Made by a program: the position numbers and the translations under genes. DNA of 64,000 nucleotides from Fimbriimonadaceae bacterium (lineage in GTDB: Bacteria > Armatimonadota > UBA10988), in the NCBI GenBank assembly GCA_020850355.1, contig JADZEX010000020.1, positions 1-64,000 on the forward strand. The letters run 5' to 3'. The notes below the pieces were generated by a model. That model was not told the origin of the DNA and ran no database searches. It saw nothing but the letters and a program-made list of their open reading frames with translations. Below, one piece after another: positions 1 through 64,000 of the stretch. Each line of letters opens with the position of its first letter. Positions within the stretch are counted from its first letter, which is position 1.

Positions 1-144
1 ATCGGCGAACGCCTTCGCGTCGGCCACCGCGCACTTCAGCGGCGTGATGTTGGTATCGTCGTAGCTCTCGACCCCCGCCGCGACCACAAAGGTCTCGGCG
101 GCGGCGAGGGAGACGGTCAGCAGCAGACCAAGCAGCCAACGCAT
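1..144 (-). CDS. Caspase-like (peptidase C14) secreted protein, N-terminal fragment
   Basis: Only the first 48 codons lie in the window; the gene runs off the left edge. The ATG at 144 follows a purine-rich stretch (GGAAAGGGG). The protein opens with a signal peptide (MRWLLGLLLTVSLAAA) and continues with a hydrophobic strand (TFVVAAGVESYDD) followed by PLKCAVADAKAFAD. This matches the first strand and first helix of the p20 caspase fold, where a 'VVG/AAG..Y.....L..A..DA..' pattern is usual. The catalytic His and Cys would lie outside the window, so activity cannot be judged. Family assignment rests on about 30 residues and is therefore tentative; a secreted metacaspase-like protease is the best reading. 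Confidence 0.55.
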   Translation of the reverse strand, partial: MRWLLGLLLTVSLAAAETFVVAAGVESYDDTNITPLKCAVADAKAFAD

Positions 145-320
145 CGGACAGCCCCTTTCCGATGAGTCCCCGAACGCCGCCGATGGTACCCACATTCCGG
201 GCGGCGCCGCATGGTCTGGTCAGGTCGCTGCGGAGGCGCTGTGGCCCCGCGTGCCAGTATACCGGCAGGGCGGGTTGCTCGGGCGCCGAACGTCGCCCGC
301 GAGCGTCGGTTGGCCGATGT

Positions 321-352
321 GCCGCAGCGCCCTGACCGGAGGGGCTCGGCGC
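321..352 (+). repeat. REP-like palindromic repeat, copy 1
   Basis: This 32-base unit is repeated exactly at 382-413. It contains an imperfect hairpin: GCCG at the start pairs with CGGC near the end, AGC pairs with GCT, and CCC pairs with GGG around a TGACCGGA loop. The size, GC-rich imperfect stem and intergenic position resemble bacterial REP elements. No RAYT-type transposase is present in the window. Confidence 0.6.
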
Positions 353-381
353 GGCGACCCTGACCCGGCGGCCGACTTGTC

Positions 382-413
382 GCCGCAGCGCCCTGACCGG
401 AGGGGCTCGGCGC
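382..413 (+). repeat. REP-like palindromic repeat, copy 2
   Basis: This is an identical 32-base copy of the 321-352 unit, in the same orientation, with start points 61 bases apart. The bases between the copies are unrelated to the unit, so this is a pair of separate insertions or a duplication of unit plus spacer, not a tandem array. Confidence 0.6.
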
Positions 414-708
414 CAACCGCTGACATTCCTGTTCGTGCGGGTCCAGGCGGCAGGCATCGAGGCCATTGCCCAGCAGAACCAATCTGGCCGCCTTCGGGTC
501 GTAAGGGCCTCGGCGGTGCGGTCGACAAGTGTCGTCGAGGTGGAATGACACGACCACGACCCCGTACCTCGGTCTGATCCACTCAGCATCCTCTGACGCA
601 TCTGCCGGGCCGCGGTAAGCAGGATGTTAACAGGATGGCAGCCCCGTGGGGCGAACTGTGGTGTCAGAACCAGGTATACTACGGACTGGGAATGGCGAGG
701 AGGCCGCC

Positions 709-1335
709 ATGGCCGAGCTACTCAAGCCGTGCAACCGGCCCAAAGCTGAAGTAGAGCGTCTTGCGGCATCCATCCGCGAGCGGATCGAGGCCAAGCTAGG
801 CTTCAAGGACGGCGACGATCTGCGGTCGGTGGTCCATCGACTGGGTGGCACCATCGAGTACCGTTCGGCGATGGATTGGGACGCAGACGACGGTTCGATC
901 GAGGTACGGGGGCGGAATGACTTCGTGATCAGGCTGCCCCAGGAGACAACTGTCACCAGGGACCGGTTCACCATAGCACACGAGCTTGGCCACTACTTCC
1001 TTCATGCTAACCAGGGGGAGCGCACGGGCAAGGCCGCCCGTTCAGGCATGGACGAGCGGGTCGAGTGGGAAGCCAATTGGTTTGCTGGCGAGCTTCTGAT
1101 GCCTCGGGCCGCTTACGCGGAGGCTTACAAGGAGCACGGTGGCGACCTCAAGCCAGTCGCCGCGCGCTTCGGCGTTTCGGTAGATGCTGCTCGTGTGCGT
1201 AGGGATGTGCTGGGCCTTGACTGCGGAGCCGCAGGCGCAGGCGAAAGAGGCGTCGCTGCCCGCCGACTTGCGGTGGAACCTGCGACTGTTGATGAGCGTG
1301 GACTTGGTCGGCTCGACGGCGCTCAAACAGCGTAG
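709..1335 (+). CDS. ImmA/IrrE family metallo-endopeptidase
   Basis: This 208-residue protein carries the zinc-peptidase signature HELGH at residues 91-95 (in TIAHELGHYFLH). A downstream glutamate lies in EWEANWFAGELLMP (about residue 121), the third metal ligand typical of the family. Such enzymes usually cleave a repressor or anti-toxin-like partner and are common in mobile elements and stress switches. The ATG at 709 is preferred because AGGAGG (698-703) sits five bases upstream; an in-frame ATG at 646 has no such site. The peptidase fold ends near DVLGL (about residue 187). The remaining tail is low-complexity and overlaps the next gene by about 150 bases in another frame. No XRE-type repressor, the usual partner, is adjacent. 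Partner and substrate are unknown. Confidence 0.85.
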   Translation: MAELLKPCNRPKAEVERLAASIRERIEAKLGFKDGDDLRSVVHRLGGTIEYRSAMDWDADDGSIEVRGRNDFVIRLPQETTVTRDRFTIAHELGHYFLHANQGERTGKAARSGMDERVEWEANWFAGELLMPRAAYAEAYKEHGGDLKPVAARFGVSVDAARVRRDVLGLDCGAAGAGERGVAARRLAVEPATVDERGLGRLDGAQTA

Positions 1336-2323
1336 CGCGATGGCGGCTGGCGATCTGGAGCCGTGGCTTCCGTGGTTCCAGGGCTTCTACGAGGCATTGC
1401 TGCCATTCCTGCACGCCCAGTACGACCAGTTGCCGGAACCCTTGCGCAAGGATGCCGCCCAGCTACCGGTGCTGTGGAAGTACAACGGCGACGAGATCCT
1501 GTTGCGCACGTCGCTGGCGAACCACCGTGAGGCACTGACGCACGTCGTGGCGCTCAAGCAAGCGGTATGCACGTGGCGAACGCAGTGGGCGGAGGGTCTC
1601 TCGACAGACACTGTCCCCGAGGACCTGCGGAAGCGCCGGTTCCCGCTGGACGTGAAGGCCACGGCTTGGCTCGCCGGATTCCCAGTCAGCAATGCCGTGG
1701 TAGGTGACGACCCTGAGAACCCCGCCGATCTCATCGGCCCGCAAGTGGACCTGGGATTCAGGCTCGCCAAGATGGCATCACGAACCCATCTTGTGATGGA
1801 TGCCGGGCTGGCTTACATGGTCGCGGAGGCGATGGGGGGAACCAACGGCCTCACCGCGTGCTGCTTTCGCTATCTCAAGCGGCATGAGTTCAAAGGCATC
1901 CTTGAAGGGCTCCCCTATCCGGTCCTGGCGATCCACGCCGAGCATGAACTCGTAAATGCTGAGGAGGCCCTTGGGCAGGCAGAAGCGCCGCAGGCCACAG
2001 CGCTGCCGCCAGACAAGGTGATCGCGTTCTGCGAGCACTTCCACAAGGACACCCTTGGCGTGGTGCGGCCGTTCATCTTCAGCGATCCTGGCATCAAGTT
2101 CGCGATCCAGCCCAAGTGCCACGAGGCGCTCGAAGCCAGGAGGCAACGGCTCATCGATCTGCGGACCAAGCAAGGCTACGTGCCGCCGCAAGCCCAGGAC
2201 AATCCACCAGAGGGCGAGTCGCCACAGGAAGTGACCGATGACGTGGAGGTTCTGGCCGAGGGGACCGTGGTACCGACGGTAGCGGAACGCGCTGCCACGC
2301 CTCCATTGTCTGAGGAGCGATAG
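1184..2323 (+). CDS. Class III nucleotide cyclase domain protein
   Basis: The N-terminal half has the two metal-binding aspartates of class III cyclases: D40 in SVDLVGST and D103 in KYNGDEIL. A helix segment (GPQVDLGFRLAKMASR) sits where the substrate-orienting region normally lies. The C-terminal half (about 240-379) is not recognised and ends in an acidic, Pro-rich tail. There is no membrane segment and no attached sensor, so it is a soluble stand-alone cyclase, as in Pycsar-type anti-phage signalling, but no cyclic-nucleotide-binding effector is visible beside it. It overlaps the end of the ImmA/IrrE gene, so the two are probably translated together. The start is uncertain: ATG 1184, ATG 1205 and TTG 1217 are in frame, and residues before about 25 look non-native. 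The product nucleotide cannot be told from sequence. Confidence 0.65.
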   Translation: MLLVCVGMCWALTAEPQAQAKEASLPADLRWNLRLLMSVDLVGSTALKQRSAMAAGDLEPWLPWFQGFYEALLPFLHAQYDQLPEPLRKDAAQLPVLWKYNGDEILLRTSLANHREALTHVVALKQAVCTWRTQWAEGLSTDTVPEDLRKRRFPLDVKATAWLAGFPVSNAVVGDDPENPADLIGPQVDLGFRLAKMASRTHLVMDAGLAYMVAEAMGGTNGLTACCFRYLKRHEFKGILEGLPYPVLAIHAEHELVNAEEALGQAEAPQATALPPDKVIAFCEHFHKDTLGVVRPFIFSDPGIKFAIQPKCHEALEARRQRLIDLRTKQGYVPPQAQDNPPEGESPQEVTDDVEVLAEGTVVPTVAERAATPPLSEER

Positions 2324-2469
2324 GCGCGGTCCTTCCATCTTCGCCGCTACTCAGTTCCGGCGACTTGGCTGCGGCATCGCAGCAGGCTGACGAGGGGACT
2401 CGCGCGGAAGGCCTTGTCACACCTGAGCAAGCGTAATGGCACCACCGCAGCGTCGCCGCAGACGTCCGA

Positions 2470-3213
2470 CTACGCATCGGTCGTTCGGCCGTAAGCCGGA
2501 TCAGCAAGAGCTTGGTTGGCGTAGAGACTCGTCCCTTGCAGGTCTGGGTAGACGGTCGCCGCATTGATGCTCATTCGGTTGAGGGATCGAAGCGCGTCCG
2601 TCCGGTCGGTTTCGGGCACGGTTAGTTTGATGAGTACGGGCTCTGTCGCGCCCTTGAAGACCGCGCGCACCCACTCCTCAACAGTTCGTGGCCCCGGTCC
2701 CTTCAAGAAGGTGAAGAGACCGCCTTGTGCTACCAAGCGTGCATTGTCATCCGTGAGAGGATCGACAAACTCCATGGATCCGACTCCCGCAGGAACGGTT
2801 GCCGTCTCCACGCTCTGCTGATTCAGCGCCCATACCGCCCGCCGGTAGTCCTTCGGAGGCTGCGACTCCTGGTCTACGGAGTAGGCGAAGAACGCCGCAA
2901 TGAATGGCGATGAGGTCCAATCCAACAGGGGAGTCCAGAGGCCATAGTGCTGGCCCAGCGCCCACCACTCCGCGTCGTTCTCAATCGGACGGGCATATGG
3001 CCCACGTCGCCCACGCGCGGCCCGCTGGAAGCGCTGGAGGTGCTGCGCCATCTTGGTCTGCCGCTCATCATCCGAGGCATCTCGGAGACGACGATCAAGG
3101 GTCGATTCCAGGGGCCATTCCTGGCGGCGGTGGCCTCGGAAGACATAAGCCGCCGTGTCCTCCACCCTGTTGATCACCGTGTCGTAGTACCAGTTCCATC
3201 GCGAGATCGACAT
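2470..3213 (-). CDS. FRG domain-containing protein
   Basis: This protein of about 247 residues carries the FRG-family hallmarks: the name-giving motif in AAYVFRGH near the N terminus, the following EWPLESTLDR, and WALGQHYGLWTPLLDWTSSP with FIAAFFA. The FRG domain has no firmly known activity. It is frequent in prophages and defence-like islands, and some members sit with toxins. The ATG at 3213 gives a domain that begins almost at the first residue. The true start may be upstream: a frame beginning at ATG 3296, overlapping a stop as ATGA, reads naturally for 15 codons but is one frame off, suggesting a 5' frameshift. The gene converges on the cyclase with a 146-base gap in which I see nothing definite. 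Confidence 0.75.
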   Translation of the reverse strand: MSISRWNWYYDTVINRVEDTAAYVFRGHRRQEWPLESTLDRRLRDASDDERQTKMAQHLQRFQRAARGRRGPYARPIENDAEWWALGQHYGLWTPLLDWTSSPFIAAFFAYSVDQESQPPKDYRRAVWALNQQSVETATVPAGVGSMEFVDPLTDDNARLVAQGGLFTFLKGPGPRTVEEWVRAVFKGATEPVLIKLTVPETDRTDALRSLNRMSINAATVYPDLQGTSLYANQALADPAYGRTTDA

Positions 3214-3292
3214 CTCCAGTACACCATCGACTGGCTCCGCAGTGGTCTTACGTGCTCGTACTTGGTTGCCCACAGGGTGTCCCCCGACGGCG

Positions 3293-3550
3293 TCATCCGG
3301 CGCTCGCGGACCAGAACCGCTCCCACTCCTCCAACACCAACCGTCGCGTCCTGTATTCGCCGTATAGCTTCTCTTCCTTCTCCTTGAGAACACGGTAGGT
3401 TTCGCCGGGGAAGTCGAGGGCGGGTTTTGCTGGCAGGAGGTGGGGGCCGGAGCAGGTGGGGGCGAGGATGTAGCGGAGCAGCTAGCGGCTCATGTGGGAG
3501 CGCCGGGCGCCGAGGGCGTCCAACGCCGGCCGCCGGTCCCCAGGAACGGC
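3293..3550 (-). pseudogene. Decayed gene remnant downstream of nuoF
   Basis: Codons 3481-3293 read LLRYILAPTC, then PALDFPGETYRVLKEKEEKL and VLEEWERFW before a TGA. This is a charged helical composition unlike random antisense frames here. It has no in-frame Met, and the same frame continues upstream through an in-frame TAG (3484-3482) into ...ALDALGARRSHMSR. I read this as the 3' end of a gene broken by a nonsense mutation and a lost 5' part. The family is not recognised. Its stop overlaps an ATG (ATGA) leading toward the FRG gene, so the two probably formed an operon once. The region up to nuoF (3551-3627) shows nothing else. Confidence 0.4.
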
Positions 3551-3627
3551 AGCCGCCGGATGAGGGAGCGCAGGTGTGGCTGCTGGTTGGTGGCCTTCCG
3601 ATTCGCGTGGTAACCCGCTGGCGTCGC

Positions 3628-4903
<1,276 letters not shown>

Positions 4904-4911
<8 letters not shown>

Positions 4912-5398
4912 CGGCGCCCTCCTGGAGCAGCTCGTCGATCAGGGCGTCGACCTTGACGGTGGTTAGCTCTTCGTGAAAGCGGTAGCCGACTTGCAGCACA
5001 GGCGCCGAAGCGCACGATCCCAGGCACTCCTGCTCGCGGAGCGTGAAGCGTCCGTCGGGGGTCGTCTCACCGGGCTTGATACCGAGCCGCCGCTCCAGGT
5101 GGGCCAGGATGTCGTACCCGCCGAGCAGTTGGCAACTGACGCAAGTGCAGACGTCGATGATGTGCTTGCCGTGGGGGGCCTTCTCGAACATCGTGTAGAA
5201 AGTGGCCACCGCCGCAACGTGCACTGGCGCCAGGCGCAACAGCTCGGCGACCTCGCGGAGCACCTCGGGATTGAGGTGACCGGCATCATCTTGCGCCAGA
5301 TACAGCGCCGGCATCACGGCGGACTTCTGGCGGCCGGGCGGATACTGGCCGGCGGCCTCGCGAATGCTGGCGCGGGTGGCGTCGGAGAGCACAGGCAC
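4904..5398 (-). CDS. nuoE: NADH-quinone oxidoreductase subunit E
   Basis: This 164-residue thioredoxin-fold subunit holds the N1a [2Fe-2S] cluster of the complex I NADH module. The N-terminal helices include YPPGRQKSAVMPAL and HLNPEVLREVAELL, followed by VATFYTMF. The four cluster cysteines are in DVCTCVSC and ECLGSC. The gene starts nine bases after the nuoD stop and overlaps nuoF by 8 bases. It works together with NuoF to pass electrons from NADH into the peripheral arm. Confidence 0.97.
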
Positions 5399-5407
5399 GG
5401 CAGCCTC

Positions 5408-6622
5408 CTAGCGGTCGATCTCGCCGAGCACGATGTCGATGCTGCCGAGGCAGGCGACCAGGTCGGCGATCATGTGGCCCTTGGCGAGGTGCTCCAGGGC
5501 CTGCAGATTCACGAAGCTCGGCGGCCGCACATGGGCCCGCAGCGGCCTGGCGGTGCCGTCGCTGACGACGTAGAAGCCGATCTCGCCCTTCGCCGACTCG
5601 ACCGGCACATAGGCCTCACCGACCGGCGGCAGCAGCCCTTCGGTCCAAATCTTGAAGTGCCGGATTAGCGATTCCATGCTCCAGGAGAGCTCCTCCTTCG
5701 GCGGCGGCACGTAGTCGCGGTGGTCGGCGTTGACGGGGGCCTCGTCCGGCAGGGTCGCCAGCTTGGCGAGGGCCTGGGTGACGATCCGCGCCGACTGCCG
5801 CAGCTCGGCGACCCGGACCAGGTAGCGGTCGTAGACGTCGCCGTTGGTCCCGAGCGGGACCTCGAAATCGAACTGCTCGTACGAGCTGTAGGGGGTGGTT
5901 CGGCGCACGTCGTAGTTGACGCCGGAGGCGCGCAGGATCGGGCCGGTGAGGCACCAGTCGACCGCATCGTCGGCGGTGATCACCCCGACGCCCTGCGTCC
6001 GTCGCAAGAAGATCGGGTTGGTCGTCAGCAGCGCTTCGTAGTCGTCGACCCTCCGCGGGAAGTCGGCGATGAACTCCCGGACGCCCTGGATCCGCTTCCC
6101 GTCGCGGCTGTACCCCTCGTAGAACTCCCGCGGCAGATCCTGCCGCAGACCGCCCGGGCGGATGAAGGTGGTCATCAGCCGCACGCCGCTGGCCATTTCG
6201 AAGAGGTCGAGGATGGCCTCGCGCTCGCGCAGGCAGTACAGGAAGACGGTCGTCGCGCCGAGGTCCATGGCGTGGGTGCCCAGCCAGATCAGGTGCGACG
6301 AAATGCGCTGCAGTTCGACCAGCAAGACCCGCAACCACTGCCCCTTAGGTGGCGGAGCGAGGCCGCAGAGCTGCTCGATGCTGAGCACGTAGGCCAGGTT
6401 GTTCGAGAGCGGCGAGAGGTAATCCATGCGGTCGGTGACGGTGATGCCCTGGATGTAGCGCTGGTCTTCCAGCTCCTTTTCCATGCCGGTGTGGAGGTAC
6501 CCAACAACCGGCTTGACGGCCTGCACAACCTCGCCGTCGAGCTCGACGATCAGCCGTAGCACCCCGTGGGTGGAGGGGTGTTGCGGCCCCATGTTGACGG
6601 TGAGGGTCTCAGTTTGCCGCAT
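5408..6622 (-). CDS. nuoD: NADH-quinone oxidoreductase subunit D
   Basis: This 404-residue 49-kDa-type subunit lines the quinone site at the base of the complex I peripheral arm. Diagnostic segments are MGPQHPSTHGVLRL at the N terminus, GYLHTGMEKELEDQ, and a C-terminal segment with GEIGFYVVSDGTARPLR. It is a stand-alone NuoD, not fused to NuoC as in enterobacteria. The ATG at 6622 overlaps the nuoC stop by 14 bases. Confidence 0.97.
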   Translation of the reverse strand: MRQTETLTVNMGPQHPSTHGVLRLIVELDGEVVQAVKPVVGYLHTGMEKELEDQRYIQGITVTDRMDYLSPLSNNLAYVLSIEQLCGLAPPPKGQWLRVLLVELQRISSHLIWLGTHAMDLGATTVFLYCLREREAILDLFEMASGVRLMTTFIRPGGLRQDLPREFYEGYSRDGKRIQGVREFIADFPRRVDDYEALLTTNPIFLRRTQGVGVITADDAVDWCLTGPILRASGVNYDVRRTTPYSSYEQFDFEVPLGTNGDVYDRYLVRVAELRQSARIVTQALAKLATLPDEAPVNADHRDYVPPPKEELSWSMESLIRHFKIWTEGLLPPVGEAYVPVESAKGEIGFYVVSDGTARPLRAHVRPPSFVNLQALEHLAKGHMIADLVACLGSIDIVLGEIDR

Positions 6623-7130
6623 CGCTGAACCGCTTTCGATGGGGAATGTCGAAGGTCACCGGCTCGCTGCCGAGGCTGAAGTCGCGGCGGAGCGGATGGC
6701 CTTCGAAGCCGTCCGGGGTGAGGATGCGTTCGAGGTTCGGGTGTCCGCTGAAGGGGATCCCAAACATGTCGAAGACCTCGCGTTCGAGGTAGTTGGCGCC
6801 CTTCCAGAGGCCCGTCAGAGAGGGCACCGCGACGGCTTCGGCAACAGCGACTCGCAGCCGCAGGCGCGCCGCGGTGGCGAGGCTGAGCAGGTGATACACC
6901 ATGTCGAAACGCGGCTGCCGCGGCAGGCGGTCGACCGCCGTCAAGTCACTGAGGTGCCGGTAGGCCAGGTCCTCACTGTCCCGCAGGAACCGCACCACCG
7001 GCAGCAGCAGGTCCAGCGGCACCTCCAGCGTCAGGTTACCGGGCAGCGCCGCCGCCGGCTGGAGCTGCTCGCCGAAGGCGCCACGCAGCCGCTCCAGAGT
7101 GGCCGTCAAGGCCGGGGCCAGATCGTCCAT
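6609..7130 (-). CDS. nuoC: NADH-quinone oxidoreductase subunit C
   Basis: This 30-kDa-type subunit of about 173 residues belongs to the hydrophilic connecting module of complex I. Conserved features are DLTAVDRLPRQPRFDMVYHL, then FWNT-like TGLWKGANYLEREVFDMFGI, and the C-terminal HPNLERILTPDGFEGHPLRR. The ATG at 7130 overlaps the nuoA stop in a TGATG arrangement, so I prefer it to a GTG at 7142. nuoB, which normally lies between nuoA and nuoC, is absent, and the two genes abut directly. Confidence 0.95.
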   Translation of the reverse strand: MDDLAPALTATLERLRGAFGEQLQPAAALPGNLTLEVPLDLLLPVVRFLRDSEDLAYRHLSDLTAVDRLPRQPRFDMVYHLLSLATAARLRLRVAVAEAVAVPSLTGLWKGANYLEREVFDMFGIPFSGHPNLERILTPDGFEGHPLRRDFSLGSEPVTFDIPHRKRFSDAAN

Positions 7131-7486
7131 CAGAGCTCCCACTCAAAGGCGCCGCGCTTCCAGACGTAGAGGTAACCGACCAGCAAGATGGCCATGAAGA
7201 GCAGCATCTCGAGCAGCGCGAAGAGCCCCATCTGGCCGAACGCGGCGGCCCAGGGGTAGAAGAAGATCACCTCGACGTCGAACAGCAGGAAGAGCATCGC
7301 AGTGACGCCGAACTTGACGGAGACCGGGCCAATCGCCTCCTGCTCGGGAATGATGCCGCACTCGTAAGGGAGCAGCTTGCGCTCGGACGGCCGGCTGCGC
7401 CCAAGGAGGGCCGAGACCACCGGCAGCGCCCCGGCGAAGACCCCGGCGATCAGCAACATCATCACGAGGGGCGCGTACTCGCTCAA
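7130..7486 (-). CDS. nuoA: NADH-quinone oxidoreductase subunit A
   Basis: This 118-residue membrane protein has three hydrophobic helices (near the N terminus, and around VTAMLFLLFDVEVIFFYPWA and LEMLLFMAILLVGYLYVW). It also has the family motif YECGI (residues 41-45) followed by a conserved acidic FDVEVIF segment; NuoA helps form the quinone chamber. The start is a TTG at 7486 preceded five bases upstream by AGGAGG (within AGGAGGAGG). It is the first gene of the nuoACDEF operon, and a sigma-70-like promoter lies just upstream. Confidence 0.95.
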   Translation of the reverse strand: MSEYAPLVMMLLIAGVFAGALPVVSALLGRSRPSERKLLPYECGIIPEQEAIGPVSVKFGVTAMLFLLFDVEVIFFYPWAAAFGQMGLFALLEMLLFMAILLVGYLYVWKRGAFEWEL

Positions 7487-7521
7487 GGCTGCCTCCTCCT
7501 GGCCAAACCACCTGCCCGCCG

Positions 7522-7550
7522 ATGATACAACGCGCTCCGGCCAGGCACAA
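7522..7550 (-). promoter_or_regulatory. Putative sigma-70-type promoter of nuoACDEF
   Basis: On the minus strand, TTGTGC (7550-7545) and TATCAT (7527-7522) are separated by exactly 17 bases. The -10 box matches the consensus at five of six positions and the -35 at three. The box ends 35 bases before the nuoA TTG start, in an otherwise gene-free gap. The motif is short and was read by eye. Confidence 0.45.
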
Positions 7551-7579
7551 GGGAAGCGTGACCCGTCGTCACCAAGCTG

Positions 7580-10500
7580 TCAGGCGGCCGGTCCGGGCGG
7601 CTCCGGCTGGTCGGCGGTAAGCACCTCGCGGACCTTTTCGAGCAGCCGTTTCGGCCCGTAGGGCTTCTGCAGGAAACCGGCCACGGCGAGTCCTTCGAAG
7701 CGCTGCAGGGCCTCGGATTCGTGGTGTCCGCTGGACAGCACGACCGGCACGTCGGCCCGGATCGCCCGCAGTTGGCGGCAGGCCTCGGCGCCGTCCAGCC
7801 GGGGCATCGTCATGTCCATTACGACCAGGTCGATCTCGGCCTGCCGCTCGGCGAACAGCCGCACGCCTTCGACGCCGTCGACCGCCAGCAGCACGCGGTA
7901 GCCGAACTGCTCCAGGCTGCGGCTGACCACGCTGCGGACCGCTTCTTCGTCGTCCACCACCAGGATTGTGGCGTTGCCACCGCAGGCCGCCGCGGCCAGC
8001 TCTTGGCTGGGCGGCTCGACCGTCGGCGCGGCGCCGGCTGGCAGCAAGACCCGGAAGGTCGTCCCGTGGTCGGGCCGGCTGTGGACGCTGATGGCCCCGC
8101 GGTGGCCGCGGACGATGCCGAGCACCGCCGCCAGGCCCAGCCCGCGGCCGGTGAACTTGGTGGTGAAGAACGGCTCGAAGATCCGCTCGCGGGTCTCCTC
8201 ATCCATCCCGCTGCCGGTGTCGCTGACCTCGACGAAGACGTAGCGGCCCTCCGGCAGTTCGTCGTGCAGGTACGCTTCGCGCAGCACCGGCTGGTCGGCC
8301 CAGACGACCCCGGTCCGGATGCTGATCACCCCGGGCTGGTCACCCAGCGCGTCGGAGGCGTTGGTGATCAGGTTCATCACCACCTGCCGCATCTGGGTCG
8401 CATCGGCCTCGACCGCGGGCAGGTCGGCGCCAAACTCGTAGCGCAAGACCGCCTTCTTCGAGATGCTGACCTCCAACAGGTGCGCCATCTCACGGACCAG
8501 CGTCGCCAGGTTCAGCGGCCGCACCTCGAAGTGGCCGCGGCCGGAGTAGGCCAGCATCTGCCGCGTCAGCTCGGCGGCCCGTTGCGAGGCCAGCTCGATC
8601 TGCTCGACGCTGGGCCGCGCCGGCGACTCCGGCGGCAGCTCCATCAGCGCCAGACCGGCGTTGCCGAGCATCCCCATCAGCAGGTTGTTGAAGTCGTGGG
8701 CAATACCGCCCGCCAGGACCCCCAGGCTTTCCAGCTTCTGGGCGTGCTGCACCTGCAGTTGCAGGATGTGCTGCTCCGCCTCGGCGCGCTTGCGTTCACT
8801 GACGTCGCGGACCACCACGACCGCGCCGGGTTCGTGCCCGGCGACCGCCGCCAACGGGGTCAAGGCCCACTCGACGGCCACCTCACGCCCGTCGGGCAGC
8901 CGCAGCATGGCTTCGCCGAGACGGGTGTTGTCGTCGCCGCCGAGCTGCTCGTCGAGCTGGCTGCCGGGTAGCAGGGCGGCCAGCGTCAACGCCTCCTGGG
9001 CCGGCTCGGCCCAACCCAGCAGCTCCTCGGCCGCGCGGTTCCAGTAGGTCACCCGCCCGGCCGCGTCGGTCGCTACCACGGCGTCGCTGACCTGCTCCAA
9101 GAGCTGCGCCTGGAAGCGTACCCGGCCTTCGGCCAGCCGGCGGTCGTGGGCCTCCAGGGCGAGGGCCAGGAGGTCGGCCAGCGAAGCTGCGAACTGCTGC
9201 TCGTCGACCGACCACCGCCGCGGCTGGAGGCTCTCGCAGCTCAGCAGCGCGGTCACCCGACCGGCGCTGCGGACCGGCGCCAGCAGCACCGCCGCGACGC
9301 GCTCCTGGTGCAGCTCGGGTCCGAGTTCGGCGAGTCGGGGGTCGCCGGCCAACTGGTCGACCGCCAGGGCCCGGCTGCCTTCGAGCACTTCCCGCAGCAG
9401 CGGACAGCGCTGCAGCGCCAACAGCCGGCCGGGTCCGCCGACGCCCTGAGCATCGCCGCGGAGGCCTGGGCCCAGGTCGTAGCCCTCTTCAAGGCGCCAG
9501 ACCACCACGCAGTCGACCGCCAGAGTCTCCAGCGCCACGCTGACGGCCCGTTCCAGGGCGGTGCTCACCCGGCCGCTCTGCAAGGCGGTGTCGTGGGCCA
9601 GCGCGACCAGCGCCCGGGTCTGCCGCGAGGCCCGTTGTTCCAGCGCCAGCCGCTGCTGCAGGTTGTCGATCTCGGCCTCGAACTCGGCGCGCTCCTCGAC
9701 CCAGGGATCCACGCTGACCGTCAGGGCGACCTCGGCCGGCTGCTCCGAGAGCACGAGATCACGGTTGATGGCAAGCACCTGGAAGCGGTACTCGCCAACC
9801 GGCAGGCGCTCGTAACGGACCGTCGCCTCCCAGGTCTCCTGCCACTCTTCCTGATAGCCGAGCAGGCGGTAGCTGTAGCGCATCCGCCGGGTCCCCAGGC
9901 TGAGGCTGCGGAAGGTGAAGGTGACCAGCGTTGCCGCCGAGCGGGGCACGGTAACGGCCAACGGGTCGCGGTAGACCTGGTCGGCGGTCATCTCCCGAAC
10001 CGCGATGCGCGGTGGCCGGCGGGCCGTCGGGCGGTAACGCACGACGCCGTGGAAGGTGCCCACCACCAGGCTGCCGCTGGCTTCCGGCAGCAAAGCAGTG
10101 ATCGAGTTGCCGGGCAGACCATCCTCGGTGGTCAGGACCTGCAGGTGGCCGTGGTGCCAGCGATAGGCACCGCACTTGGTGCCGAACCAGAGGCTGCCGT
10201 CGGCGGCGCGGGCGGCCACCTGGTTGTCGAGGGTCAGAAAGCCGGCGTCCTTGCCCAGCACCTCGAAGCGCTCGCCCTGCCAGCGACAGACGCCCTGCCG
10301 GGTGCCGGCCCAGACGGTGCCTGCCTCGTCCTGGCCGACTGACTGCACGGCGTCCGAGGGCAGACCGTCGTCGAGTTGGTAGTGGCGCACCTGGCGGCCG
10401 TCGTACGAGACCAGGCCACCGCCCGAGAAGCCGGCCGCCCACAACGCGCCGTCCTGGCTTTCGAAGATCCGGAAGACGACTCGCAGCGGCAAGTCGACGA

Positions 10501-11800
10501 CCTCGAAGTGCTCGGCCACCAGGTGGCAGAGACAGCCGGGTTGAGCGCTCCCGACCCACAGCTCGCCGGCCGCGGTCTCGCACAGCCCGGCGGCGAAGTT
10601 GCTCGGCAGGCCGTCGGCGGTGGTGTACTGCCGCGGCTGGCCAGGCAGCCCGTCGCCCGCGCTCAGATCGAGGCAGTAAACACCCTCGCCCCAGGTCGCC
10701 ACCCAGAGCCGGTTGGCGCGGTCGACCAGCAGCCCGAACAGCCGACCATCGAACCGCCGCCGCTCCAGGACGCCGCGGTCCCAGCAGCACAGTTCGTCGC
10801 CCGAGGCGAACCAAAGCCGGCCCTGCTGATCGGCGCAGAGGCTCTCGGTGACCGGCTCGTCGCAAATCGGCTCGATGGTCTCGCCGTGCCAGCAGGTCAG
10901 GCCCGACATGCCGTCGCCGATCCAGAGGTGCCCTTCGCTGTCTTCGGCCAGCGAGGTGACGTGCTCGCCCAGCAGGCCGTCGCGGATGCCATAGCCGGTG
11001 ATCCGGTCGCCGTCCCAGCAGTACAGTCCCTGTCCAACGGAGCCGAACCAGACGCGGCCGTCGCGAGCCGGCTGAATCGCGCGGAAGTTGACGACGCTGG
11101 CGCCCTCGCCAACGGGCACCTGGTGGACCGTGCCGTGTTCGAGATAGGCCAGGCCGGTGAGCGTGCCGACCCACAGGCGCCCGGCCGGGTCGCCGGCGAT
11201 CGACAGCACGTGGTTTCCCGGCAGGCCCTCGCGGTGGGTCCAGGTGCGCAGGTCGCCGTCCTGCCAGCAGCACAGCCCGCGGGTGGTCGCCAGCCAGAGC
11301 CGGCCCGCGGCGTCGGGGTGGATCTGGCGCACATCGCTGGCGGGCAGGCCGTCGTCGGCGGTTAGCACGCGCCAGCGTTGGCCGTCCCAACAGGCCAGCC
11401 CGCGCCGGGTGGCGACCCACCACCAGCCCCGCGGACAGCGCGCGATGTGCTCGATCTCAGCGGATGGCAGGCCCTCGGCCAGGCCGATGTTGCGGAACTG
11501 GCGACCATCGAAGATTGAGAGCCCCTCGCGGGTGCCGACCCAGATCTCGCCCGGCCCGGCGCAGAGGGCCATGACCTCGTTGCCGACCAGGCCGTCGACC
11601 GTGGTCCAGGTCTCGAAACGGCAGCCGTCGTAACGGCTGAGCCCGGCGCGGGTGCCCAACCAGAGGTACCCAGCGGCGTCCTCGGCGAGGCTCCAGACCC
11701 CGGCCGGCAGCCCGTCGGTGGCGTCATAGGTCCGCCAAGTGCCCCGCAGTTCGGCCTGCAGGTCACTGCGCGGGCGTATCAACCGGGTCACTACCGCCAT
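7580..11800 (-). CDS. Hybrid histidine kinase with beta-propeller, Y_Y_Y, GAF, PAS and receiver domains
   Basis: This 1406-residue one-protein phosphorelay has these domains in order. Residues about 20-620 are two-component-regulator propeller repeats (recurrent 'DGLP...V..L..D..G.LW.GT..GL..Y' blades). About 635-700 is a Y_Y_Y beta-sandwich (RYSYRLLGYQEEW), followed by a coiled coil at 705-740. GAF is about 740-885 and PAS about 900-1020. HisKA has the phospho-His in GGIAHDFNNLL (about 1033). The HATPase has NLITNASDAL and GLGLAAVLGIVRGH, and the receiver (about 1277-1395) has phospho-Asp in VVMDMTMP. Propeller-Y_Y_Y kinases of the Bacteroidota HTCS type sense oligosaccharides in the periplasm. 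Here there is no signal peptide and no transmembrane helix before or after Y_Y_Y, so the sensor looks cytoplasmic. It carries no DNA-binding output. It diverges from the plus-strand clock locus. Confidence 0.93.
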   Translation of the reverse strand: MAVVTRLIRPRSDLQAELRGTWRTYDATDGLPAGVWSLAEDAAGYLWLGTRAGLSRYDGCRFETWTTVDGLVGNEVMALCAGPGEIWVGTREGLSIFDGRQFRNIGLAEGLPSAEIEHIARCPRGWWWVATRRGLACWDGQRWRVLTADDGLPASDVRQIHPDAAGRLWLATTRGLCCWQDGDLRTWTHREGLPGNHVLSIAGDPAGRLWVGTLTGLAYLEHGTVHQVPVGEGASVVNFRAIQPARDGRVWFGSVGQGLYCWDGDRITGYGIRDGLLGEHVTSLAEDSEGHLWIGDGMSGLTCWHGETIEPICDEPVTESLCADQQGRLWFASGDELCCWDRGVLERRRFDGRLFGLLVDRANRLWVATWGEGVYCLDLSAGDGLPGQPRQYTTADGLPSNFAAGLCETAAGELWVGSAQPGCLCHLVAEHFEVVDLPLRVVFRIFESQDGALWAAGFSGGGLVSYDGRQVRHYQLDDGLPSDAVQSVGQDEAGTVWAGTRQGVCRWQGERFEVLGKDAGFLTLDNQVAARAADGSLWFGTKCGAYRWHHGHLQVLTTEDGLPGNSITALLPEASGSLVVGTFHGVVRYRPTARRPPRIAVREMTADQVYRDPLAVTVPRSAATLVTFTFRSLSLGTRRMRYSYRLLGYQEEWQETWEATVRYERLPVGEYRFQVLAINRDLVLSEQPAEVALTVSVDPWVEERAEFEAEIDNLQQRLALEQRASRQTRALVALAHDTALQSGRVSTALERAVSVALETLAVDCVVVWRLEEGYDLGPGLRGDAQGVGGPGRLLALQRCPLLREVLEGSRALAVDQLAGDPRLAELGPELHQERVAAVLLAPVRSAGRVTALLSCESLQPRRWSVDEQQFAASLADLLALALEAHDRRLAEGRVRFQAQLLEQVSDAVVATDAAGRVTYWNRAAEELLGWAEPAQEALTLAALLPGSQLDEQLGGDDNTRLGEAMLRLPDGREVAVEWALTPLAAVAGHEPGAVVVVRDVSERKRAEAEQHILQLQVQHAQKLESLGVLAGGIAHDFNNLLMGMLGNAGLALMELPPESPARPSVEQIELASQRAAELTRQMLAYSGRGHFEVRPLNLATLVREMAHLLEVSISKKAVLRYEFGADLPAVEADATQMRQVVMNLITNASDALGDQPGVISIRTGVVWADQPVLREAYLHDELPEGRYVFVEVSDTGSGMDEETRERIFEPFFTTKFTGRGLGLAAVLGIVRGHRGAISVHSRPDHGTTFRVLLPAGAAPTVEPPSQELAAAACGGNATILVVDDEEAVRSVVSRSLEQFGYRVLLAVDGVEGVRLFAERQAEIDLVVMDMTMPRLDGAEACRQLRAIRADVPVVLSSGHHESEALQRFEGLAVAGFLQKPYGPKRLLEKVREVLTADQPEPPGPAA

Positions 11801-11945
11801 CGTCGGCGAATCCTCCGCCCGGCCGACGGGCCCTCGCCCGCTGCCGTCCAGCCACCAGATTCATGTCGCAGGAGCCAGCCGTGACGTCGCGAAGGGTAGC
11901 GCTGCTGCGGCGCCTGCTCAAGAGGTTACTGCAAAGTCGCGACCA

Positions 11946-13874
11946 ATGCACAAGGTTCTTTCGGCCACTCGAGGCGGCCTCCTGCTGTGGATCGGCGTCC
12001 TGACGACGCCGGTCCTCGGCCGCCTGGCCGGCGACACCTCGTTCGAGGTTGGCGGGGCAGGCTTGTTGCTGCACAGCGGCAGCGCCCTGCCGCAGCCGCA
12101 GTTGGCGAGCGTGGCCTTCGGCGGGGCCGACGGCCGGTGGGCCGCCCGGCTAGCCGCCCGGGGTGCCGACGGGCCGGCCCTGGAGGTGCCGTGGACCGCG
12201 GTCGCCGGGCACTTCCCGCAGACGCTCTCAGCCTGGCTTCGCAGCGATCCAGCCGGGGTCCGGGCAGTGCTCACCGCGCATGGCCCCAGCGGGCTGCTGA
12301 CGCGCCAGGAGTTCACCCTGAGTCGCGACTGGCGGCGCTACACCTGTCCGGCGCCGGCCGGTCCGGCTTGGCTCTGGTGGCGCATCGCGGCTGGCTCGGA
12401 GAGCGGCACCCTCTGGGTCGACGGCCTGCGCCTGGACGCCGGCGAGGCGACCGACTACGAGGCCACCGCCGCCCTCGGCGTGGTGCCGCCCGGGCGGCGG
12501 CTGCGGCGCGCCGGGGAGGGCTGCCGCTGCGACCTGTTGCTGCGGGTGCCGGGTGGACGGGCCCAACAGCTCGTCCGCTGGCGGCTCGAAGATGCCGCCG
12601 GACACCTCGCACTGCGCGGTGAGGCGACGGTCGACGTACCGGCCAGCGGGCGCCTGCAGTGGCCTGTGACGCTGCCCGCCCTGCGGCCCGGCGCCTGGCG
12701 GCTGGTGGCCACGGCGCCCGGCCCCGGCCCGCCGCTGACCGCGCAGACGACTTTCGTCACGGTGGCGCCCGACCTGGCCCCGCCGGTGCCCTGGCTGGGC
12801 TTTCGCGAGGCCGCCGGCAAGGCCGGCCTGGAAGCCCTGCGGAGCGTCGGCGCCGGGCTGCACGAGACGGTCTGGGACAGCTCGCAGGCGCCCTCGCCGG
12901 CGCTGCTGCTGCGCCTCGCCGACGAACGCCGGCAGGGCCTGACGTCCTTGGCCCGCCTCGGTGCGGCGGCCAGTTGGCCGGAGCTGGCCGCGGCCTGGCA
13001 GGCCGCCCGCCTGCGCAGTGGCGACCGCCTGCGGGTCTGGCTGGGGCCGCCCACCGAGACGCTCCCACCACCCGGCCTGCCGCCTGAGACGGCGCCGACC
13101 CTGTGGTGGCCAGCGGTGTCGACAGCCCAGTCGCTGGCCGAGTTGCAGGCGCACCTGGCGCCGTGGCCGGCAACCGCGCCGGCCCGCCTGCGGCTGGCGC
13201 CGGGCCCTCCCGAGGCCGGGGCGTTGCCCGCGCTGGCACAGCAGCCGGCTACGCGGCCCTGGCTGGTCGAGGTGCCGGCCACGCCGGCCGAGTGCTGGGA
13301 CACCAACTGGCCACTCGGCCCCACCGCCGCCACCACGGCCGTCGTGACCGCGCGGACTCAGGCCGCCTGGGCGGTGCGCGCGGTGCTCTTGGCGCGGGCC
13401 CTCGGTGGGAACGCGCTGCTGGCGGCAGCGCCGGCCGCCGACCGGCCCGCCGCGCTGCGCGTCGCGGCCAGCGGTCACGGTGAGCTGTTTGGCCCTGACG
13501 GCGCCCCGCAGCCCGCCGTGGCGGCGCTCGAACAGGCCGTCGAGCAGCTCCGCGGCCGCGCCTCGCTGCACCTCTTGCGGCTGCCCCACGATGTCTATCT
13601 GCTGCTCGGCAACCGCCCGGCCTGGGCTGCGCTGTGGACCGCCCGGCCAGCCACCCAACGACTCCGACTGCCCGCCGCCGAGGCCTGGCAGGCGACTGAC
13701 CTGTACGGCCGGCGGGTGACCCTCTACGGCGCCCCGCCGCAGGTGCGCGTCGGCTTCGAGCCGCTCTACCTGACCGCCCGTGGAATCGCGCCGGCGGCCT
13801 GGGAGCAGCTCTGGGCGGCGCGCGCCGCGGCGGCTGCGACCGACCCTGAACATCCTACCGCGGCGGTGCCATAG
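11946..13874 (+). CDS. Secreted beta-sandwich-like protein, function unknown
   Basis: This 642-residue protein begins MHKVLSATRGG followed by a hydrophobic core ending TTPVLG, a plausible signal peptide, so the ATG at 11946 is preferred to upstream frames. Residues 27-190 resemble a carbohydrate-binding-module-like beta-sandwich (DTSFEVGGAGLLLH, and later GTLWVDGLRLDAGEATDYE). Residues 190-300 look like an immunoglobulin-like domain. The rest may be a degenerate TIM-barrel, with a late LHLLRLPHDVYLLLGN and a C-terminal beta domain. I recognise no catalytic pair. It may be a glycosidase relative that lost activity or one of an undescribed family. It shares strand and tight spacing with the clock genes, but a role there is not implied. 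Confidence 0.6.
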   Translation: MHKVLSATRGGLLLWIGVLTTPVLGRLAGDTSFEVGGAGLLLHSGSALPQPQLASVAFGGADGRWAARLAARGADGPALEVPWTAVAGHFPQTLSAWLRSDPAGVRAVLTAHGPSGLLTRQEFTLSRDWRRYTCPAPAGPAWLWWRIAAGSESGTLWVDGLRLDAGEATDYEATAALGVVPPGRRLRRAGEGCRCDLLLRVPGGRAQQLVRWRLEDAAGHLALRGEATVDVPASGRLQWPVTLPALRPGAWRLVATAPGPGPPLTAQTTFVTVAPDLAPPVPWLGFREAAGKAGLEALRSVGAGLHETVWDSSQAPSPALLLRLADERRQGLTSLARLGAAASWPELAAAWQAARLRSGDRLRVWLGPPTETLPPPGLPPETAPTLWWPAVSTAQSLAELQAHLAPWPATAPARLRLAPGPPEAGALPALAQQPATRPWLVEVPATPAECWDTNWPLGPTAATTAVVTARTQAAWAVRAVLLARALGGNALLAAAPAADRPAALRVAASGHGELFGPDGAPQPAVAALEQAVEQLRGRASLHLLRLPHDVYLLLGNRPAWAALWTARPATQRLRLPAAEAWQATDLYGRRVTLYGAPPQVRVGFEPLYLTARGIAPAAWEQLWAARAAAAATDPEHPTAAVP

Positions 13875-13917
13875 TTCCTACTTCGTGGGGACTGCGGCGC
13901 CCGCCAGTGGCGCCGCG

Positions 13918-15165
13918 GTGTCAGGGGCTCCGGCTGTGTCGCAAACATCCGAGTCGACCGCGGCGTCAGCGATCGGCGCCACCGAATACCAGGCCCGGCT
14001 CGACGCGGTCTTCAGCGTCGCGCGCGACGGGCTGCTGGCGGTCGGCCCGGACGGGTGCATCCTGGACGCCAACCCGGCCGCCGCCGAGGTGCTGGCCTGC
14101 GCCGACCTCGTCGGTCGCGAGTTCGGCCTGCCGTTGGTGGCCACCGAGTTGGTCGAAATCGACCTGCCCCCAAGGGACGAACAGAGCCGTCTGGCGGAGA
14201 TGCGGGTCAGCCCGACGCTCTGGGCCGGCCAGCCAGCCTGGCTCGTGGCGCTCCGCGAGATCACCGCCCAGCGCGAGGCGGAACGGCGTTGGCAGGACGC
14301 CGAGGCCCAGCAGCGGCAGATTCTCGACGCGCTGCAGGTGCATCTGGTGGTGGTCGACCAGCACGGCCGGATCGCCGCGGCCAACCAGGCCTGGCTCAAC
14401 TTCGGCGAGCGCCGGGGCCTGCCGGGCGCCGTCGCGGTCGGACAGACCCACCGCGCCGCGATGGCTCTCCGGACCGGCGGCCACCAGGCCGATGTGGAGG
14501 CCGCCGAACGCGGCCTGCGCGCCGTGCTCGGGGGCCAGGCCGCGCTCTACGAGCAGGTCTACCCGGTGCAGACGCCGACCGGGCCGCGTTGGTACCTGCT
14601 GCGCGCGACGCCCCTGCAGTGGGCCGCCGAGCGCGGCGCGGTGCTGCTGCACCTCGACGTCACGGACCCCCGGCAGGCCGCCATCAGCGCCGCCGAGGAC
14701 CGCCTGCGAGCCGACGTACAGACGGCCCTGGCGCGGCGCGAGGCGCACCTCGAGCGACTCAGCCGGACCGTCCCGGCGCCCACCACGGCGGCCTCCTTCG
14801 GGCAGGGCCCCCTGCGCGAGGAGTTGCCCGAGGTCTGGGCCGTGCTGGCGCGGACTTTCCGCGAGGTGCTGCTGGAAGCGGTCGAGGACCGCGCCTTCCG
14901 CACTGCTGGCGACCGCAGCCCGCTGCTACGCCACCTCTCCGAGGAACTCGGCACCTTACGCGGCGGCCCGCGTGACGTCATCGATCTGTACTTACAGGCG
15001 CTGCGGACGTTCGCGGAGCGCTCGCCAGACGTGCGACGCGAGGTGGCTGCCGAAGAGGGCCGCATGTTGGCGCTGGAGTTGATGGGCTACCTGGTGACAT
15101 ATTACCGCCGCCATGCCACCGCCGGGGCTGCCGGGCCGGAGCTGGACGAGCGGGCTGAAGGGTAG
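13918..15165 (+). CDS. PAS-PAS protein with C-terminal KaiA/RsbU-like helical domain
   Basis: The protein has about 415 residues. PAS1 (about 17-130) begins YQARLDAVFSVARDGLLAV and ends LVALREITAQRE. PAS2 (about 137-250) has VVVDQHGRIAAANQAW and RWYLLRATPL. A short coiled coil follows, then a helical domain of about 100 residues from REELPEVWAVLARTFREV. That domain contains RDVIDLYLQALRTFAERS and ends LALELMGYLVTYYRRH. The last two helices closely resemble, from memory, the C-terminal domain of cyanobacterial KaiA and the N-terminal domain of RsbU, which share a fold. There is no kinase domain. The gene lies nine bases before kaiB and then kaiC, so a KaiC-regulating role is a reasonable inference. 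The start is uncertain among GTG 13885, 13918 and 13936; none has a strong ribosome-binding site. Confidence 0.75.
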   Translation: MSGAPAVSQTSESTAASAIGATEYQARLDAVFSVARDGLLAVGPDGCILDANPAAAEVLACADLVGREFGLPLVATELVEIDLPPRDEQSRLAEMRVSPTLWAGQPAWLVALREITAQREAERRWQDAEAQQRQILDALQVHLVVVDQHGRIAAANQAWLNFGERRGLPGAVAVGQTHRAAMALRTGGHQADVEAAERGLRAVLGGQAALYEQVYPVQTPTGPRWYLLRATPLQWAAERGAVLLHLDVTDPRQAAISAAEDRLRADVQTALARREAHLERLSRTVPAPTTAASFGQGPLREELPEVWAVLARTFREVLLEAVEDRAFRTAGDRSPLLRHLSEELGTLRGGPRDVIDLYLQALRTFAERSPDVRREVAAEEGRMLALELMGYLVTYYRRHATAGAAGPELDERAEG

Positions 15166-15174
15166 AGTGTAGGG

Positions 15175-15477
15175 ATGATTCGGTGCCGCTTAAAGCTCTA
15201 CATCACGGGGCATAGCCCGCGCTCGGAGCTGGCGCTGCGGAACCTTCGGCAGATCTGCGACCGGGCCTTTGACGGCAACTACGAACTGGAAGTTGTCGAC
15301 GTCCTGGAGCAGCCGCAGCGCGCCGAAGAGGACAAGGTGATCGCCACGCCGACCCTGATCCGCGTCGCCCCGCCGCCGCAACGGCGGATCATCGGCGATC
15401 TCTCCGAACGGGTGATGGTGCTGCGCGGGCTCGGGCTGTGGGACCCGGACCTGGAAGCAACGCAGGGAGACAGGTAG
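15175..15477 (+). CDS. kaiB: Circadian clock protein KaiB
   Basis: This 100-residue thioredoxin-like protein has the canonical KaiB start (RLKLYITGHSPRSELALRNL). It continues with YELEVVDVLEQPQRAEEDKV, the cis-proline segment IATPTLIRVAPPP, and RRIIGDLSERVMVLRGLGL. KaiB changes fold to bind the KaiC CI ring and, in cyanobacteria, sequesters KaiA. The length is normal and the acidic tail of cyanobacterial KaiB is reduced. The gene begins nine bases after the PAS protein stop and is followed without a gap by kaiC. Confidence 0.97.
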   Translation: MIRCRLKLYITGHSPRSELALRNLRQICDRAFDGNYELEVVDVLEQPQRAEEDKVIATPTLIRVAPPPQRRIIGDLSERVMVLRGLGLWDPDLEATQGDR

Positions 15478-17004
15478 ATGGCAGTGCACGATAGCAGCCG
15501 TGAGATTCAGAAGCTCGCCACCGGCATTCCCGGCTTTGACCACCTCGGCAACGGCGGCCTGCCGCTTGGTCGTACGACGCTGGTGGTGGGCACTGCCGGC
15601 AGCGCCAAGACGGTCTTCGCGGCACAGTACCTCGCCGCCGGGATCGCCGAGGACGAGCCGGGGGTCTTCGTCACTTTCGAGGAGCCGCCCGAGGCGATTC
15701 GCAGCAATGTTCGGAGCTTCGGCTGGGACATCGCCCAGTGGGAAGCCGCCGGGCAGTGGGTCTTTGTCGACGTCAGCCGCGGCGGCGGCGAGGAGCCGCT
15801 GGTCTGCGGCAGCTACGACCTCGGGGCGCTGCTCGCCCGGATTGAGGACGCCGTCCGCCGGGCGGGCGCCCGGCGCGTCTCGATGGACTCCCTGGGCGCC
15901 ATCTTCTCGCAGTTCCAGGACACCGCGGTGGTTCGCAGCGAGCTGTTCCGGATTGCCGAAGTGTTGCGCGGGCTGGGCGTCACCGCGGTGCTGACCGCCG
16001 AGCGGACCAACGACTACGGCGAGCTCAGCCGGTTCGGCGTCGAGGAGTTCGTCGCCGACAACGTGGTGGTGCTGCGGAATGTGCTGGAGCAGGACAAGCG
16101 GCGCCGCACGGTCGAAATCCTGAAGTACCGCGGCACCTCGCACCAGAAGGGCGAGTTCCCCTTCACGGTGCTGCCCGGCAACGGGCTGGTGGTGATCCCA
16201 CTGTCGGCGATCGAGCTGCAGCAGCGCTCCTCGAACCTGCGGATCTCCTCGGGCAATGCCGAGCTGGACCGGATGTGCGATGGCGGCTTCTTCCGCGACT
16301 CGGTGGTCCTGGTGAGTGGCGCCACGGGCACCGGTAAGACCCTGATGGCAACCACCTTCCTGGCCGCTGGCGTGGCGGGCGGCGAACGCTGCCTGCTGTT
16401 CGCCTTCGAAGAGAGCCGCGACCAGCTCTTCCGCAACGCCACCGGCTGGGGCATCGACTTCGAGCGGATGGAGGCCGAAGGTCGGCTGAAGGTGATCTGC
16501 GCCTACCCCGAGGTGGCCGGCATGGAAGACCATCTGATCGCCATGAAGGACGCCATCGACACCTGGCAGCCAAGTCGCGTGGCGGTCGACAGCCTCTCGG
16601 CGCTGGAGCGCGTGTCGACCACCAAGGGCTTCCGCGAGTTCGCCATCGGGCTGACCTCGTTCATCAAACACCGCGAGGTGGCCGGGCTGTTCACCGCCAC
16701 CACCCCCACCCTGCTCGGCGGCACGTCGGTCACTGAGGCCCACATCTCGACAATCACCGACTCGATCATTCTGTTGCGCTACGTCGAGGTCTTCGGGGAG
16801 ATGCGCCGCGGGATGACCGTGCTGAAGATGCGCGGTTCGATGCACGACAAGGAGATCCGCGAGTTCGCCATCGACCAGCAGGGGTTGCACATCGGCCGTC
16901 CGTTCCGTAATGTTACCGGTATCCTGGCCGGCAACGTGGCGCTGGTGGCCGACAACGAGGCCGCGCGGCTGAGCCGGCTGTTCGAGGAGGATCTGCCGAG
17001 CTGA
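15478..17004 (+). CDS. kaiC: Circadian clock ATPase/autokinase KaiC
   Basis: This 508-residue protein has two RecA-like domains. CI has Walker A GTAGSAKT (38-45) and the catalytic glutamate pair at 68-69. CII has Walker A GATGTGKT (281-288) and glutamates at 311-312. The CII phosphorylation triad is conserved: T419, S424 and T425 in SVTEAHISTITD align with Synechococcus T426, S431 and T432. The A-loop-like region FRNVTGILAGN and a C-terminal tail, the KaiA-docking elements in cyanobacteria, are also present. Full length is close to the usual 510-520. The ATG directly follows the kaiB stop. It is likely an ATP-driven phospho-switch or timer with KaiB; whether it oscillates cannot be told. Confidence 0.97.
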   Translation: MAVHDSSREIQKLATGIPGFDHLGNGGLPLGRTTLVVGTAGSAKTVFAAQYLAAGIAEDEPGVFVTFEEPPEAIRSNVRSFGWDIAQWEAAGQWVFVDVSRGGGEEPLVCGSYDLGALLARIEDAVRRAGARRVSMDSLGAIFSQFQDTAVVRSELFRIAEVLRGLGVTAVLTAERTNDYGELSRFGVEEFVADNVVVLRNVLEQDKRRRTVEILKYRGTSHQKGEFPFTVLPGNGLVVIPLSAIELQQRSSNLRISSGNAELDRMCDGGFFRDSVVLVSGATGTGKTLMATTFLAAGVAGGERCLLFAFEESRDQLFRNATGWGIDFERMEAEGRLKVICAYPEVAGMEDHLIAMKDAIDTWQPSRVAVDSLSALERVSTTKGFREFAIGLTSFIKHREVAGLFTATTPTLLGGTSVTEAHISTITDSIILLRYVEVFGEMRRGMTVLKMRGSMHDKEIREFAIDQQGLHIGRPFRNVTGILAGNVALVADNEAARLSRLFEEDLPS

Positions 17005-17028
17005 TTCGGCGGCTGCGGAGGTGGGCGG

Positions 17029-18546
17029 GTGGCTGGTGAGACGTCGCGCTATCGCGCCGTGTTGTTGGTGTCGCGTCCCCGGCGGCGGCTCTGGGGCGAC
17101 TGCCTGCCGCTGCAAGGCGGGCTGTTCCAGTGGGAGGTCGTCGGCAGCCTGCGGGCGCTGGTGCGGGCGGTCGACGCGGGGGGCCTTGACCTGGTCCTGG
17201 CGCAGGTCCCCTGGATCGGCGGCGATCCCTTGTCGGATCTGGTGCCCCCCGACGCCCCGGTGGCGCGGGTCGCCTTGCTGGCCGACGAGCCCAGCGCTGA
17301 GCTGCCCCCCGGCGCGGACGCCGCGCTGAGCATCGCCGAGTTGAGCACCCGGCTGGGCACCGAGTTGCTCTGCGGCGTGATCGAACAGGCCCGCCTGCAG
17401 CAGGCGCTGCGCCGGCGAGTGGCACAGGTGGCGCTCAGCGAGGCGCGGCTGCGGGCGCTGGTCGACCTGCACACCGACGGCCTGGTGCTGATCGACGAGA
17501 CTGGCGTGGTGCTCTACGTCAACCCGGCCGGCGCGGCACTACTGGGGCGGCGGGAGGTCGACCTGGTCGGCAGCAAGCTGGGCTTTCCGGTGGTCGGCGG
17601 CGCGATCACCGAGGTCGATCTGTTGCGGCCCGATGGGGCACCCGTGCCGGCCGAGCTGCGGGTGACCGAAAGTACCTGGGACGGCCGCACAGTGCAGTTG
17701 GTGGCGCTGCGCGACATCACCCGACAGCGGCTCGATCAGGATCTGTTGCGGCGCCAGGCGGCGGCCCTGGCGGCGGCCGCGGAGGCGATTCTGGTGACCG
17801 CCACCGGCGGCCGAGTGGTCGAGCTGAACCCGGCGGCCGCCCGGCTTTTTGGGCTCCCTCGCGAGCGACTGCTGGGCCGGCAGTTCAGCGAGCTGCTGCC
17901 AACCGCCCAGGTCGGCGCCGTGCTGGCGGCCCTGCGGTCCGGGCACGGCTGGGCCGGCCTGGTCTCCTGGCCCCGGCCGGGCCAGCCACCGCTGGCGGTG
18001 CGACTGTCGATCTCGCCGTTGACACCCGCCGAGGGCGCCGAGGGGAGCTGTGTGGTGATCGTCCACGACCTGGGCGACAGCGGCAGCTCCTTCGCCAGTG
18101 CCGCACCGCCCGCGCCGCCCGGCCCTACGGCGCGGGCGCTGCTGGTGGTCGACGACGAAGCCGCCGTGCGCCACTCCCTGGCGCGGCTGCTGCGCCACCA
18201 GGGCTACGAGGTGTTGCTGGCCGCCAACGGGGCCGAGGCGCAGGAGGTGGTACGGCGTGAAGGGGCGCGGTTGGGGCTGGTCCTGACCGACCTGCTGATG
18301 CCGTTGCTCGACGGCGCGGCGCTGGTCCGTTGGCTGCGCTCCGAACACCCCCAACTGCCGGTCTTGCTGATGTCGGGCTACCCCGATGCCTGGCAACGCG
18401 ACCCGGCGCTGCAGGCGATGCCGCTGCTGCGGAAGCCGTTTGACGAAGCCGCACTGCTGCGGGCAGTCACGGCGGCCTGGCGCGGCGACCCTAGTCCAGC
18501 GACCCCACCAACAGCCAGTCGCCCGTCGTCGGAGCCGCCATCGTAG
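17029..18546 (+). CDS. Pseudo-receiver-PAS-PAS-receiver protein of the kai locus
   Basis: This 505-residue protein starts at a GTG with GGAGGT (17017-17022) six bases upstream. Residues 8-125 look like a receiver fold without a phospho-acceptor: strand YRAVLLVSRP, and LDLVLAQVPW where an aspartate would be expected. PAS1 (about 140-236) has GLVLIDETGVVLYVNPAGAA and ends LVALRDITRQR, very like PAS1 of the protein upstream of kaiB. PAS2 is about 243-350. A genuine receiver (378-490) has VVDDEAAV, phospho-Asp in TDLLMP and Lys in LLRKPF. There is no output domain, so it may pass phosphate to, or interact with, another protein. It begins 24 bases after kaiC and is likely cotranscribed. Its last 56 bases overlap the convergent glycosidase gene. 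Confidence 0.85.
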   Translation: MAGETSRYRAVLLVSRPRRRLWGDCLPLQGGLFQWEVVGSLRALVRAVDAGGLDLVLAQVPWIGGDPLSDLVPPDAPVARVALLADEPSAELPPGADAALSIAELSTRLGTELLCGVIEQARLQQALRRRVAQVALSEARLRALVDLHTDGLVLIDETGVVLYVNPAGAALLGRREVDLVGSKLGFPVVGGAITEVDLLRPDGAPVPAELRVTESTWDGRTVQLVALRDITRQRLDQDLLRRQAAALAAAAEAILVTATGGRVVELNPAAARLFGLPRERLLGRQFSELLPTAQVGAVLAALRSGHGWAGLVSWPRPGQPPLAVRLSISPLTPAEGAEGSCVVIVHDLGDSGSSFASAAPPAPPGPTARALLVVDDEAAVRHSLARLLRHQGYEVLLAANGAEAQEVVRREGARLGLVLTDLLMPLLDGAALVRWLRSEHPQLPVLLMSGYPDAWQRDPALQAMPLLRKPFDEAALLRAVTAAWRGDPSPATPPTASRPSSEPPS

Positions 18547-20041
18547 CGCTGGCGACCGCCGCGGTGGCGGCACCGGTCTGGGGGTCGATCCAGCGCGCCG
18601 GGCCGGAGAGCGCGGTGCGCAGGCGCAACTCGCCGCCGCGCGGCAGGTAGGCCAGCACCACGCCGTCGCCCCGCGCGATGGCCTGGTGTGCAAAGACGTC
18701 GGCGGTGCCCGGCTGTAGCGTCAGCAGCTCGGGAGCGGGCCGCAGAGTCCACCAGGGCAGCTCCTCCAGGGCTTGACGGACGACCCGTAGCGCCTCCAGC
18801 CCGGCGGCCCGGAGGCCGGCCCGCCAGGCCGGCGTGACGCCGAGCCGTTCGTGGCCTTCGGGCACTTCGGGCGTGGTGGCCCAGGGCCAGACCGCGTGGT
18901 GTCCGTAGGTGACCCCCGCGGTTGGCGCGCTCAAGAGGCTCCACCAGAGCGCCCGCCGCACCTCATAGGCGCCATGCAGGCCGCCGCCGGCGCGGCCCGG
19001 GTGCGCTTCGTAGCAGGGCTCCAGGTTGATCACCGGGCGCGGCGGATCGACCAGCCGGGCCGCCTCACCGCTGACAATGAAGCGCTGCGTCCCCTCCCCG
19101 CCGCCGTGGCTCGACTGGTAGCCGATCCAATCGTACCAGGGCTCGGCAGCGAAGTCGTCTCCGATCCAGGACTGGCCACACGGATGCAGCGTCACCAGGC
19201 GCTGCCGCGGTTCGTCGAAGACCGTCCGCCCGAGTGTGCGCCAGCGCTCGGCGCGCGCGCCGGCGAAGTTGCCGTCGCCACCCAGGAACCAGACCACCTG
19301 GTAGGCGCCGTAGCGGGCCACCAGGTAGCGAGCCAGCCGCTGCGCGTCGAGCAGGCTGAGCGCCCACCCCGGGTCGCTGTCCCAGAGCGCCCACAGCAGC
19401 ACCGGCGCGGCCACCAGTCCAGCCGCGTTGACCGCCGCCAGCCGGGCATCGAGCTGTTGCAGGATGGTCGGGTTGACGCTCAGGCGGTCGCCCTCCAGGT
19501 AGACCTGCTGCGGCAGCCGCTGGCGGGCGCCGCGCCACTGCGTCAGCACCACCTGCACCACGCTGAGGCCCTGCGTCCGGCGCGTCGCGAGGTACTCGTG
19601 CCAGTCCGCGGCGGTGCTCCGCAACGCGCCGTTCCAGGCCGTGTCGGCCAGCCATAGGAAGGGCGTGCCGTCGAGGTGCGCCAGCCGCCGGCGGTCGGTG
19701 CTGAGAACCAGCCGGCCATGCTGCTCCCAGGCTCCTCGCGGTGGTGCGGCGGCGACCTCGAAGCGGCCGGCGCCGGCCAGGCCGGCGTCTTGCGGACAGG
19801 TCGCCCGCCACTGCCAGGTGCCGGCCACCGCCGGGCAACACCGCGCCCGCCAGGTCCGACCGCCGTCCCAGAACGCCTCGACCACCACGCTGCCGCCCGC
19901 CGGATCCTGGAAAGTCACCTGCGGGCTGACCTCCCACAACGGTGCGGCGTAGTCGGTTGCCGCAGTCAGCATCACCTCAGCGACCCCGTGCAGCGGCACG
20001 GGGCCGCCGGCCAGCGTCGACAGCAGGGGCAGGTAGTTCAT
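18491..20041 (-). CDS. DUF4038/apiosidase-like glycoside hydrolase
   Basis: This 516-residue protein has an N-terminal DUF5060-like beta-sandwich (about 1-105, ending GRFEVAAAPPRG). A TIM-barrel follows with DUF4038 landmarks: TPFLWLADTAWNGALRSTAADWHEYLATR in pieces, the central YQVVWFLGGDGNF, and VINLEPCYEAH, whose Glu residues may be catalytic. GH140 apiosidases acting on pectin rhamnogalacturonan II belong to this group, so a plant-polysaccharide role is plausible. No signal peptide follows the ATG at 20041, so it seems cytoplasmic. That ATG overlaps the stop of the upstream gene (ATGA), indicating coupling. The 3' end overlaps the kai-locus receiver gene on the other strand by 56 bases. 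Confidence 0.8.
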   Translation of the reverse strand: MNYLPLLSTLAGGPVPLHGVAEVMLTAATDYAAPLWEVSPQVTFQDPAGGSVVVEAFWDGGRTWRARCCPAVAGTWQWRATCPQDAGLAGAGRFEVAAAPPRGAWEQHGRLVLSTDRRRLAHLDGTPFLWLADTAWNGALRSTAADWHEYLATRRTQGLSVVQVVLTQWRGARQRLPQQVYLEGDRLSVNPTILQQLDARLAAVNAAGLVAAPVLLWALWDSDPGWALSLLDAQRLARYLVARYGAYQVVWFLGGDGNFAGARAERWRTLGRTVFDEPRQRLVTLHPCGQSWIGDDFAAEPWYDWIGYQSSHGGGEGTQRFIVSGEAARLVDPPRPVINLEPCYEAHPGRAGGGLHGAYEVRRALWWSLLSAPTAGVTYGHHAVWPWATTPEVPEGHERLGVTPAWRAGLRAAGLEALRVVRQALEELPWWTLRPAPELLTLQPGTADVFAHQAIARGDGVVLAYLPRGGELRLRTALSGPARWIDPQTGAATAAVASATMAAPTTGDWLLVGSLD

Positions 20042-20760
20042 CGTCGGAAGCGCTCCTTGAGGGCATTGCGGAGATCGCCGAAGCGGCTGTAGCGTACCCA
20101 CAGCTCCAGCACCGCCTGACTCGCCAGCAGCCAGCCGGCGACGCTCCGCAGGGCCAGCTTGGCGAGCCCCTTGGCGGCCTCCCGCGAGCCGCTCCGGCGG
20201 AGGTCCTCCCAGAGGCCCGGCCGCTGCAGGTCGGCGGCCAGGGTTGGCAGGTCGTAGACTTCGTCGAGCAACTCGACCACCAGTGCCGCGACCCGCTCGG
20301 GGGGCAGGTCGGCGTCGAAGATCAGGAGGCCACTGCTGAGCAGCTCAATCTGCCGGCCGAGCAGGGTGCGGGTGGTGTGGCGCCGCGTACTGCCCTCGGC
20401 CAGCGCGGCCAGCGGGACCACGTCGAGGGCGGCCTCACCAACGTGCAGACTCATCGCGCGGGCCACAAACGGGCCGAACAGGCGGTCGACCAACTCGGCC
20501 GCGGCGGCGCTGGGCTGCGCCCGCCGCAGCGCCGCGGCCTCGGCCGCAGCCGCCGGCAGGCCGGCGCGAACCAACTCGCGAATGCTGCCGGCGAGGTCGG
20601 CCGGATCCAACTCCGGCGGCACCAGGTCACTGGCCCGCAGCGCGCCGAGGCGGCCGGCCAACTGGCGCATCCGGGCGCTGGTCCAGTCCCGTGCGCGGCC
20701 CGCCGCGCTATCCTGGCGCATCGCACCACCGCGCTTGACGAGCGGCCTGGCGTAAGGCAT
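20038..20760 (-). CDS. Hypothetical protein, Ala/Leu-rich helical
   Basis: This protein of up to 240 residues is mostly alpha-helical and rich in Ala, Leu and Arg; I do not recognise a family. It has no clear membrane segment, although AKLALRSVAGWLLASQAVLELWVRY near the C terminus contains a weakly hydrophobic helix. An ATG at 20721 (MRQDSAAGRA) may be the real start, because residues before it are basic and low in information. It precedes, and is translationally coupled to, the DUF4038 glycosidase, and it diverges from the S41 protease gene with only 56 bases between. Confidence 0.6.
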   Translation of the reverse strand: MPYARPLVKRGGAMRQDSAAGRARDWTSARMRQLAGRLGALRASDLVPPELDPADLAGSIRELVRAGLPAAAAEAAALRRAQPSAAAAELVDRLFGPFVARAMSLHVGEAALDVVPLAALAEGSTRRHTTRTLLGRQIELLSSGLLIFDADLPPERVAALVVELLDEVYDLPTLAADLQRPGLWEDLRRSGSREAAKGLAKLALRSVAGWLLASQAVLELWVRYSRFGDLRNALKERFRR

Positions 20761-20816
20761 ACTGAGGTGATTGCGGCCACCTCCGGCCCTCCTCCGGCCG
20801 GCTCCGGGGAACCATC

Positions 20817-22229
20817 ATGGCGGAATCTCGCGTCTCCAACTGGCGGACCTTCGGTCGGCAACAGGCCTTCGTGCTCTCGGCCTTTCTGTGCTTCGGGCTG
20901 ATGACCTTCCTCTTCGGCCTGCAGCTCGGCCGCCGCGGCGGCTCGGCGGAAGTCGGCACCGCGCCGACCGACGCCGTCAGCACCGCCCTGCTGCAGTCGC
21001 TGACCCAGCCAGCCGCGCGCCAGGGGCAGTTCGAGCCGGACCCGTTGGAGTCGTTCATGGAGGTCTACGAGCACCTCCGCAGCAAGTACGTCGAGCCGGT
21101 CGGGGACAGCGACAAGCAGAAGCTGGCCTACGGCGCCATCAAAGGGATGCTGCGCGAGCTCGGCGACCCCTACACGCGCTTCATGGAGCCGAAGGACTTC
21201 AGCAGCTTCCAGAGCGACAACGAGGGCCACTTCAAGGGCATCGGCGCGATGTTGGGGATCGACCAGGACAGCTACAAGATCCAGGTGATCCGCGTCTTTC
21301 CGAACAACCCGGCGGCCAAGGCCGGCCTCAAGGCCGGCGACTACGTGATTGCCATCAACGGCGAATCGACTTCCGATATGAGCCTCGATGTGGCGGTCGA
21401 CAAGATCCGCGGCGAAGCCGGGACGACCGTCAAGCTGACCGTCGAGCGGCCGGAAGGCGGCGCTCAGAAGATCGATCCCGAACTGATCAAGCGTCTCCGC
21501 CGCGACCCCGAGGCCCCGCGCACGGACCCGGCTCCGGTGATCGGCAAGACCAAAGAGATCAGCATCACGCGCTCTGACATCGATGTGCCGGTGGTCGAGT
21601 CCGAGCTGCTGGCCACCGACGTCGGCTACATCGCGCTCGGCGCCTTCAACGAGAAGAGCTACCAGCAACTGCGCAGCGGGCTCAGCGAGCTGAAGGCGAA
21701 GGGCGCCAAGGGCTTCGTGCTGGACCTCCGCAACAACCCCGGCGGGCTGCTCAACGTGGCGATCGACGTCACCAGCCTGTTCGTCAAGGACGGCGCGGTG
21801 GTCCACGTGCAGGAGCGCGAGGGCGCCCCCGAGACGCTCAATGTGAAGCCCGCCGAGAATGTCGCCGACCTGCAACTGCCGTTGGTGGTGCTGGTCAACC
21901 ACTTCTCCGCCAGCGCCAGCGAGATCGTCTCGGGCGCCCTGCAAGACCACAAACGGGCGCAGGTGATCGGCGAGACGACCTACGGCAAAGGTCTGGTGCA
22001 GACCGTCGTCGGCCTCAGCGACAACAGCGCCGTCGCCATCACCACCGCCAAGTACCTCACCCCGAACAAGCGCGACATCAATAAGAAGGGCATCGAGCCG
22101 GACGTCGTGGTGCCGCTCGACCTGGACGACAAGGCGTTGGTGGAGGGGCTCACCAGCGGGAAACCCCGCGATGCGTGGGATCCGCAGGTGAAGCGCGCCA
22201 TTGAGCTGCTGCGGCCGAAGCTGGGCTGA
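20817..22229 (+). CDS. S41 family C-terminal processing peptidase (CtpA/Prc type)
   Basis: This 470-residue periplasmic serine protease is anchored by an N-terminal helix (about 18-40, FVLSAFLCFGLMTFLFGLQL). The helical N domain has DPYTRFMEPKDF. The PDZ domain (about 125-225) has GIGAMLGI and AAKAGLKAGDYVIAINGE. The protease core has YIALGAFNE and LDLRNNPGGLL, the Ser region HFSASASEIVSGAL (362-375) and the catalytic Lys in TYGKGLVQ (K391). An unusually long linker of about 45 residues with PELIKRLRRDPEAPRTD separates PDZ and core. It is the first gene of a three-gene operon with a LysM protein and an Hsp70. Confidence 0.95.
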   Translation: MAESRVSNWRTFGRQQAFVLSAFLCFGLMTFLFGLQLGRRGGSAEVGTAPTDAVSTALLQSLTQPAARQGQFEPDPLESFMEVYEHLRSKYVEPVGDSDKQKLAYGAIKGMLRELGDPYTRFMEPKDFSSFQSDNEGHFKGIGAMLGIDQDSYKIQVIRVFPNNPAAKAGLKAGDYVIAINGESTSDMSLDVAVDKIRGEAGTTVKLTVERPEGGAQKIDPELIKRLRRDPEAPRTDPAPVIGKTKEISITRSDIDVPVVESELLATDVGYIALGAFNEKSYQQLRSGLSELKAKGAKGFVLDLRNNPGGLLNVAIDVTSLFVKDGAVVHVQEREGAPETLNVKPAENVADLQLPLVVLVNHFSASASEIVSGALQDHKRAQVIGETTYGKGLVQTVVGLSDNSAVAITTAKYLTPNKRDINKKGIEPDVVVPLDLDDKALVEGLTSGKPRDAWDPQVKRAIELLRPKLG

Positions 22230-22236
22230 GGCGACG

Positions 22237-23220
22237 ATGCCGACGGACCCGCCAGAACAGACGGCGGCACGGCAATGGGAGTTGCGCGCCCGGCAGTTGC
22301 AGCGGGAGCGCAACCTGCTCACGGCGGTGCTGCTGCTGGTCCTGCTGCTGGCGCTACTGGAGCGGATCGGCAGCCGGGTCTGGGCCATCGCGGTGTTCGA
22401 CAGCGCCCGGCGTGAGTTCGTCGAGGTCGCCTACCTGCCGCAACGCGCTCAGGCGGAGCAGGTGCTGAGCACCCTGCAAGAGAACGCGCGCCGCCGCCAC
22501 CCCTTCTATCGCGACGCACCGAAGGAGTTCCTGGCGGCCCGCCCCTCGTTCCGCGAGGCGGTGGTCCTGCGCCGGGTGCGCCGGGTGGTCGCCCTGCCTC
22601 GCCAGGCGACGGGCGCCGACTTGCCGGTCCAGCGCGCGGCCGAGGCACTGGCGTCCGTGCTGCACGTGCAGGTCAAGGCGTCCAGCCTGAACGACGTCGA
22701 GAACCGCAAGGTGCTGGTGGTGCTGCCCGCCGAGACGATGGTCGAGGACGCCAGCAAGGCACGCCTCGCCAATGTCAGTGGTCGGGTCAGCCGCGACCTG
22801 ACCGGCGGCGACCGGCTGATCGAGGCGCGCTTCCTGCAGAAGACCGCCGTGCAGCCGGTCAGTTGGCCGCTCGAGGAAGTGCGCACGGTACAACAGGCCG
22901 TCGAGTACCTCACCAGCGGTGCAGCCCCGGCGATGCATGTGGTCCAGGCGGGCGAGCGCCCGAGCCAGATCGCCGCCAAGTACAACGCCACCGGCGAGGA
23001 CCTGGCGCGCTGGAACCCTGGCCGCGACTTCAGCCTGCTGCGGGTCGGCGACCGCCTGGTGGTCCGTCGACCCGAGCCCCCGTTGACCGTCCTGACCGTC
23101 GAACGGCGGTCCTACAAACAGCGCATCGACGGGCACTGGTACCAGGTCACGGTTGAGATCCGCCGCCACGATGGCGAGGAAAAGAACCGCAGCGAGCTCG
23201 AGCGCAAGCTCTTGAAGTAA
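22237..23220 (+). CDS. Single-pass membrane protein with LysM domain
   Basis: This 327-residue protein has a short cytoplasmic head, one transmembrane helix (about 29-44, LLTAVLLLVLLLALLERI) and an extracytoplasmic region. Residues 45-230 are not recognised. A LysM domain (about 233-285) reads MHVVQAGERPSQIAAKYNAT and continues through ARWNP and LLRVGDRLVV. It is followed by a G5-like strand segment (LTVERRSYKQRIDGHWYQV). LysM binds peptidoglycan glycans, so the protein probably tethers the membrane to the wall or helps the upstream protease. The ATG at 22237 is seven bases after the protease stop and is preferred to an in-frame ATG at 22201 inside that gene. Confidence 0.8.
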   Translation: MPTDPPEQTAARQWELRARQLQRERNLLTAVLLLVLLLALLERIGSRVWAIAVFDSARREFVEVAYLPQRAQAEQVLSTLQENARRRHPFYRDAPKEFLAARPSFREAVVLRRVRRVVALPRQATGADLPVQRAAEALASVLHVQVKASSLNDVENRKVLVVLPAETMVEDASKARLANVSGRVSRDLTGGDRLIEARFLQKTAVQPVSWPLEEVRTVQQAVEYLTSGAAPAMHVVQAGERPSQIAAKYNATGEDLARWNPGRDFSLLRVGDRLVVRRPEPPLTVLTVERRSYKQRIDGHWYQVTVEIRRHDGEEKNRSELERKLLK

Positions 23221-23227
23221 CTGGGCC

Positions 23228-24790
23228 ATGCGCGTTTTCGCCATCGACTTTGGCAGCAGCAACACGGTCGTCGCCGTCCGCAGCGAGCGCGGGGCCACCT
23301 TGCTGACGCTGCCGGGGCTGAGCCTTGCCGACAATGCCGCGCAACCGCCGCTGATCCCCTCGGCGGTCTACGTCCGCGATGCGCGCAAGGCCGCGGTGCT
23401 GGTCGGCGACCAGATCCGTGCGGCCGGTCTCGACCAGGCCGACGACCCGCGCTACCTGCGCGGTTTCAAGCGCCGCATCGCAGCCGAGATTCAGGGGCTC
23501 AATCCCGACCTGGACGGCCTCGAGGTGCTGCCCGAGCGCGTCGCGGGGTGGTTCCTGACCGAGCTGCTCCGGGCCGTGCCGGGCCTCGACCGCGACCGCG
23601 ACCTGGTCGTCTTCACCGTGCCGGTCGGCAGCTTCCAGCGCTACCTGGCCTGGATCGAGTCCTTTTGGCCGGTCCGCCACTGGCGCGTGGTCGACGAGAG
23701 CACGGCGGCCGCCCTGGGCTACGGTGTGGCCGCGCCCGGGCGACGGGTGCTGACCTGCGATCTCGGCGGCGGGACCGTCGACCTGTCGCTGGTCCGGCTG
23801 CCCGACACCTTCGACGCGGCGGGCCAGCCGCTCACCTCGACCGTGCTCGCCAAGGCCAGCCAGATCCTGGGCGGCGACGACATCGACGGCTGGTTGCTCG
23901 ACGCCATCCTGGCCCGCCTGGACCTCGCGGTGACCGTCACCGAGCCGGTCCGGCGGAGCTGGCTGCGGGCCGCCGAGCGGGCCAAGATCCAGCTTAGCAC
24001 GAAGCCGTCCGCCGAGTTTTGGGCGGTCGCCGCCGATGGCACGCCGCATCACCTGGAGCTCAGCCGCGACGAGCTGGAAGAGGCGCTGATCTGCCACGAC
24101 TTCCTGCCGCGGCTGCAGCAGTCCATCGACACGGTGCTTCGCCAGGCGCAGCGCCGCGGGCTCGACAAGGACGACATCGACCAGGTCCTGCTGGTCGGTG
24201 GCACGGGCCAGATTCCCGCCGTGCGGCGCGCCCTGCAGCAGAACTTCGGCGCCGCGCGGGTGCGCAGCGAGCATGTCTTCACGGCGGCAGCGCTCGGCGG
24301 AGCGACGCTCGGCGCCGGCTACGAGGTGCGCGACTTCCTCTACCACAGTTACGCCGTCCGCGGCTGGAACCACGCCTCGCGCCGGCACGAGTACGACCTG
24401 GTGGTGCCGGCGCTGTCGCCCTACCCGTTCGACCAGCCGGTGGTCCGGGAGTACGCCGCCTCGACCCCGAACCAGGCCGCGATGGAGCTGTTCCTCGGCG
24501 AGATTGAGCACGGCGACGTCTCCCGGCCGGAGGTGGTGGTCGAGGACCAGCGGGTGCGGGTGCTCAATGCCCCGTCACCGCTGCACCGCTACGCGCTGGT
24601 CGAAGCCGACCGCGCCGTCCCGCTGCACAACGGCACGGTGGTCAAGCTCGAACCGCCCGGCCACCCCGGCGTCAACCGGCTGCGGGTGCAGTTTCAGGTC
24701 GACGACCAGCGCCGCCTGCGGCTGACGGTCTACGACCTGCAGACCAATCTGGTGCTGCTGCGCGACCACACCGTGGCGCTGCTCACCTGA
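23228..24790 (+). CDS. Hsp70-family (DnaK-like) ATPase
   Basis: This 520-residue protein has actin/Hsp70 ATPase motifs: phosphate-1 IDFGSSNTVVAV (residues 5-16), phosphate-2 TCDLGGGTVDLSLV (about 175-188) and the adenosine motif LLVGGTGQIPAVRRAL (about 320-335). DESTAAALGYG lies in between. It is shorter than DnaK (about 610-640): the substrate-binding part is reduced to a beta region (about 400-520) and lacks the helical lid, so it is an Hsp70 paralogue, not the housekeeping DnaK. It is cytoplasmic, with no signal sequence. It starts seven bases after the LysM gene. No DnaJ or GrpE is nearby. The 3' end overlaps the convergent rhamnosidase by 8 bases. Confidence 0.9.
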   Translation: MRVFAIDFGSSNTVVAVRSERGATLLTLPGLSLADNAAQPPLIPSAVYVRDARKAAVLVGDQIRAAGLDQADDPRYLRGFKRRIAAEIQGLNPDLDGLEVLPERVAGWFLTELLRAVPGLDRDRDLVVFTVPVGSFQRYLAWIESFWPVRHWRVVDESTAAALGYGVAAPGRRVLTCDLGGGTVDLSLVRLPDTFDAAGQPLTSTVLAKASQILGGDDIDGWLLDAILARLDLAVTVTEPVRRSWLRAAERAKIQLSTKPSAEFWAVAADGTPHHLELSRDELEEALICHDFLPRLQQSIDTVLRQAQRRGLDKDDIDQVLLVGGTGQIPAVRRALQQNFGAARVRSEHVFTAAALGGATLGAGYEVRDFLYHSYAVRGWNHASRRHEYDLVVPALSPYPFDQPVVREYAASTPNQAAMELFLGEIEHGDVSRPEVVVEDQRVRVLNAPSPLHRYALVEADRAVPLHNGTVVKLEPPGHPGVNRLRVQFQVDDQRRLRLTVYDLQTNLVLLRDHTVALLT

Positions 24791-27700
24791 CCTCGGCCTG
24801 CCACTCGCCCGAACCCAGCTCGACCGGGCCGGTGACCGCCAGCCCATTGACCAGCGCCTGCCCCGGCGGCAGGATCAGCGTCGCCGTGACATTTGGCGGC
24901 AGACTGCCGCTGAGGTGCAGCACCCCACCCTCACGGCGCCAGTCGCAGCGCAGTAGACCGCGTGGCGAGCGGTAGCTGCACTTCGACCAGCTCACCCCGC
25001 CGCCGGGCGTTGGGGCGATCTGCACGTGCTGCCAGGCCGGCCGCGACGGATCGGGACGAAGGCCGCCGATGCGCTGGAAGATCCACTCGCCGACGGCACC
25101 AAGCGCCCAGTGATTGAACGAGTTCATCCCCGGGTTCTGGAAGCCGCGGCCCTTGACGTAGCCGTCCCAGCGCTCCCAGATGGTGGTCGCCCCGTTGTCG
25201 ATGCTGTACAGCCAGCTCGGGAAGGTGCGGTTGGTCAGCAGCTTCCAGGCCAGCTCGCCGCGTCCGGCGTCGGACAGCTCCAGCATCAGGCGGTGGGTGC
25301 TGTGGAAGCCGGTCGAGATGTGATCGCGGTACTTCGCCAGCTCGCCGACCAGGTGCTCGACCGCCTGCGCGCGGCCGGCGGCGGGGATCAGGTCGAAGTT
25401 CAGGGCCATCGCGTAGCCAGCCTGGGTCGCGCCGCGGAGCTGGAAGTCGGCGGTCAGCCAGGTCCGCTGAAAGGCCTCCCGGATTTGCTCGGCCAGGCCG
25501 CGGTACTTCGCCTCCTCAGCCGGCCTGTCCAGCAGTTTGGCGATGTCGGCGGCAAGCTGGGTGCTCCGGAAGTACATCGTCGTGGCGAACTGGTCCTTCG
25601 GCATCTCGCCGCCCCGCTTCGGCCAGCCCTCGGCGATCAGCGTGTCGCCGTTCAGCCAGTCGCCGTAGTCGTTGTAGCGGCGTTGCTGCCAGAGATGGTT
25701 CGGATTGTGGGCGGCGATCCAGTCCACCCAGCGGCAGATCGGGGCAAACATCTCCTGCAGCACCCGCCGGTCGCCGTACTGCGTCCAGCACAGCCAGGGC
25801 ACGAAGACGCCGGCATCGCCCCAGCCCGGCACGCCGGAGAACTGCACATTGGCATCGTAGGGCTGCGGCGCGAAGTCGGGGAAGCGGCCGTCGGTGGCCT
25901 GGTCGTCGCGCACGTCGCGCAGCCACTTGGTGTAGAACGCGCCGAGGTCCATCATGTACGCGGCGGTCTGGCCGTAGGCCAGGATGTCGCCCATCCAACC
26001 AAGCCGCTCGTCGCGCTGCGGGCAGTCGGTGGGCGTGCTCATGAAGTTGGCGCGCTGCGTCCAGAGCAGGTTCTGCTGCAAGCGGTTGAGGCTCGCATCA
26101 CTGCACTCGAACTGCGCCACTTCCGGAGCCGCCGAGCAGAAGACCACCCCGACCGCATCGCCGATCCGCGGCGCCGCCGGCAGGCCGGTCAGCTCGAGGT
26201 AGCGGAAGCCGTGGTAGGTGAACTCGGGCTCGAAGACCTCCTCACCGCTGCCGGCCAGGGTGTAGCGGTCGATCTGCGGCGCGCCGCGCAGGTTGGTGAC
26301 GTAGACGGTGCCGTCGTCGTTGAGCATCTCGGCATGGCGGAGGCGGACGGCCGTCCCGGCCGGGCCGCGGAAGGTCAGCCGCGCGCGGCCGACCAGGTTC
26401 TGCCCAAAGTCGTAGACGTGGACCCCTGGCTGTGGCTCCGTCAACGCCACCGGCGGCAGCTCGAGGATCGGGCGGATCGGCTCGTTCGGCTGCGCCACCA
26501 GCTTGGCCGGCGGCGCCGGCAACACCGCGGCCGACGACCAGGCCGCGGTCTCGAAGCCGACCTGGTCCCAACCAGGCAGCCGCTGGCGACCATCTTCGAC
26601 CGTGCCGTCGTAGATGTCGGCCGACCGGATGGACCCGTTGCGAGTGACCCGCCAGGTGGCGTCGCTGCCGAAAGTGCGCCGCGTGCCGTCGGCCAGTTCG
26701 ACGTCGAGCTGTACCCGCAGCGCGGTCCGGCGGCCGTAGACCGCGCGGGCCCGCTTGACGAAGGCCTGCGCCATGCCGATGCGGCCGGCATACCAGCCGT
26801 CGCCGAGCAGCGCCGCCAGGCAGTTGGGCCCCTCGCGCAGCAGCGCCGTGACGTCGTAGGCTTGGTACTGCAGCCGTTGGTGATAGCTGGTCCACTCCGG
26901 AGCCAGCACCGCGTCGCTGACCGACTGGCCATTGACACGGCAGCGGTAGGCCCCGAGCGCCGTGGCGTAGAGCGTCGCGCGGCGGACCGCTGGCAAGGTC
27001 AACTCGCTGCGCAGCAGCGTCACCGGCAGCGCCTCCTGGCCACCCGCCGGATGCGACAGGCGGTCGCCGTTGGTCAGGTTCTGGAGGCTCCAGGAGCCGC
27101 TCTCGAGGCTGTCTGACGCGCTGGCCCGGGTCTCCCGGGCGACGTTCTGCGGGCCGTCGAGCACTTCGATTTCGGCGAAGCTGAGGCCGTAGTTGTCGCC
27201 ATCGCGGCGGTTCAGGCGCGTCGCGGTGAGCCGCAGATAGCGCGCGCTGACCGCGTCGAAAGTCAACGTCACGGGCGCGGTGCCGGGGTTCGGCTGGTCG
27301 GCGGTGGTCCGGTCGACCAGCAGCCGGGCGCCCTGCATCTGCGGGTCGTCGCTGGCCTCCAGGCGGTACCGCACTGGGAACATGAAGCCCGGCAGGTCGG
27401 CCTGCCAGTCGTAAGGTCGCGCCGGGTAGAGCACCACCTGCTCGCAGCGCCGGCTGCGGCCGAGGTCGAGCTGCACCCACTTGACCGTCTCAGCGCTGGT
27501 CGTGAACTCGGAGTGGTAGCCGTTGTGGGCCGGCTGCGCCGCGTCGACGGCGGCCGGGTCGCTGATCCACTGGGCCTGCCAGTCGGCCGCGGCGAGGCCG
27601 GTCTGGAACCAGGTCGGCGCGCTCCAGTCGGACCACTCCCCGGACCGGTCCGCGACGCGGACCTGCCACCAGACGCGCTGCCGCGAACCGAGCGCTGGCC

Positions 27701-28016
27701 CGGCCCAGGGCACGTGCAGGGTTTGGTCGCCGGGCTGGCGACCGCTATCCCACAGCTCGTCGCGCCCGGCCGCCAGCGCCTCGGCCGAGCCCGCGGCGCG
27801 GACCTGCCAGGCGCTCTGCAGTTCGTTGCGGACAGCCGCCGCGGTCGGCTCCAGCTCCCATGACAGCCGGGGCGGGTCGGCCTCGACAGCCAGCGGGGTG
27901 ACCAGGTACTCGCAGCGCAGATGCAGCGGTCGGATCTTGCCCACGCCTCGCTCCTGGGCGGCGGCGGTCAGAGCCAGCAGCGCCAGCAGGGCGCTGGTCA
28001 AGAGCACTCGCCGCAT
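24783..28016 (-). CDS. GH78 alpha-L-rhamnosidase
   Basis: This 1077-residue secreted enzyme removes terminal alpha-L-rhamnose from rhamnogalacturonan or glycosides. The signal peptide is MRRVLLTSALLALLALTAAA. The N-terminal beta domain (LRCEYL...PRLSWEL) is typical of Bac_rhamnosid proteins. A discoidin/F5-8-type insert (about 165-300) supplies a likely carbohydrate-binding module. The beta-sandwich follows (VYDFGQNLVGRARL), then the (alpha/alpha)6 barrel with the family signature TDCPQRDERLGWMGD (about 665-680) holding the acidic catalytic residues. A C-terminal beta domain (SWSKCSYRSPRGLLRC) closes it. Length and order are normal apart from the insert. The gene is downstream of a beta-helix gene with a 3-base gap, so the two are one operon. 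Confidence 0.95.
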   Translation of the reverse strand: MRRVLLTSALLALLALTAAAQERGVGKIRPLHLRCEYLVTPLAVEADPPRLSWELEPTAAAVRNELQSAWQVRAAGSAEALAAGRDELWDSGRQPGDQTLHVPWAGPALGSRQRVWWQVRVADRSGEWSDWSAPTWFQTGLAAADWQAQWISDPAAVDAAQPAHNGYHSEFTTSAETVKWVQLDLGRSRRCEQVVLYPARPYDWQADLPGFMFPVRYRLEASDDPQMQGARLLVDRTTADQPNPGTAPVTLTFDAVSARYLRLTATRLNRRDGDNYGLSFAEIEVLDGPQNVARETRASASDSLESGSWSLQNLTNGDRLSHPAGGQEALPVTLLRSELTLPAVRRATLYATALGAYRCRVNGQSVSDAVLAPEWTSYHQRLQYQAYDVTALLREGPNCLAALLGDGWYAGRIGMAQAFVKRARAVYGRRTALRVQLDVELADGTRRTFGSDATWRVTRNGSIRSADIYDGTVEDGRQRLPGWDQVGFETAAWSSAAVLPAPPAKLVAQPNEPIRPILELPPVALTEPQPGVHVYDFGQNLVGRARLTFRGPAGTAVRLRHAEMLNDDGTVYVTNLRGAPQIDRYTLAGSGEEVFEPEFTYHGFRYLELTGLPAAPRIGDAVGVVFCSAAPEVAQFECSDASLNRLQQNLLWTQRANFMSTPTDCPQRDERLGWMGDILAYGQTAAYMMDLGAFYTKWLRDVRDDQATDGRFPDFAPQPYDANVQFSGVPGWGDAGVFVPWLCWTQYGDRRVLQEMFAPICRWVDWIAAHNPNHLWQQRRYNDYGDWLNGDTLIAEGWPKRGGEMPKDQFATTMYFRSTQLAADIAKLLDRPAEEAKYRGLAEQIREAFQRTWLTADFQLRGATQAGYAMALNFDLIPAAGRAQAVEHLVGELAKYRDHISTGFHSTHRLMLELSDAGRGELAWKLLTNRTFPSWLYSIDNGATTIWERWDGYVKGRGFQNPGMNSFNHWALGAVGEWIFQRIGGLRPDPSRPAWQHVQIAPTPGGGVSWSKCSYRSPRGLLRCDWRREGGVLHLSGSLPPNVTATLILPPGQALVNGLAVTGPVELGSGEWQAEVR

Positions 28017-28019
28017 CGC

Positions 28020-30698
28020 CTACTCCTTGGTCGAAAGCTGCAGGTTGTCGAGCCAGTAGGCCTTGGCAGCCGCGCCGTCGGCGACGAAGCCGAACCACTC
28101 CAGGCTCCGCATCGCCGGGTTGCTGGCCAGACCGCGGAAGGTCTGCGGGGCTGCACCGGGCAGCGTCAGCGTCAGGGTCCAGGTGCCGTCGTGGCCAGCG
28201 CCCAGCCGGCGGCTGATCTCGAAACGGCACCACTGCCCGGCCGGCAACGTCGCCAGGGCCTGGCCACCGACCAGTAGCCGGCCATCGGTCTCGATGTGCA
28301 GCGACGGACCGATTTTGAATGGAATGCTGTTGTCCCGCCACTCGTGGTAGAGCTTGACGCCGGCCTCGATCCGCAGGTCGAAGCGCGCCGTGGCCAGGCC
28401 GCGGCGGTAGTTCGGCTGCCAGTAGAAGTGCGGCTGCCAGGCCGGGGTCAGCCCCGCGGCGTCCTGCACCTTGAGGCAACGCTGCCCGCTGGCCGGCTGC
28501 TCGGCGCTGACCTGCACCGTCGCCTGGGCGGTCTCGCCGCTGACTCGCGCCCGGGCCGGCGGGTCACCGACGGCGGCGGCCTCGAACCCGTCGTCGAGCA
28601 CCAGCGGCCGCGGCGGCGCCGGGAAGACCATCGCCGGCCGCGACAGGGCCTGCGGCCGGGCCACCCAGGCCGGGTCACCGTACAGCCCCACCGCGCTCAG
28701 GTCCCACGGCTCGAAACCGACCCGGCTGGCCGGCGAGCCGTCGCGCAGCCGGTAGTCGTGGTTGGCCGCATCAAGGAAGAGCGGGTCGGCCAGCAAACTG
28801 CCCTGCTCGTACCCCTCGTGCTGCCAGGTCGCCAGGTCACTGCCCAGAAACTCGACCGGCTGCCCGGCCGATTGCCAGTAGAGGTTCTGGCGGTAGGCGA
28901 CGTCGTTGTTCTTGTGTGGCCCGCCCAGCAGGTCGCCCTGCTGCCAGACCACCAGGTTGCGCTCGAAGGTGAAGTGGCAGCGCTTGTCCTCGCGGCTGCG
29001 CTTAACCTGCGCCTTGGCCGAGTTCACCAGGATGTTGTTACGAACCAGGTTGTCGGCGCCGTAGTGCTGGTGGAAGCTGCCGTCGGTGGTGTTGTAGACC
29101 AGGTTGTTCTGCAGCACGATGTTGCTGGAGCCCTCGTCGGTGTAGAGCCCCCAGCCGCCGTAACCGTTCTCGTAGCACAGCACGTCGTGGAAGCTGTTGC
29201 CGACGATGCGCGTGCCGGGTGACACGCCGAGGGTGTAAATCCCACCCATGTCGCTCATCACGCCCCAGCCGAGATGGTGCACTTGGTTGCCCTGCACCAG
29301 ATTGTCGTGCGCCGTGGTCGCGGCGAAACCCCAGGACCAGCCCACCGAGATGCCGGTGTAGTAGAGATCACTGATCTCGTTGCGGGTGATCCGGTTGAAG
29401 CTGCTGCGCTGCACCAGCACGCCGCAGGCGCCGTTGAAGACCTCGCCGCCGTGGTGGATGAAGCAGTTGTCGACGGTGTTGCGGGCGACCAGGTTGGCGC
29501 CGCTGAACTCGTTGCTGTCGCCGATCCGGACCCCGCCGCCGGCCAGGTCCCACAGCTCGCAGCGCTGCACCAGGTTGTCCTGGCTGCCCCGCTCCAACCA
29601 GATCCCGTAGCTGCCGACATGCGCTACTTCACAGTCCTCGAAGGTGCAGCGGTTGGCGCCGCGAGTCTGCACCGCGCCGTTCAGGAAGGTCGCCGCCTGA
29701 CCATCCAGGCTGACCGTCGGGGCCTGCTGCCAGTCGGTGTGCTGGAACGACAGCCCGCGGAAGGTGAGGTGGCTGACCGGCAGACCCGCCTCGGGGTCGC
29801 CAGCCAGCACCACGAGCTGGTTGACCGTCGGCGCGATCACCTCGGCGGTCGCGAGGTCCTCACCCGGCCGCGGCAGGTACTCGATTCGCCCTGCTTCGAG
29901 GTACCACTCCCCGGGCTGGTCCAGGCCGCTCCGGACGTTCTCGACATGGTACCGTTGCTGCCGCTCCCACTGTCCGACCGGCCAGCCGCTGCGGTTGGTG
30001 AAGCGGACCTGCGTCCCCTCGATCGACTGAATGAAGTGCTGCGAGTTGGTCCAGGAGTGGTACAGCACCAGGCACGCCTCGCGGCGGTCGCTGCGCACCA
30101 GCTCGGCCGGATCCAGCTCACCGGGGCGCATCGTGAACCCGATGCAGTGCTGCGCGTTGCCCCGCTCGGGGGCTTTGATCCCGGCGGCCAGCCCGGCGAT
30201 CCGCAGGTAGCCGCTGTTCGGCGTACGGGCCCGCACCGCCCGCCGGCCGTTGACCCAGAGCTGCCGGAACCAGTTCCGGCCCGGGGCCACGTCGGGCAGG
30301 TCGGCGTACCAGACCCCACCCGCGCCCCGCTGCCAGCCGCTGATCCGCCGTCCGCCGCTGATCCGCGGTCGAGCCCCGGGTGCCCCGGCATAGACCACCG
30401 GCGCCTCGGCGCTGCCACCGTCTTGCGGCCCGAAGGTCACGGCGGCGCTCAGCGGGTAGTCGCCAGCGGCGAAGACGACCTCCACGGCCCCACCGCCGCC
30501 GGCCTGCCGCCACCGCCGCACGGCGTCACGCGCGCCGGCCAGGCTGCGCACCGGCCCGTCGCCGCGGGCGGCGTTGGGGCGGGCGACGAGGCCGGTCCAG
30601 CCGTCATCGCCGTCGGGCGCCGCGTGGAAGGTGGTGGCGGCCAGTCCCGGCGCCGTCAAGGCCAGGCCCGCCAGAAGACCGAGTAGATGGGGCTGCAT
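28020..30698 (-). CDS. Secreted right-handed beta-helix protein (pectin-lyase fold)
   Basis: This 892-residue protein has a signal peptide (MQPHLLGLLAGLALTAPGLA) and an opening FHAAPDGDDGWTGL typical of 'poly-G beta/pectate lyase-like' proteins. Many Asn-rich coils follow, with recurrent N-x-V/I and 'GN.H..G.GG.Y.DEGSSN' turns (about 330-600). A C-terminal concanavalin-like domain (about 680-892) has AGVKLYHEWRDNSIPFKIGP and SLEWFGFVADG. The fold is that of polysaccharide lyases and galacturonidases; no family-specific catalytic Lys/Arg can be fixed by eye. It is cotranscribed with the rhamnosidase downstream and the FAD oxidoreductase upstream (9-base gap), supporting action on plant cell-wall glycans. 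Confidence 0.85.
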   Translation of the reverse strand: MQPHLLGLLAGLALTAPGLAATTFHAAPDGDDGWTGLVARPNAARGDGPVRSLAGARDAVRRWRQAGGGGAVEVVFAAGDYPLSAAVTFGPQDGGSAEAPVVYAGAPGARPRISGGRRISGWQRGAGGVWYADLPDVAPGRNWFRQLWVNGRRAVRARTPNSGYLRIAGLAAGIKAPERGNAQHCIGFTMRPGELDPAELVRSDRREACLVLYHSWTNSQHFIQSIEGTQVRFTNRSGWPVGQWERQQRYHVENVRSGLDQPGEWYLEAGRIEYLPRPGEDLATAEVIAPTVNQLVVLAGDPEAGLPVSHLTFRGLSFQHTDWQQAPTVSLDGQAATFLNGAVQTRGANRCTFEDCEVAHVGSYGIWLERGSQDNLVQRCELWDLAGGGVRIGDSNEFSGANLVARNTVDNCFIHHGGEVFNGACGVLVQRSSFNRITRNEISDLYYTGISVGWSWGFAATTAHDNLVQGNQVHHLGWGVMSDMGGIYTLGVSPGTRIVGNSFHDVLCYENGYGGWGLYTDEGSSNIVLQNNLVYNTTDGSFHQHYGADNLVRNNILVNSAKAQVKRSREDKRCHFTFERNLVVWQQGDLLGGPHKNNDVAYRQNLYWQSAGQPVEFLGSDLATWQHEGYEQGSLLADPLFLDAANHDYRLRDGSPASRVGFEPWDLSAVGLYGDPAWVARPQALSRPAMVFPAPPRPLVLDDGFEAAAVGDPPARARVSGETAQATVQVSAEQPASGQRCLKVQDAAGLTPAWQPHFYWQPNYRRGLATARFDLRIEAGVKLYHEWRDNSIPFKIGPSLHIETDGRLLVGGQALATLPAGQWCRFEISRRLGAGHDGTWTLTLTLPGAAPQTFRGLASNPAMRSLEWFGFVADGAAAKAYWLDNLQLSTKE

Positions 30699-30707
30699 CA
30701 GGCTCTC

Positions 30708-33389
30708 CTACCGCTCATAGGCCCGTAGCTCAAAGACTCGCGCCGCCGGGTCGCCGCCGGTGCGAAGGATCTCCAGCCGCAACGCGCTCAGACGTTGCGC
30801 CGCCCAGGCGTGCCGCCGGAAGGGCTGGTAGTTGTCCCGGACGGCCGCCAGCTCGACCCACTGCCCTTCGACCTCGCCGAGCAGGCGATAGTCGCGGACC
30901 AGTTCGGGCGCCACCAGCTTGCGCGGGTACTGCTCGTCGTAGTTCGGGTCGAACAACACTTCCACCCGAGTGACCCGCTGGGGCGTCGGCCAGCGCAACT
31001 CGACGTGCGCCGGCAGCGGCTGCGCCGGGTCGCTCAGCCAGCCGGCGTAGTCGTCGCCCTGGGCCCGCGACCAGCCGTCGGTGACCTTGGCGGCGGCAGC
31101 CCCGCTGACCTCCGGCGGCGCCGGATCGGTCACCACGCAGTAGAACTCGCCCGCCGGGTTCCAATCCTGGGCGCCGGGGTTGTACCAGGCCCGCGAAACG
31201 TGCGGCGGCGCGTTGTTGGTCAGCGGCCAACTGAGCTCCTTGGCCTGCCGCAAGATCACCGCCAGCCACGGCGCGCCGCCGAGGTCGGCGTCCAGGTCGA
31301 ACTGCACCCAGTGTCGGCCCGGCGGCACCGGCCGGGTCAGCGTCGCGACCGGCGGCGTGGCGGTCACCACCCCGGCCGCCAGCGGCCGCAGCTCCACCGT
31401 CGCCGGCAGGGGTGCCTGCGACGAGTTGACCAGCAGCAACGTGGCGGTGCGGAGGCGGCCCGCCGGCGCCGGCAGGATCGCCGCCCGGTCGCAGTGGCCG
31501 GTGTGGAGCGTCGCCGGCTGCACCTGTTCGCGCCTGAACGGCCGGCTGGCGACACTGCTGGACGCCGTCACCGTGGCCCGCTGCGCGAGGTTGTCGAGCT
31601 CGCGCAGCGGCAGGTCCAGGAGGCCCGCATCGTCGCGGAGCAGCCGCTGTTGCAGCTCGCCGATGCGCTGTTGGCCGAGCTGCCGCGGCGACAGCCCAGT
31701 CGCGGCGCAGAACGCTGCCGCGGTGCCGGCCGCCTGACCCATCAGTCCACAGGTCGCCATCACCCGGACGCTGCCCAGCGCCACATGGCTGACGCTGATG
31801 TCGCGCCCCGCCAGCAGCAGATTGCCGATGTTGCGGCTGTAGAGGCTGCGGAAGGGGATGGTGTAGAGCGGCACCCCCACGAAGATGTTCGGCGGGCCGG
31901 GATCGTCGATGTCGACATGCAGGTCGATCGGCCAACCGCCGTAGGCGACCTGGTCGGCGAAGCGCCGGCCGCCCTGGATGTCGTGCTGGGTCATCACATA
32001 GTCGCCCAGCAGCCGCCGCGACTCGCGCTTGCCGGCCACCGTGCCGACCCACGAGAAGGCATGGCGCTCGAACTCGGGCGACTGCACACAGTGGTTCTTG
32101 AGATGGTCCCAGACGCCGTAGACGATTTTCAGCAGCTCGTCCCGAATCAGCTCGGCATCGGCAATCGTGTCGCGGCGGTTGCCGTACTCGCACCACCAGA
32201 AGGCCCCGCCGCCGGCGTGGTTGCGGTGTGGCAAGCTGGCTTCATCGGGGAACTGCCGCGCCCACGCTGGTGGCTTGAAGGGCGCCGCGATGCCGGTGTC
32301 GCGCAGCCCGTAGAGCAAGGTGCTGCCGAGGGTCTGACGGTCCGCGGTCGCGGGGGCGATGCTCTCGTCGTAGACCTCACGCGCCTCGCGGCCGACGCGG
32401 TACTCGGCGCCGGCCAGCGCCCCCAGCGTGCCGTCGCCGGTGGCGTCGACGAACAACTTGCCGCGCACCGTGAGGCGGCGACTGGTCAGCGCCTCGATCC
32501 CCTCGACCGCGGTGATCTGGCCATCGACCACCATCGCACCGCTGCAGCGCGTGCTGAGGAACAGCGCCAAGCGCGGCTCCGCCGCGGCCATCGCGGCGAG
32601 GCCCTTGGACCAGTTGCCGTGCGCCAGCGCCTCGCGGCGGGCCTCTTCGACCAGCCCGCCCTCGCGCCAGCCGCGCATCTGGTTGATGGCAGCGCCCGCC
32701 ACGCCGACGCGGACCTCCTCCGAGGCATTGCCGCCAAGCACCGGGCGGTCTTGGATCAGGGCCACGCTGGCCCCGTGCCGCGCGGCGGCGATGGCGGCCA
32801 GGGCACCGGCGACGCCGCCGCCAACCACCACCACCTCGCGCGCCCCGCCCTCGCGCGGGGTCAGGTCGAGGTCGGAGACAGCCGCCCGCAAGTCGGCCCA
32901 GGCTGCCTGGCCGGGCGCCGGCTCAAAGGCCAGGTCCGTGCTCAACAAGAGCACGTCGCAGCGGCCGTACTCGCCGGTCAGGTCGCGCAACCGCAGCTCG
33001 GTCGGCGCTGCCGGCAGATCCCAGGTCCCGGCGCGCTGCCAGACCCACTCGGCGGTCGGGGCGGTGCCCAACTCAGCACTGGCCTGACCACCAACCAGCA
33101 GTTGCCACCGGCCCGGGGCCGGCTGCATGTCGGGCACCCAGTTGCGGGTTCGCGCCCACCCGGCGTACCGTCCGGCCCGCGGCGGCGTGACCTGCGTCAC
33201 GGCGTCGGCGGCCGGGCCGCTGAGGCCTTGGGCCAGCAGGTAGGACGAACCCATCTGCTCGATGAACTGGCTCTCGACGAGCCAGCCGCCACGGTCGGCG
33301 AACTGCTCGGCCTCGACCCACAGGTTGGCGCTGCCCGGCGCTGGCGTCGGCGTGGCCGTCAACAGCAGGGCCACGGTGGTCGCGATCAT
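30708..33389 (-). CDS. Secreted FAD-dependent oxidoreductase
   Basis: This protein has 893 residues from ATG 33389, preceded by GGAG seven bases upstream. The signal peptide is MIATTVALLLTATPTPAPG, then a carbohydrate-binding-like region (about 25-160). The Rossmann FAD motif is VVVVGGGVAGALAAIAAARHG (about 182-202), followed by VLGGNASEEVRVGVAG, the hallmark of the FAD_oxidored family. GDGTLGALAGAEYR and LLAGRDISVSHVALGSVR are further conserved blocks. The C-terminal 250 residues are beta-rich, discoidin-like (WPTPQRVTRVEVLFD). The family is abundant in polysaccharide-degrading bacteria and its substrate is unknown; oxidation of a sugar or aldehyde is plausible. It is in a co-directional run with glycan enzymes. 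Confidence 0.9.
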   Translation of the reverse strand: MIATTVALLLTATPTPAPGSANLWVEAEQFADRGGWLVESQFIEQMGSSYLLAQGLSGPAADAVTQVTPPRAGRYAGWARTRNWVPDMQPAPGRWQLLVGGQASAELGTAPTAEWVWQRAGTWDLPAAPTELRLRDLTGEYGRCDVLLLSTDLAFEPAPGQAAWADLRAAVSDLDLTPREGGAREVVVVGGGVAGALAAIAAARHGASVALIQDRPVLGGNASEEVRVGVAGAAINQMRGWREGGLVEEARREALAHGNWSKGLAAMAAAEPRLALFLSTRCSGAMVVDGQITAVEGIEALTSRRLTVRGKLFVDATGDGTLGALAGAEYRVGREAREVYDESIAPATADRQTLGSTLLYGLRDTGIAAPFKPPAWARQFPDEASLPHRNHAGGGAFWWCEYGNRRDTIADAELIRDELLKIVYGVWDHLKNHCVQSPEFERHAFSWVGTVAGKRESRRLLGDYVMTQHDIQGGRRFADQVAYGGWPIDLHVDIDDPGPPNIFVGVPLYTIPFRSLYSRNIGNLLLAGRDISVSHVALGSVRVMATCGLMGQAAGTAAAFCAATGLSPRQLGQQRIGELQQRLLRDDAGLLDLPLRELDNLAQRATVTASSSVASRPFRREQVQPATLHTGHCDRAAILPAPAGRLRTATLLLVNSSQAPLPATVELRPLAAGVVTATPPVATLTRPVPPGRHWVQFDLDADLGGAPWLAVILRQAKELSWPLTNNAPPHVSRAWYNPGAQDWNPAGEFYCVVTDPAPPEVSGAAAAKVTDGWSRAQGDDYAGWLSDPAQPLPAHVELRWPTPQRVTRVEVLFDPNYDEQYPRKLVAPELVRDYRLLGEVEGQWVELAAVRDNYQPFRRHAWAAQRLSALRLEILRTGGDPAARVFELRAYER

Positions 33390-33405
33390 GGTCTGCTCCG
33401 GCGAG

Positions 33406-36303
33406 TCAGCGGGTCCAGTTGCGCGCCGCCGGCCGCACTCCTTCGGCCACTGGCTCCACGACCACGCTCTGGCCGCGTTGCGGCGCAGTGGCCGGGAAGT
33501 GCAGCACCCGGCCATCAGGCAGCCGGGCCGCGACCATCCACTCCAGCGCCAGCCCGCGGGCCGGCGGCAGCTCGACCTGCCAGACCCCGCGCCCGCGGTG
33601 CGTCGCCGGCAACGGCCGCCAGCGCGGCTCACCCAGCGCCCGCACGGCCGCGCTGACCGTCACGCTGCGCGGTGCGAGCACCCGGACCGGCAGCCGCAAG
33701 CGCTCCCCCGGCGCCACGCTGCCGCGCAAGGTGGTCACCACCACCCGTGGCGGGCCGGCGTAGTCGGTCGGCTGCCCCGGCAGGTCGGTCAGGCCGAGCT
33801 TCGCCAGCCGCTGGTCGAGCGGTGGCAGCAGGCGCGGCACGGTGTGGCACTCGAAGTTCATCACGCTGCCCAGCTCGCCCGGCGTGCTGACGGTCGCCAA
33901 GAGGCTGCCACTGACTTCGGCCAGGGCCGCCAAGACGGCCCGGCGGCGCTCCAGGGCCGCCGGCAGGAGCGTTGGCCGGGCCGCGGCGGCGCCCCGCTCT
34001 GCCGCTTCCACGGCCGCGCTCAGCTCGTGCCAGCGGCACCGCAACAGAGCCTGCGCCCGAGCGCAGCGGAAGGTCTCCAGCCAGTAGTCGAAGCGCTCCC
34101 GTTCACCCGCGCCACGGATCTGCGGCCGCAGCGCGGCGAACTGCTCGACGAACGCAAACTCGCTGGCGACCTGCTCCCACGGCCGCCCGTCCGGGCCGAG
34201 GCCACCGGGTCCGTCCAGCCAGGTCGAAACCCGTGGGAAGTCGCCATCGAGCCGGCCGAAGATGGCGGCGGCCGCCGGCCCGACGACCGGGCCGAACTCG
34301 GCGCGGCACCAGTCGGCGTAGAAGTCGCCAACGGGGGCGTAACGGCCGGTGTCGGCCACCACCGGCAGGTCGGCCTCAAACTCGCCCCAGGCCGGCCCGC
34401 CGCAGTTGATCCGGCGCGTCAGCCCCGGCCCGTGCACCTCAAACGCTGCGAGGCACGGGAACTCAACCTCGCGGGTGAACTCGAGGTCGAACCAGCCATC
34501 GGCCACGTTGACCTCGTCGTAGACGCAGTCCAGCGCCCGGTCCTGGCCCAACCGCGCGAACAGGTCGAGCCCCTGCAGGACCTGTCGCCCTTCCAGGCGC
34601 ACGCCGAAGACCCGCTTGTTGGCCTCGCCGTAGTGCGGTTCGACGAACCGCAGGACGACGCGGTAACGGCCGTTGGGGACCGGCAGCCGGTAGGCCGAGA
34701 CGTCGTAGCGCACGTCGCGGTAGAGCGGGTCGAGGTCGGTGTCGGCGACGTCGGCCGGTGGGAAATGCGCCACCCGCCCGCCCACCGCGCCGAGCAGCTT
34801 CGGCGGAACGGTGCCCTGCCAGGACTGCTCCCACCCCGCCGCCGCCAGGGCGGCGATGTTCGGCGCCAGGACGCGGGTGCGCCAGTGGATCCCGAGCAGG
34901 CCGGTGCAGCCGTAACGCAGCGCGTCGGTGGCGTCCTGGCGCATCCGACCAGCCCAGAGCTGCGCCGTCAACAGGCCGGGGTCGTCCTCCAGCCAGGGAA
35001 TCGCCCAGCGCGGTCGCTGGCCCAGCCGGCTGAAGGCCGGGTCCACCGCCGTGTTGCCGACGTTGCGGTTGATCGCTGCGAAGGGCATCGCCCCGGGCAG
35101 CTCACGATGGAACAGCGCCCGGTCCTCTTGTGGTCCGAGCACCCAGCCGCAGGTCGCCAGCCCGAACGGCTGCCCGACCGCCTGCAAAGCGGCCCAGGCA
35201 GTCCGTAGATCGGCCAGGGTCGCCGCGCTCTGGGCCGGCTGGTTGCCGTCCCAGGTCCAGTTCTCGGGGGTCCAGAGCCAGTACCAGTCAACTCCCCCGA
35301 GCCGTTTCAGCCGCTCGAAGGTCCCCTCGTAGACCCGCTGGCGGGTCGCCGGGTCGGCCGGATCGAGGCCCTGCTGGCGCAGGCGCGCGGTCAACTCGGC
35401 CGGCCAGTGCAACGGCGTCTCGGTGCCGACGCAGATCCGTACGCCGCGTTGCCGCGCCGCGGCAAAGGCGGTTGCCAGCATCCGGCCGGCCGCGTTGTAG
35501 ACCTCGGCCGCCGCCTCGACGGTTGCCGGCCGCGGCAGATGCGGTCCCATCACCTCCGGCCCGGCGGCCTCCGTGGCGAACAGCTCGGCGGCGCCGTGCG
35601 CCCAGTGGCCGGTCGACCGCGCCTGGTAGCCCCAGTTGCCGCGCTGCGTGTTGTGCCAGCTCGCCGGATAGGCCCAGCGCACGGCGCCGTCAGGAGCGAG
35701 GTCGGTGGCCAGCCCATGCCACACGGCCAACTCCGGCCCGACGCCGCCCGGCGGGTAGTTGTGGAGGCCCAGGAAGTTCATCCCCAGCTTCGGCAACTGC
35801 CCGCCGACCGCCCGGTAGTCGTCCAGGTCCCACCAGTCGGGCCCTTCGGGGAAGTCGTGAAACGGCTGGATGCCGCGCACCTCGAAGAGCGGCTGGCGAC
35901 GCTCGACGAAGGGCGCGGGCGGCCACGCCGCCGGCTGGTCCGGCAGCGTGTCACCGTGCAGCCCGAACCGCGCCCCGAGCCGCTCGGCCAGGCGATAGGC
36001 GGCGTACAGCACGGCGGCCTCGTCGCCCCCCAGCAGATCGAGCTGCAGGTGCTGGCCGTGCCGCCGCGCGCGCAGCAGGGTGCCCTGCGGCGGCACCGCC
36101 TCACTGGCCGGCGCGCGACCGACCCGCACGGTCACGCCGCCGGGTGTCGCGCGCGGCGCCAGGCTCAGCCGGGCGCCGGTGCACAGGTAGACGTAGCGCA
36201 CCACCTCCCGCGCCGCGAGTTGCTCCGCGAAGGAGGCACCCGCCGGGCTCACCACCACCCCACCGGGCGCCAGGCAGCAGGTCAGCAGCCAGGCGAGTGT
36301 CAT
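33406..36303 (-). CDS. Secreted glycoside-hydrolase-like protein with malectin domain
   Basis: The protein has 965 residues. The N-terminal signal is weak (MTLAWLLTCCLAPGG). Residues 20-125 resemble the alpha-glucuronidase-type N domain (EQLAAREVVRYVYLCTGARL, then AVLYAAYRLAERLG). A TIM-barrel-like region (about 130-480) has LPKLGMNFLGLHNYP and GVDWYWLWTPENWTWDG, where the Glu could be catalytic. A malectin domain (about 520-625) has VPNGRYRVVLRFVEPHYGE and VNVADGWFDLEF. A helical region and a C-terminal Ig-like domain follow. I cannot assign a GH family. The order recalls GH67/GH115-like architectures, but sequence support is limited. Confidence 0.75.
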   Translation of the reverse strand: MTLAWLLTCCLAPGGVVVSPAGASFAEQLAAREVVRYVYLCTGARLSLAPRATPGGVTVRVGRAPASEAVPPQGTLLRARRHGQHLQLDLLGGDEAAVLYAAYRLAERLGARFGLHGDTLPDQPAAWPPAPFVERRQPLFEVRGIQPFHDFPEGPDWWDLDDYRAVGGQLPKLGMNFLGLHNYPPGGVGPELAVWHGLATDLAPDGAVRWAYPASWHNTQRGNWGYQARSTGHWAHGAAELFATEAAGPEVMGPHLPRPATVEAAAEVYNAAGRMLATAFAAARQRGVRICVGTETPLHWPAELTARLRQQGLDPADPATRQRVYEGTFERLKRLGGVDWYWLWTPENWTWDGNQPAQSAATLADLRTAWAALQAVGQPFGLATCGWVLGPQEDRALFHRELPGAMPFAAINRNVGNTAVDPAFSRLGQRPRWAIPWLEDDPGLLTAQLWAGRMRQDATDALRYGCTGLLGIHWRTRVLAPNIAALAAAGWEQSWQGTVPPKLLGAVGGRVAHFPPADVADTDLDPLYRDVRYDVSAYRLPVPNGRYRVVLRFVEPHYGEANKRVFGVRLEGRQVLQGLDLFARLGQDRALDCVYDEVNVADGWFDLEFTREVEFPCLAAFEVHGPGLTRRINCGGPAWGEFEADLPVVADTGRYAPVGDFYADWCRAEFGPVVGPAAAAIFGRLDGDFPRVSTWLDGPGGLGPDGRPWEQVASEFAFVEQFAALRPQIRGAGERERFDYWLETFRCARAQALLRCRWHELSAAVEAAERGAAAARPTLLPAALERRRAVLAALAEVSGSLLATVSTPGELGSVMNFECHTVPRLLPPLDQRLAKLGLTDLPGQPTDYAGPPRVVVTTLRGSVAPGERLRLPVRVLAPRSVTVSAAVRALGEPRWRPLPATHRGRGVWQVELPPARGLALEWMVAARLPDGRVLHFPATAPQRGQSVVVEPVAEGVRPAARNWTR

Positions 36304-36354
36304 CGACGGCTCCTGCTGCCGACTTCGCGCCGCGGCCCGGCCTACCTGCCAACG

Positions 36355-38070
36355 TCAAGGGGCGGTGCCGCGGGGGCCGCGGTAGGTCGGGTCGAGGTAG
36401 TAGACGACCTCGTTGCGCGGTCCGGAGGTGGTGCGGGGCAGGCGGAACGGGAAGCGGGGATCCACCACCCGGCGACCGTCGACCAGCAGGCAGAGCTCGC
36501 TGAGGCTGGCCTGGCGCCCGGCGCCGACCCGCAGCACCACCTTGCGCAACCGTCCCAGCGGCGCCTCGCCACGGAACTCCAGCCGGGTGCCGCTGGCGCT
36601 GGTCGGCAGGCTGCCGACGGCCAGGCTGGCGCCGTGGAGGTCCAACTGGTCGTCGGCGGCCAGGTTGCCGCGTAGCAGACCGTGGTACTCCACCGCGCCC
36701 GGCGTGGCCGGCTCGGTCGGACCCTCGGTGAGGACCACCGGCAGCGTTTCGGTCCAGCTCGCGGTGCCGTCGGACGCCGTCAGCGTCAGGTCGTAGATCC
36801 CCTGCGGCGCCCCGCCGCTGGCCACCTGGCCGCTGAAGCTGGTCGTCAGCGCGCCGGTCCGTTGAACCGTCAACTCGCTCCTGGTGCCGGCCAGCTCGGC
36901 GGTGACCGTGCGGATCCGTCCGCCCAGATCGAGCACCTGACCCTGGACCTGGGTGGTGGCCTGCCAGGTGGCCTCGAACCCGGGCCGCTGCAGGTCGATG
37001 GCGTGCGGCTCGGCCCAGTCCCCATAGGCCCACTCCACCTGCGTGTCGGCCAGGCGGTAGACGACATAGCCGAAGGGCTGCGGCGGGAACGGCAGGTAGC
37101 CGTGCCAGGCGTAGCTGGTGGCGCCGCCCACCACCTGCGGCGCCCCACCCCATTGGCTGCTGCCGCGGCTGTGCCAGTGGCCGCAGAGCGTCAGCAGCAG
37201 CCGGCGTCCAGTCAACAGCCCGGCCAGCTCCTGGTCGCCGGCGGCGTCGCCCAGCGGCTCGTGCACCGCGATCACCAGGGGCTCGCCGGGCGGCACGTCG
37301 GCAAGGTACTGGCGCAGCCAGGCGACCGTCGCCGCGGTCACGCCATAGCCCACCTGGCGACCATCAACGGTCGTGGCGTCGAGGCAGAGGAAGTGGTAGG
37401 CGCCCCACCGGAAGGCGTAGCAGCAAGGTCCCAGACTGCCGCGGTAGAGCGCTTTGCCAAACCCGACGCTAGTCTCCGCGACGGCCTGGTTGGCGGTGCC
37501 CCAGACCTCGTGGTTGCCGGGCAGCTCGCGCAGCGGCCGGCGCAGGGCGGCGGTGTCGCGCTGGTAGCCGGTCAACAGCTCCTGCGCCGCGTCCGCCGTG
37601 GTGCCGTTCCAGTCACGGACCAGGTCACCCGTGTGCAGCACGAACCGCACGCTCGGCGGGAGGGCGTTGAGGGCGGCGATGTACTGCTGGTACTGCGGGC
37701 TGGCGGTCGGATTCCAGTGCATGTCGGTGCCCTGGACAAAGGTCAACGGCCCGCTCTGATCCTGCCGCACCAGCGCAAAGTCGATGGCGGCGCCGGCCGT
37801 CACCGGTTGCCACCAGCGACCGCTCGGCCAGGTGCCGCTGGGGTTGACCACAAACACCGTGGCCGGGCCGGCGAGGGTCAGTTGGTACCGCCCGGCGGCA
37901 TCGCTGCGGACCAGGCTGGTCTCGTCGGACACCACCACCCCGGCCAGCGGCGGCTCGTCGGCGCTCAGCCGGCCGTCACCGTTCACGTCCAGCCCGACGC
38001 GTCCGCGGACCACCGCGCCGTGCGCCAGCGCGGGGAGTGCCAGCAGCCAGATCCACCGTTGTCGCCCCAT
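36355..38070 (-). CDS. Secreted calcineurin-like metallophosphoesterase
   Basis: This 571-residue protein has a signal peptide (MGRQRWIWLLALPALAHG). An SdrD-B/CNA-like beta domain (about 20-100) begins GRVGLDVNGDGRLSADEPP. The metallophosphoesterase core (about 100-330) carries the metal ligands in VQGTDMHWNP, HTGDLVRDWNG, LPGNHEVWG, AVHEPLG and LCGHWHSRG. The C-terminal half (330-571) is beta-rich with Ig-like and binding-module-like segments. This architecture matches secreted phosphoesterases found with polysaccharide genes; the substrate is unknown. ATG 38070 is chosen over 38079 because it gives a better signal sequence. Confidence 0.88.
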   Translation of the reverse strand: MGRQRWIWLLALPALAHGAVVRGRVGLDVNGDGRLSADEPPLAGVVVSDETSLVRSDAAGRYQLTLAGPATVFVVNPSGTWPSGRWWQPVTAGAAIDFALVRQDQSGPLTFVQGTDMHWNPTASPQYQQYIAALNALPPSVRFVLHTGDLVRDWNGTTADAAQELLTGYQRDTAALRRPLRELPGNHEVWGTANQAVAETSVGFGKALYRGSLGPCCYAFRWGAYHFLCLDATTVDGRQVGYGVTAATVAWLRQYLADVPPGEPLVIAVHEPLGDAAGDQELAGLLTGRRLLLTLCGHWHSRGSSQWGGAPQVVGGATSYAWHGYLPFPPQPFGYVVYRLADTQVEWAYGDWAEPHAIDLQRPGFEATWQATTQVQGQVLDLGGRIRTVTAELAGTRSELTVQRTGALTTSFSGQVASGGAPQGIYDLTLTASDGTASWTETLPVVLTEGPTEPATPGAVEYHGLLRGNLAADDQLDLHGASLAVGSLPTSASGTRLEFRGEAPLGRLRKVVLRVGAGRQASLSELCLLVDGRRVVDPRFPFRLPRTTSGPRNEVVYYLDPTYRGPRGTAP

Positions 38071-38124
38071 CGGTGCCACACCCAGCGGCAGTCTAGCACC
38101 CGGCCGCGTGCGGCTCCAGGGCGA

Positions 38125-38481
38125 TCAGCGGTAGCAGCAGAACTGCACCCGATAGCCGTCCGGGTCGTGACACGTGGCGAGCCAGCCAAAGGACTCGTCG
38201 CGCCGGTCGGTGACCAGCAGTCCAGCCTGACGCAGACTGGCGAGGGCGGTCTCGTAGCCCGCGGCGTCGGTGGCAAACGACAGACTGCAGCCGCAATCGG
38301 GGGTCACCCGCAGGTCAGCGCCGGCCGGGTGGAGGCCCAGGCTGACCCCACCGCCGAGGTCGAGTTGGCTCCAGTGCGGACCGTCGACGGTCACCGTCAG
38401 TCCGAGCCGGTCGCGGTAGAAGGCCAGCGACCGGGCGACATCCGCGACGACCAGCATCACCAGGTTGAACGATCCAAGCAT
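38125..38481 (-). CDS. VOC superfamily (glyoxalase-like) protein
   Basis: This 118-residue protein is one vicinal-oxygen-chelate unit pair: VADVARSLAFYRDRLGL at the start, SQLDLGGGVSLGLHPAG in the middle and FGWLATCHDPDGYRVQFCCY at the end. Metal ligands are likely a His or Gln in strand 1 (HWSQLDLG) and residues near DPDGYRVQF. It is cytoplasmic. Substrates in this superfamily range from methylglyoxal adducts to antibiotics and cannot be predicted here. It stands alone between a phosphoesterase gene and a divergent sugar kinase. Confidence 0.88.
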   Translation of the reverse strand: MLGSFNLVMLVVADVARSLAFYRDRLGLTVTVDGPHWSQLDLGGGVSLGLHPAGADLRVTPDCGCSLSFATDAAGYETALASLRQAGLLVTDRRDESFGWLATCHDPDGYRVQFCCYR

Positions 38482-38530
38482 CGCGCTCTCCGTGGCTCAT
38501 GATGCCGCACCTCGCCGCGGGACGTCCCTC

Positions 38531-38559
38531 TTCCACCGAATCGCGCCGTCGGCTATGAT
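38531..38559 (+). promoter_or_regulatory. Putative sigma-70-type promoter of the PfkB kinase gene
   Basis: TTCCAC (38531-38536) and TATGAT (38554-38559) are spaced by 17 bases and lie 28 bases before the GTG start, followed by AGGAG (38575-38579). The -10 is a five-of-six match and the -35 only three of six. The site was read by eye. Confidence 0.45.
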
Positions 38560-38586
38560 CGCGATCGAAGCGCTAGGAGTCAGACC

Positions 38587-39693
38587 GTGCCGACCATCGA
38601 CCTGCAGCTCAAGCCCGCCGCCGAATGCCGTTACGACGTGCTCGCGCTCGGCGAGATCATGCTCCGACTCGATCCCGGCGAGGGCCGCATCCATACCACG
38701 CGTGAGTTCCGAGCCTGGGAGGGCGGTGGCGAATACAATGTGGCGCGCGGTCTGCGGCGGGTCTTCGGCTGGCGGGCAGCGGTCGCCACGGCTTTCGCCG
38801 ACAACCCGGTCGGCCGGCTGGTCGAGGACTTCATCCTGCAGGGCGGCGTCGACACCGCGCTGATCAAGTGGGTCCCCTACGACGGCATCGGCCGCAGCGT
38901 GCGCAACGGGCTCAACTTCACCGAGCGCGGCTTCGGCGTCCGCGGCGCGGTCGGTTGCAGCGACCGCGGCCACACCGCCGCCAGCCAGCTCCGGCCGGGT
39001 GACATCGACTGGCAGCACATCTTCGGCACGTTGGGCGTGCGCTGGATGCACACCGGCGGCATCTTCGCCGCGTTGGGCGAGCACACCCCGGACGTCGTGG
39101 AAGAGGCGATGACTGTGGCCCGGCAGCACGGCACCCGGATCAGCTACGACCTGAACTTCCGACCCTCCCTCTGGAAGGGCATCGGCGGCACGACCAAGGC
39201 CCAGGAGGTCAATCGCCGGCTGGCCAAGATGGTCGACGTGATGATCGGCAACGAAGAGGACTTCACCGCGGCGCTGGGCTTCGAGGTGGAAGGCGTCGAC
39301 GCCAACCTGACCGACCTCGAGACCGCCAAGTTCGAGACCATGATTCGGCGGGCCGTGGCAGCCTATCCCAACTTCCAGGTCGTCGCGACGACCCTCCGCG
39401 GTGTCAAGACAGCGACCGTCAACGACTGGGGCGCCATCTGCTGGGCCGGCGGCGAGTTCTTCCAGGCCAGGCACCGCCCCGGTCTGGAGATCCTCGACCG
39501 CGTCGGCGGCGGCGACAGCTTCGCCTCGGGCCTGATCTACGGGTTGGTGACCTCCGGCGACCCCGCTCAGGCCGTCAACTACGGCGCCGCCCACGGCGCG
39601 CTGGCGATGACCACCCCGGGCGACACCTCGATGGCGACCCTGGCGGAGGTCACCAAGCTGGTCGGCGGCGGCGGCGCGCGGGTCGACCGGTGA
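38587..39693 (+). CDS. PfkB-family sugar kinase, 2-keto-3-deoxygluconate kinase-like
   Basis: This 368-residue ribokinase-fold enzyme starts at a GTG with AGGAG seven bases upstream. It has DVLALGEIMLRLDPGEG near the N terminus and the substrate-binding WEGGGEYNVARGLRRVFG. SYDLNFRPSLWKG and MIGNEEDF are in the middle. The PfkB signature is DRVGGGDSFASGLIYGL, with the catalytic Asp in GGGD. The RPSLW segment and overall pattern fit KDG kinases, which phosphorylate 2-keto-3-deoxygluconate from pectin breakdown. That would suit the neighbouring rhamnogalacturonan enzymes, but other sugars are possible. No KDPG aldolase is in the window. Confidence 0.88.
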   Translation: MPTIDLQLKPAAECRYDVLALGEIMLRLDPGEGRIHTTREFRAWEGGGEYNVARGLRRVFGWRAAVATAFADNPVGRLVEDFILQGGVDTALIKWVPYDGIGRSVRNGLNFTERGFGVRGAVGCSDRGHTAASQLRPGDIDWQHIFGTLGVRWMHTGGIFAALGEHTPDVVEEAMTVARQHGTRISYDLNFRPSLWKGIGGTTKAQEVNRRLAKMVDVMIGNEEDFTAALGFEVEGVDANLTDLETAKFETMIRRAVAAYPNFQVVATTLRGVKTATVNDWGAICWAGGEFFQARHRPGLEILDRVGGGDSFASGLIYGLVTSGDPAQAVNYGAAHGALAMTTPGDTSMATLAEVTKLVGGGGARVDR

Positions 39694-39700
39694 CGTCGGA

Positions 39701-39730
39701 CGGACAGGCGGGCCGAGCGTGTAGTAGAAT
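39701..39730 (+). promoter_or_regulatory. Putative promoter of the RelE-like/Shedu pair
   Basis: CGGACA (39701-39706) and TAGAAT (39725-39730) are separated by 18 bases, 31 bases before the RelE-like ATG. The -10 matches five of six positions and the -35 four. A GGGAGAA purine stretch precedes the ATG. The call was made by eye and is tentative. Confidence 0.35.
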
Positions 39731-39761
39731 GGAGCCAGGGGCTGCTGACGGGAGAAGCACG

Positions 39762-40028
39762 ATGCTGGCGGTGGAGTTCACACGAGGTGCCGAGACAGCA
39801 GTGGCGCAGCTCACGCTGGCAGAGCAACGCAGCGTCGAGCACCTGGTGGCCACCATTGCGGCCAATCCGGCGGCGCTCCAGCCGCAGTGGCGAGTGCCGC
39901 AACATCAGGACCTGTATGTGGCGCCAGCCGCAGATCTCCGAATCGTGCTGCGCCTTTCGCCAACGGCCGTCGTGGTGCAGGACGTCACCAGCCGGGCGGT
40001 CTACGAAGCCTATCGGCAGCCAGCCTGA
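39762..40028 (+). CDS. RelE/ParE-superfamily toxin-like protein
   Basis: This 88-residue protein has the RelE/ParE plan: strand VEFTRGAE, helices with LTLAEQRSVEHLVATIAANP, then strands QHQDLYVAPAADLRIVLRLS, AVVVQDVTS and the terminal RAVYEAYR. Family members usually cleave ribosome-bound mRNA or inhibit gyrase and are neutralised by an antitoxin encoded beside them. No antitoxin-sized gene is adjacent. Instead a Shedu-like gene starts six bases after the stop. ATG 39762 is preferred to an in-frame ATG at 39690 that overlaps the end of the kinase gene. Activity is not established. Confidence 0.7.
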   Translation: MLAVEFTRGAETAVAQLTLAEQRSVEHLVATIAANPAALQPQWRVPQHQDLYVAPAADLRIVLRLSPTAVVVQDVTSRAVYEAYRQPA

Positions 40029-40034
40029 GCCGCG

Positions 40035-40655
40035 ATGGCACCACTCGAACCTCGCCATCAGTTCGACATTCGACTGGCCGTGCGCGAACTGGCCGAGTTC
40101 GGCGCCGCACTGTCAACCTTGGCGCCGCTCGGCGAGCAGCGTGACATCGTGCCGTTCTTCCGCGCTCGCCCGCAGCTCTCGGCCCTCCTGGGAAGCTGCA
40201 GCGTCAGAGCGGTGGCCCGCGATGTGCTGGCTCCGGAGTTCAGTCTCGGCGACCTGCGCGTCGATCTGCTCGTTGGCGACGCCGATCGCAGTGCGTTCTG
40301 CCTGGTGGAGTTTGAGGACGCTGCCAGATCCAGCGTGTTCCAGCTCACTCGCCGTGGGGTGCCTGCCTGGTCCGCCCGCTTTGAGCGTGGGTTCAGCCAA
40401 CTGGTCGACTGGTTCTGGAAGCTCGACGATCTTCGTCACACAACCGGGTTCCGCAGTTGCTTCGGGGACCACCCGCACTTCACCGGCCTCCTGCTGATTG
40501 GGCGTGACCAACCGCTCCGGCAACAGGAGCACCAACGCCTGCTCTGGCGCGAGCGGCATGTGCCGATTGCCGGGAATGTGGTGCAGTGCTTTACGTACGA
40601 CCAGCTCTACGAAACTCTTCGCGCGCGCTGCGAGAGCTACGGACTGCAAACCTGA
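40035..40655 (+). CDS. Shedu-like (DUF4263) nuclease-domain protein
   Basis: This 206-residue protein fits the DUF4263 domain of the Shedu anti-phage protein. It has IVPFFRARPQLSALLG near the start, then EFSLGDLRVDLLVGD with D77, CLVEFEDA with E92 and E94, and FERGFSQLVDWFWKLD with Q122. FTGLLLIGRDQP and a C-terminal QCFTYDQLYETLRAR follow. These form a PD-(D/E)xK-type nuclease core in which the usual lysine is replaced by glutamate (E-x-E). The protein is essentially the domain alone, without the long N-terminal region of some Shedu proteins. It is probably cotranscribed with the RelE-like gene. Confidence 0.78.
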   Translation: MAPLEPRHQFDIRLAVRELAEFGAALSTLAPLGEQRDIVPFFRARPQLSALLGSCSVRAVARDVLAPEFSLGDLRVDLLVGDADRSAFCLVEFEDAARSSVFQLTRRGVPAWSARFERGFSQLVDWFWKLDDLRHTTGFRSCFGDHPHFTGLLLIGRDQPLRQQEHQRLLWRERHVPIAGNVVQCFTYDQLYETLRARCESYGLQT

Positions 40656-40694
40656 GCGGTCACGCCGCCGCACCCAGCAGGCCAGAGGAAGCCC

Positions 40695-41225
40695 TCACGG
40701 CCCCTTCCCGCCGACCGCGCGGTAGTTTTCCAGCGGCCAGAGGGCCCAGACATACAGGCCGCGACCGTCCGGCAGCCTGGCGCTCCGCAGGACCGCCGCG
40801 GGCGACTTCGTGCCGGTGGTCGAGTTGAACGTGAAGATCGGCACCTTGGTCCACTCGCGATCACAGCGGTAGTCCGGCAACTCGACCGTCGTGCCGTCGG
40901 CGAAGCGCAGCGTGATCTGGTAGGTCGTGTCGAAAGCGATGCGGGCGGTGGCGGTGAACCAGGTCCGGCCCCCACGTTCCCAAGGCGCCGTCGACAGTTG
41001 CTGCTCGCCCCGCGGTCCGCGCACGCGCACCGTGGCTCCCCGGCCGCTGGTGGGGTCGACCGCCGTCGGGCCCTTGGTCGGATCGGTGCGCAGGCCGCCG
41101 ATCACCAGATAGACCTCCTCGCCAGCGCCGCTGTCCTGGGCCAGCGCCGCCAGACAGACCGTCGCGGCGATCAGGCGCAGCGCGACCCGCAGACCTGGCA
41201 CGGCCAACTTGGCGGTACTAATCAA
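40695..41225 (-). CDS. Small secreted protein, function unknown
   Basis: This protein of up to 176 residues has an N-terminal signal-like segment (GLRVALRLIAATVCLAALAQ). A beta-rich body follows, with EEVYLVIGGLRTDPT, PWERGGRTWFTATARIAFD and a C-terminal DGRGLYVWALWPLENYRAV. I do not recognise the family. The start is a TTG at 41225 overlapping the stop of the upstream gene, or a GTG at 41201; both keep the hydrophobic segment. It is downstream of, and overlapping with, a secreted beta-helix protein, so it is likely exported and cotranscribed with it. Confidence 0.65.
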   Translation of the reverse strand: MISTAKLAVPGLRVALRLIAATVCLAALAQDSGAGEEVYLVIGGLRTDPTKGPTAVDPTSGRGATVRVRGPRGEQQLSTAPWERGGRTWFTATARIAFDTTYQITLRFADGTTVELPDYRCDREWTKVPIFTFNSTTGTKSPAAVLRSARLPDGRGLYVWALWPLENYRAVGGKGP

Positions 41226-42846
41226 AGCGGATCTCCTGGCCGATGGTGACGGTCGGCGCCAACTCGAAGTAGTCGCGGCAGTTGGCGGCGGTGACCCGGG
41301 TGCCGTTGATCTGGAGGTTGCGGAAGGTCACCTGCCCGGTGTTGTGCCCCGCCTGCGCCGCACCGAAGGGCGACTTGCCGGCGATCCCGGCAGTGCGGAC
41401 CGTGATGTTCTCGAACAGCACGTTGTCGAAAGCGGGTTGCGCACCGCGGGAGTCGACCGGCATCCGGAACAGCACGGGCAGGAACGGCACGTCGATGGTG
41501 GCGTTGCGGACCACCAGCCGACGCTTGCTGCCGCGGTCACCGAAGCAGTTGAAGACCTGCCGCCGGGTGTTGTTGGCGTGGAACGCGATCACCTCCAGGC
41601 CCTCCAGCCGGCAGTCGTCGGTCTCACCGCGGATCCAGACCGGCTCGGCGTTGGCCTGCTGCCAGACCGTGTAGTTGCGTACCTTGCCCTTGCCGCCGAG
41701 GTGCAGGTTGGTGTCGCAGGCCATCACGAAGCAGTCCTCGGCGACATAGCCGTCGAAGGGGTCGTCGAGCGGCAGATGAAGGTTGGGGCCGTCGGTGTTG
41801 CCGTGCCAGCCGCCGACCGCGGCGACGTCGCGGAGGGGAGCGCTGGAGCCGGTCAAGTGATTGTGCCGGTCGGCAAGCTGGATCCCTTCCAGGCGCAGGT
41901 TCTTGGCGGGCGTGTCTTTCCAGGGAATCCCCGACCAGCGGTTGCGCCAATCGGAGATGGTCCCCCGGCCGAAGATCCGGGGCATCTCTCCGACCGGCCG
42001 GAAGACGGCCGACCGGAAGTGCCCGAAGACGTACGCGCCGCCTGCCAGGTAGACCGCCTGCGCCTTGCCGACCACGACGTAGTGGTCGGGGTCGTCCGGG
42101 TTGAAGCGCTCCCACTGGTGCAGGCCGGGCGCGAAGTAGAGCAGCCTGGCCGCGGCCACCTGCTCCGCCGTGGGCAGCCGACCTGGCTGCACCAGCAGCG
42201 TCCCAGCCGCCTGCGGATCGGGCGCCGCGGCCTCGGGCGCGCGGGCGAACAGGAAGAGCGGGTTGCGGTAGCCCTCCAAGGCCCGCGGCGGCGCACCGCC
42301 GGCGATCGCAGCGACCGCCTCGGCAGCGTTCGGGACCACCGCGAACTTGGCCGGCCGCGGCAAGGTGAACCGGATGGTCGACCCGCTGACGCTGGCCGTG
42401 AGCCCCAGGCTGCGCGGTAGGATGGCGCAGCTTCGCAGCGGCAGGCTGAGGCCGTCGGGCGGCTGCAGCAGCCGCACTTCGACCTCGACCGGCCCGCCGG
42501 CGAAGTCGAACGCGGTCCACGAGTGGGCGTAGCAGTCGGCGTTCGCCGCCGCCGGCGGTGGCTCTTCGGAGTGGATGCCGAACAGCGGCACCTTGATGTA
42601 GAGCCCGTCCCGGTCACACCACTTGTCGGCCGGGCCGGCCTGCGACTCGTAGACGAAGGGCTGGAAGGCTTCGCCCTCGGCGCGCAGGGTCACCGCGTAG
42701 CTGGCCGACGCCGGGAGCTCCGGCGCCGGGGCTGGCCAGACGATTACCCGTGGCGGCGCCGCGGCCTGGGCCGGAGGACGCGGCGCCTGGAACACAACCA
42801 CCAGGGTGGCGGCCCCCAGGGCCGTCAACAAGCCGAGACGTCGCAT
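41218..42846 (-). CDS. Secreted right-handed beta-helix glycosidase-like protein
   Basis: This 542-residue protein starts at ATG 42846 with a signal segment (MRRLGLLTALGAATLVVV). An N-terminal beta-sandwich (about 35-200) precedes a pectin-lyase-like beta-helix (about 230-500). Coils there include FGRGTISDWRNRW, GIQLADRHNHL, DGYVAEDCFVMACDTNLHLG and NVLFENITVRTAGI. The arrangement resembles GH49 dextranases and GH28-type enzymes, where Asp residues in the helix coils catalyse hydrolysis. The DxxD pair in ACDTNLHL or CFVMACD could serve, but I cannot fix a family. It is part of the glycan-degrading content of this region. Confidence 0.75.
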   Translation of the reverse strand: MRRLGLLTALGAATLVVVFQAPRPPAQAAAPPRVIVWPAPAPELPASASYAVTLRAEGEAFQPFVYESQAGPADKWCDRDGLYIKVPLFGIHSEEPPPAAANADCYAHSWTAFDFAGGPVEVEVRLLQPPDGLSLPLRSCAILPRSLGLTASVSGSTIRFTLPRPAKFAVVPNAAEAVAAIAGGAPPRALEGYRNPLFLFARAPEAAAPDPQAAGTLLVQPGRLPTAEQVAAARLLYFAPGLHQWERFNPDDPDHYVVVGKAQAVYLAGGAYVFGHFRSAVFRPVGEMPRIFGRGTISDWRNRWSGIPWKDTPAKNLRLEGIQLADRHNHLTGSSAPLRDVAAVGGWHGNTDGPNLHLPLDDPFDGYVAEDCFVMACDTNLHLGGKGKVRNYTVWQQANAEPVWIRGETDDCRLEGLEVIAFHANNTRRQVFNCFGDRGSKRRLVVRNATIDVPFLPVLFRMPVDSRGAQPAFDNVLFENITVRTAGIAGKSPFGAAQAGHNTGQVTFRNLQINGTRVTAANCRDYFELAPTVTIGQEIRFD

Positions 42847-42869
42847 GGTCGCCCTCGTTGAGGGCGGCG

Positions 42870-43586
42870 TCAGCGGCGCTTCGCGACCACCCGTTCGAGG
42901 GCCTCGCAGAGCGTCTTGATGGTCTTGACGCGCGCCCAGTACTTGCAGTTGCCTTCGACCACCGTCCACGGGGCGTTGAGGGTGCTGGTGCGCACCAGCA
43001 TCTCCTCGACCGCCTCCTCGTACTGCGGCCACTTCTCGCGGTTGCGCCAGTCCTCTTCGGTCAGCTTATACCGCTTGTAAGCGATGCTGGCCCGCTCCTC
43101 GAAGCGACGCAGTTGCTCTTCCTGGCTGATGTGCAGCCAGAACTTGCAGACCACCATCCCAAAACTGGTGAGGTGCCGCTCGAACTCGTTGATCTCCTCG
43201 AAGGCTCGCTGCCACTCTTCTGGCTTCGCGAAGCCCTCGACGCGTTCGACCATCACCCGGCCGTACCAACTGCGGTCAAACACCGCGAGGTGACCGGCTT
43301 TCGGGATGTCGCGCCAGAAGCGCCAGAGGTACTGGTGCTCGCGCTCCTCGCCCTTCGGCGCGGCGTAGGCATGCACCGAGTAGCCGCGCGGGTCGAGCAC
43401 TTCGGTCAGACGCTTGATGTTGCCACCCTTGCCGGCGGCGTCCCAGCCCTCGTAGACAATCAGCGCCGGAATGCGCTGCTCGAACATCGCGAACTCGAGC
43501 TCGCGCAGCCGCAACTGGTACTTGCGGAGCTCGACCTCATAGTCGGTCTTCTCGAGGGTCAGGCTGAGATCGACTTGCTGCAGCAT
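42870..43586 (-). CDS. ppk2: Polyphosphate kinase 2 family protein (copy A)
   Basis: This 238-residue PPK2 protein uses polyphosphate to phosphorylate nucleoside mono- or diphosphates. Walker A is VYEGWDAAGKGGNIKRL. PRGYSVHAYAAP, the Walker B-like VFDRSWYGRVMVERVEG and the lid helix with RRFEERASIAYKRYKL also match. Single-domain PPK2s act on AMP, ADP or GDP according to class, and class cannot be settled by eye. It lies 12 bases downstream of a second PPK2 gene and is likely cotranscribed with it. The two proteins share about the same core but have different lids and termini. Confidence 0.93.
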   Translation of the reverse strand: MLQQVDLSLTLEKTDYEVELRKYQLRLRELEFAMFEQRIPALIVYEGWDAAGKGGNIKRLTEVLDPRGYSVHAYAAPKGEEREHQYLWRFWRDIPKAGHLAVFDRSWYGRVMVERVEGFAKPEEWQRAFEEINEFERHLTSFGMVVCKFWLHISQEEQLRRFEERASIAYKRYKLTEEDWRNREKWPQYEEAVEEMLVRTSTLNAPWTVVEGNCKYWARVKTIKTLCEALERVVAKRR

Positions 43587-43598
43587 CGTCGTCCCTCC

Positions 43599-44480
43599 TC
43601 ACTCGTCGTCGGCGGCGGGGGTGGCGGTCTTGGTCCGACGCCGCCGCGGGGCCGTCGTGACGGCGGCCGCCGGCGGGGGAGTGTCGGGTGGATCGAGCGC
43701 CGTGGCGTTCGGCGGCGGCACCGCCTCCTCCTCGGCCATCAGATCCGGGTCGGGTACCCCGCGGCGCAGCAGTTCCTGCTCAACCTGGTCGCAGATCGTC
43801 CGGAAGACCTTGACCTGGGCCCAGCGCAGGCAGGTGCTCTCGACGATGGTCCAGGGCGCCGCCGAGCGGCTGGTCTGGGCCAGCATCTCCTCGATGGCGA
43901 TCACGTATTTGTCGTACTGCTTGTGGTGCCGCCAGTCCTCGTCTTGGATCTTCCAGGCCAGGAAGGGGTCCTTCTCGCACTCTTTGAAGCGCTGCTTCTG
44001 CTCTTTCTTGCTGATGTGCAGGAAGAACTTGCTGATCACCATGCCATCGGCGGCGAGCTGCCGCTCGAACTCGCTGATCTGCAGCAGCGCGTCCTGCACC
44101 TCGCGCTCGGCCACCAGCTTGTCGATTCGCTCGACCAGCACGCGACCGTACCAACTGCGGTCGAAGATGCCGATGTGGCCGGAGGCCGGCAACTTCATCC
44201 AGAACCGCCACAGAAACGGCCGCAGCCGCTCGTCGGCCAACGGTGCCGAGATCGGATGCACCGCGAACCCGCGCGGGTCAAGGCGTTCGACCAGCCGGCT
44301 GATCAGCGTGCCTTTGCCGGCCGCGTCCCAGCCTTCGAACACCAGGCAGACGGGCACCCGCCCCTCGACGCAGCGGCGCTGGATCCGGCGGAGCCGGTTG
44401 ACGACGCCGTGCGGCCCGCCCATCGCCTCCTTGTACTCCGCCTTCGAGAGCTTCAGGGTCAGGTCGACAGCTTCGAGCAT
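43599..44480 (-). CDS. ppk2: Polyphosphate kinase 2 family protein (copy B) with basic C-terminal tail
   Basis: This 293-residue protein starts at ATG 44480, with purine-rich GGGAGG upstream on the minus strand. Walker A is VFEGWDAAGKGTLISRL, Walker B-like IFDRSWYGRVLVERID, and the lid region FKECEKDPFLAWKIQDEDW. It differs from copy A by a C-terminal extension of about 50 residues, rich in Pro and Ala and then Arg/Lys (APRRRRTKTATPA). The extension is probably disordered and could bind nucleic acid or polyphosphate. Tandem PPK2 paralogues may act in sequence (AMP to ADP to ATP) or form a hetero-oligomer; this is inference. Confidence 0.93.
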   Translation of the reverse strand: MLEAVDLTLKLSKAEYKEAMGGPHGVVNRLRRIQRRCVEGRVPVCLVFEGWDAAGKGTLISRLVERLDPRGFAVHPISAPLADERLRPFLWRFWMKLPASGHIGIFDRSWYGRVLVERIDKLVAEREVQDALLQISEFERQLAADGMVISKFFLHISKKEQKQRFKECEKDPFLAWKIQDEDWRHHKQYDKYVIAIEEMLAQTSRSAAPWTIVESTCLRWAQVKVFRTICDQVEQELLRRGVPDPDLMAEEEAVPPPNATALDPPDTPPPAAAVTTAPRRRRTKTATPAADDE

Positions 44481-44517
44481 CAGGACCTCCCTTCGTGACG
44501 CCGCCCCGGCCCCGTCG

Positions 44518-45816
44518 TCAGCCGCGCCAACGCGCGAAGACGTCGCGGCCATTGAAGCGAGCGGCGCCCAGTACCTCCTCGATCCGCAGCATCTGGTTGT
44601 ACTTCGCCAACCGCTCGCTGCGGGCGATCGAGCCGATCTTGATCTGCCCCGCCCCACTGGCGACTGCAAGGTCTGCCAGGAAACTATCTTCGGTCTCGCC
44701 ACTGCGCGCCGAGACCACGGCCGTGTAACCTGCCTCGCAGGCCGTGCGGCAGGCCTCGGCTGCTTCGCTCAAGGTGCCGATCTGGTTGACCTTCACCAAC
44801 ACGCTGTTAGCGACCTGCCCGGCGATGCCCCGCCGCAGCCGGGCGACGTTGGTGGCGAACAGGTCGTCGCCGATCAACTGCACGCGGTCGCCGAGCCGCT
44901 CGGTCAGCAGGCGCCAGCCGGCCCAGTCTTCTTCGGCCACGCCGTCCTCGATGCTCAGCACCGGGTAGGTCGCCACCCAGGCTTCGAGCGCCGCCACCAT
45001 CGCCGCGGCGTCGCGCTCAAAGCCCTCGGCCGCCAGACGGTAGGCGCCGTGCTTCCAGAAGTGGCTGCTGGCCACGTCGAGCGCGATCACGACCTGCTCA
45101 CCAGGCGCCAGGCGCGCCCGCCGGATGCCGTCGGTGACCACCCGCAGCCCGTCCTCGTTGCTCCGCAGGTTCGGCCCGAAACCGCCCTCGTCGGCCACCA
45201 ACTGGGTGTAGCCGACTTCCTCGCGCAGGATGTCGCGCACCGCGTAGTAGACCGCGTTGGTCCATTCCAAGGCCTCCGCCGTGGTGCGGGCGCCGATCGG
45301 GATCACCAGCACATCCTGAATATCGAGCTGGAACCCGGCGTGGTGGCCGCCTGACAGGATGTTGATCATCGGCAGCGGGCAACTCGGGGCGATGCCCGGG
45401 AAGAGCGTCTCGTTGAGGTGCTGCCACAGCGGCAACTCCCGCGCGGCCGCCGCGGCCCGCGCCACCGCCAGGCTCGCGGCCAGCACCGCGTTGGCTCCCA
45501 AGGCCGATTTGGTCGGCGTGCCGTCGAGCCGACAGAGGCGCTCATCGATGGCCGCCTGGTCACACGGATCGGCGCCCAACAGCCCATCGGCGATGGTCGT
45601 GCGAACGTTGCGCACGGCCGTCAGCACGCCTCGTCCGCGGTAGCGGTCGCGGTCGCCGTCGCGCAGTTCGAGCGCCTCGCTGGAGCCGGTCGAGGCGCCT
45701 GAGGGGACACTCGCCAGGCCACACTGCCCACCCTCGAGGTGGACCTCCGCCTCCACCGTCGGCCAGCCGCGGCTGTCCAGCACCTCCCGCGCCGTCACCG
45801 CGCTGATCCGCGCCAT
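44518..45816 (-). CDS. Enolase-family protein with substituted catalytic residues
   Basis: This 432-residue protein has full enolase architecture. The N-terminal loop is SGASTG (39-44). Metal ligands are D247 (ALDVAS), E290 (SIEDG) and D317 (IGDDLF). E210 is in VADEGGFGPN, and K342 in LVKVNQIGT is the general base. H159 is retained in GGHHAG. Two positions differ from enolases by my alignment to yeast numbering: the 'QEF' glutamate (E168) is Asp in DIQDVL, and the 'SHRSGET' histidine (H373) is Ala in SARSGET. It may be a divergent enolase or act on another 2-hydroxy-acid phosphate. ATG 45816 follows the APH stop by two bases, so the two are coupled. Confidence 0.88.
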   Translation of the reverse strand: MARISAVTAREVLDSRGWPTVEAEVHLEGGQCGLASVPSGASTGSSEALELRDGDRDRYRGRGVLTAVRNVRTTIADGLLGADPCDQAAIDERLCRLDGTPTKSALGANAVLAASLAVARAAAAARELPLWQHLNETLFPGIAPSCPLPMINILSGGHHAGFQLDIQDVLVIPIGARTTAEALEWTNAVYYAVRDILREEVGYTQLVADEGGFGPNLRSNEDGLRVVTDGIRRARLAPGEQVVIALDVASSHFWKHGAYRLAAEGFERDAAAMVAALEAWVATYPVLSIEDGVAEEDWAGWRLLTERLGDRVQLIGDDLFATNVARLRRGIAGQVANSVLVKVNQIGTLSEAAEACRTACEAGYTAVVSARSGETEDSFLADLAVASGAGQIKIGSIARSERLAKYNQMLRIEEVLGAARFNGRDVFARWRG

Positions 45817-45818
45817 CC

Positions 45819-46799
45819 TCAAACTCCTCGCGCCAGCCGCAGGACCTCTGCCAACTCGCTGACCTGTCCCAGCAGCAGCGGCCGCGCCAGACGCCGGACC
45901 CGCTCCTCGGTCTCGGCGTTAAGGTAACCCGCCGGAGACTTGCCGTCCACCCGCGCCAGCAACATCGCGCCAAGAAACGGCAGCCAGCCGCCCTCGTGCA
46001 CCCACGGATAGGCGCTGCGGTAGGCTTCCCAAGCCTCGCCGACCTGCGCCCAGGCGGCCGGCAGGCCGAGGTGCAGCGCCTTCAGGAGCAGGTGCGTGAA
46101 GAAGAAGCCGAGGTCGAACCGCGGGTCGCCCCGGTGCGCCACCTCGTGGTCCAAGAGCACCAGGTGGCTCTCGCAACAGAGCAGGTTCTTCGGGCTGAAG
46201 TCGCCATGGACAATCGTCTCGGGGGTCGCCTGCAGGCGCGCCACGAGCGGCTCGATCGACTCCGCCAGCGACGGGTGGCGCCTGGCGATCTCCCGCAGGT
46301 AGGGGTCCAGTCGCAACTGGTCGAAGACGGTCAGGTCGGCCAGCGCCGCCCGGATCGCCTCGTCGCGGCGACCGGCGGCGTGGACTCGGCCCAGCAGATC
46401 GCCGGCCCGTGCCGCGGCGCTGGGGCAGACCCGGCCGGCCAGCAACTCGTCCTTCCAGTTGACCGCCGCGCGGGGAGCGCGGGCCATGATGAAGACGTGT
46501 CGCTGGTGGCACTCCCAGACCACCGCCGGCACTTCCCCGGGGCGCAGCACCTGCTGCAGCCAGCGCTGACAGGTTGCCTCGCGGTGGATCCGGGTGACAT
46601 CGCTCCGCCAGTCGGCCGCGACGCGCAGTTTCGGCAGGGCGCGCTTCAGCACGAAGCCGACGCCATCCACCTCGACCGCCACCACATCGTTGGAGATCCC
46701 GCCGCCGAGGAGTTCCCAGGTGAACGGCTGCTCCGCCGTCAACAGTCCGGCGGCGAGCAGCAGGCTCCGCAGATCCGATTCGCTGAGTGCAGCATCCAC
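45819..46799 (-). CDS. Aminoglycoside phosphotransferase (APH) family small-molecule kinase
   Basis: This 326-residue protein starts at a GTG (46799). It has a nucleotide loop (ELLGGGISNDVVAVEV), Lys in GVGFVLKRALP, the catalytic loop IVHGDFSPKNLL (about 193-204) and the metal-binding LLDHEVAHRGDPRFDLGFF. These are standard for APH/choline-kinase-like enzymes that phosphorylate hydroxylated small molecules such as sugars, homoserine, ethanolamine or antibiotics. There is no resistance context. Pairing with an enolase-like protein suggests a small metabolic route in which a phosphorylated hydroxy-acid is dehydrated, but this is inference. Confidence 0.88.
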   Translation of the reverse strand: MDAALSESDLRSLLLAAGLLTAEQPFTWELLGGGISNDVVAVEVDGVGFVLKRALPKLRVAADWRSDVTRIHREATCQRWLQQVLRPGEVPAVVWECHQRHVFIMARAPRAAVNWKDELLAGRVCPSAAARAGDLLGRVHAAGRRDEAIRAALADLTVFDQLRLDPYLREIARRHPSLAESIEPLVARLQATPETIVHGDFSPKNLLCCESHLVLLDHEVAHRGDPRFDLGFFFTHLLLKALHLGLPAAWAQVGEAWEAYRSAYPWVHEGGWLPFLGAMLLARVDGKSPAGYLNAETEERVRRLARPLLLGQVSELAEVLRLARGV

Positions 46800-46818
46800 G
46801 GGGCGGGGCCTTCGGCAA

Positions 46819-47550
46819 TCAGCGCGGCATCCCTCCCGGTCGGGCCGTGAAGACCAGCCGCGGGGCGCCTGACTGGTAGGGCGTGCCGGCGAAGTCGCTG
46901 GCCCAGTCGGCGAGTTGCCAGCCGCTCGACCGCAGCAGGCGCTGCAGCTCGCCGGCGTCGATCTGCCGGTAACGGTCGACGCAATGCACCGGCACCTGGC
47001 CGGGGCTGCCGAAGGTGGTCACCTCCAGCAGGTCCTCGGCCTCCAGCGCCCAGTGCACCGTGGCGGTCACCGACCGCCCGGCCTGCACCACCGGCGGCAG
47101 CTCCAGCGGCGCGGGCAGGCCCGCCGCGGGCAGCGTCAGATCGCCGGCCAGCAGGCCTCCCGGCAGCAGCCGGGCGGCGGCCCAGGCGAGGAACTGCCGC
47201 TGCTCGCCGGTCGACCGCAGTAGCCGCAGGGCGTCCAGCGGCAGGGCCAGCAGGCCCACCTGCCGGTCCAGCGCCGGGGCCTGCAGGGAGGCCTGCCACA
47301 ACCGCGCCCGGGGCACCCGGCGGCGCGCGATGTGCAGCAGCGGCCGGGCCAGGTCCCAGCCGTAGAGCGGCTGCGCGAGGTCGTCGAGAACCGCCAGCAG
47401 ACGCCCGCCACCGCAGGCCGGCTCGGCCACCGGGCCGCCGCAACGCAACGCCAGGCGCCGGTAGTGGGCCGCCTCACCCTCGCGCAGGAGCTGCCCGTAG
47501 AGGCGCTCCCAGTGCCAGCCGAACTCCTCGTAGCGCCGCCCGGCAGTCAC
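46819..47550 (-). CDS. SAM-dependent methyltransferase
   Basis: This 243-residue protein starts at a GTG (47550) overlapping the stop of the upstream gene (GTGA). The SAM-binding motif I is VAEPACGGGRLLAVL, followed by the acidic-strand GWDLARPLL and a motif IV-like LLALPLDALRL. The second half has a beta region found in several class I methyltransferases (VHWALEAEDLLEVTTFG, then HCVDRYRQIDAGELQRLL). Substrate is unknown. The gene sits between a secreted glycosidase-like gene and the APH kinase on the same strand. Confidence 0.82.
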   Translation of the reverse strand: MTAGRRYEEFGWHWERLYGQLLREGEAAHYRRLALRCGGPVAEPACGGGRLLAVLDDLAQPLYGWDLARPLLHIARRRVPRARLWQASLQAPALDRQVGLLALPLDALRLLRSTGEQRQFLAWAAARLLPGGLLAGDLTLPAAGLPAPLELPPVVQAGRSVTATVHWALEAEDLLEVTTFGSPGQVPVHCVDRYRQIDAGELQRLLRSSGWQLADWASDFAGTPYQSGAPRLVFTARPGGMPR

Positions 47551-50078
47551 CGCGGCGGCGCCAGCAGCGCGATCACCACGGTCTGCCAGGGCGCCAGGCT
47601 CACCGTTCGCGGCGCCTCGGCATGACCCAGCACCGTGGCGTCGAAGGTCACCGTCGCAGTCGCCGTGGCGGCGCTGTTGTTGTGGACCGTGAAGTAGATC
47701 CGGCCAGTCTTGCCCGGCCCGAAGCGCTCGACGCTGATGGCGGCCGGCGCGACGCGGGCCCCGGTCACCGGCTGCCAGCCTTCTTCGGCAACCTGCCGGA
47801 TCTGCGGGATCCACTTGCGGAACGCCGCGCGGTCGCGGTTGTACCACTCCGGCTTGGTGAAGTAATGGTCCTCGGCGGCGTTGTGGCTGAACATCGACGG
47901 CAACATGCCGTAGGCCAGGGCTCGCTGGAAGTACCGCTCGACGAAGGGCCCGAAGTCGGCGAAGCTGGTGTTCTGCAGCAGCAGGTACGGCCGGGCGCCG
48001 CAGAGGCTGCGCTTGAAGCGCAGCGAGGCGTCGTCGTCGGGGCGGTACTGGCCCTCCCAAAGCCAGTTGGTTTCGGTCCCCATGATGTCGAAGTGGGCCG
48101 TCATGAAGCAGTAGCGGTGCGGCACGGCATTGGCGAACATCAGCTTGCCCAGCCCGTGCACGTCACGCGCCATCTGGTCGGCAAACTCGTTGATCGAGAA
48201 GGCCTTGTGCAGCACCGGGCGGTGGTCTTCGGTGGTGAAGGAGAGCGGTACGCTGGTGGCGGCCAGGTGCGCGGGCCGGAAGTTGAGCGCCGCGGTGACG
48301 TAGCCTTCGAGGCTGTCGAGGTACTCGCCATCGAGCGCTGGGCTGGTGCCCGGCCGATAGGCCGCCTTGGCAGCGTCGTTCCAGGCCAGGCGCGCCTGAC
48401 AGGGACCGTCGAGGTAGGGCGAGGGGTTCAGGCTGAACACCGCGCCGTTGCACCAGGGCTGGTTCTCGAAGCGCAGTTGCAGGTTGCCGGCCCGGTCGTG
48501 CATGCCCCCCTCGAGCGTCGCCTGCGCCCACTCGCGCGAGCGCGACTGCGGATCCGCCGCCTGCTTCTGGAGCAGCTCCAGCGCATTCGGGATGGTCCGC
48601 GGCAGGTCGGGCGGCATGCTCATCCAGTAGGTGCCCATCTCCGAGTAGCGGAACGTCAGCAGCCCGTGAGCCTCGTCCCAGGCTGTTTCGTCGTGGCCTT
48701 CCTTGAACTTGAACCCGAAGTCCTCCCAGCCCTGCACCAGGCTGGTCTTGGCAAAGGCCTGCCAGATGCCCTGGTCGGGCGTGCGGACCTGGTAGACCTC
48801 CGGCAGGATCTGCTGGTACCGTGCCAGGGCGCTGCGAAAGCCCCAGGCGGAGTCGCTCGGGAAGACCAGGATCCGGAACGGCGCCCGGCTCGGGAAGCGC
48901 TTCGTGATCGGAGTCAGCGCAAAGTCAGCCGAGAGGGTCAGCAGCTCCAACCCGGCCTGGTAGCCGGTGCGGAAGTGGTACGGCCGCTGCAGGTCGATCC
49001 CGATGTTGACCCCACCGGCCGGGCCGCTGACGTTGGCGAAGGGGTACATCGCCAGTTGGCCATTGGCGCCACACTCGATGCTCAACAGGTTGCTGTAGCT
49101 GCCGCGCCCGCTGATGGGCGTGTCGGTGGCGATGTCGGCGCCCCAGCGCAGGCCGGCGGCGCGTACCGGCAGGGCCAGCAGCAGCGTCACGGCCCGCTCG
49201 CCGCCGCGCAGATCACGCAACTCGCCGTCGATGGTCAGGTGAGTCGGCGCGGCGGTGACCTGGGTCGTCAGTTGCAGCCCCAGCTCGGCGCAGGTGCCGC
49301 CGGTGAAGTCGTGGTAGCCGCTGTCGGCCGCGACATCGCGGACCAGGAAGCCCGCCGCGGAGGTGCTCGCCTGGCTGCTGCCGCCGAGGCTGAGGCCGGT
49401 GACCCGTTGGTCCTGCAGCCGAACGCTCAACGGGCCGGCGCTGTGGCTGCTGCCGCCACTGGGGCCGGCTCCGCCGACGGGCTTCACCGCCACCCCATCG
49501 AGCAGCGCGGCGCCATCGGCGACGGTCAGCTCGGCCAGGCTGAAGTCATCGAACCAGACCTCGCCGGTATGTCCGCGGAACAGCCCGTAGACGCTGACGC
49601 TGCGGATCGGCCTGGCCGCTGTGATCAGCACCTGCCGCCGCTGCCAGCCGTGCGTGCCCACCTCGAAGGAGCTGATCTGCCCCCACAGCGGCGTGCCGTC
49701 GGTGAAGGTGAGATCGCAGTAAATGCTATAGTCGACATCGGCCGCGCCGCTGACGCCAACCGCCCGGCTCCAGCCGCTGACCGCCACCGGCAGGGGCTCG
49801 GTTTGGTTCAGAGTGACCACCTGCAGCACCCCGGCCCCGGGCCCGGCGGCGTCCGGGCGGACACAACGGGCGGCGTCGCCACCCTCGCGGCCCGCGCCGA
49901 CGGCCGCCGTGTAGCCGCCCTGGTAGGCGCCCCAACTGTCGATCCGCCCGTCGGCGGCGTTGAAGCCGGGGTTGGCCAGCTTGTTCAGTGCCGTGCTGTT
50001 GAAGCGCGCGTAGACCTCCGCGGCGGGCAGCGCCGACAGGGTCAGCGCAGCACACAGGGCAACGAACCAGGACCGCAT
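47547..50078 (-). CDS. Secreted multidomain glycosidase-like protein
   Basis: This 843-residue protein has a signal peptide (MRSWFVALCAALTLSALPAA). Residues about 30-185 form a carbohydrate-binding-module-like beta-sandwich (LANPGFNAADGRIDSWG, ending EVWFDDFSLAELTV). A galactose-mutarotase-like or super-sandwich region spans about 200-400. The C-terminal part (about 400-770) looks like a TIM barrel, with SPALDGEYLDSLEGY, LSFTTEDHRPVLHK and MGTETNWLWEG, each carrying acidic residues that could be catalytic. The last 70 residues are a beta domain. I cannot name a GH family. The 3' end overlaps the methyltransferase start. Confidence 0.75.
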   Translation of the reverse strand: MRSWFVALCAALTLSALPAAEVYARFNSTALNKLANPGFNAADGRIDSWGAYQGGYTAAVGAGREGGDAARCVRPDAAGPGAGVLQVVTLNQTEPLPVAVSGWSRAVGVSGAADVDYSIYCDLTFTDGTPLWGQISSFEVGTHGWQRRQVLITAARPIRSVSVYGLFRGHTGEVWFDDFSLAELTVADGAALLDGVAVKPVGGAGPSGGSSHSAGPLSVRLQDQRVTGLSLGGSSQASTSAAGFLVRDVAADSGYHDFTGGTCAELGLQLTTQVTAAPTHLTIDGELRDLRGGERAVTLLLALPVRAAGLRWGADIATDTPISGRGSYSNLLSIECGANGQLAMYPFANVSGPAGGVNIGIDLQRPYHFRTGYQAGLELLTLSADFALTPITKRFPSRAPFRILVFPSDSAWGFRSALARYQQILPEVYQVRTPDQGIWQAFAKTSLVQGWEDFGFKFKEGHDETAWDEAHGLLTFRYSEMGTYWMSMPPDLPRTIPNALELLQKQAADPQSRSREWAQATLEGGMHDRAGNLQLRFENQPWCNGAVFSLNPSPYLDGPCQARLAWNDAAKAAYRPGTSPALDGEYLDSLEGYVTAALNFRPAHLAATSVPLSFTTEDHRPVLHKAFSINEFADQMARDVHGLGKLMFANAVPHRYCFMTAHFDIMGTETNWLWEGQYRPDDDASLRFKRSLCGARPYLLLQNTSFADFGPFVERYFQRALAYGMLPSMFSHNAAEDHYFTKPEWYNRDRAAFRKWIPQIRQVAEEGWQPVTGARVAPAAISVERFGPGKTGRIYFTVHNNSAATATATVTFDATVLGHAEAPRTVSLAPWQTVVIALLAPPR

Positions 50079-50123
50079 GGTGCTCTCCACCGGCAGCTTC
50101 GCCAGACCGGCCCGACTCCTGCC

Positions 50124-50777
50124 TCAGCGGTTGCGACGCAGCGCCCAGAGGTCGGGGGCCTCGGCCTGCAGACGGCCCGCGGCGGCGTGCAGTTCCGCGG
50201 CGGTGAGCTGGTCCAACGAACCGCGGTCCTCCCACAGCTCGTAGGCCAACCGGATGGTCAACTCCACATTGCCGGCGCTGAGCTGCCGCCACTGCCGCAG
50301 CACGGCCGGGTCCCAGGGCGTGCGGTGCGGCTGCCCGGCCCGCAGCAGGTAGCTCCCCAGCAAGCTGGCCAGCGCGGCGGCGTCGCCCAGACCGGGCAGC
50401 CGCCAGGTCACCACACCGGCCAGGAACCAGTGCCGCCGATGGGTCGCACAGGCCAGCCCCAGCCCGGCGCTGCGGGCTTGCGCCAGCAGGCCGCGCACGG
50501 TGCGATCGGGCAGCAGTTGGGTCTCGTCAAGCAGCCACCAGCCACTGCGCGGCGGCGCCGGCGGGGGCTGCTGGGGATCCAGGCGATGGTAGGCCGCGGG
50601 CTGCCCGCTGGCGGTCGCCCAGCGCTGCAGCGCCAGCAGGTGGGTGGTCTTGCCGAGCCCCGAACCACCGACGATCTGCACCGCGCGGCAGCCCGCCACC
50701 AGCGCATTGACCAGACCCGCCGGCAGGCCGAAGTCGGCCGGCGGCCCGCCGGTCCAGATCTCGAAGGGGTTAGCCAC
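50124..50777 (-). CDS. Small P-loop ATPase (AAA/ExeA-like)
   Basis: This 217-residue protein starts at a GTG (50777) inside the end of the phosphoesterase gene. Walker A is IVGGSGLGKTTHLLAL and Walker B is GWWLLDETQLL. A C-terminal helical lid follows (LRQWRQLSAGNVELTIRLAYELWED). Composition and length resemble TniB/ExeA-type ATPases that move substrates or regulate other machines, but no transposon genes are present. Its function here is unknown. The tight overlap suggests translation with the upstream phosphoesterase. Confidence 0.75.
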   Translation of the reverse strand: MANPFEIWTGGPPADFGLPAGLVNALVAGCRAVQIVGGSGLGKTTHLLALQRWATASGQPAAYHRLDPQQPPPAPPRSGWWLLDETQLLPDRTVRGLLAQARSAGLGLACATHRRHWFLAGVVTWRLPGLGDAAALASLLGSYLLRAGQPHRTPWDPAVLRQWRQLSAGNVELTIRLAYELWEDRGSLDQLTAAELHAAAGRLQAEAPDLWALRRNR

Positions 50778-51696
50778 CGGCCGCTGGCGCCGCGACGGCG
50801 GCCGGCTGGCGGGCCGGCACCTCGAACTGGTCGACCTGCTGGCCGGTCTCGTCGATCGCCCGCACGGTCGCCCGATCACCCTCGACCTGCACCATCGTGA
50901 AGTGCAGCGTCTTCTTGAAGACGTCGCCTGGTTTGGCCTGGCTGGGGTCCTGGTCGTAGAGCGGCGCGCCGCCGCCGGCGGTGACCACGCACGGCAGGCC
51001 GTCGCGGATCGTCCGGTAGTAGCCGTGGTCGTGACCCGTGAAGACCGCCGACGGGCGGTACTTCAGCAGGATCGGCCAGAGCCGCCGCCGCACGGTCAGA
51101 TCGCCGGGGGCGTACTCGCCGATGGTGAACAGCGGATGGTGGACGATCACCCACACGAACGGCTCCTGGGCCGCCGCCAGCGTCTTCTTGAACCAGTCGA
51201 GCTGCGCCTGGTCTTCGCCCTCCAGCCGGAAGGTGTTGCTGTCCAGCACAACCACCCGGCTGCGCTGGACGGTGAAGGTGTAGTAGCAGCGCTCGCCGTG
51301 GACCGGCAGGTCTAGCTCCTCGGCGACGTTGCTGTTCTTGCGGTCGTGGTTGCCGATCGCCATGTAATAGGGCCCCAGCTTGCGAAGCGGGGCGATGATC
51401 TGGTACGCCTCCTGCCATTCGGCACGGTTCGACCCGTCGCCGCCGACCAGGTCGCCGGTCTGGAGCGTGAACTCCGGCGCCGCCTTGAGCATCTGCGCCA
51501 CCACCAGCTTGTGCTTCGCCGGACGCGAGCGGCAGTCGCCATAGACCGCGAAGCGTTGCGGTGGCGGCGGCGGGGGTGGCGGCGGCAGGGCGACGCTGCT
51601 GGCGCTGACCGCGTCGGGCCCCGGAGCAGTACGGCAGCCGGGCAAGAGGCCCGCGGCGAGCAGCACGACAGGCAGCAGACGGACGACGACTTTCAC
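50770..51696 (-). CDS. Lipoprotein metallophosphoesterase
   Basis: This 308-residue protein has a lipoprotein signal (LLPGC at residues 17-21) and a Pro-rich linker of about ten prolines. The calcineurin-like core has ligands in VYGDCRSRP, LQTGDLVGGDG, AIGNHDRKN, VHHPLF and TGHDHGYYR. It would face the periplasm, anchored to a membrane. Substrate is unknown; related proteins hydrolyse phosphodiesters or act like acid phosphatases. It overlaps the aminotransferase gene upstream by 4 bases and the ATPase gene downstream by 8. Confidence 0.9.
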   Translation of the reverse strand: MKVVVRLLPVVLLAAGLLPGCRTAPGPDAVSASSVALPPPPPPPPPQRFAVYGDCRSRPAKHKLVVAQMLKAAPEFTLQTGDLVGGDGSNRAEWQEAYQIIAPLRKLGPYYMAIGNHDRKNSNVAEELDLPVHGERCYYTFTVQRSRVVVLDSNTFRLEGEDQAQLDWFKKTLAAAQEPFVWVIVHHPLFTIGEYAPGDLTVRRRLWPILLKYRPSAVFTGHDHGYYRTIRDGLPCVVTAGGGAPLYDQDPSQAKPGDVFKKTLHFTMVQVEGDRATVRAIDETGQQVDQFEVPARQPAAVAAPAAGG

Positions 51697-52829
51697 GACT
51701 CCAGGCCCTCCAGGAAGCTCAACAGCCGCTCAATGGCCATGCCAAAGGCCCGCTCGCGTGCGGCCAGGCTGAGCCGCACGCAGCCCCGCGAGCGCTCGCC
51801 GAACCAACTGCCCGGTGCCAGGCGCAGGCCGGATTGCTGCAGGCAGGCGGCAGCGAAGTCGTCGCCGTCGGGCAGGGCCGTGCCGCTGATATCGAGCAGT
51901 GCCAGGAAACCGGCCTGCGGCGCCAGGGGCAGCAGACCCGGCGGCAACACGGCCTGCAGCGTGGCGGCCTGCTGGGCGAAGAACGACCGCATGCTCTCGA
52001 CCGCTTCGAGGTCCATCTCCAGCGCGGCCAGGCCGGCCGCCAGGGCGAGGCAACTGGGGCCCGCCAGGAAGGTCCGCTGGACATGATCGATGGCCAGCGC
52101 CACCGGCGGCGCGGCGACGGCGTAACCAAGCCGCAAGCCCGCCAGCGCGTGAGTCGTCGCGAAGCTGAACAGGCTGACCACCCGGCCGTCGGTATCGAAC
52201 CGGGCGGCGCCGATCGCGGGACCGGGCGCGTAACGCAGCAGATCGTAGGTCTCGTCGCTGATCAGGTAGAGGTCGTGCGCCCGGCACCAGTCCAGCAACT
52301 GCACCAGATCGTCGCACGACAGCACCGCGCCGGTGGGGTTGTGCGGGTGGCTGACGATCAGCGCTTTGGTGTCATGCCCGGCGAGCTCGTCGAGCGCCGC
52401 GTAGTCCGGCCGGCCATCGGGCCGCAGGGGGTACGCGACGACCTGCAGCCCCCAGCCGGCCGCCAGTTGCCGGAAGCCTGGCCAGCCTGGGTCCGGCACC
52501 AGCACGGCGTCGCCGGGATCGGTCAGCGCCGCCAGGACCCAGTTGCAGGCCATCGTGCCGCCCGCCGTGACGATCACCCGGTCCGGACTGACTTCGAGCT
52601 GGTTGCACTCCTCCAGCTTGGCCACCAGGGCCTCGCGCAGCGGCCGCCCGCCGGCCGCCGTCGAACGGCCCAGGTCGGTCTGCTGGGCGGCATGCACCAC
52701 GGCTTCGGCGACTGGACCAGGGACCGTGTAGTGCGACAGATCCCCGGAGAGGTCGATCTCCTCGACCACCGCCGGATGCGGCAGCGGTGCCAACTGCACC
52801 GCGCCGCGCGTGCTCGAGAGGCTCTTCAT
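51693..52829 (-). CDS. Class I/II aminotransferase-fold protein lacking the PLP lysine
   Basis: This 378-residue fold-type I PLP protein conserves GRPLREALVAKL, the phosphate-cup TAGGTMACNW, HPHNPTG (N164), ISDETYD (D192 and Y195), AGLRLGY (R233) and a carboxylate-binding Arg in RGCVRLSLA. In family members the Schiff-base lysine lies in 'SxSKTHAxAG'; here the stretch is SFATTHALAG, with Thr at position 225 in its place. The protein is therefore not an ordinary aminotransferase. It may catalyse lysine-independent PLP chemistry or bind PLP non-covalently, or be regulatory. It is the first gene of a run of three overlapping genes. Confidence 0.88.
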   Translation of the reverse strand: MKSLSSTRGAVQLAPLPHPAVVEEIDLSGDLSHYTVPGPVAEAVVHAAQQTDLGRSTAAGGRPLREALVAKLEECNQLEVSPDRVIVTAGGTMACNWVLAALTDPGDAVLVPDPGWPGFRQLAAGWGLQVVAYPLRPDGRPDYAALDELAGHDTKALIVSHPHNPTGAVLSCDDLVQLLDWCRAHDLYLISDETYDLLRYAPGPAIGAARFDTDGRVVSLFSFATTHALAGLRLGYAVAAPPVALAIDHVQRTFLAGPSCLALAAGLAALEMDLEAVESMRSFFAQQAATLQAVLPPGLLPLAPQAGFLALLDISGTALPDGDDFAAACLQQSGLRLAPGSWFGERSRGCVRLSLAARERAFGMAIERLLSFLEGLES

Positions 52830-52943
52830 GGCACTTTCCAGACTAGCCGCCGGGCGGCCGGGTCAACTACCACTCCACCAACCTGGCCCTTGGCGCCAAC
52901 GCCCGATGGACGCACAATGCCTGGCAGGCGCCGGAGGCCTGCG

Positions 52944-53447
52944 ATGCCCGAGTTCATGCCCTGTCCCCATTGTGGCGCGGAGCTGGTGCTCCGCACCGGG
53001 CGGGTGCCGGCGGGCGCGTTGTGCCCCGTCTGCCACAAACCGCTCCAACCGGCCGCCGCCCCCGCACCCGCCGCGCCCACCGCGCGCAAGGTCCTGGTTG
53101 TCGAGGATGATGACGCCACGCTGGCGATTCTGACCACCACGCTGAAGTCCGGCGGTTGGCAGGTCGTCTGTGCCGGCGACTCGGTGACCGCCCTGCAGAT
53201 GGCCCGCCGCGAACGGCCGGACGTGATCGTCCTCGACCTCGGCCTCCCCGGCGGCGACGGCTTCGGCGTGATGCAGCGCCTGGCCCACCTCAACCCCGTG
53301 AAGCTGATTCCCGTCGTGGTGGTCACCGCCAAGGACCCCGCCGAGGTGCTTTCGAAATCCCGCGAGGCCGGCGCCCGCGCCTTCCTGCGCAAGCCAGTGC
53401 GGCCCGCCGAGCTGCTGCAGACCGTCGCGCGAGTCGCCGCTGGCTGA
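52944..53447 (+). CDS. Zinc-ribbon single-domain response regulator
   Basis: This 167-residue protein starts at ATG 52944 with GGAGG (52933-52937) six bases upstream. Residues 7-33 form a zinc ribbon with two Cys pairs (CPHCGAELV and CPVCHKPL). After an Ala/Pro linker comes a receiver domain (about 48-165) with acidic pocket VVEDDDATL, phospho-Asp in IVLDLGLPGGDGF, Thr in VVTAKD and Lys in FLRKPVRP. There is no output domain, so it probably signals by protein contact. It is followed 58 bases later by a chemoreceptor on the same strand. Confidence 0.9.
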   Translation: MPEFMPCPHCGAELVLRTGRVPAGALCPVCHKPLQPAAAPAPAAPTARKVLVVEDDDATLAILTTTLKSGGWQVVCAGDSVTALQMARRERPDVIVLDLGLPGGDGFGVMQRLAHLNPVKLIPVVVVTAKDPAEVLSKSREAGARAFLRKPVRPAELLQTVARVAAG

Positions 53448-53505
53448 CCTCAGCGTCACGCCGCCGCCCGCCCCGACCGCTTCAGAACTCCACTGCTAAG
53501 TCGAT

Positions 53506-54972
53506 ATGCCCATCCAGATCGACACCTTCAAGGGTGTGGTGGAGGTTCAGATGACCACGACTACTCGGCTGCGGCTGACGGCGGTGGTGCCGGCGGTGGT
53601 GATCGCCGGCATGTTGCTGACCACCTGGCGGGTGACCAGCGCGCAGAAGCTGGACGCCCTCAGCATCAACCTGGCCGGGCGCCAGCGGATGCTGCTGCAG
53701 AAGATGACTCGCGAGGCCGCCGGGGCGGCTCTGGCGACCGCACCGGCCGCCCGTGACAAGGCCGCTGCCGCCTCGGGCAACAGCGCCGAGGTCTTCGACA
53801 AGACCCTGGTCGCCCTGGCCGATGGGGGTCGGGCTCCGCTGGATCTGAACCTCAGCAAGACCGCCTGGCGGGAGCTGCCACCGTCGCGCGGCAGCGCGCA
53901 GCAGGCCTGGGGTAAGGTCAAAGGCTCCTGGCAGACCTATCGCCCGCAACTGACCGCCGCCACCGCGGGCGCGGGCGACCGCGCGGCCCTGGCCGGCTGC
54001 CTGCAAGGGTGTGACGCGCTGGTCGGGGAGGTCTCCGCCGCCGTCAGCGCGCTGCAGGCCCAGAGCGAACAGCGGGTGCGGCTGCTGCTGCTCTGTCAGT
54101 TGATCGGCCTGATCCTCGGCGCGGCGGCGCTGGCGTTCAGCCTCGGCACCGTGAAGTCGATTGTGGCGACGCTGGAAACCGTGATCGCCGGGCTGCAGGC
54201 CAGTGCCAGCGAAGTGGCCGCGGCCTCCGGTGAGCTGACCGCGGCCAGCGAGAAGCTGGCCTTCGACTCGACCGCCCAGGCGGCCGATCTAGAAGAGACC
54301 ACCGCGTCGATGGAAGTCCTTTCGAGCACCACCCGGGAGAACTCCGCCCGCGCCGAGCAAGCCCGCCGCGTGGCCGACAACGCCCGCGAGGTCGCTGCCG
54401 CCGGCGAGGCCGCGCGGGACGCTCTCGACACCGCGGTGGCCGGCATCCAGGACGCCAGCGACGAGACCGCCCGGGCCCTGCGGGGGATCAACGAGATCGC
54501 CTTCCAGACCAACCTGCTGGCGCTCAACGCGGCTGTCGAGGCGGCCCGCGCCGGCGACGCCGGCCGTGGCTTTGCGGTGGTCGCCGAGGAAGTCCGCCGG
54601 CTGGCTCAGCGCTGCGGCGAAGCGGCCCGCAACACGGCGGCCCTGATCGAGCTGTCGCAGGCCAATGCCAAATCGGGCCAGACCGCCGCCGGCAAGGTTG
54701 GCGAGGTGCTGCGCGGCCTGGCCGAACAGATCGACGCGGTGCGCGGGCTGGTGGTCGAGGTCGCCGCCGCCAACCACGAGCAGGCCGGCGGGATCGCCCA
54801 GACCAACGCGGCCGTGGCGACGGTGGCCCAACGGACTCAGGAAGCAGCCGCGACCGCCCAGGAGACCGCCGCCTCGTCGCATGAGCTGTCGGCGCAGGCG
54901 ACAGCGCTGCAAGGCGCGGTCGACGATCTCCGCGGCATGATCGGCACGCCGAGCCTGGCAGAATCCGTGTAG
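53506..54972 (+). CDS. Methyl-accepting chemotaxis-like protein with PilJ-type sensor
   Basis: This protein of up to 488 residues has TM1 at about 22-38 ([18 protein letters not shown]). The periplasmic region has the PilJ/NarX-type motif [20 protein letters not shown] (about 53-72), and TM2 is about 193-213 ([19 protein letters not shown]). The signalling coiled coil has its hairpin tip [20 protein letters not shown] and [19 protein letters not shown]. No HAMP domain is apparent between TM2 and the coiled coil. ATG 53551 (MTTTTRLRL) may be the true start. No che genes occur in the window. Confidence 0.9.
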
Positions 54973-55019
54973 TGACCTCTCTCGGCGGTGCCTCGTGGCA
55001 GCCGCCGAAGGATGTTGTG

Positions 55020-55193
55020 ATGCCGCGCGTGATTGATGCCGACCTCTGCCTGAGCTGTGGCGCCTGCGCCGATGTCTGCCCCGAAGAGTCGATCACCGAG
55101 GGCGACGGGCACTACGTGATCGACCCCGAACAGTGCTCCGACTGCGGGGCCTGCGAGAGCGAGTGCCCCGAGGAAGCCATCTCCGCGGCCTGA
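55020..55193 (+). CDS. 2[4Fe-4S] ferredoxin
   Basis: This 57-residue protein has two classical cluster motifs, CLSCGACADVCP and CSDCGACESECP, separated by an acidic loop (EESITEGDGHYVIDPEQ). It is strongly acidic, as usual for low-potential bacterial ferredoxins that shuttle electrons in the cytoplasm. ATG 55020 has GAAGGA upstream, and the upstream in-frame extension to 54972 lacks family similarity. The partner enzyme is not evident. Confidence 0.95.
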   Translation: MPRVIDADLCLSCGACADVCPEESITEGDGHYVIDPEQCSDCGACESECPEEAISAA

Positions 55194-55218
55194 GCCCGGA
55201 CGCCACCGCGCCGGGCTC
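55192..55218 (+). terminator. Hairpin after ferredoxin gene, possible terminator
   Basis: GAGCCCGG (55192-55199) and CCGGGCTC (55211-55218) form a perfect 8-base stem with an 11-base loop starting at the ferredoxin stop codon. No T-run follows, so intrinsic termination is uncertain; it may instead protect the 3' end of the mRNA. Confidence 0.35.
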
Positions 55219-55387
55219 GGCCGGCCCTGAATCTGCCGCCCACCGACGTGCTGCCGGGGCGGCGGGTTGGGTCTCCAGGGCAGCCGCCCCCCGTCCCACG
55301 ACGGTCGGCCGGCTGCTCTGGTCGTTTGGGGGCCTGGCGGAACCTGCCCCGCCGCCGGGCCCTCCAACCCGTAGCACGGAGTATCCG

Positions 55388-56461
55388 ATGGCGCGCTACC
55401 TGGTCTTGTTGCTGCTCACGGCGCTGGCACCTGCCGTGGCCGCCGAGCCGCCCGAGCTGGTCACCCAGCGCGTCGCCGGCTGTCTCTGTGCGCCGCTGCC
55501 GGCCGTCGCGACCGCCCTCCGCGCGCAGGTGCAACAGCGCGACGACGGGCGGCTGACCCGCCTCACCGTGGCCCCCCGGTGGCTCGAGCTGCGGCGCGGC
55601 AGCGTCCTGGCGACCACCCCCAGCGGCCCGCTGCTGCTGCCGATGTGCCCCTACCTGGTCGATCAGACGCTCTACGTTCCAGTCGCCGCCGTGGCCGCCG
55701 CGCTTGGCGGCAGCACCACCGACGCGGCCGGCACCTTGGATGTCATCGCGGCCGGTCAGACGGTCTTGCGGCTGCCGCAGCCGGCGCCCGACGAGGTCCG
55801 CCCCGCCGGCCGCGACCAGCTCGCCGGCGACCTCGCCGATCCACGCGTCGACCTCACCGAACGCCTCGAGGTCCTCGCCACCGGCGCCCGCGGGCGTTAC
55901 GTCTTGGACCGCTTCCTGAAGGCTGCCGAGCCCGCCGTGCCGGTGCTCGAAGGGCTCGGCACCTCCAAGAGCCTGCGGCTGTTGTCCCGCGTCCCGCTGG
56001 TCGGCGCGCTGCTCGGCGTGCTGCAAGACACCGCCGGCACACTCGGCGAGTCGGTTCGGCTGGGCCACAAGGTGGCGGCCTACGACGAGTCCTCGTGGGC
56101 CCCGCTCCGCCGCGGTCTGGAGGCCGCCCGCGACCTGCCCACCAACCCCACCGCCACCGACCTGGCCACGGCCCGTGAGGCCTGGCAGGCCGCCCTGCCC
56201 GCCGTCAGCAGCCAGCTCGACGACCTCCAGGCGGCGGCCACCAAGGCCAGGCTGCTGCAACTGGGGCTGCGCCTGCTGGACACCAAACTGGCCGCCGTGC
56301 AGGAAGAGTATCCGAAGCTCCCCCTCGACCTGGCGACCGGCACGGTCAAATCGCTGACCGCCCAGTTCGTCACCTGGACCGAAGCCACCGCCTGGGACCG
56401 CCGCACCCTGCGCGAGTACTTTCAGCGGCTGCTGGCGGATCTGGCTCCGGCCAACCCCTAG
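55388..56461 (+). CDS. Secreted stalk-domain (copper amine oxidase N-like) protein
   Basis: This 357-residue protein has a signal peptide (MARYLVLLLLTALAPAVAA). Residues about 28-125 resemble the copper-amine-oxidase N-terminal-like 'stalk' domain: LCAPLPAVATALRAQV, then DQTLYVPVAAVAAALGG, the usual 'YVPLR.VAEALG' type motif. The C-terminal 220 residues are helical, possibly a coiled coil (LEAARDLP and further heptad-like segments), and not recognised. Such domains are cell-surface or wall-associated in many Gram-positive and Armatimonadota-like bacteria. It overlaps the convergent sulfatase gene by 4 bases. The 194 bases upstream hold only the hairpin already noted. Confidence 0.75.
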   Translation: MARYLVLLLLTALAPAVAAEPPELVTQRVAGCLCAPLPAVATALRAQVQQRDDGRLTRLTVAPRWLELRRGSVLATTPSGPLLLPMCPYLVDQTLYVPVAAVAAALGGSTTDAAGTLDVIAAGQTVLRLPQPAPDEVRPAGRDQLAGDLADPRVDLTERLEVLATGARGRYVLDRFLKAAEPAVPVLEGLGTSKSLRLLSRVPLVGALLGVLQDTAGTLGESVRLGHKVAAYDESSWAPLRRGLEAARDLPTNPTATDLATAREAWQAALPAVSSQLDDLQAAATKARLLQLGLRLLDTKLAAVQEEYPKLPLDLATGTVKSLTAQFVTWTEATAWDRRTLREYFQRLLADLAPANP

Positions 56462-57882
56462 AATCCCCGCGGATCCTCCGTCCACGGCGTGACGTCGCTG
56501 ACCGTCAGGTTGTGCTCCAGCAGCCGGCGTTCGAGTTGGTGCTGCACGGCGTGGTGGGCGGGCTGGCCGGCCAGGTTGTGCAGCTCCAGCGGATCTGCCA
56601 GCAGGTCGTACAGCTCGTCGCGGCCGTCGGGGCGGACGATCAGCTTGTGGGTGCTGGTGCGGATCATCTGCGCTCGGCAGACGCTGGCGGGGTGGGTCTG
56701 CTGGAGCGTCACCTTCGGGTAGTAGATGGCCTCGGGCTGGCAGGCCCAGGCGTCGCGGACCGGGTGACCTTCGAAGCAGTGCGGCTCGTGGCGGTCGTAG
56801 CCGCCGGCGGCGAAGGCGGCTCGACCTGGATCGCCCGCGGCGCCGTGGAGCTGCGGCACCAGCGAGCGGGCAAAGTGCGTGTGGCGCGGGGCGATGCCGG
56901 CCAGCTCCAGCACGGTCGCTGAGAGGTCGAACAGCTCGGTGATTTGCGGCACGACGTGCCCCGCGGCGCCGCCGGGGATGCGGGCCACAAAGGGCACGCG
57001 GGTCAGGGTGTCGTCGAGCCCGCTGGGCCACTTCTCGACCAGTCCATAGTCGCCGGCCCAGTCGCCGTGGTCACTGAGGAAGAAGACCGCTGTGTCGTCG
57101 GCGAGGCCAGTGTCGTCGAGGGTATCGAGCAGTTGGCCGAGCCAATGGTCGACAAACGAGGTCATGCCGAGGTAGACCGCGTTGATTTGCCGCAGCAGGG
57201 CGTCGTCGCACTGGTCAAGCCGGCGGGTGCGGCGGATCAGGTCGTGGAAGTCGGGCTTGTCGGCACAGACTGGCCGCAGCGGCGGGACGGTGGCCGGGTC
57301 GTAGCGGTCGTGCCACGGCTGGGGCGCGGCGTAGGGGCAGTGGGGATAGGTCAGCGGCAGGTAGAGGCAGAACGGCTGCGCCGGCCCAGCGCGCAGGAAG
57401 TCGATCCCGCGCCGGACCTTGGCGGCGTCGGGCTGCGCCTCCGGCTCGTGCGGGAATGGCTCCCAAAGGAAGCTGTAGAAGCGCGGGTCGCTCGGTGCGA
57501 AGGGGTTGCCACCGCCGTGCTTGACCGGCGCCGCGCCCCCACCCCACTCGGTGGCGGCGAGCGGCAGGCTGTCCGCGGCGAGCAGGTCGTTCTTGCCGTA
57601 CCAGCGCACGTCGTAGCCGGCCTCGCGGAGGTAGCGCAGGAGGTGCGGCTCGTGCGGCCGGAGCAGGTGCCAAAGCGTGCGATGCCCGCTGGTGTGGGGG
57701 TACCAGCCGGTCATCATGCTGCAGCGGCTGGGGCTGCAGACGGTGTGCTGCACGTGGCACTGCTCGAAACGGGTACCGCCAGCGGCGAGACGGTCGAGTT
57801 GGGGTGTCGGCTGGAGCGGGTGACCGTAGCAGCCGCAGGCCTCCGCCCGCAGCTCGTCGGGCATGAAGATCACGAAGTTCAT
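56458..57882 (-). CDS. Type I sulfatase (Cys-type formylglycine)
   Basis: This 474-residue alkaline-phosphatase-superfamily enzyme opens with VIFMPDELRAEACGCYGH, where the metal-binding Asp lies. The formylglycine signature is CSPSRCSMMTG with C49 as the residue oxidised to formylglycine. FFLSDHGDWAGDYGLVEKW supplies further metal ligands. A C-terminal ELYDLLADPLELHNLAG is typical of sulfatases. No signal peptide is visible, so it may act on imported sulfated or phosphorylated fragments, or rely on another export route. It lies 3 bases downstream of the gene at 57886-58509 and may be cotranscribed with it. Confidence 0.93.
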   Translation of the reverse strand: MNFVIFMPDELRAEACGCYGHPLQPTPQLDRLAAGGTRFEQCHVQHTVCSPSRCSMMTGWYPHTSGHRTLWHLLRPHEPHLLRYLREAGYDVRWYGKNDLLAADSLPLAATEWGGGAAPVKHGGGNPFAPSDPRFYSFLWEPFPHEPEAQPDAAKVRRGIDFLRAGPAQPFCLYLPLTYPHCPYAAPQPWHDRYDPATVPPLRPVCADKPDFHDLIRRTRRLDQCDDALLRQINAVYLGMTSFVDHWLGQLLDTLDDTGLADDTAVFFLSDHGDWAGDYGLVEKWPSGLDDTLTRVPFVARIPGGAAGHVVPQITELFDLSATVLELAGIAPRHTHFARSLVPQLHGAAGDPGRAAFAAGGYDRHEPHCFEGHPVRDAWACQPEAIYYPKVTLQQTHPASVCRAQMIRTSTHKLIVRPDGRDELYDLLADPLELHNLAGQPAHHAVQHQLERRLLEHNLTVSDVTPWTEDPRGF

Positions 57883-57885
57883 CGG

Positions 57886-58509
57886 TCAGTCGCCGTCCTG
57901 ACCATCCCTTCGGGCCGCCAGCGGCAGATCCTCTGCGCTGTGGTCGGCCAGCCAGCGGCGTCCGGCGGGGCTGATCTCCCAGACCCCGCGCGCGCTGTCG
58001 GGCGACAACAGCCCGTCGGCCGCCAGCCGGTTACGGCAGCGTTGGGCCGTGACCCACCAGCGGGGCGTCCGCGGATTGGAACGGGTGGCCTGGTAGTCCA
58101 CCTCGCGGAGCTGCGAGCGCAGGGCGGCCTCGACGCGCCGCAGCACCTCGCCCGACCGGGCGCTGCCCTGGGCGTTCACCAGCACTGTCAGGATCGGCAG
58201 CACGAAGGCCTCTTCGGGCGTCCGCTCGCCGGGTCGCAGCCGCGCCTGGCGGCCCCGCGAGAGCAGCACCAGCCGACCCTCGGGCTGCTGCCCGTCCTGC
58301 CACTGCCGCCAGTCGGCCTGGACACCGAGCAGCCGTTCGCGCAAATCGCGCAGGTTGGCGGCCCGCGCCAGGCTCTGCTGGGCGGTGTCGTAGTCGCCGC
58401 CCTCGAACGAGGCCGCGCCGATCTCGTTGGCTTGCGTCAGTGCCGCGGCCACCTCGTCCAGCAGATGGCCCATCACGCGGTCGATGCGAATCTGGTCCTC
58501 GACGTGCAT
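57886..58509 (-). CDS. Mrr-N-like winged-helix protein
   Basis: The N-terminal half of this 207-residue protein is helical (MGHLLDEVAAALTQANEIGA, then LRDLRERLLGVQADWRQWQ). The C-terminal half has the winged-helix pattern of the Mrr N-terminal domain: PEEAFVLPILTVLVNAQGSA, GEVLRRVEAALRSQL, RWWVTAQRCRNRLAADGLL and VWEISPAGRRWLAD. In Mrr-type restriction enzymes this domain precedes a nuclease; here the nuclease is missing. It could be a transcription regulator of the adjacent sulfatase or a detached specificity domain. ATG 58509 fits. Confidence 0.7.
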   Translation of the reverse strand: MHVEDQIRIDRVMGHLLDEVAAALTQANEIGAASFEGGDYDTAQQSLARAANLRDLRERLLGVQADWRQWQDGQQPEGRLVLLSRGRQARLRPGERTPEEAFVLPILTVLVNAQGSARSGEVLRRVEAALRSQLREVDYQATRSNPRTPRWWVTAQRCRNRLAADGLLSPDSARGVWEISPAGRRWLADHSAEDLPLAARRDGQDGD

Positions 58510-58693
58510 ACTCGCCCCGTGTCGGCGGAGGTTGCCCCTGGCGACGTCCTCGGCCCTGAGTTAACATATCCATCTCGACAGCGCACCGGAAGGCGCGGCG
58601 GCGAAATCGGGCGGCGAGCCGAGTCGGGCGGAACTTCGGGGCCGACCGGGCGCCTAACCCAATGGACCTTCCGGTCTGGTCGGCTGGCGGTGG

Positions 58694-58723
58694 TTGACGG
58701 GTCGATTCGGTGACGGCTAGAAT
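58694..58723 (+). promoter_or_regulatory. Sigma-70-type promoter of the pentapeptide repeat gene
   Basis: TTGACG (58694-58699) and TAGAAT (58718-58723) are separated by 18 bases, each matching the consensus at five of six positions. They lie 28 bases before the ATG at 58752, with a GGAGG stretch (about 58736-58740) between. This is the best-looking promoter in the window. Confidence 0.6.
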
Positions 58724-58751
58724 CATCGTGACAGCGGAGGCGACCAGGTCG

Positions 58752-59303
58752 ATGGCAGAACTGACGCGGCGAGCGGTGCTGCAGCGAGTACCCAACCTGG
58801 CGGGCCTCGATCTGAGCGGCATCGATCTCTCCGACGCCGACCTCCGGGGCTCCGACCTGCGCGGCACCAACTTGCGGATGGCCTTCCTGCAGCGCACCAA
58901 CCTGGTCGGCGCCGACCTCACCGAGGCCAACCTGCTGGGCGCCACAATGAGCCGCGCCAACGTCCGCGAGGCGCGGCTGCACGGCGCCAACCTCTACGGC
59001 GCCAACCTCCGCGAGGCCAACCTCAGCGACGCCCACCTGCACGGCGCCAACCTCGCCGGCACCAACTGCATCGGCGCCAACTTCGCCGGGGCCGACCTGA
59101 CCGCGGCCAACCTCAACCGCGCCAACCTCAACGACGCCAACCTCGGCGGCGCGGTGCTGGTCGGCGCCAACCTCCGCTCGGCCCACGGCGCAGCCAACCT
59201 GAACGGCGCCAAGTACGCCCCGGCGGGCCGCATGCCGACGCTCTTCCCGGCCGGCTTCGACCCCAGCGTCCACGGCCTGGTCCCGGTGCGCGGTTCCGAG
59301 TAG
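58752..59303 (+). CDS. Pentapeptide repeat protein
   Basis: This 183-residue protein consists of about 25 A(D/N)Lxx repeats from about residue 18 to 160: GLDLSGIDLSDADLRGSDL, then GANLYGANLREANLSDAHL and further GANL units. This would fold as a right-handed quadrilateral beta-helix. Some family members (MfpA/Qnr) mimic DNA and protect gyrase, but most have unknown roles and length alone is not diagnostic. The C-terminal tail (MPTLFPAGFDPSVHGLVPV) is a short non-repeat cap. No signal peptide or membrane helix is present, so it is cytoplasmic. ATG 58752 has a good promoter and ribosome site upstream. Confidence 0.9.
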   Translation: MAELTRRAVLQRVPNLAGLDLSGIDLSDADLRGSDLRGTNLRMAFLQRTNLVGADLTEANLLGATMSRANVREARLHGANLYGANLREANLSDAHLHGANLAGTNCIGANFAGADLTAANLNRANLNDANLGGAVLVGANLRSAHGAANLNGAKYAPAGRMPTLFPAGFDPSVHGLVPVRGSE

Positions 59304-59316
59304 GCTCGGCGCTACC

Positions 59317-62300
59317 CTACCGCGCCGTCGGGTCGAACCAGTCGGCCGCGCTCGGAGCCAGGTACGGCGGCACGCCCCGCAGACTCAGCACTGCATCCAT
59401 GCCGGCGTAAGCCACCACGCTCCAGAGTCCGGCCGGCGACCCGGCCGGCATCGCCAATCGCCGCTGGTTGACCTGGCCGCGGACCGCCGTGGCCTCCACC
59501 TCGCCGCGCGGACGGCCCGCCGGGTCCAGCAACAGGAGGCCATACAGCCCGTCGTGCAGGGCCTCGATCTGCAGCTCGAAGGCCGGCTGGCCGGCCGGCA
59601 CCTGGAAGTACCAGCGGGTCTGGCCGATCCCGCCGAACTGGACGGGAGGATCGAGTGCCACCACGCGCGGCCCGGGTGTCACCAGATCCCAGCGCGCCCG
59701 CAGGTCGTCGTGCACGACGACTCGCCAGGCCCCGGCGACGGCCGCGGCGGGCAGCGCCAGCCGGGCCGTCCACGGCAGCGTGTCGGTGCTGAACACCCCT
59801 TCGACCACCGTGCGGCCGGCGGGGTCCAGCAGGCGCACCCAGCCGGTCGGCTCCTCCTTCGGCCTGGCGCCCCAGGTCTCGCGGCTCACCTGAACCTCGG
59901 CCGGGCCGCCGCGGTGGCGGAACCAGACCGTCTTCTCGAGCGGCCCGCGCAGTCGCAGCGCCGTCGGCGGGGCGGCCTGCCGCAGGGTCTCGCGACGCAG
60001 GTCGGCCTGGGTCCAGGTCAGCCGCTCGCCGTACGGCTGCTGCGCCGCGCCGAGGCGTTGCAGGCGGGCCAGGATGGCCGGGGCGAAGTGCGCCGCCTGG
60101 GCGAAGCTCTTGCCGAACCCGTCGAGGTTCAGCAGCGCGCCCATCAATCCGCGGGCGCCGATCTCCAGCAGCGCGGCGTCGCCGGTCAGCTCGGCCGCCC
60201 GCAGCACGGGCAGCACCACCAGGTTGTTCAGCCCGCCGCTGGAGCGGGTGACCTGCGCCCGGAAGGCCGGCGAGCTGGTGTAGCTGAAGGCGTCGAACTC
60301 GGGCACCCACTGCGTCCGCAACCACCCCACCCCGGCCGGGATGCTGCGCCTGGCCCGCGGGTCGCCGGTCAGCCGCAGGTGGTCATCGATCCCGCTGAGT
60401 AAGACGCCGATCAGAAACGCGACGTTACCCCGCGCCCCAGCCACGCCACCGGCGTGATCGCCCGGCAGCAGATGCGGCCAGGCCCCACCGTCGTCGAAGC
60501 GCTGCTCGCGGTAGGCCACGTCGACGATCCGCGTCAGGGCTGCCAGGTGCTCCGGATCGGCGGTCACGCCGTAGATCGCGGCGATGGCGTGGGCCGACCA
60601 GCCGGCCGAGCGCTCGTGCGTCCCCAGCTCCTTGAACTCCCGCGACATCCGCCAGGTGATGTGCTCGCCGAGCAGCGTCGCCGCGTCCATCACCGCCGGG
60701 TCGCCGGTCAGGCACCAGGCGTCGCACAGGCCACTGGCCCAAGTGTGTCCGTTCCAGGCGGCGTGCATGGAGTTGTAGGGGAAGGACCAGCTGCGGTCGC
60801 TGATCTGCTCGGACCACTCGCCGTTGTGGAACACCGAGTGGGGGATGTTGCCGCCAACATAGAACGGGTCGGGGTAGGCGTGGATGATGTCCACATCGGC
60901 CTGGTGGCGCGCCCCGGCCAGGGCCAGCCGGAGGTACTGCGGGTCACCGGTGCGGGCGCTCTGCAGGTACAGCCCGTGCGGCAGGTCGTATTCGTTGTTG
61001 CCCCAATTGGTGGTCCGCTCGCCGTGCCAGTCGCCCCAGTTGAGGTAACCGTATTCGCGCTTTTCGGCTTTGCGGCGCAGGTGGTCGGCGAAGGTCAGCG
61101 CGAAGCGCTCGTCCCAGGCGCGGAACAGCTTGCCGTCGGCGGCGAGCAGTTCGCCGAGGGCGGCGGTCTCCTGGTACCAGGCCGGCGGGACAACCACCGC
61201 CGGCGGGGCAGCGCTCGCCACGGCCGCCTTCAGCGCCGCGGCGGGCTGCTCGCGGTAGGCCTGCAGCACCAGCCGCTCGGTCGTCGCCATGCCCCACTTG
61301 AGGCGGTACGCGCCGTCCAGGAACCCGAACCCGACGTGCGCCGGCAGGTCCGCCGGCGGCTGCGCCGGGCCGTCGAGCGGCGGCAGCAACTCGACGTCGA
61401 TGCCCTCGGGCCGTAGCCGCAGCAGCTTCGGATAGCGCTCGACGAAGTCGGTCACCGCCACCGCCAGGCCGCCCTGGGCCACGGCCCCCTGCTCGACGCT
61501 GCCGCCCGGCCCGCCGAGCAGCCGGATCCCGCTCTCGTCGCGGGCGACGACCTGCGCCGGCGCCGCGGCGGGCAGGCCACGGGGGTCGGCCGGCGTGGTC
61601 AGCCGCAGCGCCAGGCTGCCGAGGTCGCTGAACTCCCAGTCGAGCTGATCGACGACCAGCGTGTGAGCAACTTCCAGCGCGGTCGCCCCGGCCCGCGCCG
61701 TCAGGCGCACCTGGCCGCTCTGGAACTGCCGGCCGGTGGCGTCCTGGTAGGGCCCGCGCAGCTTCACGACGACCCGCTGCGGCGAGGCGTACTCGACCTC
61801 GGCGCTGGTGGCGTGCAACTCGTAGAGCCGGCCGGCGGTGTCGCGCAGCTCCCAGCGTCCGTCCGGCTGCAGCGTGGCAGGTAGACACCGCACCTGCCGC
61901 AGGCGTAGCGGGCGGAGGCTCCACTCCCACTGCGCAGCGCTGCTGTCGAGGCGCAGCGAGTCGGTCAGCGTGACGGTGACGGCGGCGGCCGGCTGCCGTT
62001 GTACCGCGCTACCGAACTCCACGGCGAGTTCCTGCGGCCGCTCGCCGACCAGCGCGGTGGCGGTGGTCAGCAGCACGAACTTCAGGCTGCCGTCGGGCCA
62101 GAAGGCCGTCGCGGCGACATCGGCGGGCAACTCGCGGCCGTCGCGCAGCAGCCGCACGTTGGCCGGGTCGAAGAGCGTGCCCAGCGGCAGCGGGAAGCCC
62201 CACCGGAGGGGCACCGCCGGCCCCGCCTGAGCGGTGGTCGGATGCACCGTGACGGCCACCCGCTGGCGCTCGACGGTGGCCGGCCGGGCGACCCGCGGAC

Positions 62301-63003
62301 GGGTCGTCCAGGGTAGCGCCGGGACCGCGCGGTCGGCCGCCGGGCGCGGCACGGCAGGTTCTGCGGTCGCTCGCGGCAGGCCCCGGAAGGCCCGCCCGCT
62401 GGGCTTCACGACCGGCGGCAACTCGCCCCCGCGGCGCGGCAGCGACACCGTGATCCAGTCGGTCGACTTGCCCTGCGGGCCGTTCCGCTGGCTCAGCAGC
62501 CGGAAGCGCACCTGCGCCGTGGTGGCGTCGCCGGCCAGGGGCAGGTCGTCGCTGAGGTACAGCACGTCGTCGTGCAGCACCCACCGCGACCGCGCCGGCC
62601 GCGACTTGGCCAGCGTCAGATTGTGGCTCGCCTCGCCGCCCGCGCCGGCCAGAAACTGGTACATCAGGTCGCAGCCGCGCACTTCGGCCTTGTCCTGCCG
62701 TCCGGTCGCCAGGTCGTTGTCGGCATCGAGGTAGACGATCAGACTGCTGCCCGGCAGCTCCACGGGCGGCTGCAACCGCAGCGCCCAGATCCAGCGCGGC
62801 CCGGCGACGTTGGCCAGGTAGACGGCGGTGAAGTCCAGCGCCGCCGCCGGATTGCTGGCCAGCGGCGCCAGCTCCTGTGCCAGCGCCAGCTCACAGCCGG
62901 CCGCCGGGGCGCCCAACGGGCCAGCCACCGCCGCTGGCACGCGCCAGGTAGCTGGCGCAGCCGTCGTGGTCAAGGCGCTGAGAACAGCCAGCAGGGGCAG
63001 CAT
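59317..63003 (-). CDS. PcRGLX-like exo-rhamnogalacturonan lyase-family protein
   Basis: This protein has 1228 residues from ATG 63003, with AGGAG seven bases upstream. The signal peptide is MLPLLAVLSALTTTAAPA. Residues about 20-200 form a beta-sandwich. A RIFT-barrel-like segment begins about 260 (VPLRWGFPLPLGTLFDPANV, then ATAFWPDGSLKFVLL). The central (alpha/alpha) toroid follows (AFDERFALTF-like, WGDWHGERTTNWGNNEYD, YNSMHAAWNGHTW). Those motifs fit the PcRGLX/YetA group that includes PL26 lyases. C-terminal Ig-like domains end the protein. It would be exported and act on rhamnogalacturonan I, consistent with GH78 elsewhere in the window. The exact catalytic residues are not assigned. Confidence 0.8.
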   Translation of the reverse strand: MLPLLAVLSALTTTAAPATWRVPAAVAGPLGAPAAGCELALAQELAPLASNPAAALDFTAVYLANVAGPRWIWALRLQPPVELPGSSLIVYLDADNDLATGRQDKAEVRGCDLMYQFLAGAGGEASHNLTLAKSRPARSRWVLHDDVLYLSDDLPLAGDATTAQVRFRLLSQRNGPQGKSTDWITVSLPRRGGELPPVVKPSGRAFRGLPRATAEPAVPRPAADRAVPALPWTTRPRVARPATVERQRVAVTVHPTTAQAGPAVPLRWGFPLPLGTLFDPANVRLLRDGRELPADVAATAFWPDGSLKFVLLTTATALVGERPQELAVEFGSAVQRQPAAAVTVTLTDSLRLDSSAAQWEWSLRPLRLRQVRCLPATLQPDGRWELRDTAGRLYELHATSAEVEYASPQRVVVKLRGPYQDATGRQFQSGQVRLTARAGATALEVAHTLVVDQLDWEFSDLGSLALRLTTPADPRGLPAAAPAQVVARDESGIRLLGGPGGSVEQGAVAQGGLAVAVTDFVERYPKLLRLRPEGIDVELLPPLDGPAQPPADLPAHVGFGFLDGAYRLKWGMATTERLVLQAYREQPAAALKAAVASAAPPAVVVPPAWYQETAALGELLAADGKLFRAWDERFALTFADHLRRKAEKREYGYLNWGDWHGERTTNWGNNEYDLPHGLYLQSARTGDPQYLRLALAGARHQADVDIIHAYPDPFYVGGNIPHSVFHNGEWSEQISDRSWSFPYNSMHAAWNGHTWASGLCDAWCLTGDPAVMDAATLLGEHITWRMSREFKELGTHERSAGWSAHAIAAIYGVTADPEHLAALTRIVDVAYREQRFDDGGAWPHLLPGDHAGGVAGARGNVAFLIGVLLSGIDDHLRLTGDPRARRSIPAGVGWLRTQWVPEFDAFSYTSSPAFRAQVTRSSGGLNNLVVLPVLRAAELTGDAALLEIGARGLMGALLNLDGFGKSFAQAAHFAPAILARLQRLGAAQQPYGERLTWTQADLRRETLRQAAPPTALRLRGPLEKTVWFRHRGGPAEVQVSRETWGARPKEEPTGWVRLLDPAGRTVVEGVFSTDTLPWTARLALPAAAVAGAWRVVVHDDLRARWDLVTPGPRVVALDPPVQFGGIGQTRWYFQVPAGQPAFELQIEALHDGLYGLLLLDPAGRPRGEVEATAVRGQVNQRRLAMPAGSPAGLWSVVAYAGMDAVLSLRGVPPYLAPSAADWFDPTAR

Positions 63004-63184
63004 CGCGGACTCCTGGGGAGGTCTACTTCGCACCCGCGGAGGGCTCCCCTCCAGGCGCCGGAGGTACCGGCTCGACCGCCAAGACCAGGGAAACCACCGA
63101 TCCTGCGCCCCAAACCGCGGCCGCGCTGGCGGCGACCAGCTCTCAGACTGACTGCGCCGGGCAGCGGTCGCGGGAGAGGTTGCG

Positions 63185-64000
63185 ATGCGTCTGGGACGGC
63201 CGGGGTGGTTGGTCCTGTGGCTTGGCGGCGGCTGGCTGGCCACTGGCTGCGGTGGCGGCGGGCCGGCCGCCACCACACTGCAGATCACGCCGGGCGATGT
63301 CCGGCTGGCCGCCGGATCGCAGCAGCAGTTCTCTTTCACGACGCGCACGAACACCACCGCCAGCCGGCAGGCGGCCACCTGGCGGTGCGATCCGCAGATC
63401 GGCACGATCTCTGCGAACGGCCTCTTGACCGCGACGACCCGCACCTCCACGGCAGCGCCGGTGAGCGGCACCGTGTCCGCGACCGCCAATGGCCTGACCG
63501 GCTCGGCGACCGTCACGGTGGTGGTCGCCGACCTGGCTCGGCTGGTGATCGAACTACCCGCCGGAGCCACGGCGACGGCCCTCGAGGTCGGCACGCCGTA
63601 CCAACTGTCGGCGGTCGGCGAAGACCGCCACGGCAACCGCGGGGCGGCCGCCGCCCGGATCGTCGTGACGCCCGAGTGGACGGTCAGCGGGCCGGCCTGG
63701 ATCGATCCGAGCGGCCGCCTGCTGGCGACCAGCGCGGCGGCGTTCGAGGTCGCGGCGACCTACCAGGGCTTCACCGCCACCCTCCCGGCCCAGGCCGCCC
63801 TGGCCAGCGACGCGAGCGCGGTTGCGGGGCAGGTCCTCGGGTCAGGTGGCAGCACGACCCTGAGCGCTGGCGGCTTTGGTCTGACGGTCAACCACTCCGG
63901 CAGTGGGTCCGCCGCCGTGGTCCTGGAAGCGGTACAGCCAGCGGTCACCACCCCGACCGAGCAACTGCCCGGTGAGCTGTCCGCGACCGCCGCCCGGGTC
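63185..64000 (+). CDS. Lipoprotein with Ig-like (Big-type) domains, truncated by right edge
   Basis: An open frame of 272 codons runs without a stop to the edge. It starts at ATG 63185 with GGGAGAGG (63172-63179) five bases upstream. The lipoprotein signal ends LATGC (about residues 18-22) and is followed by a Gly-rich linker. Residues 31-115 form a bacterial Ig-like (BIG2-type) unit: LQITPGDVRLAAGSQQQFSF, and GTISANGLLTATT through SATVTVVVAD. A second unit follows (LVIELPAGATATALEVGTPY and WIDPSGRLLATS). It is probably a cell-surface adhesin or wall-bound protein. The rest is outside the window. Confidence 0.85.
   Translation, partial: MRLGRPGWLVLWLGGGWLATGCGGGGPAATTLQITPGDVRLAAGSQQQFSFTTRTNTTASRQAATWRCDPQIGTISANGLLTATTRTSTAAPVSGTVSATANGLTGSATVTVVVADLARLVIELPAGATATALEVGTPYQLSAVGEDRHGNRGAAAARIVVTPEWTVSGPAWIDPSGRLLATSAAAFEVAATYQGFTATLPAQAALASDASAVAGQVLGSGGSTTLSAGGFGLTVNHSGSGSAAVVLEAVQPAVTTPTEQLPGELSATAARV

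Follow-up and report, generated by a model that had tools for sequence, protein, structure and literature searches.

Is a protein with the fold of a PLP-dependent aminotransferase, and a threonine where the cofactor-linking lysine should be, a new kind of enzyme, a damaged one, or a protein kept for another role? The question is raised by a gene at 51693..52829 on the minus strand of a 64,000-nucleotide stretch of DNA, hereafter the window, from a Fimbriimonadaceae bacterium. From its translation and its match to Pfam Aminotran_1_2, we assign the product (P0002, 378 aa) as a class I/II aminotransferase-like protein. The GC content at the three codon positions of the open reading frame (0.75, 0.51 and 0.89) fits a real gene.

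Family assignment of the lysine-less protein

The window protein matches PF00155 with 166.6 bits (E 1.2e-48, cut-off 19.7), a homology that extends across the whole domain, compared with a weak 21.2 bits for PF01041, the DegT/DnrJ/EryC1/StrS family. Its closest solved structures are the Thermus thermophilus AspAT (1b5p) and a Pyrococcus aromatic aminotransferase (1dju), and the match to this subgroup is near full-length (E 2.6e-36 with the single protein, 1.6e-49 with a profile). Asp222, Arg266, Arg386 and NPTG are common to both, but unlike the members of the subgroup, the window protein has no Schiff-base Lys, carries Arg at the Tyr70* position and lacks GxPDF. Predicted structures were of low confidence (mean pLDDT 62 and 58, from shallow alignments), and a Foldseek search with the first of these models (mean pLDDT 62) matched class I aminotransferases at a TM score of only about 0.5.

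The top NCBIfam model is NF041364 (GntC, (S)-gamma-hydroxy-L-arginine cyclodehydratase), which scores 196 bits on the window protein and matches all three members (3/3) of the orthologous lineage described below. A GntC identity is not supported, as 196 bits is far under the curated cut-off of 415. TIGR03947 (VioD, capreomycidine synthase) is also near, with a score far under its own curated cut-off of 390.9 bits, and no arginine-derived natural product genes were recognised in the neighbourhood of the gene.

Losses in the cofactor site of the window protein

A first-pass annotation of this DNA had described an aminotransferase-like protein without the PLP-linking lysine, in which SFATTHALAG carries Thr225 in its place, and both statements hold. 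The codons AGC TTC GCG ACG ACT CAC encode S F A T T H, and the position of the Schiff-base lysine (K258 of E. coli AspAT) falls on the ACG codon (52155..52157, read on the minus strand from 52157 to 52155). As a comparison set we used 52 aligned homologues, four of them taken from genome-contig records and the others from the window genome or elsewhere in its phylum. Because the column is Lys in 52/52 of these homologues, Thr225 is not chance variation within the family. The window protein contains three lysines only (2, 71 and 155). A relocated catalytic lysine was considered and rejected: Lys71 and Lys155 are common in ordinary homologues, and no substitute is apparent.

It had also been claimed that all other family motifs are intact. 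This is correct for NPTG, SDETYD, AGLRLGY and the C-terminal Arg (R352), but not for several other positions. Arg55 (52665..52667, minus strand) occupies the Tyr70* position, a contact to the PLP phosphate from the other subunit that is Tyr in 51/52 homologues. Ala224 precedes Thr225 where 52/52 homologues have Ser, the N-terminal GxPDF motif is gone, and Q263 and R287 (present in 51/52 and 50/52 homologues, respectively) are replaced. The contacts that vary elsewhere in the lineage are intact in the window protein, namely the ring-stacking aromatic Trp116 (W140 of AspAT, 52482..52484) and the O3' contacts Asn164 of NPTG (N194, 52338..52340) and Tyr195 (Y225, 52245..52247), all on the minus strand. 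On the same strand lie Asp192 (D222, pyridine nitrogen, 52254..52256), Arg233 (R266, phosphate, 52131..52133) and Arg352 (R386, substrate carboxylate, 51774..51776). We take these residue roles from the alignment with AspAT and from established knowledge of that enzyme. The first-pass annotation proposed a chemistry different from that of an ordinary aminotransferase; the part of this proposal that holds an ordinary aminotransferase to be unlikely is supported.

The site is labile among orthologues

The search for orthologues covered 291 genomes of the phylum and was afterwards widened to 397 genomes in total. Only two close orthologues were found among the 397, in genomes G002 (54% identity) and G003 (49% identity), both of the same bacterial family as the window genome. 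The lineage was seen in three genera of one family (the window genome, G002 and G003), each represented by a fragmented assembly. The next match (G015) is 35% identical, bears Lys and is canonical at the contacts. Scanning viral contigs with the orthologue alignment found no relatives, and the scan of genome contigs found only distant ones, with Lys wherever position 225 was covered. G001, a genome that is 93% complete and placed in the genus of G003, is apparently without the aminotransferase-like gene, as no match to the orthologue profile was seen at E 1e-50.

Position 225 is Thr, Lys and Arg in the window genome, G002 and G003, respectively. The Arg codon of G003 is CGC, and because this is at least two substitutions from either lysine codon (AAA or AAG), the Arg is not a single-base error. 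G002 retains the lysine, but its Asn194 is replaced by Leu, its Tyr225 by Cys and its ring-stacking aromatic by Met (AspAT numbering); the same three positions are Asp, Thr and Pro in G003. Among the homologues, the corresponding window positions 164, 195 and 116 are conserved in 52/52, 51/52 and 52/52 (as an aromatic). All three orthologues share Arg55 (3/3), Ala224, the loss of GxPDF and Leu/Ile at 263, and all three keep Asp192, Arg233 and Arg352 (3/3 each). His227 is likewise invariant in the three, and His at K+2 occurs in 4/52 Lys-bearing homologues too. Within columns at least 96% conserved in the homologues, 11/24 cells are changed at PLP/substrate contacts and 16/72 at other positions, a comparison that is descriptive, since the homologues served to select the columns and the counts are low.

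In the tree, the window protein groups with G002 at weak support (85/54), and a long stem branch of length 1.41 leads to the three orthologues. With a Lys-bearing outgroup, Thr and Arg at position 225 would have arisen separately on this tree, and any other arrangement of the three orthologues also requires at least two changes there. Conservation of Thr among relatives, which the first-pass annotation suggested checking, is absent, with Lys in G002 and Arg in G003, and a conserved Thr acting as a new catalytic residue was rejected for this reason. The same annotation drew a parallel with lysine-less sugar dehydratases, which the Thr/Lys/Arg variation and the membership in Aminotran_1_2 do not support. 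It took Lys in close relatives as a sign of a private mutation, and the closest relative does have Lys, but the next has Arg and all of the orthologues show further active-site losses. Because of this combination, the pattern is neither a conserved new catalytic design nor a simple private mutation within an otherwise intact enzyme family.

The gene is maintained in a conserved context

The aminotransferase-like gene is followed by a gene for a calcineurin-like metallophosphoesterase (50770..51696, minus strand; Pfam PF00149 and synteny), a probable lipoprotein, whose GTG start overlaps the aminotransferase stop by four bases (GTGA). The same pair overlaps via ATGA in G002, and a four-base overlap is thus found in two genera. 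Three genes downstream of the aminotransferase-like gene lies a gene for an 847-aa probable secreted protein (47547..50090, minus strand), whose orthologue in G003 adjoins the aminotransferase-like gene directly downstream. The gene therefore sits in an old operon context, which counts against its being a dead gene.

The frames of the orthologues are open and of similar length, at 49-54% identity. As controls, we took a canonical aminotransferase and HisC of this bacterial family. Wherever G001, G002 or G003 encodes them, they kept their SK and NP(T/A)G motifs and shared 62-69% identity with their counterparts in the window genome, making the lysine-less protein less conserved than the control aminotransferases. 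Crude dN/dS values among the orthologues were 0.48-0.89, a poor gauge of constraint here, as strong GC3/codon bias shrinks dS. Because the frames are intact and the context is kept, we do not regard the gene as a decayed pseudogene. Catalytic residues have been lost while an open frame persists across genera, as would be expected of a PLP-fold pseudoenzyme.

A probably eroding PLP site and its alternatives

Our preferred interpretation, to which we give a probability of roughly 55%, is that the window protein is a degenerate fold type I (class I/II) protein of a small lineage, in which the PLP site has been lost piecemeal and the protein persists as a pseudoenzyme or ligand binder instead of founding a new class of lysine-free enzymes. 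The window protein is probably no longer an ordinary aminotransferase and probably still kept by the cell. As all three orthologues share Arg in place of Tyr70*, Ala in place of Ser and the loss of GxPDF, we infer that these changes arose on the lineage stem before the others, and they may have relaxed the demand for transamination. Each branch would afterwards have lost different residues, whether the lysine, the O3' contacts or the stacking aromatic, while the protein was kept for a role that needs no Schiff base. That role would most likely be to bind a ligand bearing a phosphate or carboxylate group, perhaps free PLP or PMP, for which the basic and acidic residues common to all three orthologues could still serve. 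The role might instead be a structural or regulatory role with the operon partners, the metallophosphoesterase lipoprotein and the large secreted protein.

Several points count against erosion of the site: only three orthologues are available; among the varying contacts the window protein has lost the lysine alone, in addition to the shared Tyr70* and Ser changes; and the G002 protein, with its lysine kept, could be active. Tentatively, and at distinctly lower odds, we also consider a protein of this fold that would bind PLP, PMP or another phosphorylated ligand non-covalently, acting or sensing on behalf of the phosphoesterase and secreted-protein operon, with the lysine freely exchangeable (Thr/Lys/Arg) between genera.

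Three other explanations are each less well supported than erosion of the site. Thr225 could be a mutation private to this genome, or an error in the consensus of a single assembly, the gene otherwise encoding a PLP enzyme of unspecified specificity. ACG is one base from AAG, the closest orthologue (G002) has Lys, and the window protein has Trp116, Asn164, Tyr195, Asp192, Arg233 and Arg352 all in place. However, the independent Arg (CGC) of G003 and the further losses in both orthologues mark the site as labile in the family, and the window protein itself carries Arg55 and Ala224 as well, making this explanation improbable, if the best placed of the three.

Less probable again is that the protein binds PLP or PMP without a lysine for a new reaction, in the manner of ColD and the E1 sugar dehydratases. 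ColD and the CDP-6-deoxy-glucoseen E1 sugar dehydratases are lysine-less fold type I proteins of the DegT/DnrJ family with a conserved His at the Lys position. The retention of the phosphate (Arg233), pyridine (Asp192) and substrate (Arg352) contacts in all three orthologues, together with the invariant His227, would agree with such a reaction. The window lineage nevertheless departs from these dehydratases on both counts, with Thr, Lys or Arg rather than His and a class I/II rather than a DegT/DnrJ affiliation, its match to the DegT family being weak. A shared catalytic design would hardly permit the variation at position 225, at the O3' contacts and at the ring-stacking residue, and the His at K+2 is not peculiar to the lineage.

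Other proteins combine a PLP-enzyme fold with the absence of the catalytic lysine, as the window protein does. A survey excluded AZIN1, AZIN2, SPTLC1 and PDXDC1 because they lack the PLP lysine (PMC11016064), and SPTLC1, a fold type I protein without this lysine, works with SPTLC2 (PMC3794620). These proteins belong to different families, and SPTLC1 is heterodimeric whereas the window gene has no linked partner gene. The least probable of the three explanations pairs the window protein, as a subunit without catalytic function, with a Lys-bearing aminotransferase in a heterodimer. In fold type I enzymes the active sites lie where the two subunits meet, SPTLC1/LCB1 offers a precedent (PMC3794620), and the genome encodes five Lys-bearing relatives. 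These paralogues are only 28-32% identical, however, and thus include no obvious duplicate partner, and the 260-kb contig carrying the window yielded no further aminotransferase-like gene, although an unlinked partner may exist.

If the site is indeed eroding, the three orthologues are seemingly at different stages of PLP-site loss, one with the lysine in place and other contacts gone. They may therefore form a natural series for studying the order in which cofactor contacts are lost and the function for which the protein is retained. The case also advises caution where genes of this kind are annotated automatically as aminotransferases. To our knowledge, prokaryotic pseudoenzymes derived from class I/II aminotransferases have seldom been described, and the literature searched contained nothing specific on lysine-less class I/II aminotransferases.

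Other genes of the locus

Between the phosphoesterase gene and the gene for the 847-aa protein sits an ATPase-like ORF (50124..50879, minus strand), with the P-loop GGSGLGKTT in its sequence and a start that is probably near 50777. Searches of Pfam and NCBIfam gave no match for this ORF, and none for the 847-aa probable secreted protein. Stretches matching the 847-aa protein number 10 in G000, 19 in G002 and 9 in G004, which suggests that it belongs to an expanded uncharacterised family of secreted proteins in this class.

The phosphoesterase orthologue of G002 (L041, G002:C602, 6153-6876) appears broken: its two parts are read in different frames, and about 46 residues that should separate them are absent; this may be either an assembly error or a real loss. 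On the plus strand at 52905-54972, a divergently oriented response regulator, whose N-terminus carries a zinc-ribbon-like CxxC...CxxC segment, precedes a PilJ-type methyl-accepting chemotaxis protein.
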